This document shows positions 1 to 64,000 of a stretch of 64,000 nt of DNA, piece after piece (positions within the stretch are counted from its first letter, which is position 1; each line of letters starts with the position of its first letter). The position numbers were made by a program, and so were the translations under genes. Source of the stretch: Acidimicrobiales bacterium (GTDB lineage: Bacteria > Actinomycetota > Acidimicrobiia > Acidimicrobiales > JAUJNH01); contig JAUJNH010000004.1 in NCBI GenBank assembly GCA_030448245.1, forward strand, positions 186,001-250,000, written 5' to 3'. The notes beneath the pieces were generated by a model. That model was not told where the DNA came from. It saw only the letters and a program-made list of their open reading frames with translations, and made no database searches.

Positions 1-2
1 TC

Positions 3-434
3 GTCGTCACCACCCAGGCGAACGGCACCCGGGCCGGGTGCCTGGTCGGCTTCGCCACCCAGTGCAGCATCCGCCCGGCCCGGTTCGTGGTCTACCTGTC
101 CGAGAAGAACCACACCTGCCGGGTGGCACGCGACGCGGGGCACCTGGCGGTGCACGTCCTCGGGCCCGATGACACGGCCCTGGCCGAGCTCTTCGGCCAC
201 GAGACCGGCGACCGCGTCGACAAGTTCGGGCGATGCCGGTGGCGCCCGGGCCCCGACGGGGTGCCGATCCTCGAGGGGTGCGGCGGGTGGTTCGTCGGGC
301 GGATCCTCGAGCGGGTCGACGGCGGCGACCACCTCGGCTTCGTCCTCGAGCCGGTCGAGGCCACCATGACCGACGACGCGGTGGGTCTGGGGTTCCAGTC
401 GGTGAAGGGGATCGAGCCCGGCCACGAGGCGTGA
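3..434 (+). CDS. Flavin reductase-like domain protein, 5' end truncated by window edge
   Basis: Open frame from window start (VVTTQANGTRAGCLVGFATQCSIRPARFVVYLSEKNHTCRVARDAGHLAVHVL...) resembles the flavin reductase-like FMN-binding fold; track ORF 87..434 is its 3' part. Confidence 0.75.
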   Translation, partial: VVTTQANGTRAGCLVGFATQCSIRPARFVVYLSEKNHTCRVARDAGHLAVHVLGPDDTALAELFGHETGDRVDKFGRCRWRPGPDGVPILEGCGGWFVGRILERVDGGDHLGFVLEPVEATMTDDAVGLGFQSVKGIEPGHEA

Positions 435-672
435 CCCCGCCCCGCCCTGGTGCTCTGCAGCAGAGTGGGACGACGCGGCCGGTGCCGGCGGCAAGGAATC
501 CTCCTGCTCAGGCGGCTGGTGATCGTGACGACAGGCATGTGTCTGGTGCTGGCCGCCGGGGGTGCGACCTCGGGGCCGGACGCGGCACCGCCCGGGGCTG
601 GTCGGCTGGACGTCTTCGTGAGGGTCACCCGACAACGCCCTCGGGCGCACCTCCTACGGCTGACGGTTCGCC

Positions 673-1194
673 CTACCGGCCGGCCGGGAGGGCGATGGTG
701 GCGAGTGTCTCGTAGCGCGGACCGTCGTGGCCGAGCCGGCTGCAGACCAGCGCGAGCTCGGCGACGCCAAAGCTGGCAGCCACGCTCGCACCGGCCAGGG
801 TGCTCGGGATCGGGCGGCCCCCCCGCCCGCGGGCCAGCGTGAGGTGCCCGACGAAGGGTCGGGCTTCGGTTCCACGGTCCAACCCGGACGTGGCCGTGGT
901 GACCGCGTGGGCGAGGTCGTCGAGGCCGGCCACGGGGACCACCAGGGTGCCCTTGTCGAGCCGGCGGGTGGCCGGGCCCACGTACGCGCACGTCGGTCGC
1001 CCTGCTGGGCCCAGGGTGCCCAGGCTGTCGAGGAGCACCGGCCCGTCCTCGTCGGCGACGTCGCCGAGGAAGCGCAGCGTGACGTGCCACTGCTCCTGCG
1101 GGGTCCAGCGCACCGAGGGGTGCTCGGGCCGGGGGAGGGCGGCGAGCGAGGCGAGGACGTCCGGGGGCGGCCAGATGCCGACGAAGAGCCGCAT
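673..1194 (-). CDS. thpR: RNA 2',3'-cyclic phosphodiesterase / 2'-5' RNA ligase family
   Basis: MRLFVGIWPP...EQWHVTLRFLGDV...FVGHLTLARGRG: two HxTx motifs (HVTL, HLTL). ATG (cat) at 1192-1194. Confidence 0.85.
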   Translation of the reverse strand: MRLFVGIWPPPDVLASLAALPRPEHPSVRWTPQEQWHVTLRFLGDVADEDGPVLLDSLGTLGPAGRPTCAYVGPATRRLDKGTLVVPVAGLDDLAHAVTTATSGLDRGTEARPFVGHLTLARGRGGRPIPSTLAGASVAASFGVAELALVCSRLGHDGPRYETLATIALPAGR

Positions 1195-1242
1195 CGCTCC
1201 CGGGCTACCACGGCCGGGGGCGCAGCGGCTAGGAACGCAGCC

Positions 1243-3096
1243 ATGCGGGTCGGGGTGGACACCGGGGGGACGTTCACCGACGTCGTCGCCCAGGACGGCC
1301 GGATCACCAAGGTGCTGTCGACCCCCGCCGACCCCTCCGAGGCGGTGGGGGCGGGCGTCGCCGGCTTCGCCCCGGACGTGCTGGCCCACGGCACCACGGT
1401 CGCCACCAACGCGCTGCTCGAACGGCGGGGCGCCGTCGTGGCGCTGGTCACCAACGCCGGCTTCGCCGACCTCATCGAGATCGCCCGCCAGGACCGGCCG
1501 GCGCTGTACGACCCGACGGCCAGGAGGCCGGCGCCGCTCGTCCCCCGGGAGCTGCGGCTGGAGGTGGTCGGGCGGCTCGGCCCCGACGGCCAGGAGCTGA
1601 CCCCGCTGGGACCGGTGCCCGAGGTGCCGGCGGGCGTGCAGGCCGTTGCGGTGTGCCTGCTGCACAGCGACCTCGATCCCGCCCACGAGCGGGCGGTGGC
1701 CGAGGAGCTGCGGGCCCGCGGCCTCGACGTGACCTGCAGCTTCGAGGTCTCCCCCCAGCACCGCGAGTACGAGCGGCTGTCGACGACGGCGGCCAACGCC
1801 TACCTGCGGCCGCTGTGCGCCGACTACCTGGGCCGGCTCGCCGCCCTGGCCGGCGAGGTGCTGGTGCTGACGTCGGCCGGGGGACTGGTGCCCGCCGACG
1901 AGGCCGCCGAGGTGCCGGCCCGCCTGCTGCTGTCGGGCCCGGCGGGCGGGGCCGCGGCAGCGGGCTGGGCGGCGGCCGCCGCCGGCTTCCCCGACGCCGT
2001 CACCTTCGACATGGGCGGCACCTCGACCGACGTCTGCCTGATCCAGGACGGCCGGCCCGCGCCGGCCGGCGACCGGACCGTGGCCGGCCTCCCGGTGCGG
2101 CTGCCCTCGCTGGACGTGCACACGATCGGGGCGGGCGGCGGCTCGATCGCCCGGGTCGACCCGGGCGGCGCCCTGGCCGTCGGGCCCCGCTCGGCGGGGG
2201 CCGCCCCGGGCCCGGCCTGCTACGGCCTCGGTGGCACCGAGCCCACGGTCACCGACGCCGACCTCGTCACCGGGCGCATCCCCGCCGGCGCCGCCCTGCC
2301 GGGTCTGGCTGGCCTCGACGTCGACCTGGCCGCCGCCGCCCTCGGCGCCGCCGGCGTGGACGCCGAGGGTGTGCTGGCGGTGGTCGACGCGGCCATGACC
2401 CAGGCCGTGCGCCGGGTCTCGGTCGAGCGGGGGGTGGACCCGTCGGACCTGGCGCTCGTCGCCTTTGGCGGGGCCGGGCCGCTGCACGCCTGCGCGGTGG
2501 CCGAGGCGCTGGGAATGCCGGCCGTCGTGGTGCCGCCGCGGGCCGGCGTCCTGTCGGCCGCCGGCGTGCTGGCCGCTCCCCGGCAGGCCGACGTGGTCAG
2601 GTCGTGGCCGAACCCGTCCGACACCACCGGCCTGGTGTGGACGGGTCTCGAGGTGGCCAAGGAGGCCATGGCCCGGGTGGACGTGGCCCAGGGCGGCTGG
2701 TCGGCCAACCTGCGGGCCCTGGTCACCGAACCGCTGCGCCTTTCGAGCGACGCCGTGGAGGTGGAGGTGGGGGTGGACTGCCGGTACGCCGGCCAGTCGT
2801 GGGAGCTGACGGTCCCGACGGTGGGCGCCTTTGCCGCCGAGCACGAGCGCCGCAACGGCTACCGCCGGGACGGGACGCCGGTGGAGGTGGTGGCCGTGCG
2901 GGCCATGGCCCGCGTGCCCAGCGGCGTCGAGCTCGGGTCGCTGCCGCCGGTCGAGCGACAGGGCCGGGTGGTGGGGCCGTCGGTCATCGCCGAGGAGGAC
3001 TGCACCGTGTGGGTGGCGGATGGCTGGACGGCCGAGGTCCACGAGAGCGGCAGCTGGCTGCTGCGCCCGAGCGACCGCCGAGAGGAGCCCTCGTGA
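1243..3096 (+). CDS. Hydantoinase/oxoprolinase family protein, subunit A
   Basis: MRVGVDTGGTFTDVVAQDG N-terminus, HGTTVATNALLERRGA, FDMGGTSTDVCLI, VAFGGAGPLHA signatures. Confidence 0.92.
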   Translation: MRVGVDTGGTFTDVVAQDGRITKVLSTPADPSEAVGAGVAGFAPDVLAHGTTVATNALLERRGAVVALVTNAGFADLIEIARQDRPALYDPTARRPAPLVPRELRLEVVGRLGPDGQELTPLGPVPEVPAGVQAVAVCLLHSDLDPAHERAVAEELRARGLDVTCSFEVSPQHREYERLSTTAANAYLRPLCADYLGRLAALAGEVLVLTSAGGLVPADEAAEVPARLLLSGPAGGAAAAGWAAAAAGFPDAVTFDMGGTSTDVCLIQDGRPAPAGDRTVAGLPVRLPSLDVHTIGAGGGSIARVDPGGALAVGPRSAGAAPGPACYGLGGTEPTVTDADLVTGRIPAGAALPGLAGLDVDLAAAALGAAGVDAEGVLAVVDAAMTQAVRRVSVERGVDPSDLALVAFGGAGPLHACAVAEALGMPAVVVPPRAGVLSAAGVLAAPRQADVVRSWPNPSDTTGLVWTGLEVAKEAMARVDVAQGGWSANLRALVTEPLRLSSDAVEVEVGVDCRYAGQSWELTVPTVGAFAAEHERRNGYRRDGTPVEVVAVRAMARVPSGVELGSLPPVERQGRVVGPSVIAEEDCTVWVADGWTAEVHESGSWLLRPSDRREEPS

Positions 3097-4655
3097 CCGA
3101 CGCCCCGCGCTACGACCCGTCCACGCTGGCGGTCGTCATCGCCCGGCTCACCGGCGTGGCCGAGGAGATGCAGGCCGTGCTGCGGCGGGCCGCTTCCAGC
3201 CCGAACATCAAGGAGCGGGCCGACTGCTCGTGTGCCCTGTTCACCGCCGGCGGCGAGCTGCTGACCCAGAGCGAGTCGATCCCCGTGCACCTCGGGTCGA
3301 TGCCGGCGTCGGTGGCGGCGGCGATCGACGCCTTTGGCCCGGACGAGCTGGGCCCGGGTGAGCAGGTGGTGCTGAACGACCCCTTCGCAGGAGGCACCCA
3401 CCTGAACGACGTGACGCTCGTCGCCCCCTGCCACCTGGACGGGCGCGTGGTCGGGTGGGTCGCCAACCGGGCCCACCACGCCGACGTGGGCGGGATGGTG
3501 CCGGGCTCGATCCCGCCGGCGGCCAGCGAGATCTACCAGGAGGGGCTGCGCCTGCCGCCCGTGCGCCTGGGCCCCGCCGTGGTCGCCGTGCTGCTGGCCA
3601 ACAGCCGCACGGCCGAGGAGCGGCGGGGCGACCTCGACGCCCAGCGAGGCGCCAACGCCATCGGGGCGGCGCGGTTCGCCGAGCTGGCCGCCGAGGGTTG
3701 GGTGTTCGACGAGGTGGTGGCCTACGGCGAGCGGCGCATGCGGGCGGCGCTGGCCGAGCTGGCCGACGGCACCGCCACGTTCGAGGACGTCCTCGACGGC
3801 TCGGGCACGGCCGTCAAGGTGGCGGTCACCGTGGCCGGCGACACGGTCGCCTTCGACTTCACCGGCACCGGCCCCCAGACCGTCGGCAACCTCAACGCCG
3901 TCCTGGCGGTGACCGCCAGTGCCGTGGCCTTCGCCCTGCGCTGCGCCACCGACCCGACGATCCCGGCCAACGGCGGCGCGCTGCGCCCGGTACGGGTGGT
4001 GACCGAGCCGGGGACGGTCGTCGACGCCCGGCCGCCCGCGGCCGTCGGCGCCGGCAACGTCGAGGTGAGCCAGCGCGTGGCCGACGTCTGCCTCGGCGCC
4101 CTGGCCCGGGTCGCCCGCGACCGGGTGCCGGCCGCCGGGCAGGGCACCATGAACAACCTCATCCTCGGTTCGGCCGAGGTGGGCTTCGTCTCCTACGAGA
4201 CGCTCGCTGGCGGACAGGGAGGGGGACCGCTCAGCCCCGGCGACAGCGGGGTCCACACGGCCATGACCAACACCCGCAACACCCCGGTCGAGGCCTTCGA
4301 GCGGGCCTACCCGATGCGGGTGCGGCGGCTGTCGCTGCGGTCCGGGTCGGGCGGCGCCGGCCAGCTGCCCGGAGGCGACGGCCTGGTCAAGGAGGTCGAG
4401 GTGCTGGGCGACTGCACCCTGAGCCTGATCACCGAGCGGCGGGTGTCGCGCCCGTTCGGGCTGTGGGACGGCCAGCCGGGCCAGACCGGCGAGAACTGGC
4501 TGCTGCCCGGTGGCGACGAGGACCGGGCCGAGCCGCTGCCGCCGGCCTGCACCATCGAGCTCCACGCCGGCGACGTGGTGCGGATCCTGACCCCGGGCGG
4601 CGGCGGCTGGGGCGCGTCGGCCGGGCCCGTCTCGGATGCCGGTTCGGGCCGCTGA
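3093..4655 (+). CDS. Hydantoinase B/oxoprolinase family protein
   Basis: GTG start overlapping HyuA stop; SPNIKERADCSCALF, VLNDPFAGGTHLNDVTLVAP, NRAHHADVGGMVPGS, TPGGGGWG signatures. Confidence 0.92.
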   Translation: MTDAPRYDPSTLAVVIARLTGVAEEMQAVLRRAASSPNIKERADCSCALFTAGGELLTQSESIPVHLGSMPASVAAAIDAFGPDELGPGEQVVLNDPFAGGTHLNDVTLVAPCHLDGRVVGWVANRAHHADVGGMVPGSIPPAASEIYQEGLRLPPVRLGPAVVAVLLANSRTAEERRGDLDAQRGANAIGAARFAELAAEGWVFDEVVAYGERRMRAALAELADGTATFEDVLDGSGTAVKVAVTVAGDTVAFDFTGTGPQTVGNLNAVLAVTASAVAFALRCATDPTIPANGGALRPVRVVTEPGTVVDARPPAAVGAGNVEVSQRVADVCLGALARVARDRVPAAGQGTMNNLILGSAEVGFVSYETLAGGQGGGPLSPGDSGVHTAMTNTRNTPVEAFERAYPMRVRRLSLRSGSGGAGQLPGGDGLVKEVEVLGDCTLSLITERRVSRPFGLWDGQPGQTGENWLLPGGDEDRAEPLPPACTIELHAGDVVRILTPGGGGWGASAGPVSDAGSGR

Positions 4656-4663
4656 CCCGCAAC

Positions 4664-5527
4664 TCAGGGGCGGCCGGCCGCCCCGCCCACCCAGGAGATG
4701 ACGGCCATGGGGGTCGTGGTGATCGGCGGCCGGAGGGTGCCGCGCTCCTCGACCAGCCAGGGGTCCAGCAGCGAGCGCAGCTCGGCCCGGACCTCGGCCG
4801 TGTCCGGCAGGGCGAGGACCTCGCGGTAGTGGCGGGCGGCAGCCCGGAGGTCGGGGTAGCCGACGAGGCTGCGCAGCTCGACGACCTCGACCTCCGGCTC
4901 GACCCCGAGGTCCGACAGGATCTCGGCGGCGTCGAGGTAGGTCGGCGCCGGCCTGCGGGGGCCGCCGTGGAAGTGGCGCCAGAACGGGTCGACGAGCGCG
5001 TCGGCGCTCATGGCGTTCATGGCGACAAAGGCCCGGCCGCGGCAGGCCTGGTGCATCCCGGCCAGGAAGGGCTCGGCCTCGGCGACGAGGGGCAGGACGT
5101 ACGAGCACACCACCACGTCCGCCGGCTCGAGGGTGCCGGCGACGTCCTCCCACCGAGCCTCGACGCAGCGGATGGTGCCGATGCCCCGCTGCCGCGCCGC
5201 CCGCCGGAGGACGCCGAGCATGGCCCGGCTCGGGTCGACGGCGACGACGCTGCCGACCCGGGAGGCGAGGGCCAGGGTGAACCGGCCGGTGCCGGCGCCG
5301 ACGTCGATCACGGTGCTGCTTCGGCGGGTGACCCTGCGCATGCGGGTGAAGAGTGGGTCCCGCTCCGCCGTCTCACCCACCGCCGCCACGTAGCGCCGGG
5401 CCCGGCCCCTGGCGTTCCAGTACTCGGTGCCCATCGCGCCGCGCCCAGCTGAAAGCTGCTCGACCTGGGCCAGCCGGGCCTCCACCAGCCGTCGCCACCG
5501 GGTCGCCGCTCGCATCCGGCCCAGCAT
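4664..5527 (-). CDS. Class I SAM-dependent methyltransferase
   Basis: VIDVGAGTGRFTLALASRVGSVVAVDPSRAML (motif I) and ADVVVCSYVLPLV; start codon chosen by inference. Confidence 0.8.
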   Translation of the reverse strand: MLGRMRAATRWRRLVEARLAQVEQLSAGRGAMGTEYWNARGRARRYVAAVGETAERDPLFTRMRRVTRRSSTVIDVGAGTGRFTLALASRVGSVVAVDPSRAMLGVLRRAARQRGIGTIRCVEARWEDVAGTLEPADVVVCSYVLPLVAEAEPFLAGMHQACRGRAFVAMNAMSADALVDPFWRHFHGGPRRPAPTYLDAAEILSDLGVEPEVEVVELRSLVGYPDLRAAARHYREVLALPDTAEVRAELRSLLDPWLVEERGTLRPPITTTPMAVISWVGGAAGRP

Positions 5528-5586
5528 CGCGGTCCGGCGGCGCCATGGCCGGGATCGTCGACCCGGGAGGCCGGTAGCGTCGCCGC

Positions 5587-5679
5587 ATGACCGACGAGGC
5601 CGATCCCACCCGCCGGCTCGACGAGCTCGAGCGGCGCACCCATGGGGGGCTCGCGAGCGGAGGAGGCGGCCGTCCATGA
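5587..5679 (+). pseudogene. 30-aa ORF MTDEADPTRRLDELERRTHGGLASGGGGRP*; candidate stub of an acyl-CoA carboxylase carboxyltransferase (beta) N-terminus
   Basis: TAGCGT box 6 nt upstream of ATG; stop overlaps next ATG (ATGA at 5676). Resembles the D-x-R-L-x-E-L-E-R-R-T N-terminal helix of actinobacterial carboxyltransferases (from memory). Confidence 0.35.
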
Positions 5680-6488
5680 GCGGGGGCCATGTCATCCCGG
5701 GCTACGACGCCGGGAGCGAGCCGGCCGAGCCGCCGACCAACCCGGCGTCCGAGCCGTCGCACGCCGAGCGGGTGCGGACGCTCGTGGCGAGTCAGACCCG
5801 TGGCTCGCTGGCCACCCTGGCGGTCGACCCGGCCGGCACCCCGTTCGGCTCGATCATCACCTTCGGGCTGGACGGGCGGGGGCGGCCCGTCAGCTTCGTC
5901 AGCACCCTGGCCGAGCACACCCGGAACCTGCTGGCCGACCCGCGGGCCAGCCTGCTGGTGCTCGAGGCGGTGCCCGAGGGCGCCGACCCGCTGGCCGCCA
6001 GCCGGGCCACCCTCCTGGGCCGCATGGAGCGGGTCGGCGACGACGCCGAGACCGAGGCGGCCAAGGAGGCCTACCTGGCCGCCAACCCCCAGGCGTTCTA
6101 CGTGGCGTACGGGGACTTCCTGTGCGTCCGCCTCGAGGTCGAGCACGTCCGGTACGTGGGAGGCTTCGGCCGCATGTCGTGGGTCGACCCGGCCGCCTAC
6201 GCCGCCGCCGAGCCCGACCCGCTCGCCCCGGACGCCGCCGCGATCGTCGGCCACATGAACGCCGACCACGCCGGCGCCCTGGTCGAGCTGTGCCACGCCT
6301 ACGCCGGGCGGGGCGACGTCACCGCAGCCCGGATGACCGCGGTCGACCGCTACGGGTTCGAGGTGGTGGCCGACGTCACCGGGCCCCGCCAGCAAGCCGC
6401 GTTTCGGGTCGGCTTCCGCACCCCGCAGGCCTCACCCGACGGCGTGCGCAGGGAGCTGGTGGCCATGCTCCACGCCGCCCGCCGCTGA
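5676..6488 (+). CDS. HugZ-like pyridoxamine 5'-phosphate oxidase-fold / DUF2470 protein
   Basis: SLATLAVDPAGTPFGSIITFGLD...LVSTLAEHTRNL; C-terminal AAAIVGHMNADHAGALVELCHAY...AVDRYGFEV typical of DUF2470. Confidence 0.88.
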   Translation: MSGGHVIPGYDAGSEPAEPPTNPASEPSHAERVRTLVASQTRGSLATLAVDPAGTPFGSIITFGLDGRGRPVSFVSTLAEHTRNLLADPRASLLVLEAVPEGADPLAASRATLLGRMERVGDDAETEAAKEAYLAANPQAFYVAYGDFLCVRLEVEHVRYVGGFGRMSWVDPAAYAAAEPDPLAPDAAAIVGHMNADHAGALVELCHAYAGRGDVTAARMTAVDRYGFEVVADVTGPRQQAAFRVGFRTPQASPDGVRRELVAMLHAARR

Positions 6489-6522
6489 CGCAGCCTTCGG
6501 GCCGCCGCTACCTTCGCCGCGC

Positions 6523-7305
6523 ATGGACGTGAGCGGGTGTTCGGCCATCGTCACCGGTGGCGCCTCGGGGCTGGGCGCGGCCACGGCGGGCCTGCTGGCC
6601 GAGCGGGGCGTGGGTGTGGTCGTCGCCGACCTGGCGTCGCAGGAGGAGCGGGCCCGGTCGCTGCTCGAGGGCACCGGTGGGGCCTTTGCGGCCACCGACG
6701 TGACCGACGCCCAGCAGGTGATCGCCGCCGTCGAGGCGGCGAAGGACCTCGGGCCCCTGCGGGTGCTGGTCAACTGCGCCGGCGTCGGGTGGGCCACCCG
6801 CACCATCGGCAAGGACGGCCAGTACGAGTCGGCCCACGACCTCGAGATCTTCAAGAAGGTCATCGAGATCAACCTCGTCGGCACCTTCAACTGCATCCGC
6901 CTGGCCGCCACCGCCATGAGCCACAACGAGCCCGACGGCGACGGCTGCCGCGGGGCCATCGTGAACACCGCATCGGTCGCGGCCGAGGACGGCCAAATCG
7001 GCCAGGCCGCCTACTCGGCCTCGAAGGGCGGCATCGTCGGCCTCACCCTCCCCGTGGCCCGCGACCTCGCCGTCGTGGGCATCCGGGTCAACACGATCCT
7101 CCCCGGCCTGATCGACACGCCGATCTACGGCTCGGGCGAGGCCAGCGAGCAGTTCAAGGAGAAGCTCGGCGCCGCGATCCTGTTCCCCAAGCGGCTCGGG
7201 CAGCCGAGCGAGTACGCCGCGCTGGTGTGGGAGCTGGTGACGAACAGCTACCTGAACGCGGCGACGATCCGGCTGGACGCCGGGATTCGGATGCAGCCGA
7301 AGTAG
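6523..7305 (+). CDS. SDR family oxidoreductase (3-hydroxyacyl-CoA dehydrogenase type 2-like)
   Basis: SAIVTGGASGLGAAT, NCAGVGWA, YSASKGGIVGLTLPVARDLA; TACCTT box 8 nt upstream of ATG. Confidence 0.9.
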   Translation: MDVSGCSAIVTGGASGLGAATAGLLAERGVGVVVADLASQEERARSLLEGTGGAFAATDVTDAQQVIAAVEAAKDLGPLRVLVNCAGVGWATRTIGKDGQYESAHDLEIFKKVIEINLVGTFNCIRLAATAMSHNEPDGDGCRGAIVNTASVAAEDGQIGQAAYSASKGGIVGLTLPVARDLAVVGIRVNTILPGLIDTPIYGSGEASEQFKEKLGAAILFPKRLGQPSEYAALVWELVTNSYLNAATIRLDAGIRMQPK

Positions 7306-7346
7306 CCGCGTTCGCGCCCGCTCGCGGCTTGCGTCTCGCGGCGGTC

Positions 7347-7409
7347 GGCGGCGGCCTCGTGCCGGTCGCTCAGACAGCTGAACTTGCTCCTCGGCACGAG
7401 GCCGCCGCC
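7347..7409. terminator. 18-bp perfect inverted repeat with 27-nt loop between convergent genes (candidate bidirectional terminator)
   Basis: GGCGGCGGCCTCGTGCCG (7347-7364) vs CGGCACGAGGCCGCCGCC (7392-7409), exact reverse complements; lies between the SDR (+) and comB-like (-) 3' ends. Confidence 0.6.
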
Positions 7410-7582
7410 CTCCCAGGGAGGTGAGCGGGCCTCGCAGGAGGTTGTGAGCGGTGACCGGCCCCGTTGAGGGCGCGGCCACCGCTGCTTCGCTGCGGGCGGT
7501 CCGGCTTGTTCGTCGCCGGCCTGCAAGAGCAGCGACTTGTGGCTGATGGACGATTCGGTACCGAGCGCTGGCGTGATGGTGG

Positions 7583-8389
7583 TCAGGGGCGGAAGGTGCC
7601 GGACCCGTCGATCTTTGGCACCGCATGGCTGACATCTCTGGCCGCGGCCACCTCGATGTCCAGCGACCAGCCGGCCTCGTGGAGATCGCGGCCGCTGGCG
7701 GTCCTCGGGAGGAGCGCGGGGAGGTCGCCCGGGACCGCGGATGCCACCCACGACGCTTCCGGCGAGAGGGTGCGGGGTGGCTTCGGCGGGGCCGCCGGTT
7801 GAGGGGTCTCGCCGAACAGGGCGAACAGGCCGCCGGTCGGGTCGGCCGCGGCGGCGGGCGGGCTGAGGGCGGCGATGACGGCGCCGGCACCCCAGGCGTC
7901 CTCGACGGCCAGGCGCAGCGACCCGTCGGGCCAGCGCTCGCCGGCCGCGACCACCCCGACCGGCAAGGCGGTGATGGCGCGAGCGACGGCGCTGGCGTTG
8001 CGGAGACATCCGGCCAGCACGGTCACCCCCGCGGCCGCGGCCGAGTGGGCCAGCGTGGCGCCGTTCGGCGACGGCACCAGGACGTGGTCCGTCGGCTGCA
8101 GGTTCCGCAACGACACCGGCGACAGCGACGGCTGCGAGGTGTCGCCTCCCGTGAGCGAGCGGCCCGCCAGCACGGCGCCGCGCCGGGACGCCTCCTCGGC
8201 GGCCTTCTCGTCATCGAAGGGCCAGGGGGTGACGGCGGCGCCGCGACCGCAGGCGACGTCGACTGCGGTGGTGAAGCGCAGGACGTCGACGATCACGATC
8301 GTCCGCACCCCCCCGGCCAGGAGGGCGTCCAGGCCGTTGGGGCCCCACTCGAAGCGGACCTCAGCGTCGTGCTGGTCGTAGGCGGCCAT
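7583..8389 (-). CDS. comB: 2-phosphosulfolactate phosphatase family (ComB-like)
   Basis: TIVIVDVLRFTTAVDVA...LVPSPNGATLA...LAGCLRNASAVARAI...GVVAAGERWPDGSLRLAVED pattern of ComB. Confidence 0.85.
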   Translation of the reverse strand: MAAYDQHDAEVRFEWGPNGLDALLAGGVRTIVIVDVLRFTTAVDVACGRGAAVTPWPFDDEKAAEEASRRGAVLAGRSLTGGDTSQPSLSPVSLRNLQPTDHVLVPSPNGATLAHSAAAAGVTVLAGCLRNASAVARAITALPVGVVAAGERWPDGSLRLAVEDAWGAGAVIAALSPPAAAADPTGGLFALFGETPQPAAPPKPPRTLSPEASWVASAVPGDLPALLPRTASGRDLHEAGWSLDIEVAAARDVSHAVPKIDGSGTFRP

Positions 8390-8422
8390 CGCCGGAGCCT
8401 CGCACGGCTCGGGCCGGCGGGG

Positions 8423-9577
8423 TCAGCGCTGCCAGTCCTTCCAGACCGGGTCGTAGCCGAGGGAACGGAGGGCGGCCGCCACCTCGGCCGGCGATCGGTC
8501 GTCGCTGATCTCGAACTGGGGCTCGGCGTCGCTCTCCCCGGCGTAGCCGCCAGGCTCGGTGTGGCTGCCGGCCGAGAGGGTGGTGACGCCCAGCGGCACG
8601 AGGGCGTCCCGGAGGGCGGCCGGCTCCCGGGTGGAGAGGCTGATGCCCGCGTCGGGCAGGCACAGGCGGAGCGCGCAGACCAGCTGGGTGAGCGAGCGGT
8701 CGTCGACCGGGTCGGCCGGCTCGTAGCCACCGGCCGCCGGCCGCAGGCGGGGCAGGGACACCTGCACCTCGCACCGCCACCACCGGCGGGTGAGGGCCTC
8801 GGCGTGGGCGGCCACGGCCAGGGCTTCCGCCCGCCAGTCACCGTGCAGCCCGAGCAGGGCGCCGATCCCGAGGCGGCGCATGCCTGCTGCCGCGCCCCGG
8901 TCGGGGGCGGCCAGCCGCCACAGGGCGTTGCGCTTCTTCCCCAGCCGGTGGACGTCGGCGTAGGTGTCGTCGTCGTAGGTCTCCTGGTACACGATCAGCC
9001 CGTCGCAGCCGGCGGCGACCAGGCGCCGGTAGGTGGCCTCGTCCCAGACCTGCACCTCGACCGACAGCTGGGGGACGAGCGGCGCCAGCGCCCGGACCAC
9101 CTCCTCGAGGTAGCCCTTGGAGATGATGCGAGCGTGCTCGCCGGCCACGAGCAGCACGTGGCGGAAGCCCCGCTCCACCAGCGCTTGCGCCTCGGCGACG
9201 GCCTCGTCGACCGTCAGCGTCCGGCGGGCGATCTCGTTGCCGGCCGAGAACCCGCAGTAGGTGCAGACGCTCACGCACTCGTTCGACAGGTAGAGCGGGG
9301 CGAAGAGCCGCACGGCCCGCCCGAAGCGCAGGACGGTGAGGCGGTGGGCCGCCGCGGCCAGGTCCTCGAGACGGGCGGTCGCCGCCGCCGACAGCAGCAC
9401 CGGCAGGTCGGCGGCCCGGCCGCGACCGGCGCCGATGACCCGGCCGACGTCGGCGGCGGTGGCGGTCTCGACCCGCCGCCGCCACTCGGCGAGGTCGATG
9501 GCCAGCAGGTCGGCCGCAGCCGTGCCCGCCGGCACCTGGGTGGGCCGCGAGCCGAGCTCGACCCCGACGCCGGTCAC
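8423..9577 (-). CDS. thiH: 2-iminoacetate synthase ThiH (radical SAM)
   Basis: LFAPLYLSNECVSVCTYCGFSAGNEIARRTLTVDEAVAEA (CxxxCxxC) and RWWRCEVQVSLPRLRPAAG; downstream of thiG. Confidence 0.93.
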   Translation of the reverse strand: MTGVGVELGSRPTQVPAGTAAADLLAIDLAEWRRRVETATAADVGRVIGAGRGRAADLPVLLSAAATARLEDLAAAAHRLTVLRFGRAVRLFAPLYLSNECVSVCTYCGFSAGNEIARRTLTVDEAVAEAQALVERGFRHVLLVAGEHARIISKGYLEEVVRALAPLVPQLSVEVQVWDEATYRRLVAAGCDGLIVYQETYDDDTYADVHRLGKKRNALWRLAAPDRGAAAGMRRLGIGALLGLHGDWRAEALAVAAHAEALTRRWWRCEVQVSLPRLRPAAGGYEPADPVDDRSLTQLVCALRLCLPDAGISLSTREPAALRDALVPLGVTTLSAGSHTEPGGYAGESDAEPQFEISDDRSPAEVAAALRSLGYDPVWKDWQR

Positions 9578-9599
9578 CCTCGACCTCGGCGGGACCGGG

Positions 9600-10385
9600 T
9601 CACACCGGCTCGAGGAAGCCGGTGAGCGGGGACGAGGCCCGGGCCACCGGAGCCTGACCGGCGAGGCCGGCCCGGTAGGCCAGACGGCCTGCTTCGACGC
9701 CGAGGCGGAAGGCGCGGGCCATCGTCACCGGGTCGGCGGCCGTGGCGATCGCGGTGTTGACGAGCACGGCATCGGCGCCCAGCTCCATGGCGTCGGCCGC
9801 GTGCGACGGCGCACCCAGGCCGGCGTCGACCACGACCGGGACCGTGGCCTGCTCGAGGATGACCCCGAGGGTCTCGCGGCTGGTGATGCCCTGGTTCGAG
9901 CCGATGAACGACCCCAGCGGCATGACCGTGGCGCAGCCCACCTCCTCGAGGCGCTTGCACAGCACCGGGTCGGCGGGGCAGTAGGGGAGGACGGTGAAGC
10001 CGTCGGCCACCAGGCGCTCGGCCGCGGCCAGGGTCTCCACCGGGTCGGGCCACAGGTGGCGGGGATCCGGCGTCACCTCCAGCTTCACCCACGGCGGGGC
10101 GCCGCCCGAGCGGGCCAGCCGGGCCAGGCGCACGGCCTCGTCGGCGTCGACCGCGCCGCTGGTGTTCACGAGGAGCAGGACGCTGGACGGCAGGGCGTCG
10201 AGGATGTCCTCGGCCGCCGAAGGGTCGACCCGGCGCAGGGCCACGGTGACGATCTCGGCGGCAGACGCCTCGATGCTCGCGGTGAGCGAGGCGTTCGAGG
10301 GGAACTTGCCGGTCCCGAGGAGCAGGCGTGAGCCGAACGGGCGGCCGGCGATGACCAGCCGGTCCTCGGTGGTGAGTGTGGCCAT
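9600..10385 (-). CDS. thiG: Thiazole synthase ThiG
   Basis: [81 protein letters not shown]. Confidence 0.95.
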
Positions 10386-10394
10386 GTGGAGCGC

Positions 10395-10479
10395 CTCCCT
10401 TTGGCCCGCATGATCGGGCCGGTCCGAGGGTCGCGGGCTCCGGCTCCCGCCTCTCAGCCCGGTGCACCGGGCTCCCCTG
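10395..10479 (-). ncRNA. TPP (THI-box) riboswitch upstream of thiG
   Basis: Minus strand reads GGGGAGCCCGGTGCACCGGGCTGAGAGGCGGGAG...GACCCTCGGACCGGCCCGATCATGCGGGCCAAAGGGA: CTGAGAGG and ACCCT...GAT.ATGC...AGGGA core in canonical order. Confidence 0.9.
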
Positions 10480-10545
10480 CGCGTTCGGGGGTCGATCCTA
10501 CGCCTCTGGCGGCGTTGCGCGTTCAGGTGGCTACGGTGCTGCGGC

Positions 10546-10686
10546 GTGAGCACCCGCAAGCTCATCATCGCGGCCCTGCTGTGCGGGGTGGCCATCCTCG
10601 TCGCCGGCACCGTCCTCCTCCTCGGCACGCCCAGCCAGTCCGAGGTCGACCGGTCGCCGGCCCCCTCGTCCACGACCGGCCGTTGA
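10546..10686 (+). CDS. Small single-pass membrane protein (46 aa)
   Basis: [46 protein letters not shown], one TM helix; TACGGT box 8 nt upstream of GTG. Confidence 0.55.
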
Positions 10687-10765
10687 GCCCGCCCGAGCGG
10701 TCCGACTAGGCGCGGGTCGGTGACATCGGCCACCTACGATCAACGGGGCTCACACGCACACCGAG

Positions 10766-12169
10766 GTGGTGGTCCCCCTGGCCGAGCAGTTCGACGTGGT
10801 TGTCATCGGAGGTGGTCCCGGTGGGTACGCCGCGGCGCTGTACGGCGCCGCCGCCGGCCTGAAGGTCGCCGTCGTCGAGAAGGACAAGCTGGGCGGCACC
10901 TGCCTCAACCGGGGGTGCATCCCGGCCAAGGAGTACCTCGAGACGGCGCAGGTGTACCGGACGGTGGCCCACTCGGCGTCGTTCGGCATCAGCGCTGGTG
11001 AGCCGACCATCGACTTCGGCGTCGCTCAGGCCCGCAAGCAGAAGGTGGTCGACCAGCTCGTCGGCGGGCTCTCGGGCCTGCTGAAGAAGCGCAAGGTCAC
11101 GGTCGTCAAGGGCTTCGGCCGCCTCAGCTCGGGGCGGACCGTCAAGGTGGACGACGGGACCGAGCTCAAGGCGGCGCACGTGGTGCTGGCGGCCGGCTCG
11201 GTGCCCCGCACGCTCCCGGGCTTCGACGTCGACGGCACCCACGTCCACACCTCCGACGAGGTGCTGTCGTGGACCGAGCTGCCCCGCCGGGTGGCTGTGG
11301 TGGGCGGCGGGGTCATCGGCTGCGAGTTCGCCTCGGCCCTGTGCGACCTGGGCTGCGAGGTCACCATCCTCGAGTTCCTGCCCACGCTGATGCCGCCGGT
11401 CGACACGGACATCCGGGCCGTCCTCGAAAAGGCGTTCAAGAAGCGGGGCATCACCGTCCACACCGGGGCGAAGGTCGAGGGCCACGAGCCCCAGGACGAC
11501 GGCTCCACCGTCATCCGGTGGAACGGCGACCAGGCCCTGGCCGTCGACGCCATCGTCATGTCGGTCGGGCGGCGCCCGTACCCCGACGGGCTCCTGGACG
11601 ACGGCGCGGGCGTCGAGGTCGACGACAAGGGCTTCGTCAAGGTCGACGGCACCATGCGGACCTCGGCCGAGGCGGTGTGGGCGGTGGGTGACCTCGTCAA
11701 CACCCCCCAGCTGGCCCACGTGGCGTTCGCCGAGGCCATCACGGCCATCCGGGACGTGCTGGGCGAGCCGGCGCTGCCGGTCGACTACGAGAAGGTGCCG
11801 TGGTGCATCTACAGCCACCCCGAGGCGGCGTACGCCGGCCTCACCGAGGAGGCGGCGCAAAAGGCGGGCTACGACGTCGTCGTCGAGAAGCTCCGCATGG
11901 TGGGCAACGGGCGGGCCATCATCGTGGGCGAGACCGACGGCCTGGTGAAGATCGTGGCCGAGAAGCAGGCCGACGGCACGGGCGGTCGCATCCTCGGCGT
12001 GCACCTGGCGGGGCCGTGGGTCACCGAGCAGCTGGGCCAGGGCTACCTGGCCGTCAACTGGGAAGCAACGGTCGACGAGGTGGCGCAGCTGCTGCAGCCC
12101 CACCCGACCCTGTCGGAGACGTTCGGTGAAGCCGTGATGGCGCTCACCGGGAGGGGATTGCACGGCTGA
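10766..12169 (+). CDS. lpd: Dihydrolipoyl dehydrogenase (E3)
   Basis: VVVIGGGPGGYAAALYGAAAGLKVAVVEKDKLGGTCLNRGCIPAKEYL; canonical redox disulfide; C-terminal HPTLSE. Confidence 0.95.
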   Translation: MVVPLAEQFDVVVIGGGPGGYAAALYGAAAGLKVAVVEKDKLGGTCLNRGCIPAKEYLETAQVYRTVAHSASFGISAGEPTIDFGVAQARKQKVVDQLVGGLSGLLKKRKVTVVKGFGRLSSGRTVKVDDGTELKAAHVVLAAGSVPRTLPGFDVDGTHVHTSDEVLSWTELPRRVAVVGGGVIGCEFASALCDLGCEVTILEFLPTLMPPVDTDIRAVLEKAFKKRGITVHTGAKVEGHEPQDDGSTVIRWNGDQALAVDAIVMSVGRRPYPDGLLDDGAGVEVDDKGFVKVDGTMRTSAEAVWAVGDLVNTPQLAHVAFAEAITAIRDVLGEPALPVDYEKVPWCIYSHPEAAYAGLTEEAAQKAGYDVVVEKLRMVGNGRAIIVGETDGLVKIVAEKQADGTGGRILGVHLAGPWVTEQLGQGYLAVNWEATVDEVAQLLQPHPTLSETFGEAVMALTGRGLHG

Positions 12170-13710
12170 TGGCCGACATCACGATGCCGCAGCTCGGGGA
12201 GACCGTCACCGAGGGGACGATCACCCGATGGACCAAGGCGGTCGGCGACCAGGTCGCCGAGGACGAGGTCCTCTACGAGGTCTCGACCGACAAGGTCGAC
12301 TCGGAGGTGCCGTCGCCGTCGAGCGGCTACATCGCCGAGATCCTGGTGGGCGAGGGCGAGACGGTCGCCGTGGGCACGGTCCTGGCTCGGATCTCCGACC
12401 AGGCGCCCGAGGGCGGCAACGGAGCCGCTCCGGCCGAAGCCGAGCCAGAGACGGAGCCCGCCGAGGCCAGGGCGGCCCCGGAGCCCGAGCCCGAGGCGAC
12501 CGAGCCGGAGGGGCAGAAGGAGGAGGGGGCGGGAGAGGCTGAGGCTCATGGGTCCGAGCCGGAGGGCCAGGAGGAGCCGGAGGAGCCCACGGCGGAGGAG
12601 CCGGAGGAGCCCAAGGGAAAGGCCCCTGCGGGCGAGACCTCGGCCGAGGCTTCGGACGACAGCGGTCAGTCCGACGGGACGAGGGGCACGGGCGGGGGCG
12701 GCGCCCTGCTGTCGCCGGTCGTCCGCCGCCTGATCGCCGAGCACGACCTCGACCCCGCCCAGATCAAGGGCACCGGTGTGGGCGGCCGCATCACCCGCAG
12801 CGACGTGTTGAAGCTCGTCGAGAACGGTGGCGCCGCCGCCGATGCCAAGCCCGACGCCCAGGCCGAGCCGGAGCCGAAGCCCGAGTCGAAGGAGAAGCCC
12901 GAGAAGCAACCGCAGCCCGAGGCGACGAGGGCGGAGACCGAAGGCTCGCCCAGGGCGGGAGCCCGCCTGGCTTCCGCGCCGGCGCCGCAGGCCGGGTCCA
13001 GGGACGAGGTCATCCCCTTCAGCCGGATCCGCAGGGTCACGGCCGAGCACATGGTGCGGTCCAAGGCCATCAGCCCCCACACGGTCATCGCCGTCGAGGT
13101 CGACTACTCGGCGGTCGAGAAGGTGCGGCGGGCCAAGAAGGAAGCCTTTCGGGCCGAGGAGGGGGTCGGCCTCACCTACCTGCCGTTCGTGGCCCGGGCC
13201 GTCGTCGATGCCATCTCCGAGTTCCCCCACGTCAACTCCTCGGTTGGGAACGACGAGCTGATCGTGCACCGCTACGTCGACCTGGGGATCGCGGTCGACC
13301 TCGACTTCCAGGGCCTCCTCGTCCCGGTGATCCGCGACGCCCACGACAAGCGCCTGCGCCCCATCGCCCGCCAGATCGGCGAGCTGGCGGCAAAGGCGCG
13401 CAGCAAGAAGCTGTCGCCCGACGACCTGGTGGGCGGCACCTTCACCCTGACCAACGCCGGCCCGTTCGGCACCTTCCTCACCATCCCGGTCATCAACCAG
13501 CCCCAGACCGCCATCCTCTCCACCGACGGCGTGAAGAAGAAGCCGGTGGCCATCCCCCTGCCCGACGGCACCGACGGCATCGCCGTCCACCCGGTCGGCA
13601 TCCTGGCCCTCACCTTCGACCACCGCGCCTTTGACGGCGCCTACGCCGCCGCCTTCGTCGCCAAGGTCAAGGAGATCCTGGAGACCCGGGACTGGTCCGT
13701 CGAGGTGTAG
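12169..13710 (+). CDS. sucB: Dihydrolipoamide acyltransferase (2-oxoacid dehydrogenase E2, succinyltransferase-like)
   Basis: Lipoyl domain (VSTDKVDSEVPSP), Glu/Pro/Ala-rich linker, E3-binding domain (SPVVRRLIAEHDLDPAQIKGTGVGGRITRSDV), catalytic LTFDHRAFDGAYAAAF. Confidence 0.92.
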   Translation: MADITMPQLGETVTEGTITRWTKAVGDQVAEDEVLYEVSTDKVDSEVPSPSSGYIAEILVGEGETVAVGTVLARISDQAPEGGNGAAPAEAEPETEPAEARAAPEPEPEATEPEGQKEEGAGEAEAHGSEPEGQEEPEEPTAEEPEEPKGKAPAGETSAEASDDSGQSDGTRGTGGGGALLSPVVRRLIAEHDLDPAQIKGTGVGGRITRSDVLKLVENGGAAADAKPDAQAEPEPKPESKEKPEKQPQPEATRAETEGSPRAGARLASAPAPQAGSRDEVIPFSRIRRVTAEHMVRSKAISPHTVIAVEVDYSAVEKVRRAKKEAFRAEEGVGLTYLPFVARAVVDAISEFPHVNSSVGNDELIVHRYVDLGIAVDLDFQGLLVPVIRDAHDKRLRPIARQIGELAAKARSKKLSPDDLVGGTFTLTNAGPFGTFLTIPVINQPQTAILSTDGVKKKPVAIPLPDGTDGIAVHPVGILALTFDHRAFDGAYAAAFVAKVKEILETRDWSVEV

Positions 13711-13716
13711 CGCCGG

Positions 13717-13733
13717 CGGGCGCTCCGCGCCCG
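13717..13733 (+). terminator. Short GC hairpin directly after the E2 stop
   Basis: CGGGCGC-TCC-GCGCCCG: 7-bp perfect stem 6 nt past the stop; no U tract. Confidence 0.35.
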
Positions 13734-13856
13734 AACCTCAAGCGCCCGCGAACCCAAGGGGCCCTGATCGCGAACTGCTCGCGGTGTACCGGCCTTTGAT
13801 CGTGACGACCACAGCTAGGTCATCGAACCGGCCACCGACCCGTAGCCTTCCCGGCG

Positions 13857-14918
13857 ATGCGCCTGGTGCAGCGGCTGGACGGCTACCAACGCAGACACCG
13901 GTGGCTGGGCCTGCCCATCGCCGTCATCTACAAGTTCTTCGATGACCAAGGCGTCTACCTGGCCGTCCTCGTCACCCACTACGCCTTCCTCTCGATCTTC
14001 CCGCTGCTGCTGATCTCGTCGTCGATCCTCGGGTTCGTGCTCGGTGACGACCCTGAGCTGCGTGAGCGGATCCTGACGTCGGCACTCCGCCAGTTCCCGG
14101 CGATCGGCGAGCAGCTGGGCCGTCCGGAGGGGCTGCGGGGAAGCACGGCGGCGATCGTGATCGGCACGATCGCCGCCATCTACGGCGCCCTCGGCGTCTC
14201 GCTGGCCGTCCAGAACGCCATGAACATCGCGTGGGCCGTGCCCCGCAACCAGCGGCCGAACCCCATCCAGATACGTGTGCGCGGGGCTCGGCTCCTCGTC
14301 ACGGTCGGGCTGGCGTTCACCGGCACCACCGCCCTGTCCGCTCTGAGCAACCGGGTCGGCTCGTTCGGCTGGGGCCTCGGCGTGCTGGCCAAGCTCGGCT
14401 TCGTACTGCTGGCGATCGCGCTGAACGCGGGCACGTTCAGCCTGGTCATGCGCATGGCCACCACCCGCGCCGTCACCCTGCGGGAGGCCGCCCCAGGAGC
14501 CATCGTGGCGGCGATCGTGTGGCAGCTCCTCCAGATGGGGGGCGCCGCCTACATCCGGCTCGTCATCGCAGACGCCAGCACCACGAACGGGGTCTTCGCC
14601 CTCGTCCTCGGGCTCGTCGCCTGGCTCTACCTCGGCTCTGCCTCGTTCATCATGTGCGCCGAGGTCAACGTCGTCCTGTCCGGGTGCCTCCACCCCCGTG
14701 CGCTCCTCACGCCGTTCAGCGAGCGGGTGAACCTCACGGATGGCGACCGGGCCGCCTACGCGTCGTACGCGACGGCCCAACGCCACAAGGAGTACCAGAA
14801 GGTCGACATCACCTTCGACAACGACGGCCAGCAAGCCTCGGCGCCGGCGGCGGCGTCCTCCGACCCGGAGGTGGCGCCACCAAGACCGGCAGCAGACCCC
14901 GGCGCCGGTGCGGGCTGA
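13857..14918 (+). CDS. YihY/virulence factor BrkB family membrane protein
   Basis: VLVTHYAFLSIFPLLLISSSILGFVLG and PGAIVAAIVWQLLQMGGAAYI...VFALVLGLVAWLYLGSASFIMCAEVNVV; TAGCCT 8 nt upstream of ATG. Confidence 0.9.
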   Translation: MRLVQRLDGYQRRHRWLGLPIAVIYKFFDDQGVYLAVLVTHYAFLSIFPLLLISSSILGFVLGDDPELRERILTSALRQFPAIGEQLGRPEGLRGSTAAIVIGTIAAIYGALGVSLAVQNAMNIAWAVPRNQRPNPIQIRVRGARLLVTVGLAFTGTTALSALSNRVGSFGWGLGVLAKLGFVLLAIALNAGTFSLVMRMATTRAVTLREAAPGAIVAAIVWQLLQMGGAAYIRLVIADASTTNGVFALVLGLVAWLYLGSASFIMCAEVNVVLSGCLHPRALLTPFSERVNLTDGDRAAYASYATAQRHKEYQKVDITFDNDGQQASAPAAASSDPEVAPPRPAADPGAGAG

Positions 14919-15074
14919 TCCGAGGACCAGCGGTGTCTCCGGCGCCTGCACCAGGGCTGGCGGAACGTCGGTCGGGTCGCCCTGGCGGTGCGCAGGTGGG
15001 CCCGTTGCCGTCGCGGCAGGGGTGCGGGAGGTGGTTCCAGGGGAGACCACGCGTCGGGATGCAAGACTTCCACG

Positions 15075-15575
15075 GTGCTGTTGACCGGGATCAATCACGT
15101 CGGCGTGCTGACCGGCAGCACCGACCGCTTCCTCGAGTTCTACAGCAGCGTCTTCGGCGCGACGCACGAGGTGTTCCAGGAGCGGGAAGGGTTCAAGCTG
15201 ACGATCGTCTGGATCGGGCCGACGGCAGAGCTCAACGTGTTCGAGCTGGCAGGCAACCGCGAGCATGAGCGCCAGGTGCCGATGTTCGGTCGAGGCCGGC
15301 TCGATCACCTGGCACTCGAGGCGGCGTCGATCCAAGCCTTCGACATGATCCGCGACCGGCTGGTCGATCGTGGCGCCACCGACGGGTTCGTGACCGACTT
15401 CGGCCACATCCTGAGCCTGTTCTTCCGTGACCCCGACGGGCTGGAAGCAGAGGTGTGCGTCGCGAACCCCGATGCCCACCCAGGCGTGCACAACCCGCCA
15501 GGGACGCCGGCAGCGCGGTACCACCCCGTCGGTGCACCGCACCCTGAGCAGGTCGACGACGCCCTTCGGAGCTGA
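15075..15575 (+). CDS. VOC (glyoxalase/bleomycin resistance) superfamily protein
   Basis: INHVGVLTGSTDRFLEFYSSVFGATHEV...LDHLALEAASIQAFDMIRDRL...LSLFFRDPDGLEAEV. Confidence 0.85.
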   Translation: MLLTGINHVGVLTGSTDRFLEFYSSVFGATHEVFQEREGFKLTIVWIGPTAELNVFELAGNREHERQVPMFGRGRLDHLALEAASIQAFDMIRDRLVDRGATDGFVTDFGHILSLFFRDPDGLEAEVCVANPDAHPGVHNPPGTPAARYHPVGAPHPEQVDDALRS

Positions 15576-15775
15576 CGACCGAGCACGTGCGGACGCTCCC
15601 GGGGCCGACGCGCAGGCGGTCCCGAGGTCCCTGATGAGGAGCGGTAGCAAGAAGATCCTCGGGCCGCGTCCCGGCGTCCTGATGGTCGCGTGTCATGCCG
15701 GCAGCGGGCACCCGACAACGGCACCAGCCGTGCGCCATGGACCGCTCGCCGCCGGACCCTGCGGCGTCGAGAGGA

Positions 15776-16377
15776 TCAATCGGCGGCGGCGCCCCTGCGT
15801 GCGAACGGCGTGGCCACGACCGTGCTGGCCGGCAGCGTGATGCTGGCGCCGGCCTTGAAGCCGTTGCGGGCGTAGAAGGGGTGGTTCCTCGGGTTGGTGG
15901 ATTCGAGGTGGATCACCTGAGGACCGACGTTGCTGGCGGCAAGTGCTTCCAGGAGCCGGGCACCGAGCCCCTGTCGCTCGTGGCCTGGTCGGGTGGCCAC
16001 CACGTGCACGTACACGTAGGGCTGCTCCGGTCGAAGCCCGGCGAAGGCGGCCAAGGCTTGCATCACCTCCGGCAGGCGCTCCGGCGGGACGAGCTGTCGG
16101 ATCACCTCACGAACGGGTGGCTGCCCAGACACGTCAGGGAGCTGCTCAGCCGAGGTGCGCCACAGCAGGCAGGCGTGGCCGCGATCGGTGAGATCAGGGC
16201 GCGGCCGGCGGCGAGGTAGCCGGCGACGATCCGGCCCCACCAGCGACCCGTGTCCTCGAGACGGGTGGCAGCGTCGGGCAGCAGCCACACCATCAACGGG
16301 TCGGCCTCGAACGCCTGGGCGACCAAGGTGCTGACCTCGTGGAGGTCTGCAGGCGTGCCCGGCCGAACCTGGATCAC
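15776..16377 (-). pseudogene. GNAT family N-acetyltransferase, split by a frameshift
   Basis: N-terminal half in one frame (VIQVRPGTPADLHEVSTLVAQAFEADPLMVWLLPDAATR...GYLAAGRAL), C-terminal half in another (RGHACLLWRT...YVYVHVVATRPGHERQGLGARLLEALAAS...FYARNGFKAG). Switch around 16190-16202. Confidence 0.75.
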
Positions 16378-17072
16378 GATCGCGAGTCTCGCGCCTGCGC
16401 GCCGACGGGTTCTGGCGCACCACGCCCGCGTCCTCGTGGTGACTTCCGGCCCGACCAGGCTCGAGACGCCGGGCACCCGGTCCCGGCCGGCAGCGGGGTC
16501 GGCCCCGCCCGGCGCCCGGCGGCTCAGCCGGTGGCTTCGACACGGATCTACCTCGGTGGCCGGAGTGGACATGGGGCCGGTGGGAGCCGCTGCCCGTGGC
16601 CGAGGCTGCTGAGCTTGTTCCGGGCCGTTTCCTTCTGGTGGTGGGTGAGTGGTGGTTGCGCCCTCGACCTCCACGTCGGCCGATCGTGGCGTGATCATCA
16701 GGACACTGACGTCGCCATGGCTCGAGACCATGTTCCCGCCCTTGCCGGGGTCTGCGCGGGGAAGACATCTCGATCGCCGCCGCCGGGCGCCTCGTCCCTT
16801 TGGTCCGGAGCCGCGCTGACGGCCGGTTTTCATCAGAACGACCTTGATGTCGGCGTGATCCCGGCAGTAGCTGGCAGGCCGATGTGACGATCAGCGAGGC
16901 CGACGAGCGATGTTGGATCCACCGACGAGGATCCCGGATGCGGGTGCCATGGGCGAGCGCCGTGCTTCGGACGGCATCCCATATCTCGCACGTTCTTCAC
17001 ATGGACTGCTTCGTGGCGATGGACGGACTGGGCTGATCGGTGTTCGTCCAGGCAGGGGTTAGCGTCGGCGGC

Positions 17073-18827
17073 ATGCTCCGGGTGCGCTGGCTCGGCCGGG
17101 TTGCGTACCGCGACGCCCTCGTCCTGCAGCGGGCACTGCACGGGCGGCCGGGAGGCGATGACTACCTCCTGCTGGTCGAGCACCCGCATGTCTTCACCCT
17201 CGGGGTGCGGGGGCGGGCCGAGGACGTCCTGGTCGACCCGGCGGGCGTGGGTGCCGAGGTGGTGCGGGCCGACCGGGGCGGGCAGGTCACCTACCACGGT
17301 CCCGGACAGCTGGTCGCCTACCCGATCGTGTCCGTGCCGGGCGGGGCGGGGGTGGTCCCGTTGCACATGGCGGCGCTCGAGCAGGTGGTCATCGATGCGC
17401 TCGCCGACCTAGGGCTGCCCGGCTGCGGGCGGGTCGACCGGCCCGGCTACGAGGGTGCGTGGGTGGACCCCAGCGGCTCCCGACCCCGGAAGATCGCCGC
17501 CGTGGGCGCCCGGGTCACCCGGGGGCGCTCGATGCACGGCTTCGCTCTCAACGTCGCCCCGGACCTGGCCATGTTCGGCCACATCGTCCCGTGCGGCCTG
17601 GCCGGCGAGCCGGTCACCAGCCTGCAGGCCGAGGGCCTCGACGTCCCCATGCGGGACGTGGTCGACGCCGTGGTCCGCCACGCCGCCGGCCGCTGGGCGC
17701 CCGACGGGCGGGTCGAGCGCCAAGACGTGGCCTGGCGGGTGGCCCGGGCCGACCTGGCCCCCTTCAGTCGCGGGCTCGGCCCGGGCACACCGGTCGGCCC
17801 CGACCACCACACCAGGTCGGCGGAGCCGGACGTGCCCCCTGGGCCCGACCGGCGGGGCACCGGTCGGCGCGCCAGCTCGACCCCACAGCCCGTGCGCCTC
17901 GTCGGGCGCCTCGCCGCCGCCGGGGTCGATGCCGCCGCCGCCGTCCCGCTGGCCAGCCCGAAGCCCGCCTGGCTGCGGCCCAAGGTCCACCACGGGCCCG
18001 AGGTGCTGGCCATGCGGCGGCGGCTGCGGGGTCTCGACCTCGTGACGGTGTGCGAGGAGGCGGGCTGCCCCAACCTGTCCGAGTGCTGGGCCGAGGGGAC
18101 GGCCACGTTCATGGTCCTCGGCGGGCGCTGCACCCGGACGTGCGGGTTCTGCCTGGTCGACACCAGCCGACCCGGCGCGCCCGACCCGGCCGAGCCGGCC
18201 CGGGTGGGCGAGGCGGTGGCGCAGGCGGGCATCACCCACGCGGTCGTCACGATGGTGGCCCGGGACGACCTGGAGGACGGCGGGGCCGGCCACGTCGCCG
18301 CCACCGTCGCCGCCGTGCGGGCCCGCACCCCGGCCGCCGCCGTCGAGGTGCTCATCAGCGACATGAAGGGCGACCCGGCGGCGCTCGACCTCGTGGCCGC
18401 GGCCCGCCCCGACGTGTGGAACCACAACGTCGAGACCGTGCCCCGGCTGCAGCGAGCCGTCCGGCCCCAGGCGTCGTACGCCCGCAGCCTGGCCGTCCTG
18501 GCCCGGGGAGCGGCGGCCGGCCTCACCACCAAGTCGTCGGTCATCCTGGGCGTGGGCGAGGAGGAGGACGAGGTGCTGGGCGTCCTGGCCGACCTCGCCG
18601 CGCTCGGCACCGGCATCGTCACCCTGGGCCAGTACCTGCGGCCGACCAGCACCCACCTGCCCGTGGCCCGCTGGTGGCACCCCGACGACTTCGAGCGGCT
18701 GAAGGCGGCCGGCGAGGCGATGGGCATCGCCCACGTCGAGGCGTCGCCGCTGACCCGCTCGAGCCACCACGCCGGCCGGGCCGCTGAGGCCGCCCGGGGT
18801 GCGGCCGCCGGGCTGGTCCCGACGTGA
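17073..18827 (+). CDS. LipB-LipA fusion: octanoyltransferase fused to lipoyl synthase
   Basis: Single open frame. LipB: VEHPHVFTLG, RGGQVTYHGPGQLVAYPI, KIAAVGARVTRGRSMHGFALN, IVPCGL. LipA: KPAWLRPK, CEEAGCPNLSECW, CTRTCGFCLVDT, LISDMKGD, NHNVETVPRL, TKSSVILGVGE, GQYLRPT. Confidence 0.93.
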   Translation: MLRVRWLGRVAYRDALVLQRALHGRPGGDDYLLLVEHPHVFTLGVRGRAEDVLVDPAGVGAEVVRADRGGQVTYHGPGQLVAYPIVSVPGGAGVVPLHMAALEQVVIDALADLGLPGCGRVDRPGYEGAWVDPSGSRPRKIAAVGARVTRGRSMHGFALNVAPDLAMFGHIVPCGLAGEPVTSLQAEGLDVPMRDVVDAVVRHAAGRWAPDGRVERQDVAWRVARADLAPFSRGLGPGTPVGPDHHTRSAEPDVPPGPDRRGTGRRASSTPQPVRLVGRLAAAGVDAAAAVPLASPKPAWLRPKVHHGPEVLAMRRRLRGLDLVTVCEEAGCPNLSECWAEGTATFMVLGGRCTRTCGFCLVDTSRPGAPDPAEPARVGEAVAQAGITHAVVTMVARDDLEDGGAGHVAATVAAVRARTPAAAVEVLISDMKGDPAALDLVAAARPDVWNHNVETVPRLQRAVRPQASYARSLAVLARGAAAGLTTKSSVILGVGEEEDEVLGVLADLAALGTGIVTLGQYLRPTSTHLPVARWWHPDDFERLKAAGEAMGIAHVEASPLTRSSHHAGRAAEAARGAAAGLVPT

Positions 18828-19033
18828 GCGCCCTCGTCGCCTTCCTGGTCGTCATGGTCGGGGTCCCGGCCGGCCTCATCTTCTGCACGGTCGTGGCCCG
18901 CGACATGGACGCCCGGGGCCTCGACGGGCGGATCTACGGTGCCCTCACGCTCTTCCTGCCGCCGGCCGGCCTGGCGCTGTGGGCGTACAAGCGGGCGACC
19001 ACGCCGAAGCTCGACGACGGGCAGGCCACCTGA
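18824..19033 (+). CDS. Small two-helix membrane protein (69 aa)
   Basis: GTGA overlap with the preceding stop and TGATG overlap with the next start; hydrophobic N-terminus. Confidence 0.65.
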   Translation: MSALVAFLVVMVGVPAGLIFCTVVARDMDARGLDGRIYGALTLFLPPAGLALWAYKRATTPKLDDGQAT

Positions 19034-19764
19034 TGGACCTCGGGCTGACCGGACGGGTGGCCGTCGTCACCGCCTCGTCCCGGGGCCTGGGCCGTGCCAC
19101 CGCCCTGGCCCTGGCCGCCGAGGGGTGTGACCTCGTCGTGTCGTCCCGGGGCGCCGAGGCGCTCCACGCCACCGCGGCCGACGCCGCCTCCCTGGGGGTG
19201 ACGGTCGAGGCGGTGGAGGCCGACGTCACCGACCCGGCCACGCCCAGCCGCCTGGTCGAGCGGGCGGTCGAGCGGTTCGGTCGCCTCGACATCGCCGTCG
19301 GCAACGCAGGCGGACCGCCGGCGGGGCGGGCGCTCGAGGTGGACGACGAGGCCATCCTCGCCGCCGTCGGCCTCAACCTGCTGCCCTCGGTGCGCCTCGT
19401 GCGGGCCGCCGCCGAGCCGATGCGGGCCGCCGGCTGGGGCCGGATCGTGCTGATCACCTCAGCCACGGTGAAGCAACCGTCGCCGGTGCTGGCCCTGTCG
19501 AACACGGCCCGCGCCGGCCTGTGGGGCTGGGCCAAGACGGCGGCGCAGGACCTGGCGCCCTCCGGCGTCACGCTGAACCTGGCCTGCCCGGGCCTCCACC
19601 GCACCGACCGGATGCTCCAGCTGTACGGTGACGGGCCCCCGCCGGGTCCGATGGGCGATCCCGCGGACTTCGGCTCGGCCGTGGCCTTCCTCTGCAGCCA
19701 GCAGGCCGCCTTCGTCATCGCCACCACCCTGGTGGTCGACGGCGGCGCCACCCTCGGCCTGTAG
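19033..19764 (+). CDS. SDR family oxidoreductase with atypical active site
   Basis: RVAVVTASSRGLGRATALALAAEGCDLVV, GNAGGPP, LITSATVKQPSPVLALSNTARAGLWGWAKTAAQDLAPSGVTLN. Confidence 0.88.
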   Translation: MDLGLTGRVAVVTASSRGLGRATALALAAEGCDLVVSSRGAEALHATAADAASLGVTVEAVEADVTDPATPSRLVERAVERFGRLDIAVGNAGGPPAGRALEVDDEAILAAVGLNLLPSVRLVRAAAEPMRAAGWGRIVLITSATVKQPSPVLALSNTARAGLWGWAKTAAQDLAPSGVTLNLACPGLHRTDRMLQLYGDGPPPGPMGDPADFGSAVAFLCSQQAAFVIATTLVVDGGATLGL

Positions 19765-19772
19765 CCGGCCGG

Positions 19773-20501
19773 TCAGGCCTGCTTGGCCAGGAGGAGCTTC
19801 ACCTCGAGGGTGGCCTGGTCCTCGACGCTGACGAAGCCGCCGATTGAGGGTGGTTCCATGCCGAAGTCGGCGAAGGCGAACGTCAGGCTGCCCACCAGCT
19901 CGACCTGCTGGCCGTCCAGCCTGGTCTGGAGGGGCATGGTGACCCGCTTGGTCTGGCCGTGCAGCGTGAGGTCGCCGACCGCCTGCACCGTGCCGCCGGT
20001 GCGGGGGGCGCTGACCGGCTGGGTGAGCACGAAGGTTGCCTTCGGGAACCGCTGGGTCTCGATGCCCCGGGTCTTGATGGCGTTGTCCCGCCGGTCCCTG
20101 TCGCTCCTCAGGCCCTGCAGGTCGGCCTCGAAGCTGGCCGTGCTGACCGTCACCTGATCACCGGCCTCCTGCAGCACCGCCTGGCCGACGATCCCTTCGG
20201 TGCGACCGACGGCCTCGACCGGGCTCGGTGCGCCGGCGAAGGTCTCGCGGATCCGGTAGCCGGCCACGCTCCCCGGCGCCACCTTCCAGGTGCCGCTGAT
20301 CGCGCCGGTGCCGGCGGCGGGGGCCGTGGTGGCGCTGGGCTGCTCCGAGAGCGTCAGCCGGTCCGGCGCATCGCTGCTGAAGAAGGTGAACCACCCGCCG
20401 ACCCCGAGCGCCACCAGGACCACCGCGGCGGCGAGGAGCACGAGCGGCCAGCGCCGCCGTCGACCGGCAGTCGTCTCGCCGGAAGGGTCCTGCTTGGCCA
20501 T
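19773..20501 (-). CDS. YceI family protein with N-terminal TM anchor
   Basis: GTWKVAPGSVAGYRIRETF...TVSTASFEADLQGLRSDRDRRDNAIKTRGIETQRFPKATFVLT...GDLTLHGQTKRVTMPL. Confidence 0.9.
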   Translation of the reverse strand: MAKQDPSGETTAGRRRRWPLVLLAAAVVLVALGVGGWFTFFSSDAPDRLTLSEQPSATTAPAAGTGAISGTWKVAPGSVAGYRIRETFAGAPSPVEAVGRTEGIVGQAVLQEAGDQVTVSTASFEADLQGLRSDRDRRDNAIKTRGIETQRFPKATFVLTQPVSAPRTGGTVQAVGDLTLHGQTKRVTMPLQTRLDGQQVELVGSLTFAFADFGMEPPSIGGFVSVEDQATLEVKLLLAKQA

Positions 20502-20566
20502 GCCATGCCTCCGAGGTCGCCGGGTTGGTCCATCCTGCAACGGGGGTGGGAGGCTCGGAGTTCCAG

Positions 20567-21430
20567 ATGATCTCCCTCGACGTCGCCACCGTCCTCCTGC
20601 AGTGGGCCACCGGGGGCCTGCTCTTCCTGTGGGTCACCACCCGCAGGCGGACGGTGGGGATCGGCTACGGCTGGCTGCTGCGGGCCACCTACGGGGTGAT
20701 GGCGGCCGGCGCCCTGTGGGCCGGCCGGGCGCTGGACCCGGTGGCCGTCCGGGATGCCGCCTCGGCCGGGGTCGTCGTTGCCGCCGCGGTGGCGCTGGTC
20801 GTGTCCGTGGTCCGGCGCCGGGCCGGCGTGGCCGGGGTCCGGGAGGCCGAAGCCCGGCGCCGGGCCCGGGTGGAGGTCACGGTGGCCACCGGCGCGGGGC
20901 CTCTGCCCCACAGGGCCGAGGCCGACCTCGGCCCTGAGTTCCCGCCAGCCCTCGACCTGGTGGCGCCGGTCCTGGGGGCCGTCGGCCTGGTCGCCGCGGC
21001 TGTGGCGGCCGACGGGCCGGTCGGCCTGGCCCTCGTGCGCACGCTCGTCGGCGCGGCCTTCCTCGGGTCGGTGAGCGACGCGATGCTGCTGGGCCACTGG
21101 TACCTGGTGCAGCCCGGTCTCGGCCGCGGGCCCATCAACGAGCTGAACCGCTGGCTGCAGGTCTTGTGGCCCTTCGAGGTGGGGGCGTTGCTGCTGCCCA
21201 CCGGCATGCTGTCGGTGCTCTCCGGGTCGATCGACGACGGCTACGGGGGGATCCTGGGGTGGTTCTGGGTGGCGTGCGCCGTCACCACCATCGGCCTGTC
21301 CGTCGTCACCACGGCGGCGCTGCGGGAGCGGGCGTACTCGGCGGTCATGGCCGCCACCGGCCTGCTCTACCTGGCCATCCTCACCGCCTTTGGCACCGAC
21401 CTGGTGGCCCGCCTCGTCCTGTCCGGCTGA
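20567..21430 (+). CDS. Multi-pass membrane protein of unknown function
   Basis: Several hydrophobic segments; SDAMLLGHWYLVQPGL; no family recognised with certainty. Confidence 0.7.
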   Translation: MISLDVATVLLQWATGGLLFLWVTTRRRTVGIGYGWLLRATYGVMAAGALWAGRALDPVAVRDAASAGVVVAAAVALVVSVVRRRAGVAGVREAEARRRARVEVTVATGAGPLPHRAEADLGPEFPPALDLVAPVLGAVGLVAAAVAADGPVGLALVRTLVGAAFLGSVSDAMLLGHWYLVQPGLGRGPINELNRWLQVLWPFEVGALLLPTGMLSVLSGSIDDGYGGILGWFWVACAVTTIGLSVVTTAALRERAYSAVMAATGLLYLAILTAFGTDLVARLVLSG

Positions 21431-21649
21431 TCCGGCCCGACCGGTATCACGGCGACGCCCGGCGACTCTGCTGGGGCAGGGCCTGGCGCCCGGGCCGGAG
21501 GTGGGTGCTGGATGAGGGTGATCGAGGGTCAGCCGTCGAGGGCCAGTCCGACGCGCCCCGTCGAACGTGGCCGCCACGACTGCGGCCCGCCGAAGTGGGG
21601 CGCCACGATTCGTGTGCGGCCAGCCGCGACCTCTCTACGCTCGGGGCGG

Positions 21650-22465
21650 ATGGATGACCCGTCGGTGAGAGATCTGCTCCAGGGCGCCGCCGGAGGCGAC
21701 GAGGCGTCCTGGACGGCGCTCGTCGACCGGTTCGCCAGCCTCGTGGGTCGGTGGCATCAGCTTCAAGCTCGACCGGGGGCCGGTCGAGGACGTCAGCCAG
21801 ACGGTGTGGCTGCGGCTGGCCGAGCACTGTGGGCGCATCCAGGAGCCCGAGCGCCTGCCCGGCTGGCTGGCGACCACCGCCCGCAACGAGGCGCTGCGGG
21901 TCGTGCGATGCCGCCAGCCGGTCGAGCCCCAGGACCGGGCGTGGGACCAGGTCCGAGTCGCCGGTCGAGGACCCGCTGCTCGGGACCGAGACGCTGCACG
22001 AGCTGCTGCAGGCGTTCAACGGCCTCGACGGCGAAAGCCAGCAGCTCCTCCGTCTGCTGTGCGTGGTGCCGCCGCTCGACTACCGCACCATCTCGGAGAT
22101 CACAGGGCGGCCGGTCGCTGACGATGGCCGACGGCGAGCTGACGGTCTACGACCTGGAGGGGTGCCCGGGGGTGGCCCAGACGATCGTCCTGTCGGCCTG
22201 CTCCACCGGCCTCGACACGGTCGTGACGGGGACCGAGGCGCTGGGGCTGAGCGCGGCGCTGCTCTCGCTGGGCTGCGGCACCGTCGTCGCCCCGACGGCG
22301 CCGGTCTCGGACCGAGCCACCGCACCGCTGATGGTGGCGCTGCACCACGGCCTCCGCCGGGGCGAGCGGCCGTCGGTGGCCTTGCACGGCGCCAGGCCCG
22401 ACCCCGGCGACGGGCCGGAGATCCGGGCCAGCTGGACGGCGCTAGCCGCGTTCGGCGCCGGCTGA
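21650..22465 (+). pseudogene. Collapsed ECF sigma factor / CHAT-domain locus
   Basis: Sigma segments in three frames: MDDPSVRDLLQGAAGGDEASWTALVDRFASLV; SFKLDRGPVEDVSQTVWLRLAEHCGRIQEPERLPGWLATTARNEALRVVR; HELLQAFNGLDGESQQLLRLLCVVPPLDYRTISEITGRPV. Then CHAT C-terminus ADGELTVYDLEGCPGVAQTIVLSACSTGLDTVVTGTEALGLSAALLSLGCGTVVAPTAPVSDRATAPLMVALHHGL. Confidence 0.8.
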
Positions 22466-22474
22466 CGCCTCTCG

Positions 22475-23287
22475 CTACCGACGGGCCGGGTTCCCCCAGG
22501 CGTCGACCAGCACGGCCCCCGGCTTGGGTTCGCAGCGCTCGGCGGCCTCGTCGGCGCTGAGCGGCCGGATGCCCGTCGGGCTCAGGTCCCACACCCGCAC
22601 GGTGGCCGGCGACCAGCGGGTCCCGGGCTCGACGAGAACGGCGTTGCCGTCGATGGCCAGGCCCTCCATGACCGCCGCGTGGATGTGGTCCAGCGTCGGC
22701 GACGAGTGCTCGCAGCAGGAACCGTCCAGGTGCCAGTGCGCCGCCGCGCTCCACGTCGGGACGGCCACGTCGAGCTCACCCCCGAACGCAGAACGGTCGG
22801 CCACGCCCTGGAGGAACGCCGCCGCCGCCGCCCACACCGACGCGACCCCCTGCTCGTTGTGCCGGGTCTCGTCGGTCAGGATGCTCCGCAGGGCCCACGA
22901 GCGGATCTCCTCCAGCTCGACCAGCGGGGCGATGGGACCGCACTCGTAGTGGGTGTAGGTCACCGACATCAGGCCCGATCGCTGGGTCCAGCGGCTCAGG
23001 GCGTCGGCCGCACCGGGCTTCACCCCTGCCTCGTCGCACCACACCAGGAACAGCGGGGCCCACACGGGGACGAGGTCGACGCGGGCGCCCGCCTCGGCCA
23101 GGGAACGACCACCCTCTTCGACCGCCGCCACGTGGTCCTCGATGGTGGGCGCCATGAAGGGTGACACGGCCTGGAGCAGATGGAGATCGGCCTCACCCGC
23201 GACGAAGGGCACCACCACCGGGTCTTCGGTCAGGTCGTCGCGCCCGTCTCCCACGGGGTACCTGTTCCCACGACGCTGCGCGGCCAA
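22475..23287 (-). CDS. Hypothetical protein (270 aa)
   Basis: Long ORF with strand-consistent codon bias; no motif recognised. Confidence 0.65.
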   Translation of the reverse strand: MAAQRRGNRYPVGDGRDDLTEDPVVVPFVAGEADLHLLQAVSPFMAPTIEDHVAAVEEGGRSLAEAGARVDLVPVWAPLFLVWCDEAGVKPGAADALSRWTQRSGLMSVTYTHYECGPIAPLVELEEIRSWALRSILTDETRHNEQGVASVWAAAAAFLQGVADRSAFGGELDVAVPTWSAAAHWHLDGSCCEHSSPTLDHIHAAVMEGLAIDGNAVLVEPGTRWSPATVRVWDLSPTGIRPLSADEAAERCEPKPGAVLVDAWGNPARR

Positions 23288-23320
23288 CCCCGGTGGTTCG
23301 CCACACGGCGTGAGCCATAG

Positions 23321-26300
23321 TCAGGTGACGAAGTACTTGGCCTGGGGGTGGTGGCAGATGACGGCCGACGTGCTGTACTCGGGCTGGAACTGGAAGCCGG
23401 TGTCCTCGGAGACCTCGAGCCCGATGCGGTCGGCCTCGAGCAGCCAGGCCACCGTCAGGTTGTCCTCGAGGTCGGGGCAGGCCGGGTACCCCCACGAGTA
23501 GCGGCCGCCGCGGTAGCCCTGCTTGTGGAGGATCTGGGGCAGGGTGCCGTCCTCGCCGGCGATGCCTAGCTCCTCGCGGACTCGGTGGTGCCACAGCTCG
23601 GCCAGGGCCTCGGTCATCTCGACGCCGAGGCCGTGGAGGAACACGTAGTCGCTGTAGCGGTCCTCGGCCTTCAGCCGGGCGGCGGCCTCGGTGACCTCGC
23701 CGCCCATCGTCACGATCGAAAAGGCGGCCACGTCGACCTCGTCCGACTCGACCGGCCGGAACATGTCGGCGATGCACAGGAACGGCTCGGCGGGCTGGCG
23801 GGGGAACGAGAACCGGCAGCGCTCGGCGGTGCGGCCCTCGTCCTCCCAGACCACCAGGTCGTCGCCGTCGGCGTTCGCCGGGAAGTAGCCGTAGACCACC
23901 TGGGGGACGAGCACGCCGCCGGCCTTGGCCGCGGCCAGCTGCTGGCGGAAGGTGCCCCGCACGCGCTCGCGCATCTCCTGGTCGGACTCGCCGGTGGCCT
24001 TGTCAGGCCGGAAGCCCCACTGGGTGCGGAACAGCGCCGTCTCGTTGACCCAGCCGGCGATCTCGTCGAGGGCGATGCCGCGAGCCAGGCGGCTGCCGAG
24101 GAAGGGCGGGCGGGGCACGGGGTTGTCGGTGGCCACGACCGGCGACCGCCGGGGCTTGGGCCCGGCTTCGACGACCTCAGGCTCGGCCCGCACCTCGCGC
24201 CCCTCGGGCTGGCGGCCCCACTCGGCGTCGTCGGCGATGCTGCCCCGCTCCATGCCCATCAGCCGGTCCATGGTGCGCAGGCCCTCGAAGGCGTCCTTGC
24301 CGTAGAAGAGCCGGCCGTCGTACACCTCGCGCAGGTCGCGCTCGACGTAGCGGCGGGTGAGGGCGGCGCCGCCGAGGAGCACGGGCACCGAGGACCCCAG
24401 CTCGTTCAGCTCCAGCAGGTTGTCGCGCATGATCAGGGTGCTCTTGACCAGCAGGCCGCTCATCCCGAGCGCGTCGGCCCCCACCTCCTTCGCCGCCTCC
24501 ACCATCTTCGACAGCGGCACCTTGATCCCGATGTTGTGGACCTCGTAGCCGTTGTTCGTGAGGATGATGTCGACGAGGTTCTTGCCGATGTCGTGGACGT
24601 CGCCCTTCACCGTGGCCAGGACGATGCGGCCCTTCGACGACTGGCCCTCGACCTTGGGCATGTGGGGCTTGAGGTGGTCGACCGCCATCTTCATCGTCTC
24701 GGCCGACTGGAGGACGAACGGCAGCTGCATCTGGCCGGACCCGAACAGCTCGCCCACGGTGCGCATCCCGTCGAGCAGCACGTCGTTCACGATCGTGAGG
24801 GCCGGCATGCCGGCCGCCAGGGCCTCGTCGAGCTCGGCCACGAGCCCGGTGCGGTCACCGTCGATGATCCGCTGCGACAGGCGCTGCTCGACGGGCCAGC
24901 CACTGCGGTCCTCGCGCTCGGCCGCGGTGGCCCCCTTGGCATCCGAGAACTCGGTGAGGAGCAGGCCGAGCGGGTCGTGGCCCTCTGACCGCCGGTTCCA
25001 GACCAGGTCGAGGCACAGCTCGCGGGCCCGCTCGGGGATCTTGGTCATCGGCAGGATCTTCCCGGCGTGCAGGATCGCCGCGTCGAGCCCGGCTTGGCGG
25101 CACTCGTGCAGGAAGACCGAGTTCACGTAGTGGCGCAGCCCGGGCGACAGGCCGAACGAGACGTTCGACAGGCCGAGCACCGTGTGGACGCCCGGCAATT
25201 GGGCCTTGACCATCCGGATGGCCTCGATGGTCTCGACGCCGTCGCCCCAGCTCTCCTCGAGGCCGGTGCCGAGGGTCAGGGCCAGGCAGTCGAAGAACAG
25301 GTCGGAAGCCGATATCCCGTAGCGCTCGGTGGCCAGGTCTCGGATGCGGCGGGCGATGGCCAGCTTCCGGTCGCGGGTGCGGGCCTGGCCCTCCTCGTCG
25401 ATGGTGAGGCAGATCACGCCGGCGCCGTGCTCCCGGGCCAGCGACATGACGCGGTCGAAGCGGCTGCCGGGCTCCTCGCCGTCCTCGAGGTTGGCCGAGT
25501 TCAGGAGGCACTTGCCGCCCAGCCGCTCGAGGCCGGCCTCCAGCACCTGGGGCTCGGTCGAGTCGAGGACGAGGGGGAGCGGGACGGCGGTGGCGAAGCG
25601 GTGGGCCACCTCGGCCATGTCGGCCGTCCCGTCCCGTCCCACGTAGTCGACGCAGACGTCGACGAGGTGGGCCGACTCCTTCACCTGGTCGGTGCCCACC
25701 CGGACCACGTCGTCCCACCGCTGCTCGAGGAGGGCGTCTCGGAATGCCCGCGACCCGTTGGTGTTGGTGCGCTCGCCGATGAGCAGGGCCGAGACGTCCT
25801 GGTCGTAGGTCACCGGCGAGTAGATCGAGGCCGCCGACGGCTCAGGCCGCGGGTCGCGAGGCCGCGGCACCAGCGGGGCGCAGCGCTCGACCACGGCCGC
25901 CAGGTGCTCGGGGGTGGTGCCGCAGCAGCCCCCGACGACGGTGACGCCCAGCTCGGTGATGAACCGGGCGTGGTGGCCGGCCAGCTCGTCTGGGCTGAGG
26001 TCGTAGTGGGTGCGGCCGTCGACGATCGATGGCAGGCCGGCGTTGGGCAGGCACGAGATGGGCACGCGGCTGTTGCCCTGGAGGTGGCGCAGGTGCTCGG
26101 TCATCTCCCGGGGGCCGGTGGCGCAGTTGAGGCCGACGATGTCGGCCTTCAAGGCGTCGAGCACCACCAGGGCGGCGCCGATCTCCGAGCCGATCAGCAT
26201 GCGGCCGTTCGTCTCGATGGTCACCTGCACCTGCAGGGGCACCTGGCGGCCGGCGGCCCGCATGGCTCGCCGGCAGCCGTTCATGGCCGCCTTCAGGGTG

Positions 26301-26797
26301 AGGAGGTCCTGCTGGGTCTCGATGACGAACAGGTCGACGCCGCCCTCGAGGAGGCCGGCGGCCTGCTCCTCGAACGCGTCACGCATCACCCGGTACGTGG
26401 TGTGCCCGAGCGTGGCCAGCTTGGTCGTGGGCCCCATCGAGCCGGCCACCCAGCGGGGGCGGTCGGGGGTGGCGTACGAGTCGGCCACCTCGCGGGCCAG
26501 GCGGGCGGCCTGCAGGCTGAGCTCGTGGGCGTCGCCGGCCAGGCCGTACTCGGCCAGCACCACCGCGGACGAGCCGAAGCTGTTGGTCTCGACACAGTCG
26601 ACGCCGACCTCGAGGAACGAGGCGTGGAGCTGGCGGACGACGTCGGGCCGGGTGCGGACCAGGATCTCGTTGCACCCCTCGAGGGCCAGGCCGCCGAAGT
26701 CGTCGGGGCCGAGGTCGCGCAGCTGCAGGTTGGTCCCGGTGGCGCCGTCGAGGACGACGACCCGCTCCCGTGCCGCCGCGAGGTACGGGTGGTCCAC
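23321..26797 (-). CDS. metH: Cobalamin-dependent methionine synthase
   Basis: VVLDGATGTNLQ, VGGCCGTTPEHL, IGERTNTNGSRAFRDALL, B12-binding VKGDVHDIGKNLVDIILTNNGYEV, activation domain GGRYSWGYPACPDLEDN. Confidence 0.97.
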   Translation of the reverse strand: MDHPYLAAARERVVVLDGATGTNLQLRDLGPDDFGGLALEGCNEILVRTRPDVVRQLHASFLEVGVDCVETNSFGSSAVVLAEYGLAGDAHELSLQAARLAREVADSYATPDRPRWVAGSMGPTTKLATLGHTTYRVMRDAFEEQAAGLLEGGVDLFVIETQQDLLTLKAAMNGCRRAMRAAGRQVPLQVQVTIETNGRMLIGSEIGAALVVLDALKADIVGLNCATGPREMTEHLRHLQGNSRVPISCLPNAGLPSIVDGRTHYDLSPDELAGHHARFITELGVTVVGGCCGTTPEHLAAVVERCAPLVPRPRDPRPEPSAASIYSPVTYDQDVSALLIGERTNTNGSRAFRDALLEQRWDDVVRVGTDQVKESAHLVDVCVDYVGRDGTADMAEVAHRFATAVPLPLVLDSTEPQVLEAGLERLGGKCLLNSANLEDGEEPGSRFDRVMSLAREHGAGVICLTIDEEGQARTRDRKLAIARRIRDLATERYGISASDLFFDCLALTLGTGLEESWGDGVETIEAIRMVKAQLPGVHTVLGLSNVSFGLSPGLRHYVNSVFLHECRQAGLDAAILHAGKILPMTKIPERARELCLDLVWNRRSEGHDPLGLLLTEFSDAKGATAAEREDRSGWPVEQRLSQRIIDGDRTGLVAELDEALAAGMPALTIVNDVLLDGMRTVGELFGSGQMQLPFVLQSAETMKMAVDHLKPHMPKVEGQSSKGRIVLATVKGDVHDIGKNLVDIILTNNGYEVHNIGIKVPLSKMVEAAKEVGADALGMSGLLVKSTLIMRDNLLELNELGSSVPVLLGGAALTRRYVERDLREVYDGRLFYGKDAFEGLRTMDRLMGMERGSIADDAEWGRQPEGREVRAEPEVVEAGPKPRRSPVVATDNPVPRPPFLGSRLARGIALDEIAGWVNETALFRTQWGFRPDKATGESDQEMRERVRGTFRQQLAAAKAGGVLVPQVVYGYFPANADGDDLVVWEDEGRTAERCRFSFPRQPAEPFLCIADMFRPVESDEVDVAAFSIVTMGGEVTEAAARLKAEDRYSDYVFLHGLGVEMTEALAELWHHRVREELGIAGEDGTLPQILHKQGYRGGRYSWGYPACPDLEDNLTVAWLLEADRIGLEVSEDTGFQFQPEYSTSAVICHHPQAKYFVT

Positions 26798-26880
26798 CCG
26801 GCAGAGGCTACCGGCGCCTCACGAGCGGGCTCGGAGGCTTCTGCGGCACCCAGCGACGGTCCGTGCCTGCGGCGCGGCCG

Positions 26881-26886
26881 TACGCT
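26881..26886 (+). promoter_or_regulatory. -10-like TACGCT, 8 nt before ABC-F GTG
   Basis: TACGCT-ggcccgcc-GTG. Confidence 0.5.
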
Positions 26887-26894
26887 GGCCCGCC

Positions 26895-28529
26895 GTGCTC
26901 AGCGCCGTCGACGTGGCCCGTGACCTGGGGGGCCAGCTGGTGCTGGGCGGGGTGTCGCTGTCGGTGGGGCCGCGCAGCCGGGTGGGACTGGTGGGCCCCA
27001 ACGGCGTGGGCAAGAGCACGTTCCTGCGCATCCTCGCCGGGCTCGACCAGCCGGACGCCGGTCGAGTCGAGCGCTCGCCTGCCTCCCTGACCGTCGGCTA
27101 CCTGGCCCAGGAGGCGGGGCCCGAGGGTGACGAGACGGTCAGGGCCTACCTGCGGCGCCGCACCGGCGTCAGCCAGGCCGAGGCCGAGCTCGAGCGGCGG
27201 GCCGCGGTGCTGTCGGCGGACCTGTCCTCCATCGAGGCCCATGCCGCCGCCCTCGAGCGCTTCCTCGCACTGGGGGGCGACGACCTCGACGCCCGCATCG
27301 CCACGGTCCTGGTCGAGGTGGAGCTCGCCCCGGAACGGCTCGAGGTCGCGGTGGCCGACCTGTCCGGCGGCCAGCAGGCCCGCGCCGCCCTCGCAGCCGT
27401 GCTGATGTCGCGGTTCGACGTGCTCCTCCTCGACGAGCCCACCAACGACCTCGACTTCAGTGGCCTCGACCTGCTGGAACGATTCTGTTCTTCCGTCCCC
27501 GGCGGCCTCGTGGTGATCAGCCACGACCGCGCCTTCCTCGACCGCACCGTCGACCGGGTCCTCGAGATCGACCAGGACAGCCGCCGCGGGGTCGAGTTCG
27601 CCGGCGGCTGGACCGAGTGGCAACAAGCGCGAGAGCTGGCCCGCAGCCAGGCGGCCGAGGCGTTCGGCGAGTACGCCGCCGCCCGCACCACCCTCCAGGA
27701 CCGGGTCCGCACCCAGCGCACCTGGGCCGTCCACGGCGTGGCGAAGAGCAAGAAGAACCCCAAGGACCGGGACAAGGCGCAGCGGAAGTTCTTCGAGGAC
27801 CGCACCGAGAAGCTGGCCGGCAAGGTCAAGATCAGCGAGCGGGCCCTCGAGCGGCTGGAGCGGGAGAAGGTCGACAAGCCGTTCGAGCCGTGGCGGCTGC
27901 AGCTGTCCTTCGCCGGCGCCGGCCGGAGCGGCGACGTGGTGGCCCGCCTCGACCGGGCCGTCGTGCGCCGGGGCGACTTCTCGCTGGGTCCGGTGGACCT
28001 CCAGATCGCCTGGCAGGACCGGGTTGCCGTCGTGGGCGCCAACGGCGCTGGCAAGTCGACGCTGCTGGCGGCCCTGCTGGGCGAGGTGCCGCTCGACGCC
28101 GGCCATCGGCACCTGGGCCCGGGAGTGGTCGTCGGCACCATGGACCAGCGCCGGCGCAGCTTCGCCGGTTCCGAGCCGCTGCTGGCCGCCTTTTCGGCCG
28201 AGACGGGGCTCGAGGGCGCCGAGGCCCGGACCCTGCTGGCCAAGTTCGGCTTGGGCGCCGCCCACGTGGGGCGGGCGGGGGCGGCGCTGTCGCCAGGAGA
28301 GCGCAGCCGGGCCGTGCTCGCCGGGCTGATGGCGAGGGGCGTCAACCTCCTGGTGCTCGACGAGCCCACCAACCACCTGGACGTTCCGGCGATCGAGCAG
28401 CTGGAGCAGGCGTTGGACGAGTTCGACGCCACCCTCGTCCTGGTCAGCCACGACCGCCGCCTCCTGGAGGCGACTCGCCTCACCCGCTCCGTGCAGGTCG
28501 ACGGCGGCCACCTCGCCGCGGCGACGTGA
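26895..28529 (+). CDS. ABC-F family ATP-binding cassette protein
   Basis: Two NBDs: GPNGVGKSTFLRIL / LSGGQQARAALAAVL / LLLDEPTNDLD and GANGAGKSTLLAALLGEV / LSPGERSRAVLAGLMARGVNLLVLDEPTNHLD; TACGCT 8 nt upstream of GTG. Confidence 0.95.
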   Translation: MLSAVDVARDLGGQLVLGGVSLSVGPRSRVGLVGPNGVGKSTFLRILAGLDQPDAGRVERSPASLTVGYLAQEAGPEGDETVRAYLRRRTGVSQAEAELERRAAVLSADLSSIEAHAAALERFLALGGDDLDARIATVLVEVELAPERLEVAVADLSGGQQARAALAAVLMSRFDVLLLDEPTNDLDFSGLDLLERFCSSVPGGLVVISHDRAFLDRTVDRVLEIDQDSRRGVEFAGGWTEWQQARELARSQAAEAFGEYAAARTTLQDRVRTQRTWAVHGVAKSKKNPKDRDKAQRKFFEDRTEKLAGKVKISERALERLEREKVDKPFEPWRLQLSFAGAGRSGDVVARLDRAVVRRGDFSLGPVDLQIAWQDRVAVVGANGAGKSTLLAALLGEVPLDAGHRHLGPGVVVGTMDQRRRSFAGSEPLLAAFSAETGLEGAEARTLLAKFGLGAAHVGRAGAALSPGERSRAVLAGLMARGVNLLVLDEPTNHLDVPAIEQLEQALDEFDATLVLVSHDRRLLEATRLTRSVQVDGGHLAAAT

Positions 28530-28551
28530 TCACCGGAACGGGGCCCCGGTG

Positions 28552-29100
28552 ATGGAGCACCTGTGGACCGGCCGGGGCGACGACGGCACCACCGGGCTGT
28601 ACTACGGCGGCCGGGTGGCCAAGGACGCCCCCGAGCCCGAGGCGCTGGGCAGCGTCGACGAGGCGCAGGCGGCCCTCGGCGTGGCCCGAGCCGAGGCCGC
28701 CGCCGGCACCGTGCTGCACACCGTGCTGACCGAGGTGTGCGGGCAGCTCTACGTCGTGATGGCCGAGCTGGCCACCGCACCGGCCAACCACCCCAAGCTG
28801 GTCGACGGCCGCAGCCGGGTGACGCCGGCGATGGTCGAGCTGGTCGAGGCGTGGGCCGACGAGGCGGCCGCCCGGTTCCCGCCGCTCACGGACTTCGTGG
28901 TGCCGGGCCAGGACCGCCTCGCCGCCCTCCTCGACGTGGGCCGCACGCTCGTGCGACGGGCCGAGCGCAGAGCGGTGGCCGTGGCCGCCCCCGGCTCGTC
29001 GGTCCTGCCCTACCTGAACCGCCTGTCGAGCCTGCTGTGGGCCCTGGCCCGAGCCGAGGAGGCGGTCGCCGGCGGCGCCACGCTGGCCAAGGACGTCTGA
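28552..29100 (+). CDS. ATP:cob(I)alamin adenosyltransferase, PduO type
   Basis: TGRGDDGTTGLYYGGRVAKDAPEPEALGSVDEAQAALGVARAEA...FVVPGQDRLAALLDVGRTLVRRAERR...YLNRLSSLLWALAR. Confidence 0.9.
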   Translation: MEHLWTGRGDDGTTGLYYGGRVAKDAPEPEALGSVDEAQAALGVARAEAAAGTVLHTVLTEVCGQLYVVMAELATAPANHPKLVDGRSRVTPAMVELVEAWADEAAARFPPLTDFVVPGQDRLAALLDVGRTLVRRAERRAVAVAAPGSSVLPYLNRLSSLLWALARAEEAVAGGATLAKDV

Positions 29101-29118
29101 GCCGGAGCGCTCAGGCCG

Positions 29119-29679
29119 TCATCCGGCTGCGGGCGTGAGCAGCTCGGCCAGCACGGTGTGGCCCGCCCCGGTGGCGTGGTCGGCCGCCGTGCGGCCCTGG
29201 TCGTCCCGCACGCCGAGGTCGGCGCCGTGGTCGAGCAGGAGGCGAACCATCTCGCCGTCGCCGTGCTGCGCCGCCGCGTGGAGGGCGGTGTACCCCGCCG
29301 CCTGCTGCGCGTCCACCGGAGTCCCGGCCTCGAGCAGGCAGCGGACGCTGGCCCGGTTCCGGTGGGCCACCGCGCTGTGCAGCGACGTCACCCGCATCGG
29401 GTTGCCGGCCACGCTGGCGGGATCGGCCCCGGCCGCCAGAAGCGTGGCCACGGTGTCGTCGTCGCCGAAGAAGGCGGCGAGGTGGAGGGCGGTGAACCCG
29501 TCGGCGGTGCGGGCCGTGGCCCCAGCCGGATCCTCGGCCAGGAGCTGCCGCACCTGGTCGCGGTGGCCGAGGGCGGCGGCGGCGAACACGTCGAGGGTGT
29601 GGCCCTCGGCGGCTTCGTCCGCCCCCGCCCTGTCGCCGGCGTAGAGCTTCTCGAGCACCTGCCTGGACGGCTCGTCCAT
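29119..29679 (-). CDS. Ankyrin-repeat protein
   Basis: Repeats DGFTALHLAAFFGDDDTVATLLAAGADP, AGYTALHAAAQHGDGEMVRLLLDHGADLGVRDDQGRTAADHA; TAGCAT 6 nt upstream of ATG. Confidence 0.9.
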   Translation of the reverse strand: MDEPSRQVLEKLYAGDRAGADEAAEGHTLDVFAAAALGHRDQVRQLLAEDPAGATARTADGFTALHLAAFFGDDDTVATLLAAGADPASVAGNPMRVTSLHSAVAHRNRASVRCLLEAGTPVDAQQAAGYTALHAAAQHGDGEMVRLLLDHGADLGVRDDQGRTAADHATGAGHTVLAELLTPAAG

Positions 29680-29709
29680 GGGCGGATGCTACGGCCCCCT
29701 GGCGGGCGC

Positions 29710-30281
29710 TCAGACCCAGCGGTGGGACACGTCGACGATCACCCGGGAGCCCCCGCCAGGGCCGGCCAGCACGGTCACCCGGAAGGGCAGCTTGGCCCGC
29801 ACGCCGAGGCCGAACGTGGTCAGCCCCTCGAAGCTGCCGGCAAAGGCGACCTGCCGGAAGGTGGTGTAGCCGGCCACGTTCACGGCCTCGGACCGGCTGG
29901 CCGGGGTGTAGGTGGGCTGGCCGTTGGCGTCGTAGGCGGTGGCGGCCAGGACGATGGACAGGAACGCCCCGCCCCGCAGCGGGATCGGGTTCCCGCTCCC
30001 GTCGGCGGTCACCTGCGGGACGTACTCGACCCGGTACCCGGACGCCGGCCCCGTCAGATCGATGACCATACGGTCGAAGCAGTCGTGGCGGCCGGCCCGG
30101 GCGCCGGTGAGGTGGGTGCCCGGCGCGCCGGGATCGTTGTTGCCGAGCTGCTTGGGGAGCGACCCCAGGCCTGGCCGCAGTAGGGGTGCGACGTGGCCCC
30201 GGCGGGCGCCACGACCAACCCCGTCACCGCCAGGAGCGCGGCCGCCGCTCCGACCATCGCTGTCCGCCACGAACGCCTCAT
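29710..30281 (-). pseudogene. Secreted AMIN-like domain protein, frameshifted after the signal peptide
   Basis: Signal peptide MRRSWRTAMVGAAAALLAVTGLVVAPAGATSHPYCGQAWG in one frame; SLPKQLGNNDPGAPGTHLTGARAGRHDCFDRMVIDLTG...SRVIVDVSHRWV in another; break at the C4 run 30163-30166 (plus strand). Confidence 0.75.
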
Positions 30282-30348
30282 GATGAGCTCCTTTCGTTGT
30301 CCGCTGCCTGGCAGACGCCCACCTGGGCTGGTCGGTTGACAGCGATCC

Positions 30349-30843
30349 TCACGCCGCCGGCGGCCGGGACGCGGCCGCTCGCCGGGCCCGCATCTCGGCG
30401 AAGGTGGCGGCGACGCGCTGGTGCTCGGCCTGGAGGCCTGACGGCAGCCGTTCCACCTGGCGCTGCGACAGCGGCGGGAGGTTGCTCCGCACCGCCAGCG
30501 CGCCACCGGGCCGGACCTCGGCCTGCCGGAAGCGGACCAGCCGGACCAGCGCCTTGCCGAAGGGGGCGCTCCGGCTGGTCGTCGAGCCCAGGCCCAGGGC
30601 CATCGAGACCTCGAGCGGGTCGAGGGCCCAGCCGCCGGGTCTGCGGTCGAAGCCGCCGACCAGGTGGCGGTGGAGCAGGTAGGTGCTGGGGCCGAGGGTG
30701 GGCAGCCAGAACCGCTCGGCGTACGGCGAGCGGGGGTCGTGGCCGTCGCGGTCCAGGAAGGGGTCGGGCCACGGGATGATCGACAGGTGGGCGGCGCCGT
30801 CGGCGGCGGCGCGGGGCGTGGGCCAAGGGGCGGGATCGGGCAT
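30349..30843 (-). CDS. Hypothetical protein (164 aa)
   Basis: MPDPAPWPTPRAAADGAAHLSIIPWPDPFLDRDGHDPRSPYAERFWLPTLGPSTYLLHRHLV; plausible composition, function unknown. Confidence 0.65.
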   Translation of the reverse strand: MPDPAPWPTPRAAADGAAHLSIIPWPDPFLDRDGHDPRSPYAERFWLPTLGPSTYLLHRHLVGGFDRRPGGWALDPLEVSMALGLGSTTSRSAPFGKALVRLVRFRQAEVRPGGALAVRSNLPPLSQRQVERLPSGLQAEHQRVAATFAEMRARRAAASRPPAA

Positions 30844-30945
30844 CGGGACCTCCGGGTCGCAGGGGGCGCAACAGGAGGGGGAAGCGATGGCCCGAACATA
30901 TCTCGATGCTTTTCATGTCGCAACCGCAACGGTACAGTGCTGGAG

Positions 30946-31695
30946 GTGGGTCTCGCCGACGCCCTGCCCGTGGTGGCAGGCGGGCGCCGCATCACCGTCC
31001 TCACCGGGGCCGGCATCTCGACGGATTCGGGCATCCCCGACTTCCGCGGGCCGCAGGGCGTGTGGACCACGAACCCCGGCGCCGAGCGGACGTCCAGCCT
31101 GGCCCACTACCTGGCCGACCCGGAGGTCCGCAAGCAGGCCTGGCGCAACCGGCTCGCCTCCCCCGCGTGGGAGGCCCGGCCCAACCCCGGGCACCTCGCC
31201 ATCGTCGAGCTGGGCCGCCAGGGCCGGCTCCGGGCCGTCGTCACCCAGAACATCGACGAGCTGCACCAGCGGGCCGGCGTCCCTCCAGAGCTCGTCGTCG
31301 AGCTGCACGGCTCGATGTGGGGCTGGAGCTGCTGGTCGTGCGGGGCGACGGGGCCGATGGCCGAGGTGCTCGGGCGGCTCCGGGCGGGCGAGGACGACCC
31401 GCCCTGCAGCCGGTGCGGCGGGGTCATCAAGTCGACCACGATCTCGTTCGGCCAGTCGCTCGATCCTGCGGTCCTCCAGGCGGGAGTCGAGGCGGCCACC
31501 GACTGCGACGTGCTCCTGGCGGTCGGCAGCAGCCTCCAGGTTCAGCCCGCCGCCACGCTCGTTCCCCTGGCCGCCCGGGCGGGCGCCGCCGTCGTCGTCG
31601 TCAACGCTCAGCCCACCCCCTACGACGACGTGGCCGACGCCGTTGTGCGCGACCGGATCTCCGCCGCCCTGCCCGCCCTGGTTGCCGCGACCTAG
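30946..31695 (+). CDS. Sir2-family NAD-dependent deacylase
   Basis: TVLTGAGISTDSGIPDFRGPQGVW, TQNIDELHQRAG, ELHGSMW, CWSCG...CSRCGG zinc ligands, VGSSLQVQPAATL. Confidence 0.95.
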   Translation: MGLADALPVVAGGRRITVLTGAGISTDSGIPDFRGPQGVWTTNPGAERTSSLAHYLADPEVRKQAWRNRLASPAWEARPNPGHLAIVELGRQGRLRAVVTQNIDELHQRAGVPPELVVELHGSMWGWSCWSCGATGPMAEVLGRLRAGEDDPPCSRCGGVIKSTTISFGQSLDPAVLQAGVEAATDCDVLLAVGSSLQVQPAATLVPLAARAGAAVVVVNAQPTPYDDVADAVVRDRISAALPALVAAT

Positions 31696-31707
31696 ATTTT
31701 CCGGACG

Positions 31708-32226
31708 ATGCAACGCCTTCCTGCCTCCCGCCGTTCGGCCGCGGCCGCACTGATCGGATCGATCATCCTCGTCGCCACCGGCTGCGGCAGCGAGGACACC
31801 GGCGGCGCGGTCGACATCAACGGGGGCACGCCGCCGCTGCGGCCCGGGGCCACGACCGTGCCGCCCGGCGCCACCGTCCTCACGGCAGACCTGGCCGGCG
31901 CCGAGGAGGTCCCCGGTCCCGGCGCCAGGGACGGGGCCGGCACTGCCCGCCTCGTCCTGTCGCCCGACGGGAAGGTGTGCACCGACCTGGCCACGACGAG
32001 GATCGACCCGGCCACCGCCGCCCACGTGCACTCGGGGGCCCGGGGCGTGGCCGGACCGGTCGTGATCACCCTGCCGACGCCGCAGGACGGCAGGGCCAGC
32101 GGGTGTGTCACCGCCGACGCGACCGCCGTCGCCAAGGTGGCCGGCGACCCGGCCGGCGCCTACGTCAACGTCCACACGGCCGCCCAGCCCGGGGGAGCGG
32201 TGCGGGGCCAGCTGGCCCGCTCCTGA
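31708..32226 (+). CDS. CHRD-domain lipoprotein
   Basis: Lipobox LVATGCG; LAGAEEVPGPGARDGAGTARLVL...AAHVHSGARGVAGPVVITL...YVNVHTAAQPGGAVRGQL. Confidence 0.88.
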   Translation: MQRLPASRRSAAAALIGSIILVATGCGSEDTGGAVDINGGTPPLRPGATTVPPGATVLTADLAGAEEVPGPGARDGAGTARLVLSPDGKVCTDLATTRIDPATAAHVHSGARGVAGPVVITLPTPQDGRASGCVTADATAVAKVAGDPAGAYVNVHTAAQPGGAVRGQLARS

Positions 32227-32274
32227 CGCTCGGCTGCGGGAAGAAAAAGGCGACCAAAGTTGTAGGGTTTCTCT

Positions 32275-33459
<1,185 letters not shown>

Positions 33460-33546
33460 CATCGCCTAGGGTCCGGTAGTGGCACCTTGCACCTACAACG
33501 TCTAGGGTGCCGCTCAGCCCGTATCGCTCTGAAGGAGACCTTGCTC

Positions 33547-33860
33547 GTGCGCATGTTCACAAAGATTGGTGTCACCGCCGCCACCGGTGCGCTGCCGGTT
33601 CTCCTGTGGGCAGGCGCAGCCGGTGCCCAACAGTTGACCCCGAACAGTCGCAGGTGGACCCGGGGCAGTCGCAGCAGTCGCAGCAGTCGCAGTCGCAGCA
33701 GACGGTCCAGACCGTCGCCACCAGCCTCCCCCGGACCACCGGTGGCGGCAACCTGGCCCGCACGGGCTCTGAGGACATGCTGCCGCTCGCCGTCGGCGGC
33801 GCGGCCCTGGCCGGCGCGGTCGTCGTGCGTCGCGGCCTCAGGCGCCGCTCCGCAGCCTGA
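33547..33860 (+). pseudogene. Secreted LPxTG-like surface protein, frameshifted
   Basis: Signal peptide VRMFTKIGVTAATGALPVLLWAGAAGAQQ in one frame; VDPEQSQVDPGQSQQSQQSQSQQTVQTVATSLPRTTGGGNLARTGSEDMLPLAVGGAALAGAVVVRRGLRRRSAA in the next; SD-like AAGGAG at 33532-33537. Confidence 0.7.
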
Positions 33861-33874
33861 GTCTCCCCGTCCGG

Positions 33875-35602
33875 TTGGCCGGCGCCGCCCGGCGCCGGCC
33901 CGGTGCTGCGACCGGCGGCCTCCTGGCCGCCGGTCTGTTCATCCTGCTGCTGTGGGCGGTCTTCGACCTCGCCCGGATCGGCTTGGAGATGCGGGCCGCC
34001 CGGTCCGACCTGCTCAACCTCGACCCGGGGTCGATCACCGGGCCCCGTGGCATCGGCTTCGCCACGGCCCGAGCAGAGCGGCGGTTGCTCCACGCTGACC
34101 GCATCGCCAGGACGAGCCTGCCCCTGCGCATCCCCGCGGCCGTCCCCATCGGCCGCGACCAGGTCACCACGGTCCGGGACGCCACCGGTCGGGGCCTGGA
34201 GCTCGGCCGCATCGCCGCCCGGACCGGGGCCGACCTCCAGCGCCAGATCGACCTGGGCGTCGCGGGGAGCGCCAACCGGCTCGCGCTGGTCGAGGTGCTG
34301 GCCGGCTCGTCCGGCCGGGCGGCCAAGGAAGCCGCCGCCCTCCCGCCGGTGCCGACCCGCCGGTTCGCCCTGCCGCCGATGCGCTGGGCCCGGAGCACGG
34401 TCACCGACGAGCAGGCCGACGCCACGACCCGGCTGGGGGACACCGCCAGGCAGGCCGAGGCGCTGCGGGGGCTGCTGCGGGGACCCCGCCGGATCCTGGT
34501 GCTCGGGTCCAACAACGCCGAGATGCTGAGCGGCGGCGGCCTCGTCGGCTCGGTCGCCATCGCCGAGGTGAAGGACGGCGCGGTGAAGCTGGGGCCCTTC
34601 ACCCAGAGCTCCGAGCTGGTGCTCTACAAACCGGGCCCGGCGCCGCTCACGCCCGACCAGACCGCGCTCTGGGCCACGATGGGCTTCGGCTTCGACTTCC
34701 GGGGGGTCACCGCCGCGGCTGACTTCACCCAGGTGGGTGCCGTCGCCGCGGCCATGGCCGAGCGCATCGGGCTCGGCAAGGTCGACGGGGTCGTGATGGT
34801 CGACGTGATCGGCCTCCAGCAGCTGGTGGCCGTCACCGGGCCCGTCCAGGTCGAGGACATCACCATCGACTACCAGAACGCGGCCGACCAGCTGCTCTAC
34901 CGGAACTACCTCCGCTTCTCGGAGTCGGGCGGCGCGGTGCGGGCCCAGCGGGCCGAGCTGCAGGGGCGGCTCGGCCAAGCGGTGTTCCAGGCCCTCGACG
35001 AGCGGCCGACCGACCTCGGGCTGCTCTTCACGGCGTTGACGTACATGGTCGAGAGCCGTCACCTCATGGGCTGGTCGGCCGACTCCGAGGAGCAGCTGCT
35101 GTGGCAGCGCTCGGGGGCGGCAGGCGAGCTGGACACCGAGGGGCTCCAGATCTCGCTGGTGAACCGGTCGGGGAACAAGCTCGACTACCACCTCAGGCCG
35201 ACCGTGGTCGTGAGCAGCCGGCGGGCACCCGGCGGTGAGCGGCGGGTGCGCCTCGCGATCACCACGGCCAACCTGCCCCGGGACCCCACGTCGCAGGCGG
35301 TCGAGGGCCTGGCGCCGGCGAGGCACTACAACGACCTGGTCGCCTACCTGCCCCAGAACGCCTCCGACATCACGACCGAGGGCACGCAGTTCACCCGCAG
35401 CGGGCTCGAAGGAGGCATGCGGGTGGTGGTGAAGCCGCTCTACCTCGAGCGCGGGGCCACCGTCACGGAGGTCATCGAGTTCATCATCCCGCCCGACCAG
35501 CCCCTCCGACTGGTCCCCTCCGGCCGGGCCTGGCCGATCCCCTACACGGTCAAGGGGAAGCGGACGGTGACCGACATGGTGCCGGTCGAGCTGCCGCTCT
35601 GA
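33875..35602 (+). CDS. DUF4012 domain-containing membrane protein
   Basis: N-terminal [32 protein letters not shown]...[20 protein letters not shown] typical of DUF4012; start uncertain. Confidence 0.85.
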
Positions 35603-35630
35603 GTCCCCCGGTGGTGGCAGGCTCTCGCAG

Positions 35631-37817
35631 GTGGGCGACGACGCGCAGCGGTGGCGGCACCTGGCCGCTCGTGAGCTGCAGGGGGCCGACCCCGAAGCCC
35701 TGACGTGGACGACGCCGGAGGGCATCGACGTGGCGCCGCTCTACACCGCCGACAATCTGCCCCGCGCCCCCTGGCCCGGGCTGCCGGGCGAGCCCCCGTT
35801 CACCCGCGGGGTGCGGGCCACCATGTACGCCAACCGGCCGTGGACGATCCGCCAGTACGCCGGGTTCTCGACGGCAGCCGCGTCCAACGCCTTCTACCGG
35901 GCCAACCTGGCTGCCGGCCAGCGGGGCCTGTCGGTGGCGTTCGACCTGGCCACCCACCGCGGCTACGACTCGGACCACCCGCGGGTTGTGGGCGACGTCG
36001 GCAAGGCCGGCGTGGCCATCGACTCGGTCGAGGACATGAAGGCCCTGTTCGACGGGATCCCCCTGGACACGACCAGCGTCTCGATGACCATGAACGGGGC
36101 GGTGCTGCCCGTGCTCGCCGCGTTCATCGTGGCCGCCGAGGAGCAGGGCGTGGCCGCGGCCCAGCTGTCCGGCACCATCCAGAACGACATCCTGAAGGAG
36201 TTCATGGTCCGGAACACCTACATCTACCCGCCGGGCCCCAGCATGCGGATCGTGGCCGACATCATCGAGCACACGGCCCGGTGCATGCCCCGCTTCAACT
36301 CGATCTCGATCAGCGGCTACCACATGCAGGAGGCCGGCGCCCCCGCCGACCTCGAGCTGGCCTTCACCCTGGCCGACGGCATCGAGTACGTGCGGGCCGC
36401 GCTGGCCCGGGGCCTCGACGTCGACGAGTTCGCCGGCCGCCTCAGCTTCTTCTTCGCCATCGGGATGAACCTGTTCATGGAGGTGGCCAAGCTGCGGGCG
36501 GCCCGGACGATGTGGCACCGGATCATGGCCGGGTTCGGCGCGCAGCGGCCGGGATCGCTGATGTTGCGCACGCACTGCCAGACCAGCGGGGTGAGCCTCA
36601 CCGAGCAGGACCCCTACAACAACGTGGTGCGCACGACGATCGAGGCGCTGGCCGCGGTGCTGGGCGGCACGCAGAGCCTGCACACCAACTCGTTCGACGA
36701 GGCGCTCGGCCTGCCCCCCGAGGCCAGCGCCCGGATCGCCCGCAACACCCAGCTGATCCTGGCCGAGGAGACCGGCATCCCGCACGTGGTCGACCCGCTC
36801 GGCGGCTCGTACTACGTCGAGGCCCTCACGGCCCGCCTGGCCGCCCGGGCGTGGGAGGTCATCGACGAGGTCGAGGCCCTGGGCGGCATGACCAGGGCGG
36901 TCGAGGCGGGCATGCCCAAGCTGCGCATCGAGGAGGCCGCCGCCCGCCGCCAGGCCCGCTTCGACCGCGGTGACGAGGTGGTGGTCGGCGTGAACAAGTA
37001 CCGGTCGGCGCAGGCCGAGGCCGTGGAGGTCAGGGCGATCGACAACGCCGAGGTGCGCGAGGGCCAGGTGCGCAGCCTGCGGGCGCTGCGGGCCAGCCGG
37101 GACGCCGAGGCCGTCGACCGCGCCCTGGCCGCCCTCGAGGCCGGCGCCAGGGCGGACCCGCTGAGCGGGGGAGACGGTGCCAGAGCGAACCTCCTGGCGC
37201 TCACCATCGACGCCATCCGGGTGCGGGCCACGGTGGGGGAGTGCAGCGACGCCCTGGAGCGGGTGTTCGGCCGCCACGCGGCCACCATCCGGACCATCTC
37301 CGGCGTCTACGGCGCCTCCTACGGCGACGACGAGGGGTTCGCCAGGATCCGTGCCGACGTGGCCGCTTTCGCCCACGAAGAGGGGCGCCGGCCCCGGATG
37401 CTGGTGGCCAAGCTCGGCCAGGACGGCCACGACCGGGGCGCCCACGTCATCGCCACCGCCTTTGCCGACCTGGGCTTCGACATCGACGTGGGCCGGCTGT
37501 TCGCCACCCCTGACGAGGTGGCCCGTGAGGCGGTCGAGAACGACGTCCACGTCGTCGGCGTGTCCTCCCAGGCCGCCGGCCACCGCACGCTGGTGCCCGC
37601 CCTGATCGACGCCCTTCGCGCCGCCGGGGCCGGTGACGTGGTCGTGGTGTGCGGCGGCGTCATCCCGCCGGGCGACCACGACTTCCTGCGATCGGCCGGC
37701 GTGGCCGCCATCTACGGGCCCGGCACCAACATCCCGGCGGCTGCGGCCGAGGTCCTGTCCTTGTTGCGGGGGGGAGGGCCGCCCCTGCCCCCCGACCCCC
37801 CAGAGCCCCTGCCGTAG
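35631..37817 (+). CDS. Methylmalonyl-CoA mutase (catalytic plus B12-binding domain)
   Basis: [90 protein letters not shown] (DxHxxG). Confidence 0.95.
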
Positions 37818-37820
37818 CCT
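37815..37820 (+). promoter_or_regulatory. -10-like TAGCCT, 7 nt before GlcD-like GTG
   Basis: TAGCCT-gcttggg-GTG. Confidence 0.5.
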
Positions 37821-37827
37821 GCTTGGG

Positions 37828-39222
37828 GTGAGCGCTCACGCTCCCTCGGTCGGCGCCGCCGTGCTGGCCGCCCTGGAGGGTGCCCTGCCCGACGGGGCGC
37901 TGGTCACCGACCCGGACGTCGTCGATGCCTACCGCCGGGACCGGGCCGAGACGGTGGTGCCGGGGATGCCGCTGGCACTGGTGCGGGCCACGTCTGTGGC
38001 CGACGTACAGGCCGTGATGCGGGTGGCCTCGGCCCACCGGGTGTCCGTGGTGCCGCGAGGTGCCGGCACCGGCCTGTCCGGGGGTGCGGCTGCGGTCGAC
38101 GGCTGCATCACCCTGAGCACGGCGGGGCTGCGCCACCTCCACGTCGACCCCGTGGCGATGCTGGCCGTCGTCGGTCCGGGGCTGCTGAACGCCGAGGTCA
38201 AGGCGGCGGCCCGCGAGCACGGCCTGTGGTACCCGCCCGACCCGTCGTCGTTCGAGATCTGCTCGATCGGCGGCAACCTGGCCACCAACGCCGGCGGGCT
38301 GTGCTGTGTGAAGTACGGCGTGACCACCGACTACGTGCTGGCCCTGGACGTGGTGCTGGCGGACGGGACGCTGGTCCACCTCGGTGGCCAGACGGTCAAG
38401 GACGTGGCCGGCTACGACCTCAAGCGGCTGTTCGTGGGCTCGGAGGGCACGCTCGGGATCATCGTCGGCGCCACCCTGCGCCTCCGGCCGCCGCCGCCGC
38501 CGGCCACCACGATGGTGGCCACCTTCCCCGACGTGGTGGCGGCCGGCCGGGCCGTGGTCGAGGTCGTCGGGCGGGTGCGGCCGGCGGCCCTCGAGCTGAT
38601 GGACCGGGCTGCGGTGGCGGCGGTCGAGGCGGCCAAGCCGATGGGCCTCGACACCGGGGTGGGGGCCTTGCTGCTGGCCCGCAGCGACGCCGGCGGCGGT
38701 GGGGGCGCCCGGGCCGACGAGGTGGGCTGGATCACCGAAGCCTGTGACCGGGCCGGGGCCAGCTACGTCGCCGCCACCGACGACGAGGACGAGGGCGAGA
38801 TGCTGATGGCAGCCCGGCGGATGGCCATCCCGGCGGTCGAGCGGCTCGGCACCGTCCTGATCGAGGACGTCGGCGTGCCCGTCCCGCAGATCCCGGCGCT
38901 GGTGGCTGCGGTCGAGGTCGTGGCCGACCGCCGGGACACGGCCATTCCCGTCATCGGTCACGCCGGCGACGGGAACCTGCACCCGCTCGTCACCTTCGAC
39001 CGCCACGACGCCGACGCCGCCGCCAGGGCCGAGGTGGCCTTCGACGAGGTCATGGAGGCGGCGCTGCGCCTCGGCGGCACCATCACCGGCGAGCACGGCA
39101 TCGGCACGCTGAAGGTGCGCCACCTGGCCGAGCAGCTGGGGCCCGACGTCCTGCGCATCACCAGGGCGGTCAAGGCTGCGCTCGACCCGCTGGGCATCCT
39201 CAACCCGGGGAAGTGGGTCTGA
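37828..39222 (+). CDS. FAD-binding oxidoreductase (GlcD-like)
   Basis: [94 protein letters not shown] 7 nt upstream of GTG. Confidence 0.93.
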
Positions 39223-39248
39223 GTGGACCCGGCCCCGGTGACCTCGTC

Positions 39249-40229
39249 GTGAGCGGCCTCGTCGAGCCGCTCCTCGAGGGTGACCGGCGGGCCCTGGCCC
39301 GGGCCATCACCCTGGTCGAGTCGACCCGGGACGACGACCGGGACGAGGCGGCGGCGCTGCTCGAAGCGGTGCTGCCCCACACCGGCCGGGCGGTCCGGGT
39401 GGGGATCAGCGGCACGCCCGGCGTCGGCAAGTCGACCTTCGTCGACGTCCTCGGCGGGCGCCTCACCGCCGCCGGCAGGACGCTGGCCGTCCTGGCCGTC
39501 GACCCCAGCTCGACCGTGTCCGGGGGGTCGATCCTGGGCGACAAGACCCGGATGGGGGGCCTGGCCCAGAGCCCCCGCGCCTACATCCGGCCGTCGCCGG
39601 CCGGGACCACCCTGGGCGGCGTCGCCCGCCGCACCCGGGAGGCGCTGCTCCTGTGCGAGGCGGCCGGCTTCGACGTGGTGCTGGTCGAGACGGTCGGGGT
39701 GGGCCAGTCGGAGGTGGCCGTGGCCGGGATGGTCGACACGTTCGTGCTGCTGCTGGCCCCGGCCGGCGGCGACGAGCTGCAGGGCATCAAGCGGGGCGTG
39801 ATGGAGCTGGCCGACCTCGTGGTGGTCAACAAGGCCGACGGCGACCTGCTGGCCGCCGCCGAGCAGGCCGCCTCCGAGCACCGCCACGGCCTCCACCTGC
39901 AGCGGCGCCGGTGGCCCGGCTGGTCGCCCGAGGTCCTCCTCTGCTCGGCCGAGACGGGCACGGGAGTGGACGAGGTGTGGGCGGCGGTCGAGCGCCACCG
40001 GGCCACCCTTGCCGAGTCGGGCGACCTCGACCGGCTGCGCCGGGCCCAGGCCCGCGACTGGCTGTGGTCGGACGTCACCGACCGCGTCGTCTCGACGCTC
40101 CGGTCCAGCCCGGCGGCGGCGGCCGCCGAGGCCGACGTCGAGGCCGGGCGCGTGCCCCCGTCGGTGGCCGCCGCCCGCTTGGCCGGGAACCTGCTCGGCG
40201 GCACCGGCACCGGCCCTACGACCACCTAG
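39249..40229 (+). CDS. meaB: Methylmalonyl-CoA mutase-associated GTPase MeaB
   Basis: [87 protein letters not shown]. Confidence 0.94.
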
Positions 40230-40232
40230 CCT
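40227..40232 (+). promoter_or_regulatory. -10-like TAGCCT, 7 nt before LpdA-like GTG
   Basis: TAGCCT-tcgcgtc-GTG. Confidence 0.5.
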
Positions 40233-40239
40233 TCGCGTC

Positions 40240-41604
40240 GTGACGGTGCGCCTGGTGGTCGTCGGCGGCGGCCCGGCGGGGACCCAGGCCGCCACCTGGG
40301 GCGCCCGCCTGGGCGCGGAGGTGACGGTGGTCGAAAAGGAGGTGCTGGGCGGCGCCGCCAACCTGTGGGACTGCATCCCCTCGAAGGCCATGATCGCCAC
40401 CGGGGGGGTCATGGCGCTCTCCCGCCGGAGCCGGTACATGGGCCTCGACGAGCTGACCCCCTCGCTCGACTTCGCCGCCCTGCGGGCTCGCAACGCCGAG
40501 ATCGAGGCCCGGCTGAAGGGCACCATCCGGGCCCAGCTGGAGAGCCAGGGGGTGCGCCTTCTCGACGGATGCGGCCGGCTGAAGGGCCCGCACGACGTGG
40601 TGGTCGAGACCAGCGACGGCAGGGTGGTCGAGCTCGACGCCGATGCCATCGTGGTGTGCACCGGCAGCCGGCCCCGGATCCCGGAGTTCGCGGCCCCCGA
40701 CGGCGAGCGGGTGCTCACCACCCGCGACGCCTACCCGCCGCCCCAGCTCCCGTCCCACCTGTGCATCGTCGGCTCGGGCGTCACCGGCGTCGAGTTCACC
40801 CACATGTTCAGCTCGTTCGGCTGCGAGGTCACGCTCGTGGTGTCCCGCCAGCAGGTGCTGCCCAGCAAGGACGCCGAGGTGGCCGCCGCCCTCGAGGACG
40901 ACTTCCTGGCTCGTGGCGTCCACCTGCTGAAGGGGGCCAGGGCCAGTGACATCTGCCGGGTGGGCGACGGCGTGGTGGTCGAGTGCACCGACGGCCGCAA
41001 GGTCTCGGCGTCGCACGCGCTGCTGTGCATCGGCGCCGTGCCGAACTCGGACGGGCTCGGCCTCGACGCCGCCGGGGTCGACGTCGACGCCGGCGGGTAC
41101 GTGCCGATCAACCACCACGGCCAGACCAACGTGAAGCACATCTACGCCGCCGGTGACCTGTCGGGGAAGCTGCCGCTGGCCAGTGTGGCGGCCATGCAGG
41201 GCCGCAAGGTGGCCGAGCACGTCATGGGCCTCCAGGTCCGCGAGCACCGCCACCTCGACTACGACAAGGCGGCCAGCGCCATCTTCACCGAGCCCGAGAT
41301 CGCCGACGTGGGCCTGGCCGAGGCCGACGCCTTTGCCACCGGCCGCAAGGTGCGGGTCACCAAGGTGCCCTTTGCGGCCACGGCCAAGGCACTGATCGAG
41401 GGTGACACCCGCGGGTTCGTGAAGATCGTGAGCGACCCGTGGACGGGAGCCGTGCTGGGCGGCTCGATCGTCGGCCCGTCAGCGGCTGAGCTGATCTCGG
41501 TGCTGGCCCTGGCCGTCACCGCCAACCTCAGGGTCAACGACATCGTCGAGTCGCTGCTGGTGCACCCGGCGCTGTCGGAGGCGCTGGCCGAGGCGGCCGA
41601 GTAG
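40240..41604 (+). CDS. LpdA-like NAD(P)H-quinone dehydrogenase / FAD disulfide-reductase family, one redox cysteine missing
   Basis: RLVVVGGGPAGTQAATWGARLGAEVTVVEKEVLGGAANLWDCIPSKAMI: GGTCxxxGC replaced by GGAANLWDC; TAGCCT 7 nt upstream of GTG. Confidence 0.9.
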   Translation: MTVRLVVVGGGPAGTQAATWGARLGAEVTVVEKEVLGGAANLWDCIPSKAMIATGGVMALSRRSRYMGLDELTPSLDFAALRARNAEIEARLKGTIRAQLESQGVRLLDGCGRLKGPHDVVVETSDGRVVELDADAIVVCTGSRPRIPEFAAPDGERVLTTRDAYPPPQLPSHLCIVGSGVTGVEFTHMFSSFGCEVTLVVSRQQVLPSKDAEVAAALEDDFLARGVHLLKGARASDICRVGDGVVVECTDGRKVSASHALLCIGAVPNSDGLGLDAAGVDVDAGGYVPINHHGQTNVKHIYAAGDLSGKLPLASVAAMQGRKVAEHVMGLQVREHRHLDYDKAASAIFTEPEIADVGLAEADAFATGRKVRVTKVPFAATAKALIEGDTRGFVKIVSDPWTGAVLGGSIVGPSAAELISVLALAVTANLRVNDIVESLLVHPALSEALAEAAE

Positions 41605-41617
41605 CGGGCGACGCCAG

Positions 41618-41884
41618 CTAGGCCCCGCCCTCCTCGGCCACAGCGGCGTCGCAGGCCACGCAGTGCTCCATGCCCTCGAAGTGGGCGAAGCTCTGGTCCA
41701 GCACCCGGACCACCGGCTGCCCGCAGACGCCGTGGTCGGTGTTGGGCGACTCGACGGCGTGGCAGATGCCGCTGGCCAGCGGCACGTCCGGCGCCGTCAC
41801 GACCGCGCCCTCGACCACCCCACCCGACTTGGCGGCGTCCAAAGCGTCCTCGCGGCCCGGTCCGACCCCCACGACGTAGCCCAT
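41618..41884 (-). CDS. Small Cys-containing hypothetical protein (88 aa)
   Basis: MGYVVGVGPGREDALDAAKSGGVVEGAVVTAPDVPLASGICHAVESPNTDHGVCGQPVVRVLDQSFAHFEGMEHCVACDAAVAEEGGA; TACGAT 7 nt upstream of ATG. Confidence 0.65.
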   Translation of the reverse strand: MGYVVGVGPGREDALDAAKSGGVVEGAVVTAPDVPLASGICHAVESPNTDHGVCGQPVVRVLDQSFAHFEGMEHCVACDAAVAEEGGA

Positions 41885-41915
41885 GGGCCGGATCGTAGGC
41901 GCCTCGAGAGGACGT

Positions 41916-43709
41916 TCACCCGCCGGGCTGGATGACCACGAGCACGTCGCCGGCCCCGACCGAGGCGCCGGGCGCCACCCGCACCTCCTTCACCGTCCCT
42001 GCGACGTCGGCGGCGATGTTGTTCTCCATCTTCATGGCCTCGAGCACGCACAGTGTCTGGCCGACCTCGACGCGGTCGCCGGCGGCGACGTCGACCCTGA
42101 CGATCGTGCCCTGCATGGGGACGGTGACGTTGCCGCTGCCGGCGGCACCGCCGCTCGCCGAGGCACCCGACCGCTTGGGGCGCGGCCGCCCGACGGGGAC
42201 GGCGGCCGGCGCCGCGCCGCCCGGCACGTCGGGCACCCACAGCCGTACCTTGAACCGGCGGCCGTCGACCTCGACGTCGACGTCGCGCTCGACCCTGGCC
42301 ACGCGGTCGCTGCCGGCCTCGGCCACCGGGGCCGGCGCACCGGTCACGAGCCCGGAGAGGTCGAGCCGGTCCTCCACCCACCTCGTCGAGTGCTCGCCGG
42401 CCCGGAAGTCCGCAGCCTCGAGGATGGCCACGGCCGCCGGGATGGTGGTGGGCACGCCGCTGACCTCGGTCTCCCGCAGCGCCCGCAGCGTCCGGCGGAT
42501 GGCGGCGTCTCGGTCCTCGCCCCAGCACACCAGCTTGGCCACCAGGTTGTCGTAGAACTGGCTGATCTCGTCGCCCTCGTCGTAGCCGGCGTCGACGCGC
42601 GTGAAGGGGCCGTCGGGGCGGCGGAAGCGGGTGAGGCGGCCGGGGGAGGGAACGAAGCGACCGCCGGCGGGGTCCTCCGCGTTGATGCGCACCTCGACGG
42701 CATGGCCCCGGCGGCGGGCGGCCACCTGGTCCTGGGTCAGGGGCAGCGGCTCGCCCGCCGCCACCCGCAGCTGCCACTCGACCAGGTCGAGACCGGTGAC
42801 CAGCTCGGTCACCGGGTGCTCGACCTGCAGGCGGGTGTTCATCTCGAGGAAGAAGAACTCGCCGTCCTGGAACAGGAACTCGACGGTGCCGGCGTTGACG
42901 TAGCCGCACGCCCGGGCCACCTGCACCGCGGCGGCACCCATGGCCTGCCGGACGGCGTCGTCGAAGCGGGGAGCCGGCGACTCCTCCAGCAGCTTCTGGT
43001 GCCGCCGCTGGGCCGAGCAGTCCCGCTCGCCGATCCACACGGTGTCGCCGTGGACGTCGGCGAACACCTGCATCTCGATGTGGCGGGGCCACGTGAGGTA
43101 CCGCTCGACGTAGCACTCGTCGCGCCCGAAGCCCTTGCGGGCCTCGTTGCGGGCCGACTCGAGGGCTTCGGCGGCCTCCTCGGGCGCGCCCACCACCCGC
43201 ATCCCCCGGCCCCCGCCCCCAAAGGCGGCCTTGATGGCCACCGGCCAACCGTTGGCCTGCCCGAAGGCCACCACCTCCTCCGCGCTGGTGAGGAACTCCG
43301 AGGTGCCGGGCACCGACTGGACGCCGGCCCGGGCCGCGGCCAGGCGGGACGACACCTTGTCGCCCATCACCTCGATGGCCTCCGGCGGCGGGCCGACGAA
43401 CGTGGCCCCGCTGCGGGTGACGGCCCGGGAGAAGTCGGTGCTCTCCGAGAAGAACCCGTAGCCGGGGTGCACGGCATCGGCACCCGACCGCTGGACGACG
43501 CCCAGGATGGCGTCGGTGTCGAGGTAGCTCTCGGCGGCCGTGCGCCCCCCCAGGGCGTAGGCCTCGTCGGCCATCCGGACGTGGAGGGCGTCACGGTCCA
43601 GGTCCGAGTACACGGCCACCGTCCCGATCCCGAGCTCGCGGCAGGTGCGGATGACGCGCACGGCGATCTCGCCGCGGTTGGCGATCAGGACCTTCGAGAA
43701 CAGAGCCAT
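41916..43709 (-). CDS. Acyl-CoA carboxylase biotin carboxylase/BCCP (alpha) subunit
   Basis: [59 protein letters not shown], biotinyl motif [11 protein letters not shown]. Confidence 0.95.
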
Positions 43710-43731
43710 GGCGGCCGTATGTTCGTGGTCT

Positions 43732-44466
43732 GTGCGCTGGGATGTCCACTACGTGGAGCAGACCGGCTCGACCAACGCCGACGTGCTGGCTCTCGCCCGA
43801 GCGGGGGTGCCACCGGGCACGGTGCTGCGGGCCGGCCACCAGACCGCCGGCCGGGGGCGCCTCGGCCGCACCTGGGAGGCGCCCGTCGGCAGCAGCCTCC
43901 TGGCCTCGTTCCTGCTGCCCGCCGAGCCGGTGCCGTTCCTCGCGGTCGCCCGGGTGGCCCTGGCCGCGGCCGGCGCCTGCCGCGACCTCGCCGGGGTCGA
44001 TGCCGCTCTCAAGTGGCCGAACGACCTCATGGTCGGCGAGCGCAAGCTGGCCGGCGTGCTGGCCGAGGCCGACGGCGGCAGCTCCACGATGGTGGTCGGG
44101 ATCGGCTGCAACGTCGCGTGGCCCCCGCTCGACGAGCGGCCCCCGCACCTGCGCGAAGGGGTGACGGCGCTGTCCGACCTGGCCGCCTCGCCTCCGACCG
44201 CCGGCGAGGTCCTCACCGGCCTGTTGGACCGCCTCGAGGGCTGGCTGCTGGCCCGGCCCGACGAGGTCCTCGACGCCTACCGGCGGGTCTGCGCCACGCT
44301 GGGCCAGCCCGTTCGGGTCGAGCTCGCGGGCCGAGCCCTCGAGGGGACCGCGACCGCCCTCACCCCTTCGGGTGAGCTGGTGGTGGCCACGGGAGGCACC
44401 TCCGTGACGGTCACAGCCGGCGACGTCGTCCACCTCCGGGCCAGCCCACCACCACCCCCGGGCTGA
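43732..44466 (+). CDS. birA: Biotin-[acetyl-CoA-carboxylase] ligase
   Basis: [69 protein letters not shown]; divergent from biotin carboxylase. Confidence 0.94.
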
Positions 44467-44497
44467 CCGACGAGCATGGGCAGAGCTGTGCTTCCTC

Positions 44498-44503
44498 TAC
44501 GAT
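44498..44503 (+). promoter_or_regulatory. -10-like TACGAT, 8 nt before acyl-CoA dehydrogenase ATG (predicted leaderless)
   Basis: TACGAT-cctctcaa-ATG. Confidence 0.55.
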
Positions 44504-44511
44504 CCTCTCAA

Positions 44512-45648
44512 ATGGGCGCGGAGCTGACGGAGGAGCAGGAGGCCTTTCGCAAGGTCGTCCGCGACTTCGCCGACCGCGAGGTGGCCCCCCATGCCGAGTC
44601 CTGGGACCGCGACCACACGTTTCCGCTCGCGGTGGTGCAGGCCATGGGAGAGCTCGGGCTCTTCGGCCTCACCGCCCCTGAGGAGCTCGGCGGGGCTGGC
44701 GCCGACCTCACCACCCTGTGCGTGGCCATCGAGGAGCTGGCCCGGGTCGACAGCTCCGTGGCCATCACCCTCTCGGCCGGCGTCGGCCTCGGCATCAACC
44801 CGATCCTCACCTTCGGCAGCGACGAGCAGAAGCAGCGGTGGCTGCCCGACCTGGTGGCCGGACGCGCCCTCGGCGCCTTTGGCCTCACCGAGCCCGACGG
44901 CGGTTCCGACGCCGGCGCCACCCGAACCCGGGCCCGTCGCGACGGCCCCGACTGGGTCCTCGACGGCACAAAGGCGTTCATCACCAACTCGGGCACCCCC
45001 ATCACCAGCGTGGTCACCGTCACCGCCCGCACCGACGAGGGGATCAGCGCGTTCCTCGTCCCCGCAGGGACCCCCGGACTGGTGGTGGAGCCGCCCTACC
45101 GCAAGGTGGGCTGGCACGCCTCTGACACCCACGGCCTGGTGCTGGACGGCTGCCGCGTCCCTGCAGCCAACCTCCTCGGCCTCGCGGGAGCAGGCCTGCG
45201 GCAGCTCCTCACCGTCCTGGACGACGGCCGCATCGCCATCGCGGCCCTCGCCTGCGGCCTCATCAGGGGCTGCCTCGACGAGAGCGTGCGCTACGCCAAC
45301 GAGCGCCACGCCTTTGGCGGCCCCATCGGCCGCAACCAGGGCATCGCCTTCAAGTGCGCCGACCTGGCCGTCCTCTACGAGTCGTCGGCCGCCCTCACCT
45401 ACCGGGCCGCGTGGCTCAAGGACCACGGGCGACCCTTCCGGCAGGAGGCCGCCATCGCCAAGCTGCACGCCACCACCTCGGCCGTGAGCGCAGCCCGCGA
45501 GGCCACCCAGGTCTTCGGCGGGGCCGGCTTCCTGGACGAGACCCCGGTGGCCCGCCACTGGCGCGACAGCAAGATCCTCGAGATCGGCGAGGGCACCAGC
45601 GAGGTGCAGCGCATCGTGATCGGCCGGGGGCTGGGGTTGCCCACATGA
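44512..45648 (+). CDS. Acyl-CoA dehydrogenase
   Basis: FGLTEPDGGSDAGATRTRA, KAFITNSG, RNQGIAFKCADLAV, FGGAGFLDETPVARHWRDSKILEIGEGTSEVQRIVIGR; TACGAT 8 nt upstream of ATG. Confidence 0.95.
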   Translation: MGAELTEEQEAFRKVVRDFADREVAPHAESWDRDHTFPLAVVQAMGELGLFGLTAPEELGGAGADLTTLCVAIEELARVDSSVAITLSAGVGLGINPILTFGSDEQKQRWLPDLVAGRALGAFGLTEPDGGSDAGATRTRARRDGPDWVLDGTKAFITNSGTPITSVVTVTARTDEGISAFLVPAGTPGLVVEPPYRKVGWHASDTHGLVLDGCRVPAANLLGLAGAGLRQLLTVLDDGRIAIAALACGLIRGCLDESVRYANERHAFGGPIGRNQGIAFKCADLAVLYESSAALTYRAAWLKDHGRPFRQEAAIAKLHATTSAVSAAREATQVFGGAGFLDETPVARHWRDSKILEIGEGTSEVQRIVIGRGLGLPT

Positions 45649-47141
45649 GCCTGCTGCGTCCCGACGAGGACGACCTGCCGGCCGGGCCCCTGGCCAAGCC
45701 GCCGCGCCAGCACCCGCTGCGCCACAGGCTGGCCGTCGGCTTCACCATCTTCCTGGCCGTCGCGGTGGCCGTCGTCGGCGCCGGCGTCGCCTACGCCGCC
45801 ATCCAGGCTGGCCGGCTCGACAAGATCAGCTTCGGAGGCTCGAAGGGGGACGTGATCTCCAAGGTCCCGAAGGGCCAGCCCGTCAACATCCTGGTCGTCG
45901 GCAACGACTCCCGCGCCTTTGCCAAGGACGCCAAGGACAAGAAGGCCTTTGGCGCCAAGGACGTCGGCGAGAGCGTGCGCAGCGACACGATGATGGTGAT
46001 GCGGCTCGACCCGAAGAACGACCGGGTCACGATCCTGTCCATCGCCCGAGACCTCTACGTCGACCTCGAAGGCGGCGGACGCGGGCGCATCAACGAGGCC
46101 TTCGCCCAGGAGGGGGACTCGACCAAGGCCGACCCCGGGCGGCTCATCCGCACCATCAAGACCAACTTCGGCATCACCATCAACCACTACGTCGAGATCG
46201 ACTTCGCCGGCTTCCGCCAAGCCGTCGACGCCATCGGCGGGGTCAGCGTGTACTTCCCGTTCCCGGCCCGCGACGCCTTCAGCAACCTGAACATCGAGGA
46301 GCCCGGCTGCGTCAACCTCAACGGCACGCAGGCCCTGTCCTACGTGCGCGCCCGCAACTACGAGTTCAAGGGCCCGAAGGGATGGCAGTCGGACGGTAGC
46401 GGCGACATCGGCCGGATCCAGCGCCAGCAGGACTTCATCCGGCGGGTCGTCCGCAAGGCCCTCGCCGAAGGGCTCACAAGCCCGATCAAGGCGGCGAAGC
46501 TGATCGAGGCCGGCATCGACAACGTCAAGGTCGACAGCGGCTTCGGCGTCGGCGACATGAAGAGCCTGGCCAACCAGCTGCGCGACCTCGACGAGGGGAA
46601 GGTGGCCCCGGTGGCGCTGACTGGTGACCCGGTCAGGATCAACGGCGACGACGTGCTGAAGCTCAACCCCGCCAAGGCCAACGAGGTCCTGACGGCCTTT
46701 GGCGCCAAGCTGCCCAACGCGCCGGGCACGACGCGCACGGCCGGCCCACCCGGGGCGATCCCGGCGGGCACGGCCGTGGTGCTCTACAACGGCTCCGGGC
46801 GCGAGGGGCTCGTCGTGCAGGCCAAGACCGACCTGGAGCGCCTCGGCGTGCGGGCCACCAGTGGCGGCAACGGCCAGAGCACAGCCACCACCGAGATCCG
46901 CTACCCCTCGGGCGCCGAGACCACGGCCCGCGCCGTGCAGGCCTACTTCGGCGACGCCGAGCTGTCCGTCGACCGGTCCGTCAAGGCGGGCGAGGTCGTG
47001 GTGCTGCTGGGCCGCAGCTTCGACCGGGTGGCCGATCCCAAGGCACCGGCCTCGGCGGCCACCTCCACCCCGGACACCGCTCCCCTCACCACCCCGACCA
47101 CCAAGCCGCCACCCGGCTCCGACCCCTCGGTTGCCTGCTAG
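45645..47141 (+). CDS. LytR-CpsA-Psr (LCP) family protein with LytR_C-like C-terminal domain
   Basis: NILVVGNDSR...RSDTMMVMRLDPKNDRVTILSIARDLYVDL...INHYVEIDFAGFRQAVDAIGGVSVYF...LNGTQALSYVRAR; C-terminal VVLYNGSGREGLVVQAKTDLERLG. Confidence 0.93.
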   Translation: MSLLRPDEDDLPAGPLAKPPRQHPLRHRLAVGFTIFLAVAVAVVGAGVAYAAIQAGRLDKISFGGSKGDVISKVPKGQPVNILVVGNDSRAFAKDAKDKKAFGAKDVGESVRSDTMMVMRLDPKNDRVTILSIARDLYVDLEGGGRGRINEAFAQEGDSTKADPGRLIRTIKTNFGITINHYVEIDFAGFRQAVDAIGGVSVYFPFPARDAFSNLNIEEPGCVNLNGTQALSYVRARNYEFKGPKGWQSDGSGDIGRIQRQQDFIRRVVRKALAEGLTSPIKAAKLIEAGIDNVKVDSGFGVGDMKSLANQLRDLDEGKVAPVALTGDPVRINGDDVLKLNPAKANEVLTAFGAKLPNAPGTTRTAGPPGAIPAGTAVVLYNGSGREGLVVQAKTDLERLGVRATSGGNGQSTATTEIRYPSGAETTARAVQAYFGDAELSVDRSVKAGEVVVLLGRSFDRVADPKAPASAATSTPDTAPLTTPTTKPPPGSDPSVAC

Positions 47142-47155
47142 CGCATGAGGCGCAG

Positions 47156-48058
47156 GTGAGGGGCATCGTCCTGGCGGGCGGCAGCGGGACGCGGCTCCAG
47201 CCGGCCACCGCAGCCGTCAGCAAGCAGCTGCTGCCCGTCTACGACAAGCCGATGGTGTACTACCCGCTGTCGGTGCTGCTGCTGGCGGCCATCCGGGACG
47301 TGCTCCTCATCTCGACCCCCGCCGACCTCCCCCTGTTCGAGCGGCTGCTGGGCGACGGCAGCGCCTTTGGCATCGACCTGTGCTACGCCGAGCAGGCCGA
47401 GCCGCGGGGGCTGGCCGAGGCGTTCCTCATCGGTCGCCAGTTCCTCGGCGGCGAGCCGGCCTGCCTGGTCCTGGGCGACAACATCTTCCACGGCCACCAG
47501 CTGTCGACCACCCTGCAGGCCGAGGTGGCTGCCCTTGCCCCGGAGGCGGGCGCTCGTCACGGCTGCACGCTGTTCGGCTATACGGTGGCCGACCCGCAGC
47601 GCTACGGCGTGGCCGAGCTCGACAGCGACGGCACGATCACCTCGATCGAGGAGAAGCCGGCGTCGCCCCGCTCGCGGCTGGCCGTCACGGGCGTCTACAT
47701 GTACGACGGGACGGCGCCCGAACGCGCCGCCACCCTGAAGCCGTCGGCCCGCCACGAGCTCGAGATCACCGACCTGAACCTCACCTACGTGGCCGAGGGG
47801 CGGGCCCGGCTGGTCAGGTTCGGCAGGGGCATGGCCTGGCTCGACACGGGCACCCACGACAGCCTGCTCGAGGCCGCGACCTACGTGCAGGTGCTCGAGC
47901 ACCGCCAAGGCGAGCAGATCGCCTGCCTCGAGGAGATCGCCTTCCGGCAGGGTTGGCTGAGCGTCGACGAGCTGGCCCGGATGGCCGCGGCCATGGGGTC
48001 GTCGGGCTACGGCGACCACCTGCGTCGGCTGGCTGCTGCCCCCCCGCCGGTAGCCTGA
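47156..48058 (+). CDS. rmlA: Glucose-1-phosphate thymidylyltransferase
   Basis: GIVLAGGSGTRLQPATAAVSKQLLPVYDKPMVYYPLSVLLLA; CLVLGDNIFHG; VTGVYMYDG; MAWLDTGTHDSLLEA. Confidence 0.96.
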   Translation: MRGIVLAGGSGTRLQPATAAVSKQLLPVYDKPMVYYPLSVLLLAAIRDVLLISTPADLPLFERLLGDGSAFGIDLCYAEQAEPRGLAEAFLIGRQFLGGEPACLVLGDNIFHGHQLSTTLQAEVAALAPEAGARHGCTLFGYTVADPQRYGVAELDSDGTITSIEEKPASPRSRLAVTGVYMYDGTAPERAATLKPSARHELEITDLNLTYVAEGRARLVRFGRGMAWLDTGTHDSLLEAATYVQVLEHRQGEQIACLEEIAFRQGWLSVDELARMAAAMGSSGYGDHLRRLAAAPPPVA

Positions 48059-48063
48059 GGCCC

Positions 48064-49038
48064 ATGCGGCAGCTCGTCACCGGTGGCGCCGGCTTCATCG
48101 GCTCCAACTACGTGCGCCACGTGCTGGCCACCAGCGACGACGACGTGACGATCTACGACGCCCTCACCTACGCCGGCAACCTGTCCACCCTGCACGACGT
48201 GGGAGAGGACCCCCGGGTCCGGTTCGTGAAGGGTGACATCTGCGACCTCGGCACGCTTCAGGAGGTGATGGCAGGCCACCAGGTGGTGGTCCACTTCGCC
48301 GCCGAGACCCATGTCGACCGATCCATCGGGGGCAGCCACGACTTCGTGCAGACGAACTGCGTCGGCACCAACTACGTGATGGAGGCTGCTCGCCGCGTCG
48401 GCGTCGAGAAGGTCGTGCACATCGGCACCGACGAGGTGTACGGGTCGGTCGCCCACGGCTCGTCGAAGGAGACCGACCGGCTCGACCCGCGGTCGCCCTA
48501 CTCGGCGTCAAAGGCCGGTTCCGACCTGATCGCCCTCTCCCACCACGCCACCCACGGGCTGCCGGTGGTGGTCACCCGGTGCACCAACAACTTCGGGCCC
48601 TACCAGTTCCCCGAGAAGGTGATCCCGCTCTTCACCACCAACCTCCTCGACGGCGGGACCGTCCCCCTCTACGGCGACGGGCTCAACGAGCGGGACTGGC
48701 TGTACGTCGACGACCACTGCGCCGCGCTGTCCCTGGTTGTCGAGCGCGGGGTGGCGGGCGAGGTCTACAACGTGGGTGCGGGGAACGAGACGCCGAACCG
48801 GGTGCTCACCGACAAGCTGCTCGCCCTCACCGGCCGCGACGAGTCGGCCGTCCGCTACGTGGTCGACCGCAAGGGCCACGACCGCCGCTACTCGGTCGGC
48901 ATCACCAAGGTCACCGCGCTCGGCTGGCGCCGCCGGCGCACCCTCGACGAGGCGCTCGCCGAGACCGTGCGCTGGTACCGCGACAACCGCTGGTGGTGGG
49001 AACCGCTCAAGGTCATCCCCGGTCCCGGGGTGGGCTGA
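48064..49038 (+). CDS. rmlB: dTDP-glucose 4,6-dehydratase
   Basis: LVTGGAGFIGSNYVRHVL, HFAAETHVDRSI, IGTDEVYGS, SPYSASKAGSDLI, RCTNNFGPYQFPEKVIP; TAGCCT 7 nt upstream of ATG. Confidence 0.96.
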   Translation: MRQLVTGGAGFIGSNYVRHVLATSDDDVTIYDALTYAGNLSTLHDVGEDPRVRFVKGDICDLGTLQEVMAGHQVVVHFAAETHVDRSIGGSHDFVQTNCVGTNYVMEAARRVGVEKVVHIGTDEVYGSVAHGSSKETDRLDPRSPYSASKAGSDLIALSHHATHGLPVVVTRCTNNFGPYQFPEKVIPLFTTNLLDGGTVPLYGDGLNERDWLYVDDHCAALSLVVERGVAGEVYNVGAGNETPNRVLTDKLLALTGRDESAVRYVVDRKGHDRRYSVGITKVTALGWRRRRTLDEALAETVRWYRDNRWWWEPLKVIPGPGVG

Positions 49039-49039
49039 C

Positions 49040-49900
49040 GTGCGGGCCCTCGTGACAGGCGCCGGCGGGCAGCTCGGCTCCGAGCTGCACCGCGTCCTGG
49101 CCGAGGCCGGGGACGACGTCGCCGCGGCCAGCCGGGACCGGCTGGACGTCACGTCGCGCGACCAGGTCCTGGGCGTCGTCCTCGGCCTGCGCCCTGACGT
49201 CGTGTACCACTGCGCGGCCTGGACCGACGTCGACGGGTGCGAGGCCGACCCTGACCGGGCCCTGCTGGTCAACGCCCTGGCCAGCCGGCACGTGACCGAG
49301 GCCTGCCGCCTGGCCGGCAGCCACCTCGTGGCCATCAGCACCGACTACGTGTTCGCGGGCACCGCCACCCGCCCCTACGTCGAGTGGGACCAGCCCGATC
49401 CGCGGTCGGCCTACGGGCGGTCGAAGCTGGCCGGCGAGCGCGAGGTGGCTGCCGGGTGCCTCGGAGCGGCCATCGTGCGAACGTCGTGGCTCTGCGGGGC
49501 CGCAGGTCCCAACATGGCCCGCACCGTCCTGCGCCTCGCCGCCGATCCACGCCGCGACCTGGCGTTCGTCGACGACCAGGTCGGCAACCCCACCTTCACC
49601 TCGGACCTCGCCCCCCTGCTGCGGCGGTTGGGGGTGGCCCGCCTCCCAGGCACGTTCCACGCCACCAACCAGGGCCCCACGAGCTGGCACGGCTTCGCCC
49701 GCGAGGTCCTGGCTGCAGCCGGGCACGACCCCGGCCGCGTGCGGGCCGTCGCCACGGCCGACCTGGTCCCGCCCCGGCCGGCGCCTCGGCCCGCGTACAG
49801 CGTGCTCGACGGCGCGGCGCTGCGCGGCCTCGGGATCGATCCCCTTCCCGACTTCCGGGACCCGCTCGCCCGCCTCGTCAAGGAGCTCACCCATGGCTGA
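49040..49900 (+). CDS. rmlD: dTDP-4-dehydrorhamnose reductase
   Basis: ALVTGAGGQLGSEL, CAAWTDVDGCEADPDRALLVN, ISTDYVFAGT, AYGRSKLAGERE, VRTSWLCG, FVDDQVGNPTFTSDLA. Confidence 0.94.
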   Translation: MRALVTGAGGQLGSELHRVLAEAGDDVAAASRDRLDVTSRDQVLGVVLGLRPDVVYHCAAWTDVDGCEADPDRALLVNALASRHVTEACRLAGSHLVAISTDYVFAGTATRPYVEWDQPDPRSAYGRSKLAGEREVAAGCLGAAIVRTSWLCGAAGPNMARTVLRLAADPRRDLAFVDDQVGNPTFTSDLAPLLRRLGVARLPGTFHATNQGPTSWHGFAREVLAAAGHDPGRVRAVATADLVPPRPAPRPAYSVLDGAALRGLGIDPLPDFRDPLARLVKELTHG

Positions 49901-51167
49901 TGTCGCCATCGTCGGGACCGGCTACGTCGGGCTCACCACCGGCGCCTTCCTGGCCCACGTCGGCCATCGCGTCACCTGCGCCGACCTCGACCCGGCGAAG
50001 ATCGAGCTGCTCAACGGCGGTGACATCCCGATCGTGGAGCCGGGCCTCCTCGAGCTGGTGCGCGAGGGGGTCGACGGTGGCCGGCTCCGCTTCATCGTGG
50101 GCGCAGCCTCGGCCGCCGTCAACGCCGACTTCGTCTTCCTGTGCGTCCAGACCCCCCAGGGCAGCGACGGCGCCGCCGACCTCCGCTACATCGAGGCGGC
50201 CGCCCGGGAGGTCGCGCCCGCCCTGCGCTCACAGTCGGTCGTCATCAACAAGTCGACGGTCCCGGTCGGCTCGACCCTGGTGGTCGAGCGGGCGCTGAGC
50301 CGCAGCGACGTCAACGTGGTCTCCAACCCCGAGTTCCTGCGAGAGGGCTCGGCGGTCCACGACTGCTTCCACCCCGACCGCATCGTCATCGGCTCGGAGG
50401 ACCACGCCGCGGCCATCCGGGTGGCCGAGCTGTACGAGTCGATCAAGGCGCCGCTGCTCATCACCGACCCGGCCAGCGCCGAGACGATCAAGTACGCCTC
50501 CAACGCCTTCCTGGCCACCAAGATCAGCTTCGTCAACGCCATCGCAAACGTCTGCGAGGCGGTAGGAGCCGACGTCCGCGAGGTCGTCCTCGGCATGGGC
50601 TACGACAAGCGCATCGGCTTCGAGTTCCTGCGACCCGGGCCCGGGTGGGGCGGGTCGTGCTTCCCGAAGGACACCAAGGCGCTGGTGCGGATCGCCGAGG
50701 ACGCCGGCTACGACTTCGACCTGCTGAAGGGCGTCATCGCCGTCAACGAGGAGCAGAAGGAGCGGATCACGATCAAGGTCGTCGAGGCCGCCGGGGGATC
50801 CCTGCAGGGCACGACGGTGGCGGCCTGGGGCCTCACGTTCAAGGCCCGGACCGACGACCAGCGCGACTCGCCGGCGCTCGACATCATCCGTCGGCTCACG
50901 GCGCTCGGTGCGTCCGTCCGGGCCTACGACCCGACGGTGACCGACGACCTGCCGGGCATGGAGGTGTGCGCCGACCCCTACGCGGCGTGCGAGGGCGCCG
51001 CCGTGCTCGTCGTCCTGACCGAGTGGGACGAGTTCCGGTGGGTCGACTTCGGGAAGTGCCGGGCTGCCATGGCCGGTGCCGCCCTGGTCGACGCCCGCAA
51101 CCTCCTCGACCCGGCGTCGGTGCGCAGGCAGGGCTTCGCCTACACCGGCGTGGGTCGCGTCAGCTGA
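49893..51167 (+). CDS. UDP-glucose/GDP-mannose 6-dehydrogenase family
   Basis: VAIVGTGYVGLTTGAFLAHVGHRVTCADLD, INKSTVPVGST, NPEFLREGSAVHDCFHPDRIVIG, PGPGWGGSCFPKDTKAL. Confidence 0.94.
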   Translation: MADVAIVGTGYVGLTTGAFLAHVGHRVTCADLDPAKIELLNGGDIPIVEPGLLELVREGVDGGRLRFIVGAASAAVNADFVFLCVQTPQGSDGAADLRYIEAAAREVAPALRSQSVVINKSTVPVGSTLVVERALSRSDVNVVSNPEFLREGSAVHDCFHPDRIVIGSEDHAAAIRVAELYESIKAPLLITDPASAETIKYASNAFLATKISFVNAIANVCEAVGADVREVVLGMGYDKRIGFEFLRPGPGWGGSCFPKDTKALVRIAEDAGYDFDLLKGVIAVNEEQKERITIKVVEAAGGSLQGTTVAAWGLTFKARTDDQRDSPALDIIRRLTALGASVRAYDPTVTDDLPGMEVCADPYAACEGAAVLVVLTEWDEFRWVDFGKCRAAMAGAALVDARNLLDPASVRRQGFAYTGVGRVS

Positions 51168-52099
51168 TGCGGGTGGTCGTCACCGGCGCGGCCGGCTTCC
51201 TCGGCAGTCACCTGTGCGAGGTGCTGCTCGGCCGGGGTGATGAGGTGGTGGGCTACGACAACATGGTCACCGGCCAGAAGGAGAACGTCGACCTGCTCCT
51301 CGCGGCCGACGGGTTCACCTTCGTCGAGCAGGACGTGACCGAGCACCTCGAGGTCCCGGGGCCGGTGGACGGTGTCCTCCACCTGGCCAGCCCGGCCTCG
51401 CCGGAGGACTTCGCCGAGATCCCCATCAAGATCATGAAGGTCGGCGCCCTGGGCACCGCCAACTGTCTGGGGCTGGCCCGGGTCAAGGGTTCCCGGTTCG
51501 TCCTGGCCAGCACGAGCGAGGTCTACGGCGACGCCCTCGTCCACCCCCAGCCCGAGACGTACTGGGGCAACGTCAACCCGATCGGCGAGCGGGGCTGCTA
51601 CGACGAGGCCAAGCGCTTCGCCGAGGCCTTGAGCCTGGCCTACGCCCGCCAGCACGGGGTCGACGTCGGCATCGTCCGGACGTTCAACACCAGTGGTCCC
51701 CGGTTCCGCCCGGCTGACGGGCGGGTGCTGTCGACCTTCGTCACCCAGGCGTTGCGGGGCGACCCGATCACCGTGCAGGGCGACGGGAGCCAGAGCCGCT
51801 CGATCTGCTACGTCGACGATCAGGTGCGGGGCTACGTGGCCATGCTCGACCACCCGGGGGTGGTCGGCCCGGTGAACATCGGCACCTCGGACGAGATCAC
51901 GATCCTGCGGCTGGCCGAGCTGGTGCGCGAGATGGTCGGCTCGACCAGTCCGATCGAGTTCGTCGAGGGCCGGCCGGACGACCCCCGGCAGCGGTGCCCC
52001 GACCTCAGCCGGGCCCGCCAGCTGCTCGGCTGGGAGCCCCAGGTCCCGCTGGAGGAGGGTCTCCGCCGCACCATCGCCTGGTTCCGGGTGCACGCATGA
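51167..52099 (+). CDS. NAD-dependent epimerase/dehydratase (UDP-glucuronate decarboxylase-like)
   Basis: VVVTGAAGFLGSHLCEVLLGRGDEVVGYDNMVTG, HLASPASPEDFAEIPI, ASTSEVYGDALVHPQPETYWGNVNPIGERGCYDEAKRFAEAL. Confidence 0.9.
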   Translation: MRVVVTGAAGFLGSHLCEVLLGRGDEVVGYDNMVTGQKENVDLLLAADGFTFVEQDVTEHLEVPGPVDGVLHLASPASPEDFAEIPIKIMKVGALGTANCLGLARVKGSRFVLASTSEVYGDALVHPQPETYWGNVNPIGERGCYDEAKRFAEALSLAYARQHGVDVGIVRTFNTSGPRFRPADGRVLSTFVTQALRGDPITVQGDGSQSRSICYVDDQVRGYVAMLDHPGVVGPVNIGTSDEITILRLAELVREMVGSTSPIEFVEGRPDDPRQRCPDLSRARQLLGWEPQVPLEEGLRRTIAWFRVHA

Positions 52100-53001
52100 G
52101 CGACCAGGGTTCGCGGGTGATCGCCGTCGTCGTCAACTGGAACGCCGGCGGCCTGCTGCTGGCCTGCGCCCGCACGCTGGTGGAAGCCGGGGCGGCCGAG
52201 ATCGTGGTGGTCGACAACGGGTCGAGCGACGACTCGGTCGAGCGGCTCGAGGCCGCCCGGCTGGCCACGGTGCGCGTGGTGCGGGCCGGGGTGAACCTCG
52301 GCTACGGCGCCGGCATCAACCGTGGCGTCGCCGTCGCCGGCGCCGGGCACGTCCTGGTCTGCAACCCGGACCTCCTGCTGGACGAGAGCTGCATCGGCGC
52401 CCTCGTCGCTCGGCTCGAGGCCGAGCCCGGCCTCGGCATCGTCGGCCCACGGCTGCGCAACCCCGACGGGTCGACCTACGTCAGCGGCCGCCCCTTTCCG
52501 TCGTTGCGCGACGCCCTCGGCCACGCCTTTGCCGGGCTGGTGTGGAAGCAGAACCCGTGGAGCCGCCGCTACCTGCAGACCAGCTGGGACCGCAGCGACG
52601 CAGCCGACGTCGACTGGGCGTCGGGGGCGCTGCTCCTGGTGCGCCGCAGCACCTTCGAGCAGCTGGGCGGCTTCGACGAGCGCTTCTTCATGTTCATGGA
52701 GGACGTGGACCTGTGCTGGCGGGCCCGCCAAGCCGGCTGGCGGGTGGCCCTCGAACCGGCCGCCGGCGCCGTCCACGTGGTGGGCGCCAGCCGGGCCGCT
52801 CGGCCCTATCGGATGGTCATCGCCCACCACCGGTCGCTGTGGCGGTACTCGGCGCTCCGCTGGACGGGCTGGCACCGGGCCGGGCTGCCCTTCGTGGCGG
52901 TGGCGCTGGCCGTGCGGGCCGGCCTGGTCTGCCTGGCCGAGCTGACCGGCCGCGCCCCCGTCCACCAGGCGGCCGCCCGCCTCACCCGCCGCTCGCGCTG
53001 A
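52096..53001 (+). CDS. Glycosyltransferase family 2 (rhamnosyltransferase-like)
   Basis: VIAVVVNWNAGGLLLAC, IVVVDNGSSDDSVE, GVNLGYGAGINRGV, VDWASGALLLVRRSTFEQLGGFDERFFMFMEDVDLCWRAR. Confidence 0.92.
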   Translation: MSDQGSRVIAVVVNWNAGGLLLACARTLVEAGAAEIVVVDNGSSDDSVERLEAARLATVRVVRAGVNLGYGAGINRGVAVAGAGHVLVCNPDLLLDESCIGALVARLEAEPGLGIVGPRLRNPDGSTYVSGRPFPSLRDALGHAFAGLVWKQNPWSRRYLQTSWDRSDAADVDWASGALLLVRRSTFEQLGGFDERFFMFMEDVDLCWRARQAGWRVALEPAAGAVHVVGASRAARPYRMVIAHHRSLWRYSALRWTGWHRAGLPFVAVALAVRAGLVCLAELTGRAPVHQAAARLTRRSR

Positions 53002-53064
53002 GGCAGCCGCCGCGCCACCGTCGGGATCCGCGGCCGGCCTCGCCGGCTCCCGCCTCGCAGATGG

Positions 53065-54222
53065 TCACGACCCGGCGCCAGCCGGTCGCCGGCTCCGCCG
53101 GGCCTCGATCAGGCGGAGGTACCGCCCCTTCCAGTCGGGGTCGGGGAGGGGAGCGAGCAGGGCGGGACGCTCCGTCCGGCGCGCGGTCGAGGTGGCCGAG
53201 GGCAGCAGGCCGAGGATCGCCGTCGCGGTGGCGGCCGGCTGGCCCGGCGGCACCAGCTGGCCTGAGCCCGGTGCGGCCAGCCGCAGGATCTCCACGTGGC
53301 CGCCGAGGTCGGTCACGGCCACCCGCACCCCGCAGGCCAGCGCCTCCACCACCGAGAGGCCCCACGGCTCGGGGGCGGTCGACAGCGCCACCAGCACGTC
53401 GGCGTCGGCGACGACGGCGGCCATGTCGGTCCGCTCGCCCAGCCAGTGCACCCCGTCGAGGCTCTCCGCCCGGCGCCGGAGGCCGTCGGCGAAGGCCTTC
53501 TTGCCGGCCACCACCGCGCCGGCGACGGCGAGGACGGCGTCGGGCCTCGCCGCCCGGACGGCGGGCCAGGCGTCGAGGGCGACCTCGACCCCCTTCCACG
53601 TGTCGAGCCGGCTGGCCGCCACCACCAGCGGGGCGCCGTCGTCGATCCCGGCGCGGGCCCGGAAGGCGCCGGCGGCGCCGGGACGGAACGAGCTCCGGTC
53701 GGCGTCGTCCTGCACGACCTCGACCCGCGCTCGCGGGAGCTGGTCGGCCACGGCTCGCGAGGCGGCCACGACGAGGTCGGCGAAGCGGCGGGTCAGGAAG
53801 CGCTCGACCCGCAGGGCCACCCCGGACTGCGTCACGACCTCGCGGGCGTGCCACAGGTGGGGGCGGCGCAGGAGGAGCGCGGCCGACCAGCCGTACCACG
53901 AGTGCAGCGAGTTGGTGTGGACGAGGTCGGCGCCCACCCGCCGGCCGAGCAGCCAGAGGCGGGCCACGGCGACGGGCCAGCCTCCGGCGTAGCGGACCCA
54001 CCAGCCCAGCCCGCCCGAGGTGGTGAGGCGGCGCATGGGCACCACGTGCACCATGGCACCGGCCTCTTCGAGCTGCCCACGGAGCGGCGGGTCGGCGGGC
54101 ACGGCGACGTGGGCCGACACCTCGGGAGCCAGGGACCGCACCAGCCGAAGGAGCGCCTGATCGGAGCCGCCGCGCTCGGACACCGGCTGGACGTACAGGA
54201 TGGTGGGGGTGCGGGTGGCCAT
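53065..54222 (-). CDS. Glycosyltransferase family 4
   Basis: TILYVQPVSERGGSDQALLRL...HTNSLHSWYG...VVAASRLDTWKGVEVALDAWP...LVALSTAPEPWGLSVVEALACGVRVAVTDLGGHVEIL. Confidence 0.92.
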   Translation of the reverse strand: MATRTPTILYVQPVSERGGSDQALLRLVRSLAPEVSAHVAVPADPPLRGQLEEAGAMVHVVPMRRLTTSGGLGWWVRYAGGWPVAVARLWLLGRRVGADLVHTNSLHSWYGWSAALLLRRPHLWHAREVVTQSGVALRVERFLTRRFADLVVAASRAVADQLPRARVEVVQDDADRSSFRPGAAGAFRARAGIDDGAPLVVAASRLDTWKGVEVALDAWPAVRAARPDAVLAVAGAVVAGKKAFADGLRRRAESLDGVHWLGERTDMAAVVADADVLVALSTAPEPWGLSVVEALACGVRVAVTDLGGHVEILRLAAPGSGQLVPPGQPAATATAILGLLPSATSTARRTERPALLAPLPDPDWKGRYLRLIEARRSRRPAGAGS

Positions 54223-55348
54223 GAACCTCGAGCAGCTCCTCCAGCCGTCGCCGGGGGGCATCGGACGCTACACCGCCCGGCTGGCCGCCCACCTGCCTGC
54301 ATGGGGTTGGGAGGTGGACGGCTTCTGTGCCCTGCACCGCCGCCGGGACGTGACCGCGGCTCTGGCGGCGGAAGGGGTCGCCGGTCAGGCGGCCACGATC
54401 GTGCCCCTGCCCCGTCCGGCGCTCTACGACGCCTGGGCCCGGCTGGGCCAGCCGGACGTGGCCGCCCTCGCGGGCCTGCGGGGGGCCGACGTGGTCTTCG
54501 CCCCGTCGGTGGCCGTTCCGCCCCGGCGCCGCCGCCCGCTGGTGGTGACCGTCCACGACGCCGCCCCGTGCCTGTTCCCCCAAGCGTTCTCGGCTCGGGG
54601 CCTGCGCTTCCACCAGGACGGCCTCGCGGCCGCCGCCCGCCGGGCCGACCTCGTCCTCACGGTCTCGGAGAGCTCGCGGGCCGAGCTGGTCGAGCACACC
54701 GCCATAGCCGAGGAGCGCATCCGGGTAGTGCACAACGGCGTCGACCTTGACGTCGCCGCCGACGAGCAGGTGGAGAGGGTCTCCGGTCGGTTCGGCCTGG
54801 CCGACCGGCCCTACGTGCTGTGGGTCGGCTCGCTGGAGCCGCGCAAGAACGTCGATGCGCTCCTGGGCCTCCCCGCAGCGCTGGGCGCCGCCGGCCTGCC
54901 CCACCGGCTGGTGCTGGCCGGGCCCGCAGGGTGGGGCGTCACGGCCGGCCTGGCCGAGGCCGCCGAGGCCAACGCCCCCCCGGGCTCGCTGCGCCTGGTC
55001 GGCCTGGTCAGCGCCGCAGATCTGGCCGGGCTGTACCGGGGCGCCTCGCTGTTCTGCTTCCCCAGCCTGCACGAGGGCTTCGGCCTGCCCGTCCTCGAAG
55101 CCATGGCACAGGGCACCCCGGTCCTGTGCAGCACCGCGTCGTCGCTGCCCGAGGTGGCCGGCCCGGCGGCCCGCTACGTCGCCGACGGCGGGCCCGAAGC
55201 CTGGGCGGCGGCCGTCGTCGACCTCCTCGCTGACTACGAGGCCCTCGACGAGCTGGCTCGCGCCGGGCCCGGTCGAGCCGCCGGCTTCACCTGGTCCGCC
55301 TGCGCCGAGGCGACGGCCGCGGCCCTCCGGGACGTGGTTGCCGGGTAG
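54200..55348 (+). CDS. Glycosyltransferase family 4 (mannosyltransferase-like)
   Basis: MVGVRVAMNLEQLLQPSPGGIGRYTARL...VVTVHDAAPCLFP...VLWVGSLEPRKNVDALL...FCFPSLHEGFGLPVLEAMAQGTPVLCSTASSLPEVAG. Confidence 0.93.
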   Translation: MVGVRVAMNLEQLLQPSPGGIGRYTARLAAHLPAWGWEVDGFCALHRRRDVTAALAAEGVAGQAATIVPLPRPALYDAWARLGQPDVAALAGLRGADVVFAPSVAVPPRRRRPLVVTVHDAAPCLFPQAFSARGLRFHQDGLAAAARRADLVLTVSESSRAELVEHTAIAEERIRVVHNGVDLDVAADEQVERVSGRFGLADRPYVLWVGSLEPRKNVDALLGLPAALGAAGLPHRLVLAGPAGWGVTAGLAEAAEANAPPGSLRLVGLVSAADLAGLYRGASLFCFPSLHEGFGLPVLEAMAQGTPVLCSTASSLPEVAGPAARYVADGGPEAWAAAVVDLLADYEALDELARAGPGRAAGFTWSACAEATAAALRDVVAG

Positions 55349-55362
55349 TCTCGCCCCCCGGC

Positions 55363-56190
55363 ATGGGCAAGGCATCGTCATCGAAGAAGGTCGCGCGCGC
55401 CGCGGGCATAGGCGGCGGCCGCACCAACCGGGGCAAGGCACCGGTCCTGTGGTACGGCTCGCTGGTGGTCATCCTCCTGGCCGGCATCGGCCTCACCGCC
55501 TTCAGCCGTGATCAGCGCCAGGAGGAGCTGGCTTCGCCCGAGAGCAAGGAGGAGCCGCGGGCCAACGCCGCCCACTGGCACGTCGCCCTCGGCGTCCGGG
55601 TGTGCGACCGCTGGCTGGACCCGGTCCAGGACCAGGCCGACCCGAAGGGCATCCACTCCCACAGCGACGGCATCATCCACGTCCACCCCTTCGTGGCGTC
55701 TGCAGCCGGGCGACGAGCCACCCTCGAGCGCTACGCCGAGGCGGTGAAGGGCGAGCTGGCCGTGAACCGCTTCGCCTGGCCCGAGGGAGGCGGGAAGAAG
55801 GTGGCCCACGAGACCGGCGACAAGTGCGGCGAGCAGGAGGCCGAGGTCAAGGCCTTCTACAACGGCGAGCTGCACGAGGGCGACCCCAGCGACATCCTCC
55901 TCACCGATCGGGGGAAGCTGGTCCTGGCGCTGGTGCCCAAGGGGACGACCTACGAGCAGATCGGTGACCCGCCCAGCACCGGTGGCCTCGACAACCTCAG
56001 CGACGTCGACCCGGCCGAGCAGGCCAGGCAGTCCCCGCCCACCTCCTCGACCGACTCGGCCGCCAGCGTGCCGGCCGACCCGACGGTGAGCGCGGTGCCG
56101 GGCACCCCTCCGCCCTCCGTCGTGCCGGAGACCACCACCGCCTCCACGGCGGCGCCCCCGGCGTCGCCACCGTCCTCGGCTGGGCGGTAG
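55363..56190 (+). CDS. Hypothetical membrane-anchored, His-containing protein with Ser/Thr/Pro-rich tail
   Basis: N-terminal TM (VLWYGSLVVILLAGIGLTAF); AHWHVALGVRVCDRWLDP...GIHSHSDGIIHVHPF; low-complexity C-terminus. Confidence 0.75.
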   Translation: MGKASSSKKVARAAGIGGGRTNRGKAPVLWYGSLVVILLAGIGLTAFSRDQRQEELASPESKEEPRANAAHWHVALGVRVCDRWLDPVQDQADPKGIHSHSDGIIHVHPFVASAAGRRATLERYAEAVKGELAVNRFAWPEGGGKKVAHETGDKCGEQEAEVKAFYNGELHEGDPSDILLTDRGKLVLALVPKGTTYEQIGDPPSTGGLDNLSDVDPAEQARQSPPTSSTDSAASVPADPTVSAVPGTPPPSVVPETTTASTAAPPASPPSSAGR

Positions 56191-56193
56191 GAG

Positions 56194-57288
56194 GTGGACG
56201 CGGTCGTCCTCGTCGGTGGCTTCGGGACTCGGCTGCGACCCCTGACGCTCACCGTCCCGAAGAACCTGGTGCCCGTGGCTGGGGTCCCACTCATCGAGCG
56301 GGTCATCGCCGGGCTGGCTGGGCACGGCGTCGAACGGGTGGTGCTGTCGCTCGGCTACCGGCCCGACAGCTTCTTCGCCGCCTTTCCCGACGACACCGCC
56401 GGCGGGGTGCCGCTCACCTACGTGGTCGAGCCCGAGCCGCTCGACACCGCGGGAGCCATCAGGTTCGCGGCGCGAGAGGCCGGCCTGCGCGACACGTTCC
56501 TGGTGGCCAACGGCGACGTGCTGACCGACCTCGACATCACCGGTCTGATCGACTTCCACCACCGGAGCGGCGCCGAGGCGACCATCGCCCTCACCCCCGT
56601 CGACGACCCGTCCCGCTTCGGCGTGGTGACCACCGACGGCCACGGGAGGGTCACCGACTTCGTCGAGAAGCCGCCCCGTGGGGAGGAGCCGACGAACCTG
56701 ATCAACGCCGGCACCTACGTCCTCGAGCACGCCGTCCTCAACCGCATCCAGCCGGACAGGAAGGTGTCGGTCGAGCGCGAGGTCTTCCCGGCCATGGTGG
56801 CCGAGGGCACCCTCTTCGCCATGGACTCGCCCAGCTACTGGCTCGACGTGGGGCTGCCCGACTCGTACCTGCAGGCCACCACGGATCTGCTCGACGGCAC
56901 GCGGGGCCCCGGCCCTCCGGCACCGGGGGCCGACCGGCGCGCCGAGGGGGGCTGGACGCTGGGCCAGCCCGTCGTCGAAGCCGGAGCCGTCATCGACGAC
57001 CAGAGCCTGCTGTGCGACGGGTGCCGCGTGGCGGGCGGGGTCGAGGCACGCCGGTCGGTGGTGGGACCCGCCAGCCGGCTCGCCGAGGGCGCCCTCCTCG
57101 AGGACGCCGTCCTGCTGTCGGGTGCCATTCTCGGCGAGGGCGCCGTGGTCGAGCGCAGCATCATCGGCCCGGGTGCCGTCGTCGGCGCCGGCGCAAAGGT
57201 CACGGGCCTGTCGGTCCTGGGCGAGGGCGTCGTGGTCGAGGGCGGCGCCTCGGTCCACGCGGCCCGCCTCCCTGACGGGACCGGCTGA
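56194..57288 (+). CDS. NDP-sugar pyrophosphorylase with C-terminal left-handed beta-helix repeats
   Basis: AVVLVGGFGTRLRPLTLTVPKNLVPVAGVPLIERVI; FLVANGDVLTDLDITGLIDFH; GTYVLEHAVL; hexapeptide repeats. Confidence 0.92.
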   Translation: MDAVVLVGGFGTRLRPLTLTVPKNLVPVAGVPLIERVIAGLAGHGVERVVLSLGYRPDSFFAAFPDDTAGGVPLTYVVEPEPLDTAGAIRFAAREAGLRDTFLVANGDVLTDLDITGLIDFHHRSGAEATIALTPVDDPSRFGVVTTDGHGRVTDFVEKPPRGEEPTNLINAGTYVLEHAVLNRIQPDRKVSVEREVFPAMVAEGTLFAMDSPSYWLDVGLPDSYLQATTDLLDGTRGPGPPAPGADRRAEGGWTLGQPVVEAGAVIDDQSLLCDGCRVAGGVEARRSVVGPASRLAEGALLEDAVLLSGAILGEGAVVERSIIGPGAVVGAGAKVTGLSVLGEGVVVEGGASVHAARLPDGTG

Positions 57289-57297
57289 GCCGGCGCT

Positions 57298-58020
57298 TCA
57301 GCGGAAGAGGTCCTCGGCGTGGGGGCGGACGATCTCGGACCTGACCGATCCCTCCCGCAGGAACGCAGGGTCGACCCCTCGCACGACCGCGGCAGGGATG
57401 CCCCTGGCCTTCCCCATCACCAGCTCGGCGGCCGCCGCCACCTCGTCGGCCACGCAGACCTCGGTCACCTGCAGCTCCCGGCCCAGGGCGTCTGTCGAGC
57501 CTCGCAGGTCCACCACCCCCGCCAGGCCGGCGACGCCTATGGCCACGTCCGTGACACCACGGCGCCACGGCCTTCCAAAGGTGTCGCTCACCACCACCGC
57601 CACCTCGACCCCGAGCCGGGCGCGGAGGCCGTCGCGGATGCGGCGGGCCGACCGATCGGGGTCGAGCGGGAGGAGCACCGCCCACCCTCGCTCGACGTTG
57701 GACACGTCGACTCCGGAGTTGGCGCACACGAAGCCGTGGCGCGTCTCGGTCATGACGAGGTCGCCGCGGCGGCGGAGGACCCGCACGGCCTCGGCCTCGA
57801 CCAGCGCCTTGTGGGCCAGCGGGTCGTCGGGATCGACGGGCGAGAGCCGTCCTTCGGCCTTGCTGACGACCTTCTGGGTGACGACCAGGACGTCGTCAGG
57901 GAGGAGCCAGGTGCCGGCCACGCCGGCGACGACCTCGGCCAGCACGTCTCCCGGCCGGATCTCGCCGATGCCCCGGACCGGGATGACGCGCAGCTCGCCA
58001 CCACCAGGCTCGGCATCCAC
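57298..58020 (-). CDS. cofE: Coenzyme F420-0:L-glutamate ligase (CofE/FbiB N-domain-like)
   Basis: VIPVRGIGEIRPGDVLAEVV, LVVTQKVVSKAEGRLS, RHGFVCANSGVDVSNVE, VVVSDTFGRPWRRGVTDVAIGVAGLAGVVDLRG. Confidence 0.92.
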   Translation of the reverse strand: MDAEPGGGELRVIPVRGIGEIRPGDVLAEVVAGVAGTWLLPDDVLVVTQKVVSKAEGRLSPVDPDDPLAHKALVEAEAVRVLRRRGDLVMTETRHGFVCANSGVDVSNVERGWAVLLPLDPDRSARRIRDGLRARLGVEVAVVVSDTFGRPWRRGVTDVAIGVAGLAGVVDLRGSTDALGRELQVTEVCVADEVAAAAELVMGKARGIPAAVVRGVDPAFLREGSVRSEIVRPHAEDLFR

Positions 58021-58126
58021 GGGCCCATGGAAGCACGGCGCGCGCAAAGGGCCGGCGCAACCGCTCCGCGACGCCGCCGTGTGACCTGGGCGCCGCGCGG
58101 TCGGGCCGGCTCGGGGTCGTGGAGGC

Positions 58127-59473
58127 TCACCGCTTCTCCATCCACTCGAGCAGCTCCCTGTCCGGCACCGTGCGACGCGACCGGATGCGGCGCCGGTCGC
58201 GCAGGGCCAGCGGCAGCAGGTGGAGGTAGGCGGCGAAGGCCCGCAGCCGGCGGTAGACGGCCTCGCCACTGGGCCGGCGCCTGCGGATGAGGGGACTGAG
58301 GAGGTCGCGGCGAGCGTAGGAGCCGGTGACGAGCAGGTAGCGGAGGGCCTCCCGGATGGCCAGCCGGCCAGGCGCGTTGCGGGTCAGCATGAGAAGCCGG
58401 TTGCGCTCGTTGTAGTGGGCGAACAGCCTCGAGCCGACGACGGTGCTGGCCGAGTGCACGTGGTGGACGACCGATGTCGGCACGAACACGTGCCGCCACC
58501 CCTGGGACCGGCCCCGCCACGACAGGTCGAAGTCCTCGTAGTAGAGGAAGAAGCGGTCGTCGAACAGCCCCACCGACTCGAGGTAGCGCCGGGAGAGGAG
58601 CACTGCGCCGCCGCACCAGGCGAACACCTCTTCGCAGCGGTCGTACTGGCCACGGTCGGGCTCGAGGTAGCCCCGGTCGGCGCCGTACCCGCCGGGCAGC
58701 AGCGTCGACCCCACGTTGTTGACGATCCGGAGACGGCCTCCTCCCAGAGGTACCGCGCACCAGGTCGGCTCGGGGGTGACGCGGTGCTGCACCCGGTGGG
58801 GACCAGACGTCACGGTCACGGTGCGGTCCTCGTCGGCGGCCAGCTGCAGCCGGCAGCCGGGCAGAGCACCGGCGTCCGGCACGGGCACCCGCAGCCGGGC
58901 GTCGCCGGCCGTCCACTGGAAGGGCGCCTGCTCCTTCCGTTCGTGCTCGACGCCCCAGAACCCCTCCACCAGCTGGGCGGAGTTGAAGGCGTCGGACCCG
59001 TCGACCTGCACGCCGCTCAGGCGCACCCCGAGGGGGCGGCGGTCACCGAAGCCGCGCATGCTCGTCGGCGAGTGCAGCTCGATGTCGACGAAGCACGGCG
59101 AGAAGAGGATCTTCGCGCTCGCCGCTCCGACCGCGGGGCCCGCCTCGAAGCCGTCCACGAGGGAGAGCAGCCACGCCGGCTCGACCACGGCGTCGTTGTT
59201 GAGGAGGGCGACGTGGTCGACGCCGTCGAGGTCGGCCATGGCCAGGTTGCAGCCGCCGGCGAAGCCCCGGTTCGTGCCGGCGTCGAGGACCCTCACGTGC
59301 GGCAGCTGCTCCCGGACCCTTGCCGCGACCCCGTCAGAGGGGCTGTTGTCCACCAGGACGACCTGCAGGCGTTCAGGCGGCCAGTCCGTGCGCTCGACGC
59401 TCCGGAGGCACCGCATGGTCAGGTCGCCGCCCTGGTAGTTGACCACGACGACCCGCACCAGCGGGCCGGTCAT
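58127..59473 (-). CDS. Glycosyltransferase family 2 with a large internal insertion
   Basis: VRVVVVNYQGGDLTMRCLRSV, VLVDNSPSDGV, NRGFAGGCNLAM, ALLNNDAVVEPAWL; WCGGAVLLSRRYLESVGLFDDRFFLYYEDFDLSWRGRSQGW. Confidence 0.9.
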   Translation of the reverse strand: MTGPLVRVVVVNYQGGDLTMRCLRSVERTDWPPERLQVVLVDNSPSDGVAARVREQLPHVRVLDAGTNRGFAGGCNLAMADLDGVDHVALLNNDAVVEPAWLLSLVDGFEAGPAVGAASAKILFSPCFVDIELHSPTSMRGFGDRRPLGVRLSGVQVDGSDAFNSAQLVEGFWGVEHERKEQAPFQWTAGDARLRVPVPDAGALPGCRLQLAADEDRTVTVTSGPHRVQHRVTPEPTWCAVPLGGGRLRIVNNVGSTLLPGGYGADRGYLEPDRGQYDRCEEVFAWCGGAVLLSRRYLESVGLFDDRFFLYYEDFDLSWRGRSQGWRHVFVPTSVVHHVHSASTVVGSRLFAHYNERNRLLMLTRNAPGRLAIREALRYLLVTGSYARRDLLSPLIRRRRPSGEAVYRRLRAFAAYLHLLPLALRDRRRIRSRRTVPDRELLEWMEKR

Positions 59474-59699
59474 CGCCGCGCCGGATGCGTCGAGCCGACG
59501 GCCGCTCCAGCTGCCGCCACTCCAGCCACGGCGGGTGAGCGTAGTTCCGGGAGTCCAGCTGCCAGCAGCGACGCTGGCACCGCGGCATCACCACGCGGGC
59601 TGTGACCCAGCGCGTCGACGGACCGCCTCAGGTTGCCTTCGGCGGTCCCGCAGGGGCGACTCGGCCGACGTGACGTGGTGTCCAAGAGGCGTTGGCTTT

Positions 59700-59854
59700 G
59701 GTCGGTGCCGGTTGGCCTTGGGCGATGACTTTGAGCGGCCCGTCTACTTCTGCGGTCGCCTGGCAACTACCTCTGCATCAACCAGGACCAGGCGATCGAG
59801 CAGGGCTTCAACTGCGCCGCCGAGGTGCTCACCGAGCTGGAACGTTCCAGCTGA
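59700..59854 (+). pseudogene. C-terminal remnant resembling a UDP-galactopyranose mutase-like FAD protein
   Basis: Frame 0: ALGDDFERPVYFCGRLA; frame 2: GNYLCINQDQAIEQGFNCAAEVLTELERSS*. Joined by a 1-nt indel: VYFCGRLANYLCINQDQAIEQGF, compared from memory with UGM-like C-terminal GRLxxYxYxNMDQ. Confidence 0.5.
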
Positions 59855-59897
59855 AGAGTTCCTCGCTGGTGCTCGCCGGCGGGCCCTCAACGCGCCT

Positions 59898-60908
59898 TTA
59901 TCGATCGCGGCGGCGCTGGCCGATGCCGTCGAGGTAGGAGAGCGTCTGCTTGATGCCCTCTCCCAGCGGGATGACGCTCGAGAAGCCGAGGCCAGCCTGC
60001 TTGGTGGTGTCGCCTCCTCGAGCGAACACGCCCTCGGGCTTGTCGGACATCCCGACGACCCGGGGCTCGTACCCGCACGCCGCCGCCGCCTGGGCGGCGA
60101 GGCTCTTCATGCTGGTGTAGATGCCGGTCGAGAGGTTGAGGGCGTCGCCGTCGTCGATCAGGTCCACCGTCGACAGGATCCCGTCGATGCAGTCCTCGAT
60201 GTGGATGAAGTCGCGCAGCTGGTCGCCACTGCCCCACACCACCAGCTCCGGCGCTCCCTGCTGCTGGAGGGCGCGGAGGCAGATGCTCGGGAACGGGTAG
60301 GTGAGGTCCTGGTCCTCGCCGTAGCCGGAGAAGGGCCGGTATGCCACCGATCGCAGGCCGTGGCGCTGGTACGCCAGCTGCGCCAGGTATTCGTGCGTCA
60401 GCTTCGCCCAGCCGTACGACAGGTCGGGCATGCCGAGAGCCCCAGAGTCGTCGTCGAAGCTGATGAACTCCTCCTTCAGCAGCACGTAGCCCTCCGGCCG
60501 CTGGAGGCTGATCGGGTAGGCGGCGCTGGAGCTGAAGCAGACCGACTTCTCGGGATGTGCCTCCACCGCCCACTTCCAGTAGGCGGCGTCGATGCCCAGG
60601 TCCTCGGCGACCGCCAGCGGGTTGGCTTCGATGACGGCCCGACCTCCCACGATGGCCGCCAAGTGGAAGGCGTAGTCGAAGTCCCGGTCCTTGCGCTCCT
60701 GGAAGAACTGGCGGCAGTCGATCGGAGAGAAGTGGAAGTTGGCGTGGTCGCGGGGCTCGAACAGGGTCCAGCCGTGCGCGGGGTCGACGGCCCCGGTCAG
60801 CGGCGCCAGGTTGTCGACGGCGTGGACCTCGTCCCCGCGCTCGAGCAGCCGCCGGACGAGGTGGCGCCCGACGAACCCGGCAGCCCCGGTGACCAGAACT
60901 TTCACCAC
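59898..60908 (-). CDS. NAD-dependent epimerase/dehydratase (GDP-mannose 3,5-epimerase-like)
   Basis: VKVLVTGAAGFVGRHLVRRLLERGDEVHAVDNL, AFHLAAIVGGRAVIEANPL, CFSSSAAYPISLQ, YGWAKLTHEYLAQLA. Confidence 0.88.
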   Translation of the reverse strand: MVKVLVTGAAGFVGRHLVRRLLERGDEVHAVDNLAPLTGAVDPAHGWTLFEPRDHANFHFSPIDCRQFFQERKDRDFDYAFHLAAIVGGRAVIEANPLAVAEDLGIDAAYWKWAVEAHPEKSVCFSSSAAYPISLQRPEGYVLLKEEFISFDDDSGALGMPDLSYGWAKLTHEYLAQLAYQRHGLRSVAYRPFSGYGEDQDLTYPFPSICLRALQQQGAPELVVWGSGDQLRDFIHIEDCIDGILSTVDLIDDGDALNLSTGIYTSMKSLAAQAAAACGYEPRVVGMSDKPEGVFARGGDTTKQAGLGFSSVIPLGEGIKQTLSYLDGIGQRRRDR

Positions 60909-60966
60909 AGCAGCTCCTCCAAGCTCGTGTTGCTTCGGTGGTACGAGCCCTGACCCCGCTGCGCCG

Positions 60967-61878
60967 TCACGAGAAGTGGCTCTGGTAGCGCTGGAAGGCC
61001 TTCATCGCCTCGTCCGGGAGGAACCCGAAGAGGGCATCGGGGTCGGACTGGAGCGCCTCGACCAGGGCCAGGTTGTGCTCGTAGCCGAGGTACTCGCGCT
61101 TCATGTCGACGACGAGATCATGGGGGTTCCGCTCCTGCACCACGGACGGCTTGGCGTAGACGACCCGGGCCCCCCGGCGCTCGACGTGGTAGGCGGCCCA
61201 GATGTCGTCCATCCTGCCCACGTGGGGGAAGAGGAAGTAGTCCTTGAGGAGATGGGCTGCGATGAACGTGTTCTGGGAGTTGAACGGGCTGAGGGCGTTG
61301 GACGCCAACGGGAAGAGAGAGGCGTCGAACTTGCAGTCGGGGGCGAACTGCATGCGACAGATGGCGTCGATGTCGGGGTCCCCGTCCCAGAAGTCGGCCT
61401 GCACGTCGACGTGGACGCGTTCCCGGCGGCACGAGGAGTAGTCGCGCCGGGGCAGCAGCTGCAGGGGGTAGCCCCGGTGCCAGAGGTTGGGGTGGTTCGT
61501 GGCGCCTACCGGATCGAACGCGGGGAGGTCGGTGGTGAAGAGGTTCACCTCGACCTCCCGGCCCACGAGCAGGTCGCTGCCCCAGTCGTCGTAGGGGATG
61601 TTGTCGTCGTCCACCACGGCGACCACCTCCGCTCCCATCTGGTGGGCGACCAGCAACCCGAAGTTGCGGCGCTGGATGCAGTTCCAGCCGATGAGGTCCG
61701 ACAGGTCCTTGTCGAGCGCTTCCTGGTCGGCAGGCCCGAGGTAGGTGCCGTTGTCCAGGTGGTACGCCGGGGTCTTGCGGTCCCCAATGACGACCAGGTG
61801 CCAGCCGGGCATGTTGTCGAACCGCTGGACCGCCTCGGTCGGCGGGTTGATGGTGGTGGTGACGATGACGTTGGTCAC
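60967..61878 (-). CDS. STELLO/DUF288-like glycosyltransferase-family protein
   Basis: VTNVIVTTTINPPTEAVQRFDNMPGWHLVVIGDRKTPAYHLDNGTYLGPADQEALDKDL...NCIQRRNFGLLVAHQMGAEVVAVVDDDNIPYDDW: gW-x-LvviGDrKTP and R-R-N-x-G...DDDN pattern. Confidence 0.7.
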   Translation of the reverse strand: MTNVIVTTTINPPTEAVQRFDNMPGWHLVVIGDRKTPAYHLDNGTYLGPADQEALDKDLSDLIGWNCIQRRNFGLLVAHQMGAEVVAVVDDDNIPYDDWGSDLLVGREVEVNLFTTDLPAFDPVGATNHPNLWHRGYPLQLLPRRDYSSCRRERVHVDVQADFWDGDPDIDAICRMQFAPDCKFDASLFPLASNALSPFNSQNTFIAAHLLKDYFLFPHVGRMDDIWAAYHVERRGARVVYAKPSVVQERNPHDLVVDMKREYLGYEHNLALVEALQSDPDALFGFLPDEAMKAFQRYQSHFS

Positions 61879-62651
61879 GAGCTCGCCCCCGCAGGGACCT
61901 TCAGCAGCGCTGCGGCCGGCTTGAACCGGGTCCTCAGCAGCGTGCCGATGTAGCGAGACTGGGTCTTCAGCGAGTTCTGGGAGACGCCCTCCGAGCGGGG
62001 GGTCCACGTGGTGGGGACCTCGAGCACCTCAACGCCCAGGAGCAGCGGCTTGAGCACCGTCTCCAGCAGGAACTCGTGGCGCAGCCCCTCCCACTGGATC
62101 ACCTTCACCAACTCGGTGGGGAAGAGGCGGTAGCCGAAGGTGGCGTCGGTGAGCTGGGTCCGGTAGAGCAGGGAGGTCAGGTGCTGGAACACCCAGTTGA
62201 GGGCGACGCGCACCCCGCCGTAGCCGGAGAAGCCGCCTGCGGCCGCCCACCGCGAGGCGGTGATGACTGCCGCCGGCTTCTCCTTGGCCAGCTCGACGAA
62301 GGCCTGCACCAGGCTCGGGTCGGTCTCGAGGTCGCTGGCCATCATGACGACGTGGCTCCCGCTGGCCAGGTCGAATGCCTCGCGCATGGCGCCGCCCAGG
62401 AACGGCAGCCCCTGGTGGTGGATGCGCAGGCGGTTGCCGGGGTCGCTGGCCGCCGCTTCACAGCGAGCCATGCTCTCCGGCGTGGTGCGGTCGCAGACCA
62501 CGACGAGGATCTCGAGGATGTCGTCGCCGTTCGTCTCCCTCAGCACCCGGACGGTCTCGTCGAACGAGCTCGTCTCGGTGACGACGGGCAGGATGACGGT
62601 CAGCCCAGAGAAGGAGCGGATCGGGAAGGTGGGGGTGGCCAAGTCTCTCAC
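61875..62651 (-). CDS. Glycosyltransferase family 2 (polyprenyl-phosphate sugar synthase-like)
   Basis: FSGLTVILPVVTETSSFDETVRVL, EILVVVCDRTTPES, QGLPFLGGAMREAFDLASGSHVVMMASDLETDPSLV, DATFGYRLFPTELV. Confidence 0.88.
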   Translation of the reverse strand: MRDLATPTFPIRSFSGLTVILPVVTETSSFDETVRVLRETNGDDILEILVVVCDRTTPESMARCEAAASDPGNRLRIHHQGLPFLGGAMREAFDLASGSHVVMMASDLETDPSLVQAFVELAKEKPAAVITASRWAAAGGFSGYGGVRVALNWVFQHLTSLLYRTQLTDATFGYRLFPTELVKVIQWEGLRHEFLLETVLKPLLLGVEVLEVPTTWTPRSEGVSQNSLKTQSRYIGTLLRTRFKPAAALLKVPAGASS

Positions 62652-62764
62652 TTCGTCTCGCAGTCGTCGACATCGTAGCCGCAAGGTGCAGCCGGGCCCG
62701 AAACCGTCCACCGGCCGGGGCGGGCACCAGCCGGGCCGTACATCGCACGCGTACAGTTCAACCG

Positions 62765-64000
62765 GTGTCGAATGCCACGGTGACGGCAACCTCCGCGCGC
62801 CGCAGGACCTCGCCTCGGCGACGGCGCCTCAGCATCGAGCTGGCTGTCGCCGCCGGGCTTGCGGCGCTCGGCACATCGATGGCCCTGGTGCAGCTGTTCT
62901 GGGGGCAGGACGTTGGACTTGCCGACAACGGGGACGGCTTCCGGTTGATGTGTCACCTCGGGCTCCTCAAGACGGTCGATGTGATTGGCAGCCCACTGGT
63001 GCTCCAGTACGCCCCGGTGGGCTACGGCTGTGCGCCGGCCCTGGAGTACCTGTCATCACAGGAGTGGCTGGTCCGACCAGCACTCTGGGCGTACCGGCTG
63101 CGGTACGGCTCACAGGCCGGCTTTGACCTGCGGGCCCTGGGTCTCGCCCACGTTGCCCTGTTCGGAGCGCTCCTCGGCTCGCTTTACCTAGCTTTGCCAG
63201 GCCGCCGCCCGGCACGAGCGCTGGCAACCGCCATCGCGGGCTTCCTCCTTGCCGACATCACCTTCGTTACCTATTTCGTGTCACCGTTCAGCGAGCCCGC
63301 AACCTTCCTCGGGCTGCTGGCGGTGGCCGCAGCAACCGCGTGGTACGTCCGCTCCGAGCGCAGTCTCGGACTCCCGCTCGTCCTGCTCGTGGCCGCCACC
63401 GGTTTCCTGGTTCTGGCCAAGTCACAGACCTTCGTCTTCGCGCTGCTGGTAGCACCTGTACTGCTCTCGAGGAAGGTCGAGGTCAGGCGGCTGACGGGCC
63501 CGTGGTCAGGTCGAGCGATCCCGGCAGCTGCCTGCACGGTGCTCCTGGTGGTCGCCGGAGCCAACCTCGCGCAGCAGCCGGCGTTCTTCGCGAAGGTGAA
63601 CAAGCACCACGTGGTGTTCTTCACGCTGCTCGTCGACGCACCAGACGCCGGGTCGGCCCTCCGCTCGCTGGATGTGTCCCCCGCACTGATCCGATACCGC
63701 GGGACAGGGTTCTTCGATCCGGAGGTCGCCGACAAGGAGGAGGATGCCGACTACCAGGAGTTCCAGCGCATCGTCGACCGCCGGAAGCTGGTCACCTACC
63801 TCGCGACGCACCCGCGCCACTGGGGTCCCCTGCTGCAGTCCGGGGCCGAGGCCGTGTCCCAGCTGCGCACCGACTACCTGTCGAACTACCCGGCTCCGCA
63901 TCCCCAGGAACCGCTGCTCGCGTCACGACCGAACCCGACGGAGCGGCTGTTGTCGAGCGTGGGTCGTGTGAGCTGGCCCTTGCTGCCGCTCGTGTGGCTG
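62765..64000 (+). CDS. Multi-pass membrane protein (possible GT-C-like glycan enzyme), truncated by window edge
   Basis: Manual translation from GTG 62765: 412 sense codons to 64000 without a stop (VSNATVTATSARRRTSPRRRRLSIELAVAAGLAALGTSMALVQLFWGQDVGLADNGDGFRLMCHLG...). Absent from the ORF track. TACAGT 7 nt upstream. Confidence 0.85.
   Translation, partial: MSNATVTATSARRRTSPRRRRLSIELAVAAGLAALGTSMALVQLFWGQDVGLADNGDGFRLMCHLGLLKTVDVIGSPLVLQYAPVGYGCAPALEYLSSQEWLVRPALWAYRLRYGSQAGFDLRALGLAHVALFGALLGSLYLALPGRRPARALATAIAGFLLADITFVTYFVSPFSEPATFLGLLAVAAATAWYVRSERSLGLPLVLLVAATGFLVLAKSQTFVFALLVAPVLLSRKVEVRRLTGPWSGRAIPAAACTVLLVVAGANLAQQPAFFAKVNKHHVVFFTLLVDAPDAGSALRSLDVSPALIRYRGTGFFDPEVADKEEDADYQEFQRIVDRRKLVTYLATHPRHWGPLLQSGAEAVSQLRTDYLSNYPAPHPQEPLLASRPNPTERLLSSVGRVSWPLLPLVWL

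Follow-up and report, generated by a model that had tools for sequence, protein, structure and literature searches.

A likely remnant of an ECF54-type sigma factor and CHAT protease module next to metH in an Acidimicrobiales genome

ECF sigma factors of the ECF54 group are encoded beside carboxypeptidase-, subtilase- and CHAT-domain proteins, according to a passage in PMC8999054 that cites Huang 2015 and Casas-Pastor 2021. In Craspase, a further system in which an ECF-like sigma factor is linked to a protease, the TPR-CHAT protease Csx29 cleaves Csx30, the inhibitor of the sigma factor CASP-sigma, and thereby controls transcription (PMC10028731). The window, that is the whole analysed stretch of 64,000 nucleotides from an Acidimicrobiales bacterium, contains pieces of an ECF sigma gene that run directly into the end of a CHAT gene (Table 1). 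We propose that this locus is, with good probability, a second ECF54-type module that has lost its function and been reduced to a remnant by a deletion of about 3-4 kb.

The initial annotation described ECF sigma segments in three successive frames followed by a C-terminal part of a CHAT domain, and both profile matches and codon usage agree with this description. Because Pfam alone missed the sigma pieces of the window, a profile was built from 15 sigma factors of related modules, with the window left out of the build, and searched against 6,762 peptides, obtained by translating the window and about 420 kb of this genome in all six frames. It matched three frames of the window in the correct order and over nearly its full length (profile 2-168). 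Region 2 (profile 2-99) is present and is split over two frames, and its core piece is 66-69% identical to the sigma factors of loci L074 and L073. Codon usage scores +0.51 for the first sigma piece in frame A, +0.70 for the second in frame B and +0.78 for the third in frame C, and the favoured frame runs A, B, C, A, with the changes falling where the homology also changes frame. A Viterbi path on codon usage changes frame near 21744, 21952 and 22100, and close to these points the upstream frame contains no stop. Homology and codon usage, which are independent of each other, thus agree on the break points, and the assignment of the sigma and CHAT pieces to successive frames is correct and not due to chance.

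Table 1 Features of the window locus and of the intact paralogous module (locus L008) in the same genome
Feature	Position	Strand	Remarks
ECF sigma N-terminal piece, start of region 2	window 21650-21748	+	frame A; profile 2-34, E=9e-5
ECF sigma region 2 core piece	window 21756-21959	+	frame B; profile 38-99, E=5e-23
ECF sigma linker and region 4 piece	window 21958-22119	+	frame C; profile 103-168, E=3e-12
Sigma-to-CHAT junction	window 22113-22124	+	alignments on both sides, no unaligned DNA between them
CHAT C-terminal part, Cys kept, His gone	window 22124-22465	+	frame A; PF12770 and alignment with 21 relatives
ECF sigma	L008:5762-6370		intact region 2, PF04542
Small protein	L008:6367-6855		no Pfam match
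S8 subtilase	L008:6862-8295	opposite to sigma	
TPR-CHAT protein	L008, up to 10912		
Ser/Thr kinase gene	L008, behind TPR-CHAT		

The sigma alignment stops at ITGRPV, just before GSIGPTR, the most conserved motif of region 4, and a complete region 4 (helix-turn-helix) was not found in the window sigma. On the other side of the junction, at 22124-22462, PF12770 is matched at profile positions 173-285 (E=1.3e-17) or 174-287 (E=5e-18) of 289, with 64.6 bits versus a Pfam cut-off of 24. The CHAT part had been annotated as a half domain with the catalytic Cys; the Cys motif TIVLSACSTG is indeed kept, but the piece amounts to the last third of the domain. Its homology begins a few residues past the catalytic His motif AHGxFRxDNPLFS, and the His-Cys dyad is incomplete in that the His-bearing part is absent. 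Alignment with relatives bears out the earlier statement that this part and the intervening DNA are missing: of the 20 relatives whose sequence reaches the column of the catalytic His, 19 keep it and L077 has Asp at this place, while L078 is truncated there by a contig end. In the alignment with 21 relatives, the CHAT piece keeps conserved residues. In a tree it is placed with L076 with 76% support, the piece being too short for a firm placing.

The end of the sigma gene, the TPR domain and the N-terminal part of CHAT are absent from the window locus, and a search for the lost TPR/CHAT part elsewhere in the assembly returned the paralog as the only match. Neither an S8 nor a small-protein match was found at the locus, where the CHAT fragment is all that remains of the module's partners. 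In collinear modules the two junction points are about 2.9 kb (L091) and 4.3 kb (L008) apart, distances that make a loss of about 3-4 kb likely. Since a single-base error cannot make such a junction, a deletion or a misjoin is needed, and the junction is probably a real deletion. The deletion would have joined sigma region 4 straight to the last third of CHAT, and it would have taken the TPR sensor, the catalytic His and the last part of the DNA-binding region of sigma; a small partner protein or subtilase, if lying between, would have been lost in the same event. Judged from its sequence, the remnant most likely does nothing: with region 4 incomplete no promoter recognition is to be expected, and with the His absent no CHAT protease.

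An intact paralogous module is found on contig C21 of the same genome (locus L008). Its small protein is a candidate carboxypeptidase-regulatory-like protein, a reading suggested by how its C-terminal half looks and by the description of ECF54. Relatives of the window CHAT piece occur in 40 of 397 genomes of the order, this genome included, and most of the 20 such loci that were read closely have a TPR-CHAT gene beside a sigma gene, an S8 gene and/or a small-protein gene, in varying order and orientation. The intact paralog, the relatives within the order and the passage on ECF54 in PMC8999054 together support the earlier suggestion of a recurrent parental module of ECF sigma and CHAT/TPR genes. 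Thus, the parent of the remnant is identifiable by comparison, and its arrangement is one already known. In the intact module, a signal would be sensed via the TPR domain and/or the subtilase; proteolysis by the TPR-CHAT cysteine protease and/or the subtilase would then release or activate the ECF sigma factor, which would switch on its target genes. A sequence search of the PDB with the TPR-CHAT protein of the paralog gave no match. Matches in a defence-system library were partial and confined to the subtilase domain and the core of CHAT; they do not serve here as evidence for a defence role.

In the sigma tree, the window groups with L074 and L079 with 99% support. The gene order in both of these loci is CHAT before sigma, opposite to that in the window, which counts against a simple deletion. 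As the closest sigma relatives are CHAT-first, a simple deletion needs a sigma-first parent such as L008 or L091; the parent either was sigma-first like these two or was rearranged before the loss.

The initial annotation suggested looking for an intact sigma/CHAT locus between the membrane-protein gene and metH in relatives, and none of the 20 relatives inspected has one at this position. In 17 of these 20, metH lies 0-12 kb downstream of the membrane-protein gene with the relative orientation unchanged. The length of the interval varies, and sigma and CHAT are absent from all 17 intervals. Against order-level relatives, the module copy of the window looks lineage-specific. Across the order, 195 of 298 genomes conserve the membrane-protein gene itself (window 20525-21430, upstream of the remnant); its product has no match in Pfam or NCBIfam and represents an unnamed conserved family that is usually encoded near metH. 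Between the remnant and metH lies a coding-looking gene of 270 aa (window 22475-23287), which gave no match in Pfam or NCBIfam and no tblastn match in the loci of 40 relatives.

The frame shifts within the sigma gene were taken initially as decay, which does not necessarily follow, the assembly being rich in frame breaks without stops. In a sample of 20 stretches of 20 kb, 47 such breaks were counted in 378 kb of coding sequence, compared with 12 in 489 kb of the relatives' loci, an about five-fold excess that is only approximate because the samples are unmatched (spread stretches for this assembly, module and metH neighbourhoods for the relatives) and because the detector was trained on the codon usage of this genome. 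The recA gene of the same genome (L008:12546-13600, on C21) appears frame-broken near L008:13430; its open frame of 276 aa corresponds to positions 68-262 of the RecA profile only, and its N-terminus sits in another frame. A living bacterium should carry an intact recA, so the break in this gene probably stems from base-level indel errors, which may lie behind the sigma frame shifts of the window as well. The two breaks within sigma are thus either later decay or sequencing errors. In codon usage, all four pieces fall at the 19th-53rd percentile of intact-gene stretches of equal length, and they contain no internal stop, so that a recent event or sequencing errors fit better than long decay; any decay of the pieces is indicated to be recent.

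Further breaks were seen in the same assembly. The gene for the large subunit of glutamate synthase (L133:1500-5600; C21:265001-285000) is spread, without stops, across several frames, profile positions 4-108 and 153-368 falling in different frames. An aconitase-like gene that follows it has its start in another frame, and L133:7683-7782 is a run of N. The cinA gene, named by eye from its sequence, is frame-broken. A histidine-kinase/response-regulator region (L117:4000-9000; C4:200001-220000) shows five frame breaks without stops, and identical sequence flanks the N at position 4456 of L117 on both sides, which resembles an assembly join. On its minus strand, the window has one more weak frame switch without a stop, at 15801-16345.

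As the assembly is incomplete (completeness 92.8%) and error-prone, the junction could also be a misassembly. The organism would then possess an intact second module, of which the assembly lost several kb and miscalled bases. Frame breaks in the housekeeping genes recA, glutamate synthase and cinA, the N runs in scaffolds together with the repeat flanking an N in L117, and the normal codon usage of sigma and CHAT pieces free of stops would all be in line with such an artefact. However, a loss of several kb with a clean junction is unlike the single-base errors elsewhere, the window contains no N, an orphan TPR-CHAT half was not found in the assembly, and the genes around the remnant are intact, including metH with 1158 aa. 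We therefore regard an assembly artefact as unlikely, and a remnant of a deleted second module copy as the better explanation.

One frame also stays open across the sigma and CHAT pieces, which the initial annotation read as a chimeric protein. Frame A is free of stops over 271 aa at 21650-22465 (317 aa from 21512, the start set by the ORF tool), but this openness is not meaningful: 31% of intact genes of this GC-rich genome stay stop-free when read with an equivalent series of frame shifts. A frame of 271 aa is unremarkable, as chance often gives such frames in GC-rich DNA. That it encodes a real, expressed and selected chimera, for instance a regulator made of the sigma N-terminus and the CHAT fragment, would agree with the open frame and with the conserved residues kept in the CHAT piece. 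We consider it very improbable, since the shifted middle of frame A is strongly non-coding in codon usage (-0.65 to -0.70 per codon), the openness itself is expected by chance at the frequency given, and no sigma-70-type promoter-like site was found upstream. The scan of the locus for sigma-70-type promoters and terminators, which returned neither, covers promoters of the sigma-70 type only, and the TACGCT box at 21636 lies beyond its reach. It is just as improbable that the collapsed locus, as sigma/CHAT chimera or as CHAT fragment, is expressed and has a modulating effect on the cell's intact paralogous module. Least probable of all is that the CHAT fragment alone is made from the in-frame ATG at 22124 as a decoy binding CHAT-dependent complexes: 113 open codons with near-normal codon usage follow this ATG, but it falls within the domain, at the start of the LADG motif, a column with Leu in most relatives and Met in two, and is thus best read as an internal codon, and a stand-alone fragment gene was recognised in none of 49 relatives' matches, the short frames of L077 and L078 lying at contig ends.

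The gene remnant itself is of little importance. It points to an ECF54-like sigma/CHAT/subtilase module that recurs in the order and is freely gained, lost and rearranged. Since even recA looks frame-broken in this assembly, its apparent pseudogenes call for a check against reads. For the putative mechanism of ECF54, proteolytic control of a sigma factor by a caspase-like protease, the intact paralog in the same genome would be the gene set to use.

Compared by gene context alone, the paralog and most of the relatives inspected resemble ECF54, whereas the copy in the window differs in having parts of sigma and CHAT only. The neighbour set of ECF54 (CHAT, subtilase, carboxypeptidase-type) was not found beside the sigma pieces of the window; the paralogous locus has a sigma factor, an S8 subtilase, a TPR-CHAT protein and the small protein. 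Compared with Craspase, neither Cas7-11 nor Csx30 was seen adjoining the paralog, and its TPR-CHAT protein differs from Csx29, scoring 13.1 bits on the curated Csx29 model with a cut-off of 300. What the two systems have in common is the link between a TPR-CHAT protease and an ECF-like sigma factor, and Craspase, the best-studied case, can thus serve as a functional analogy for the intact module.
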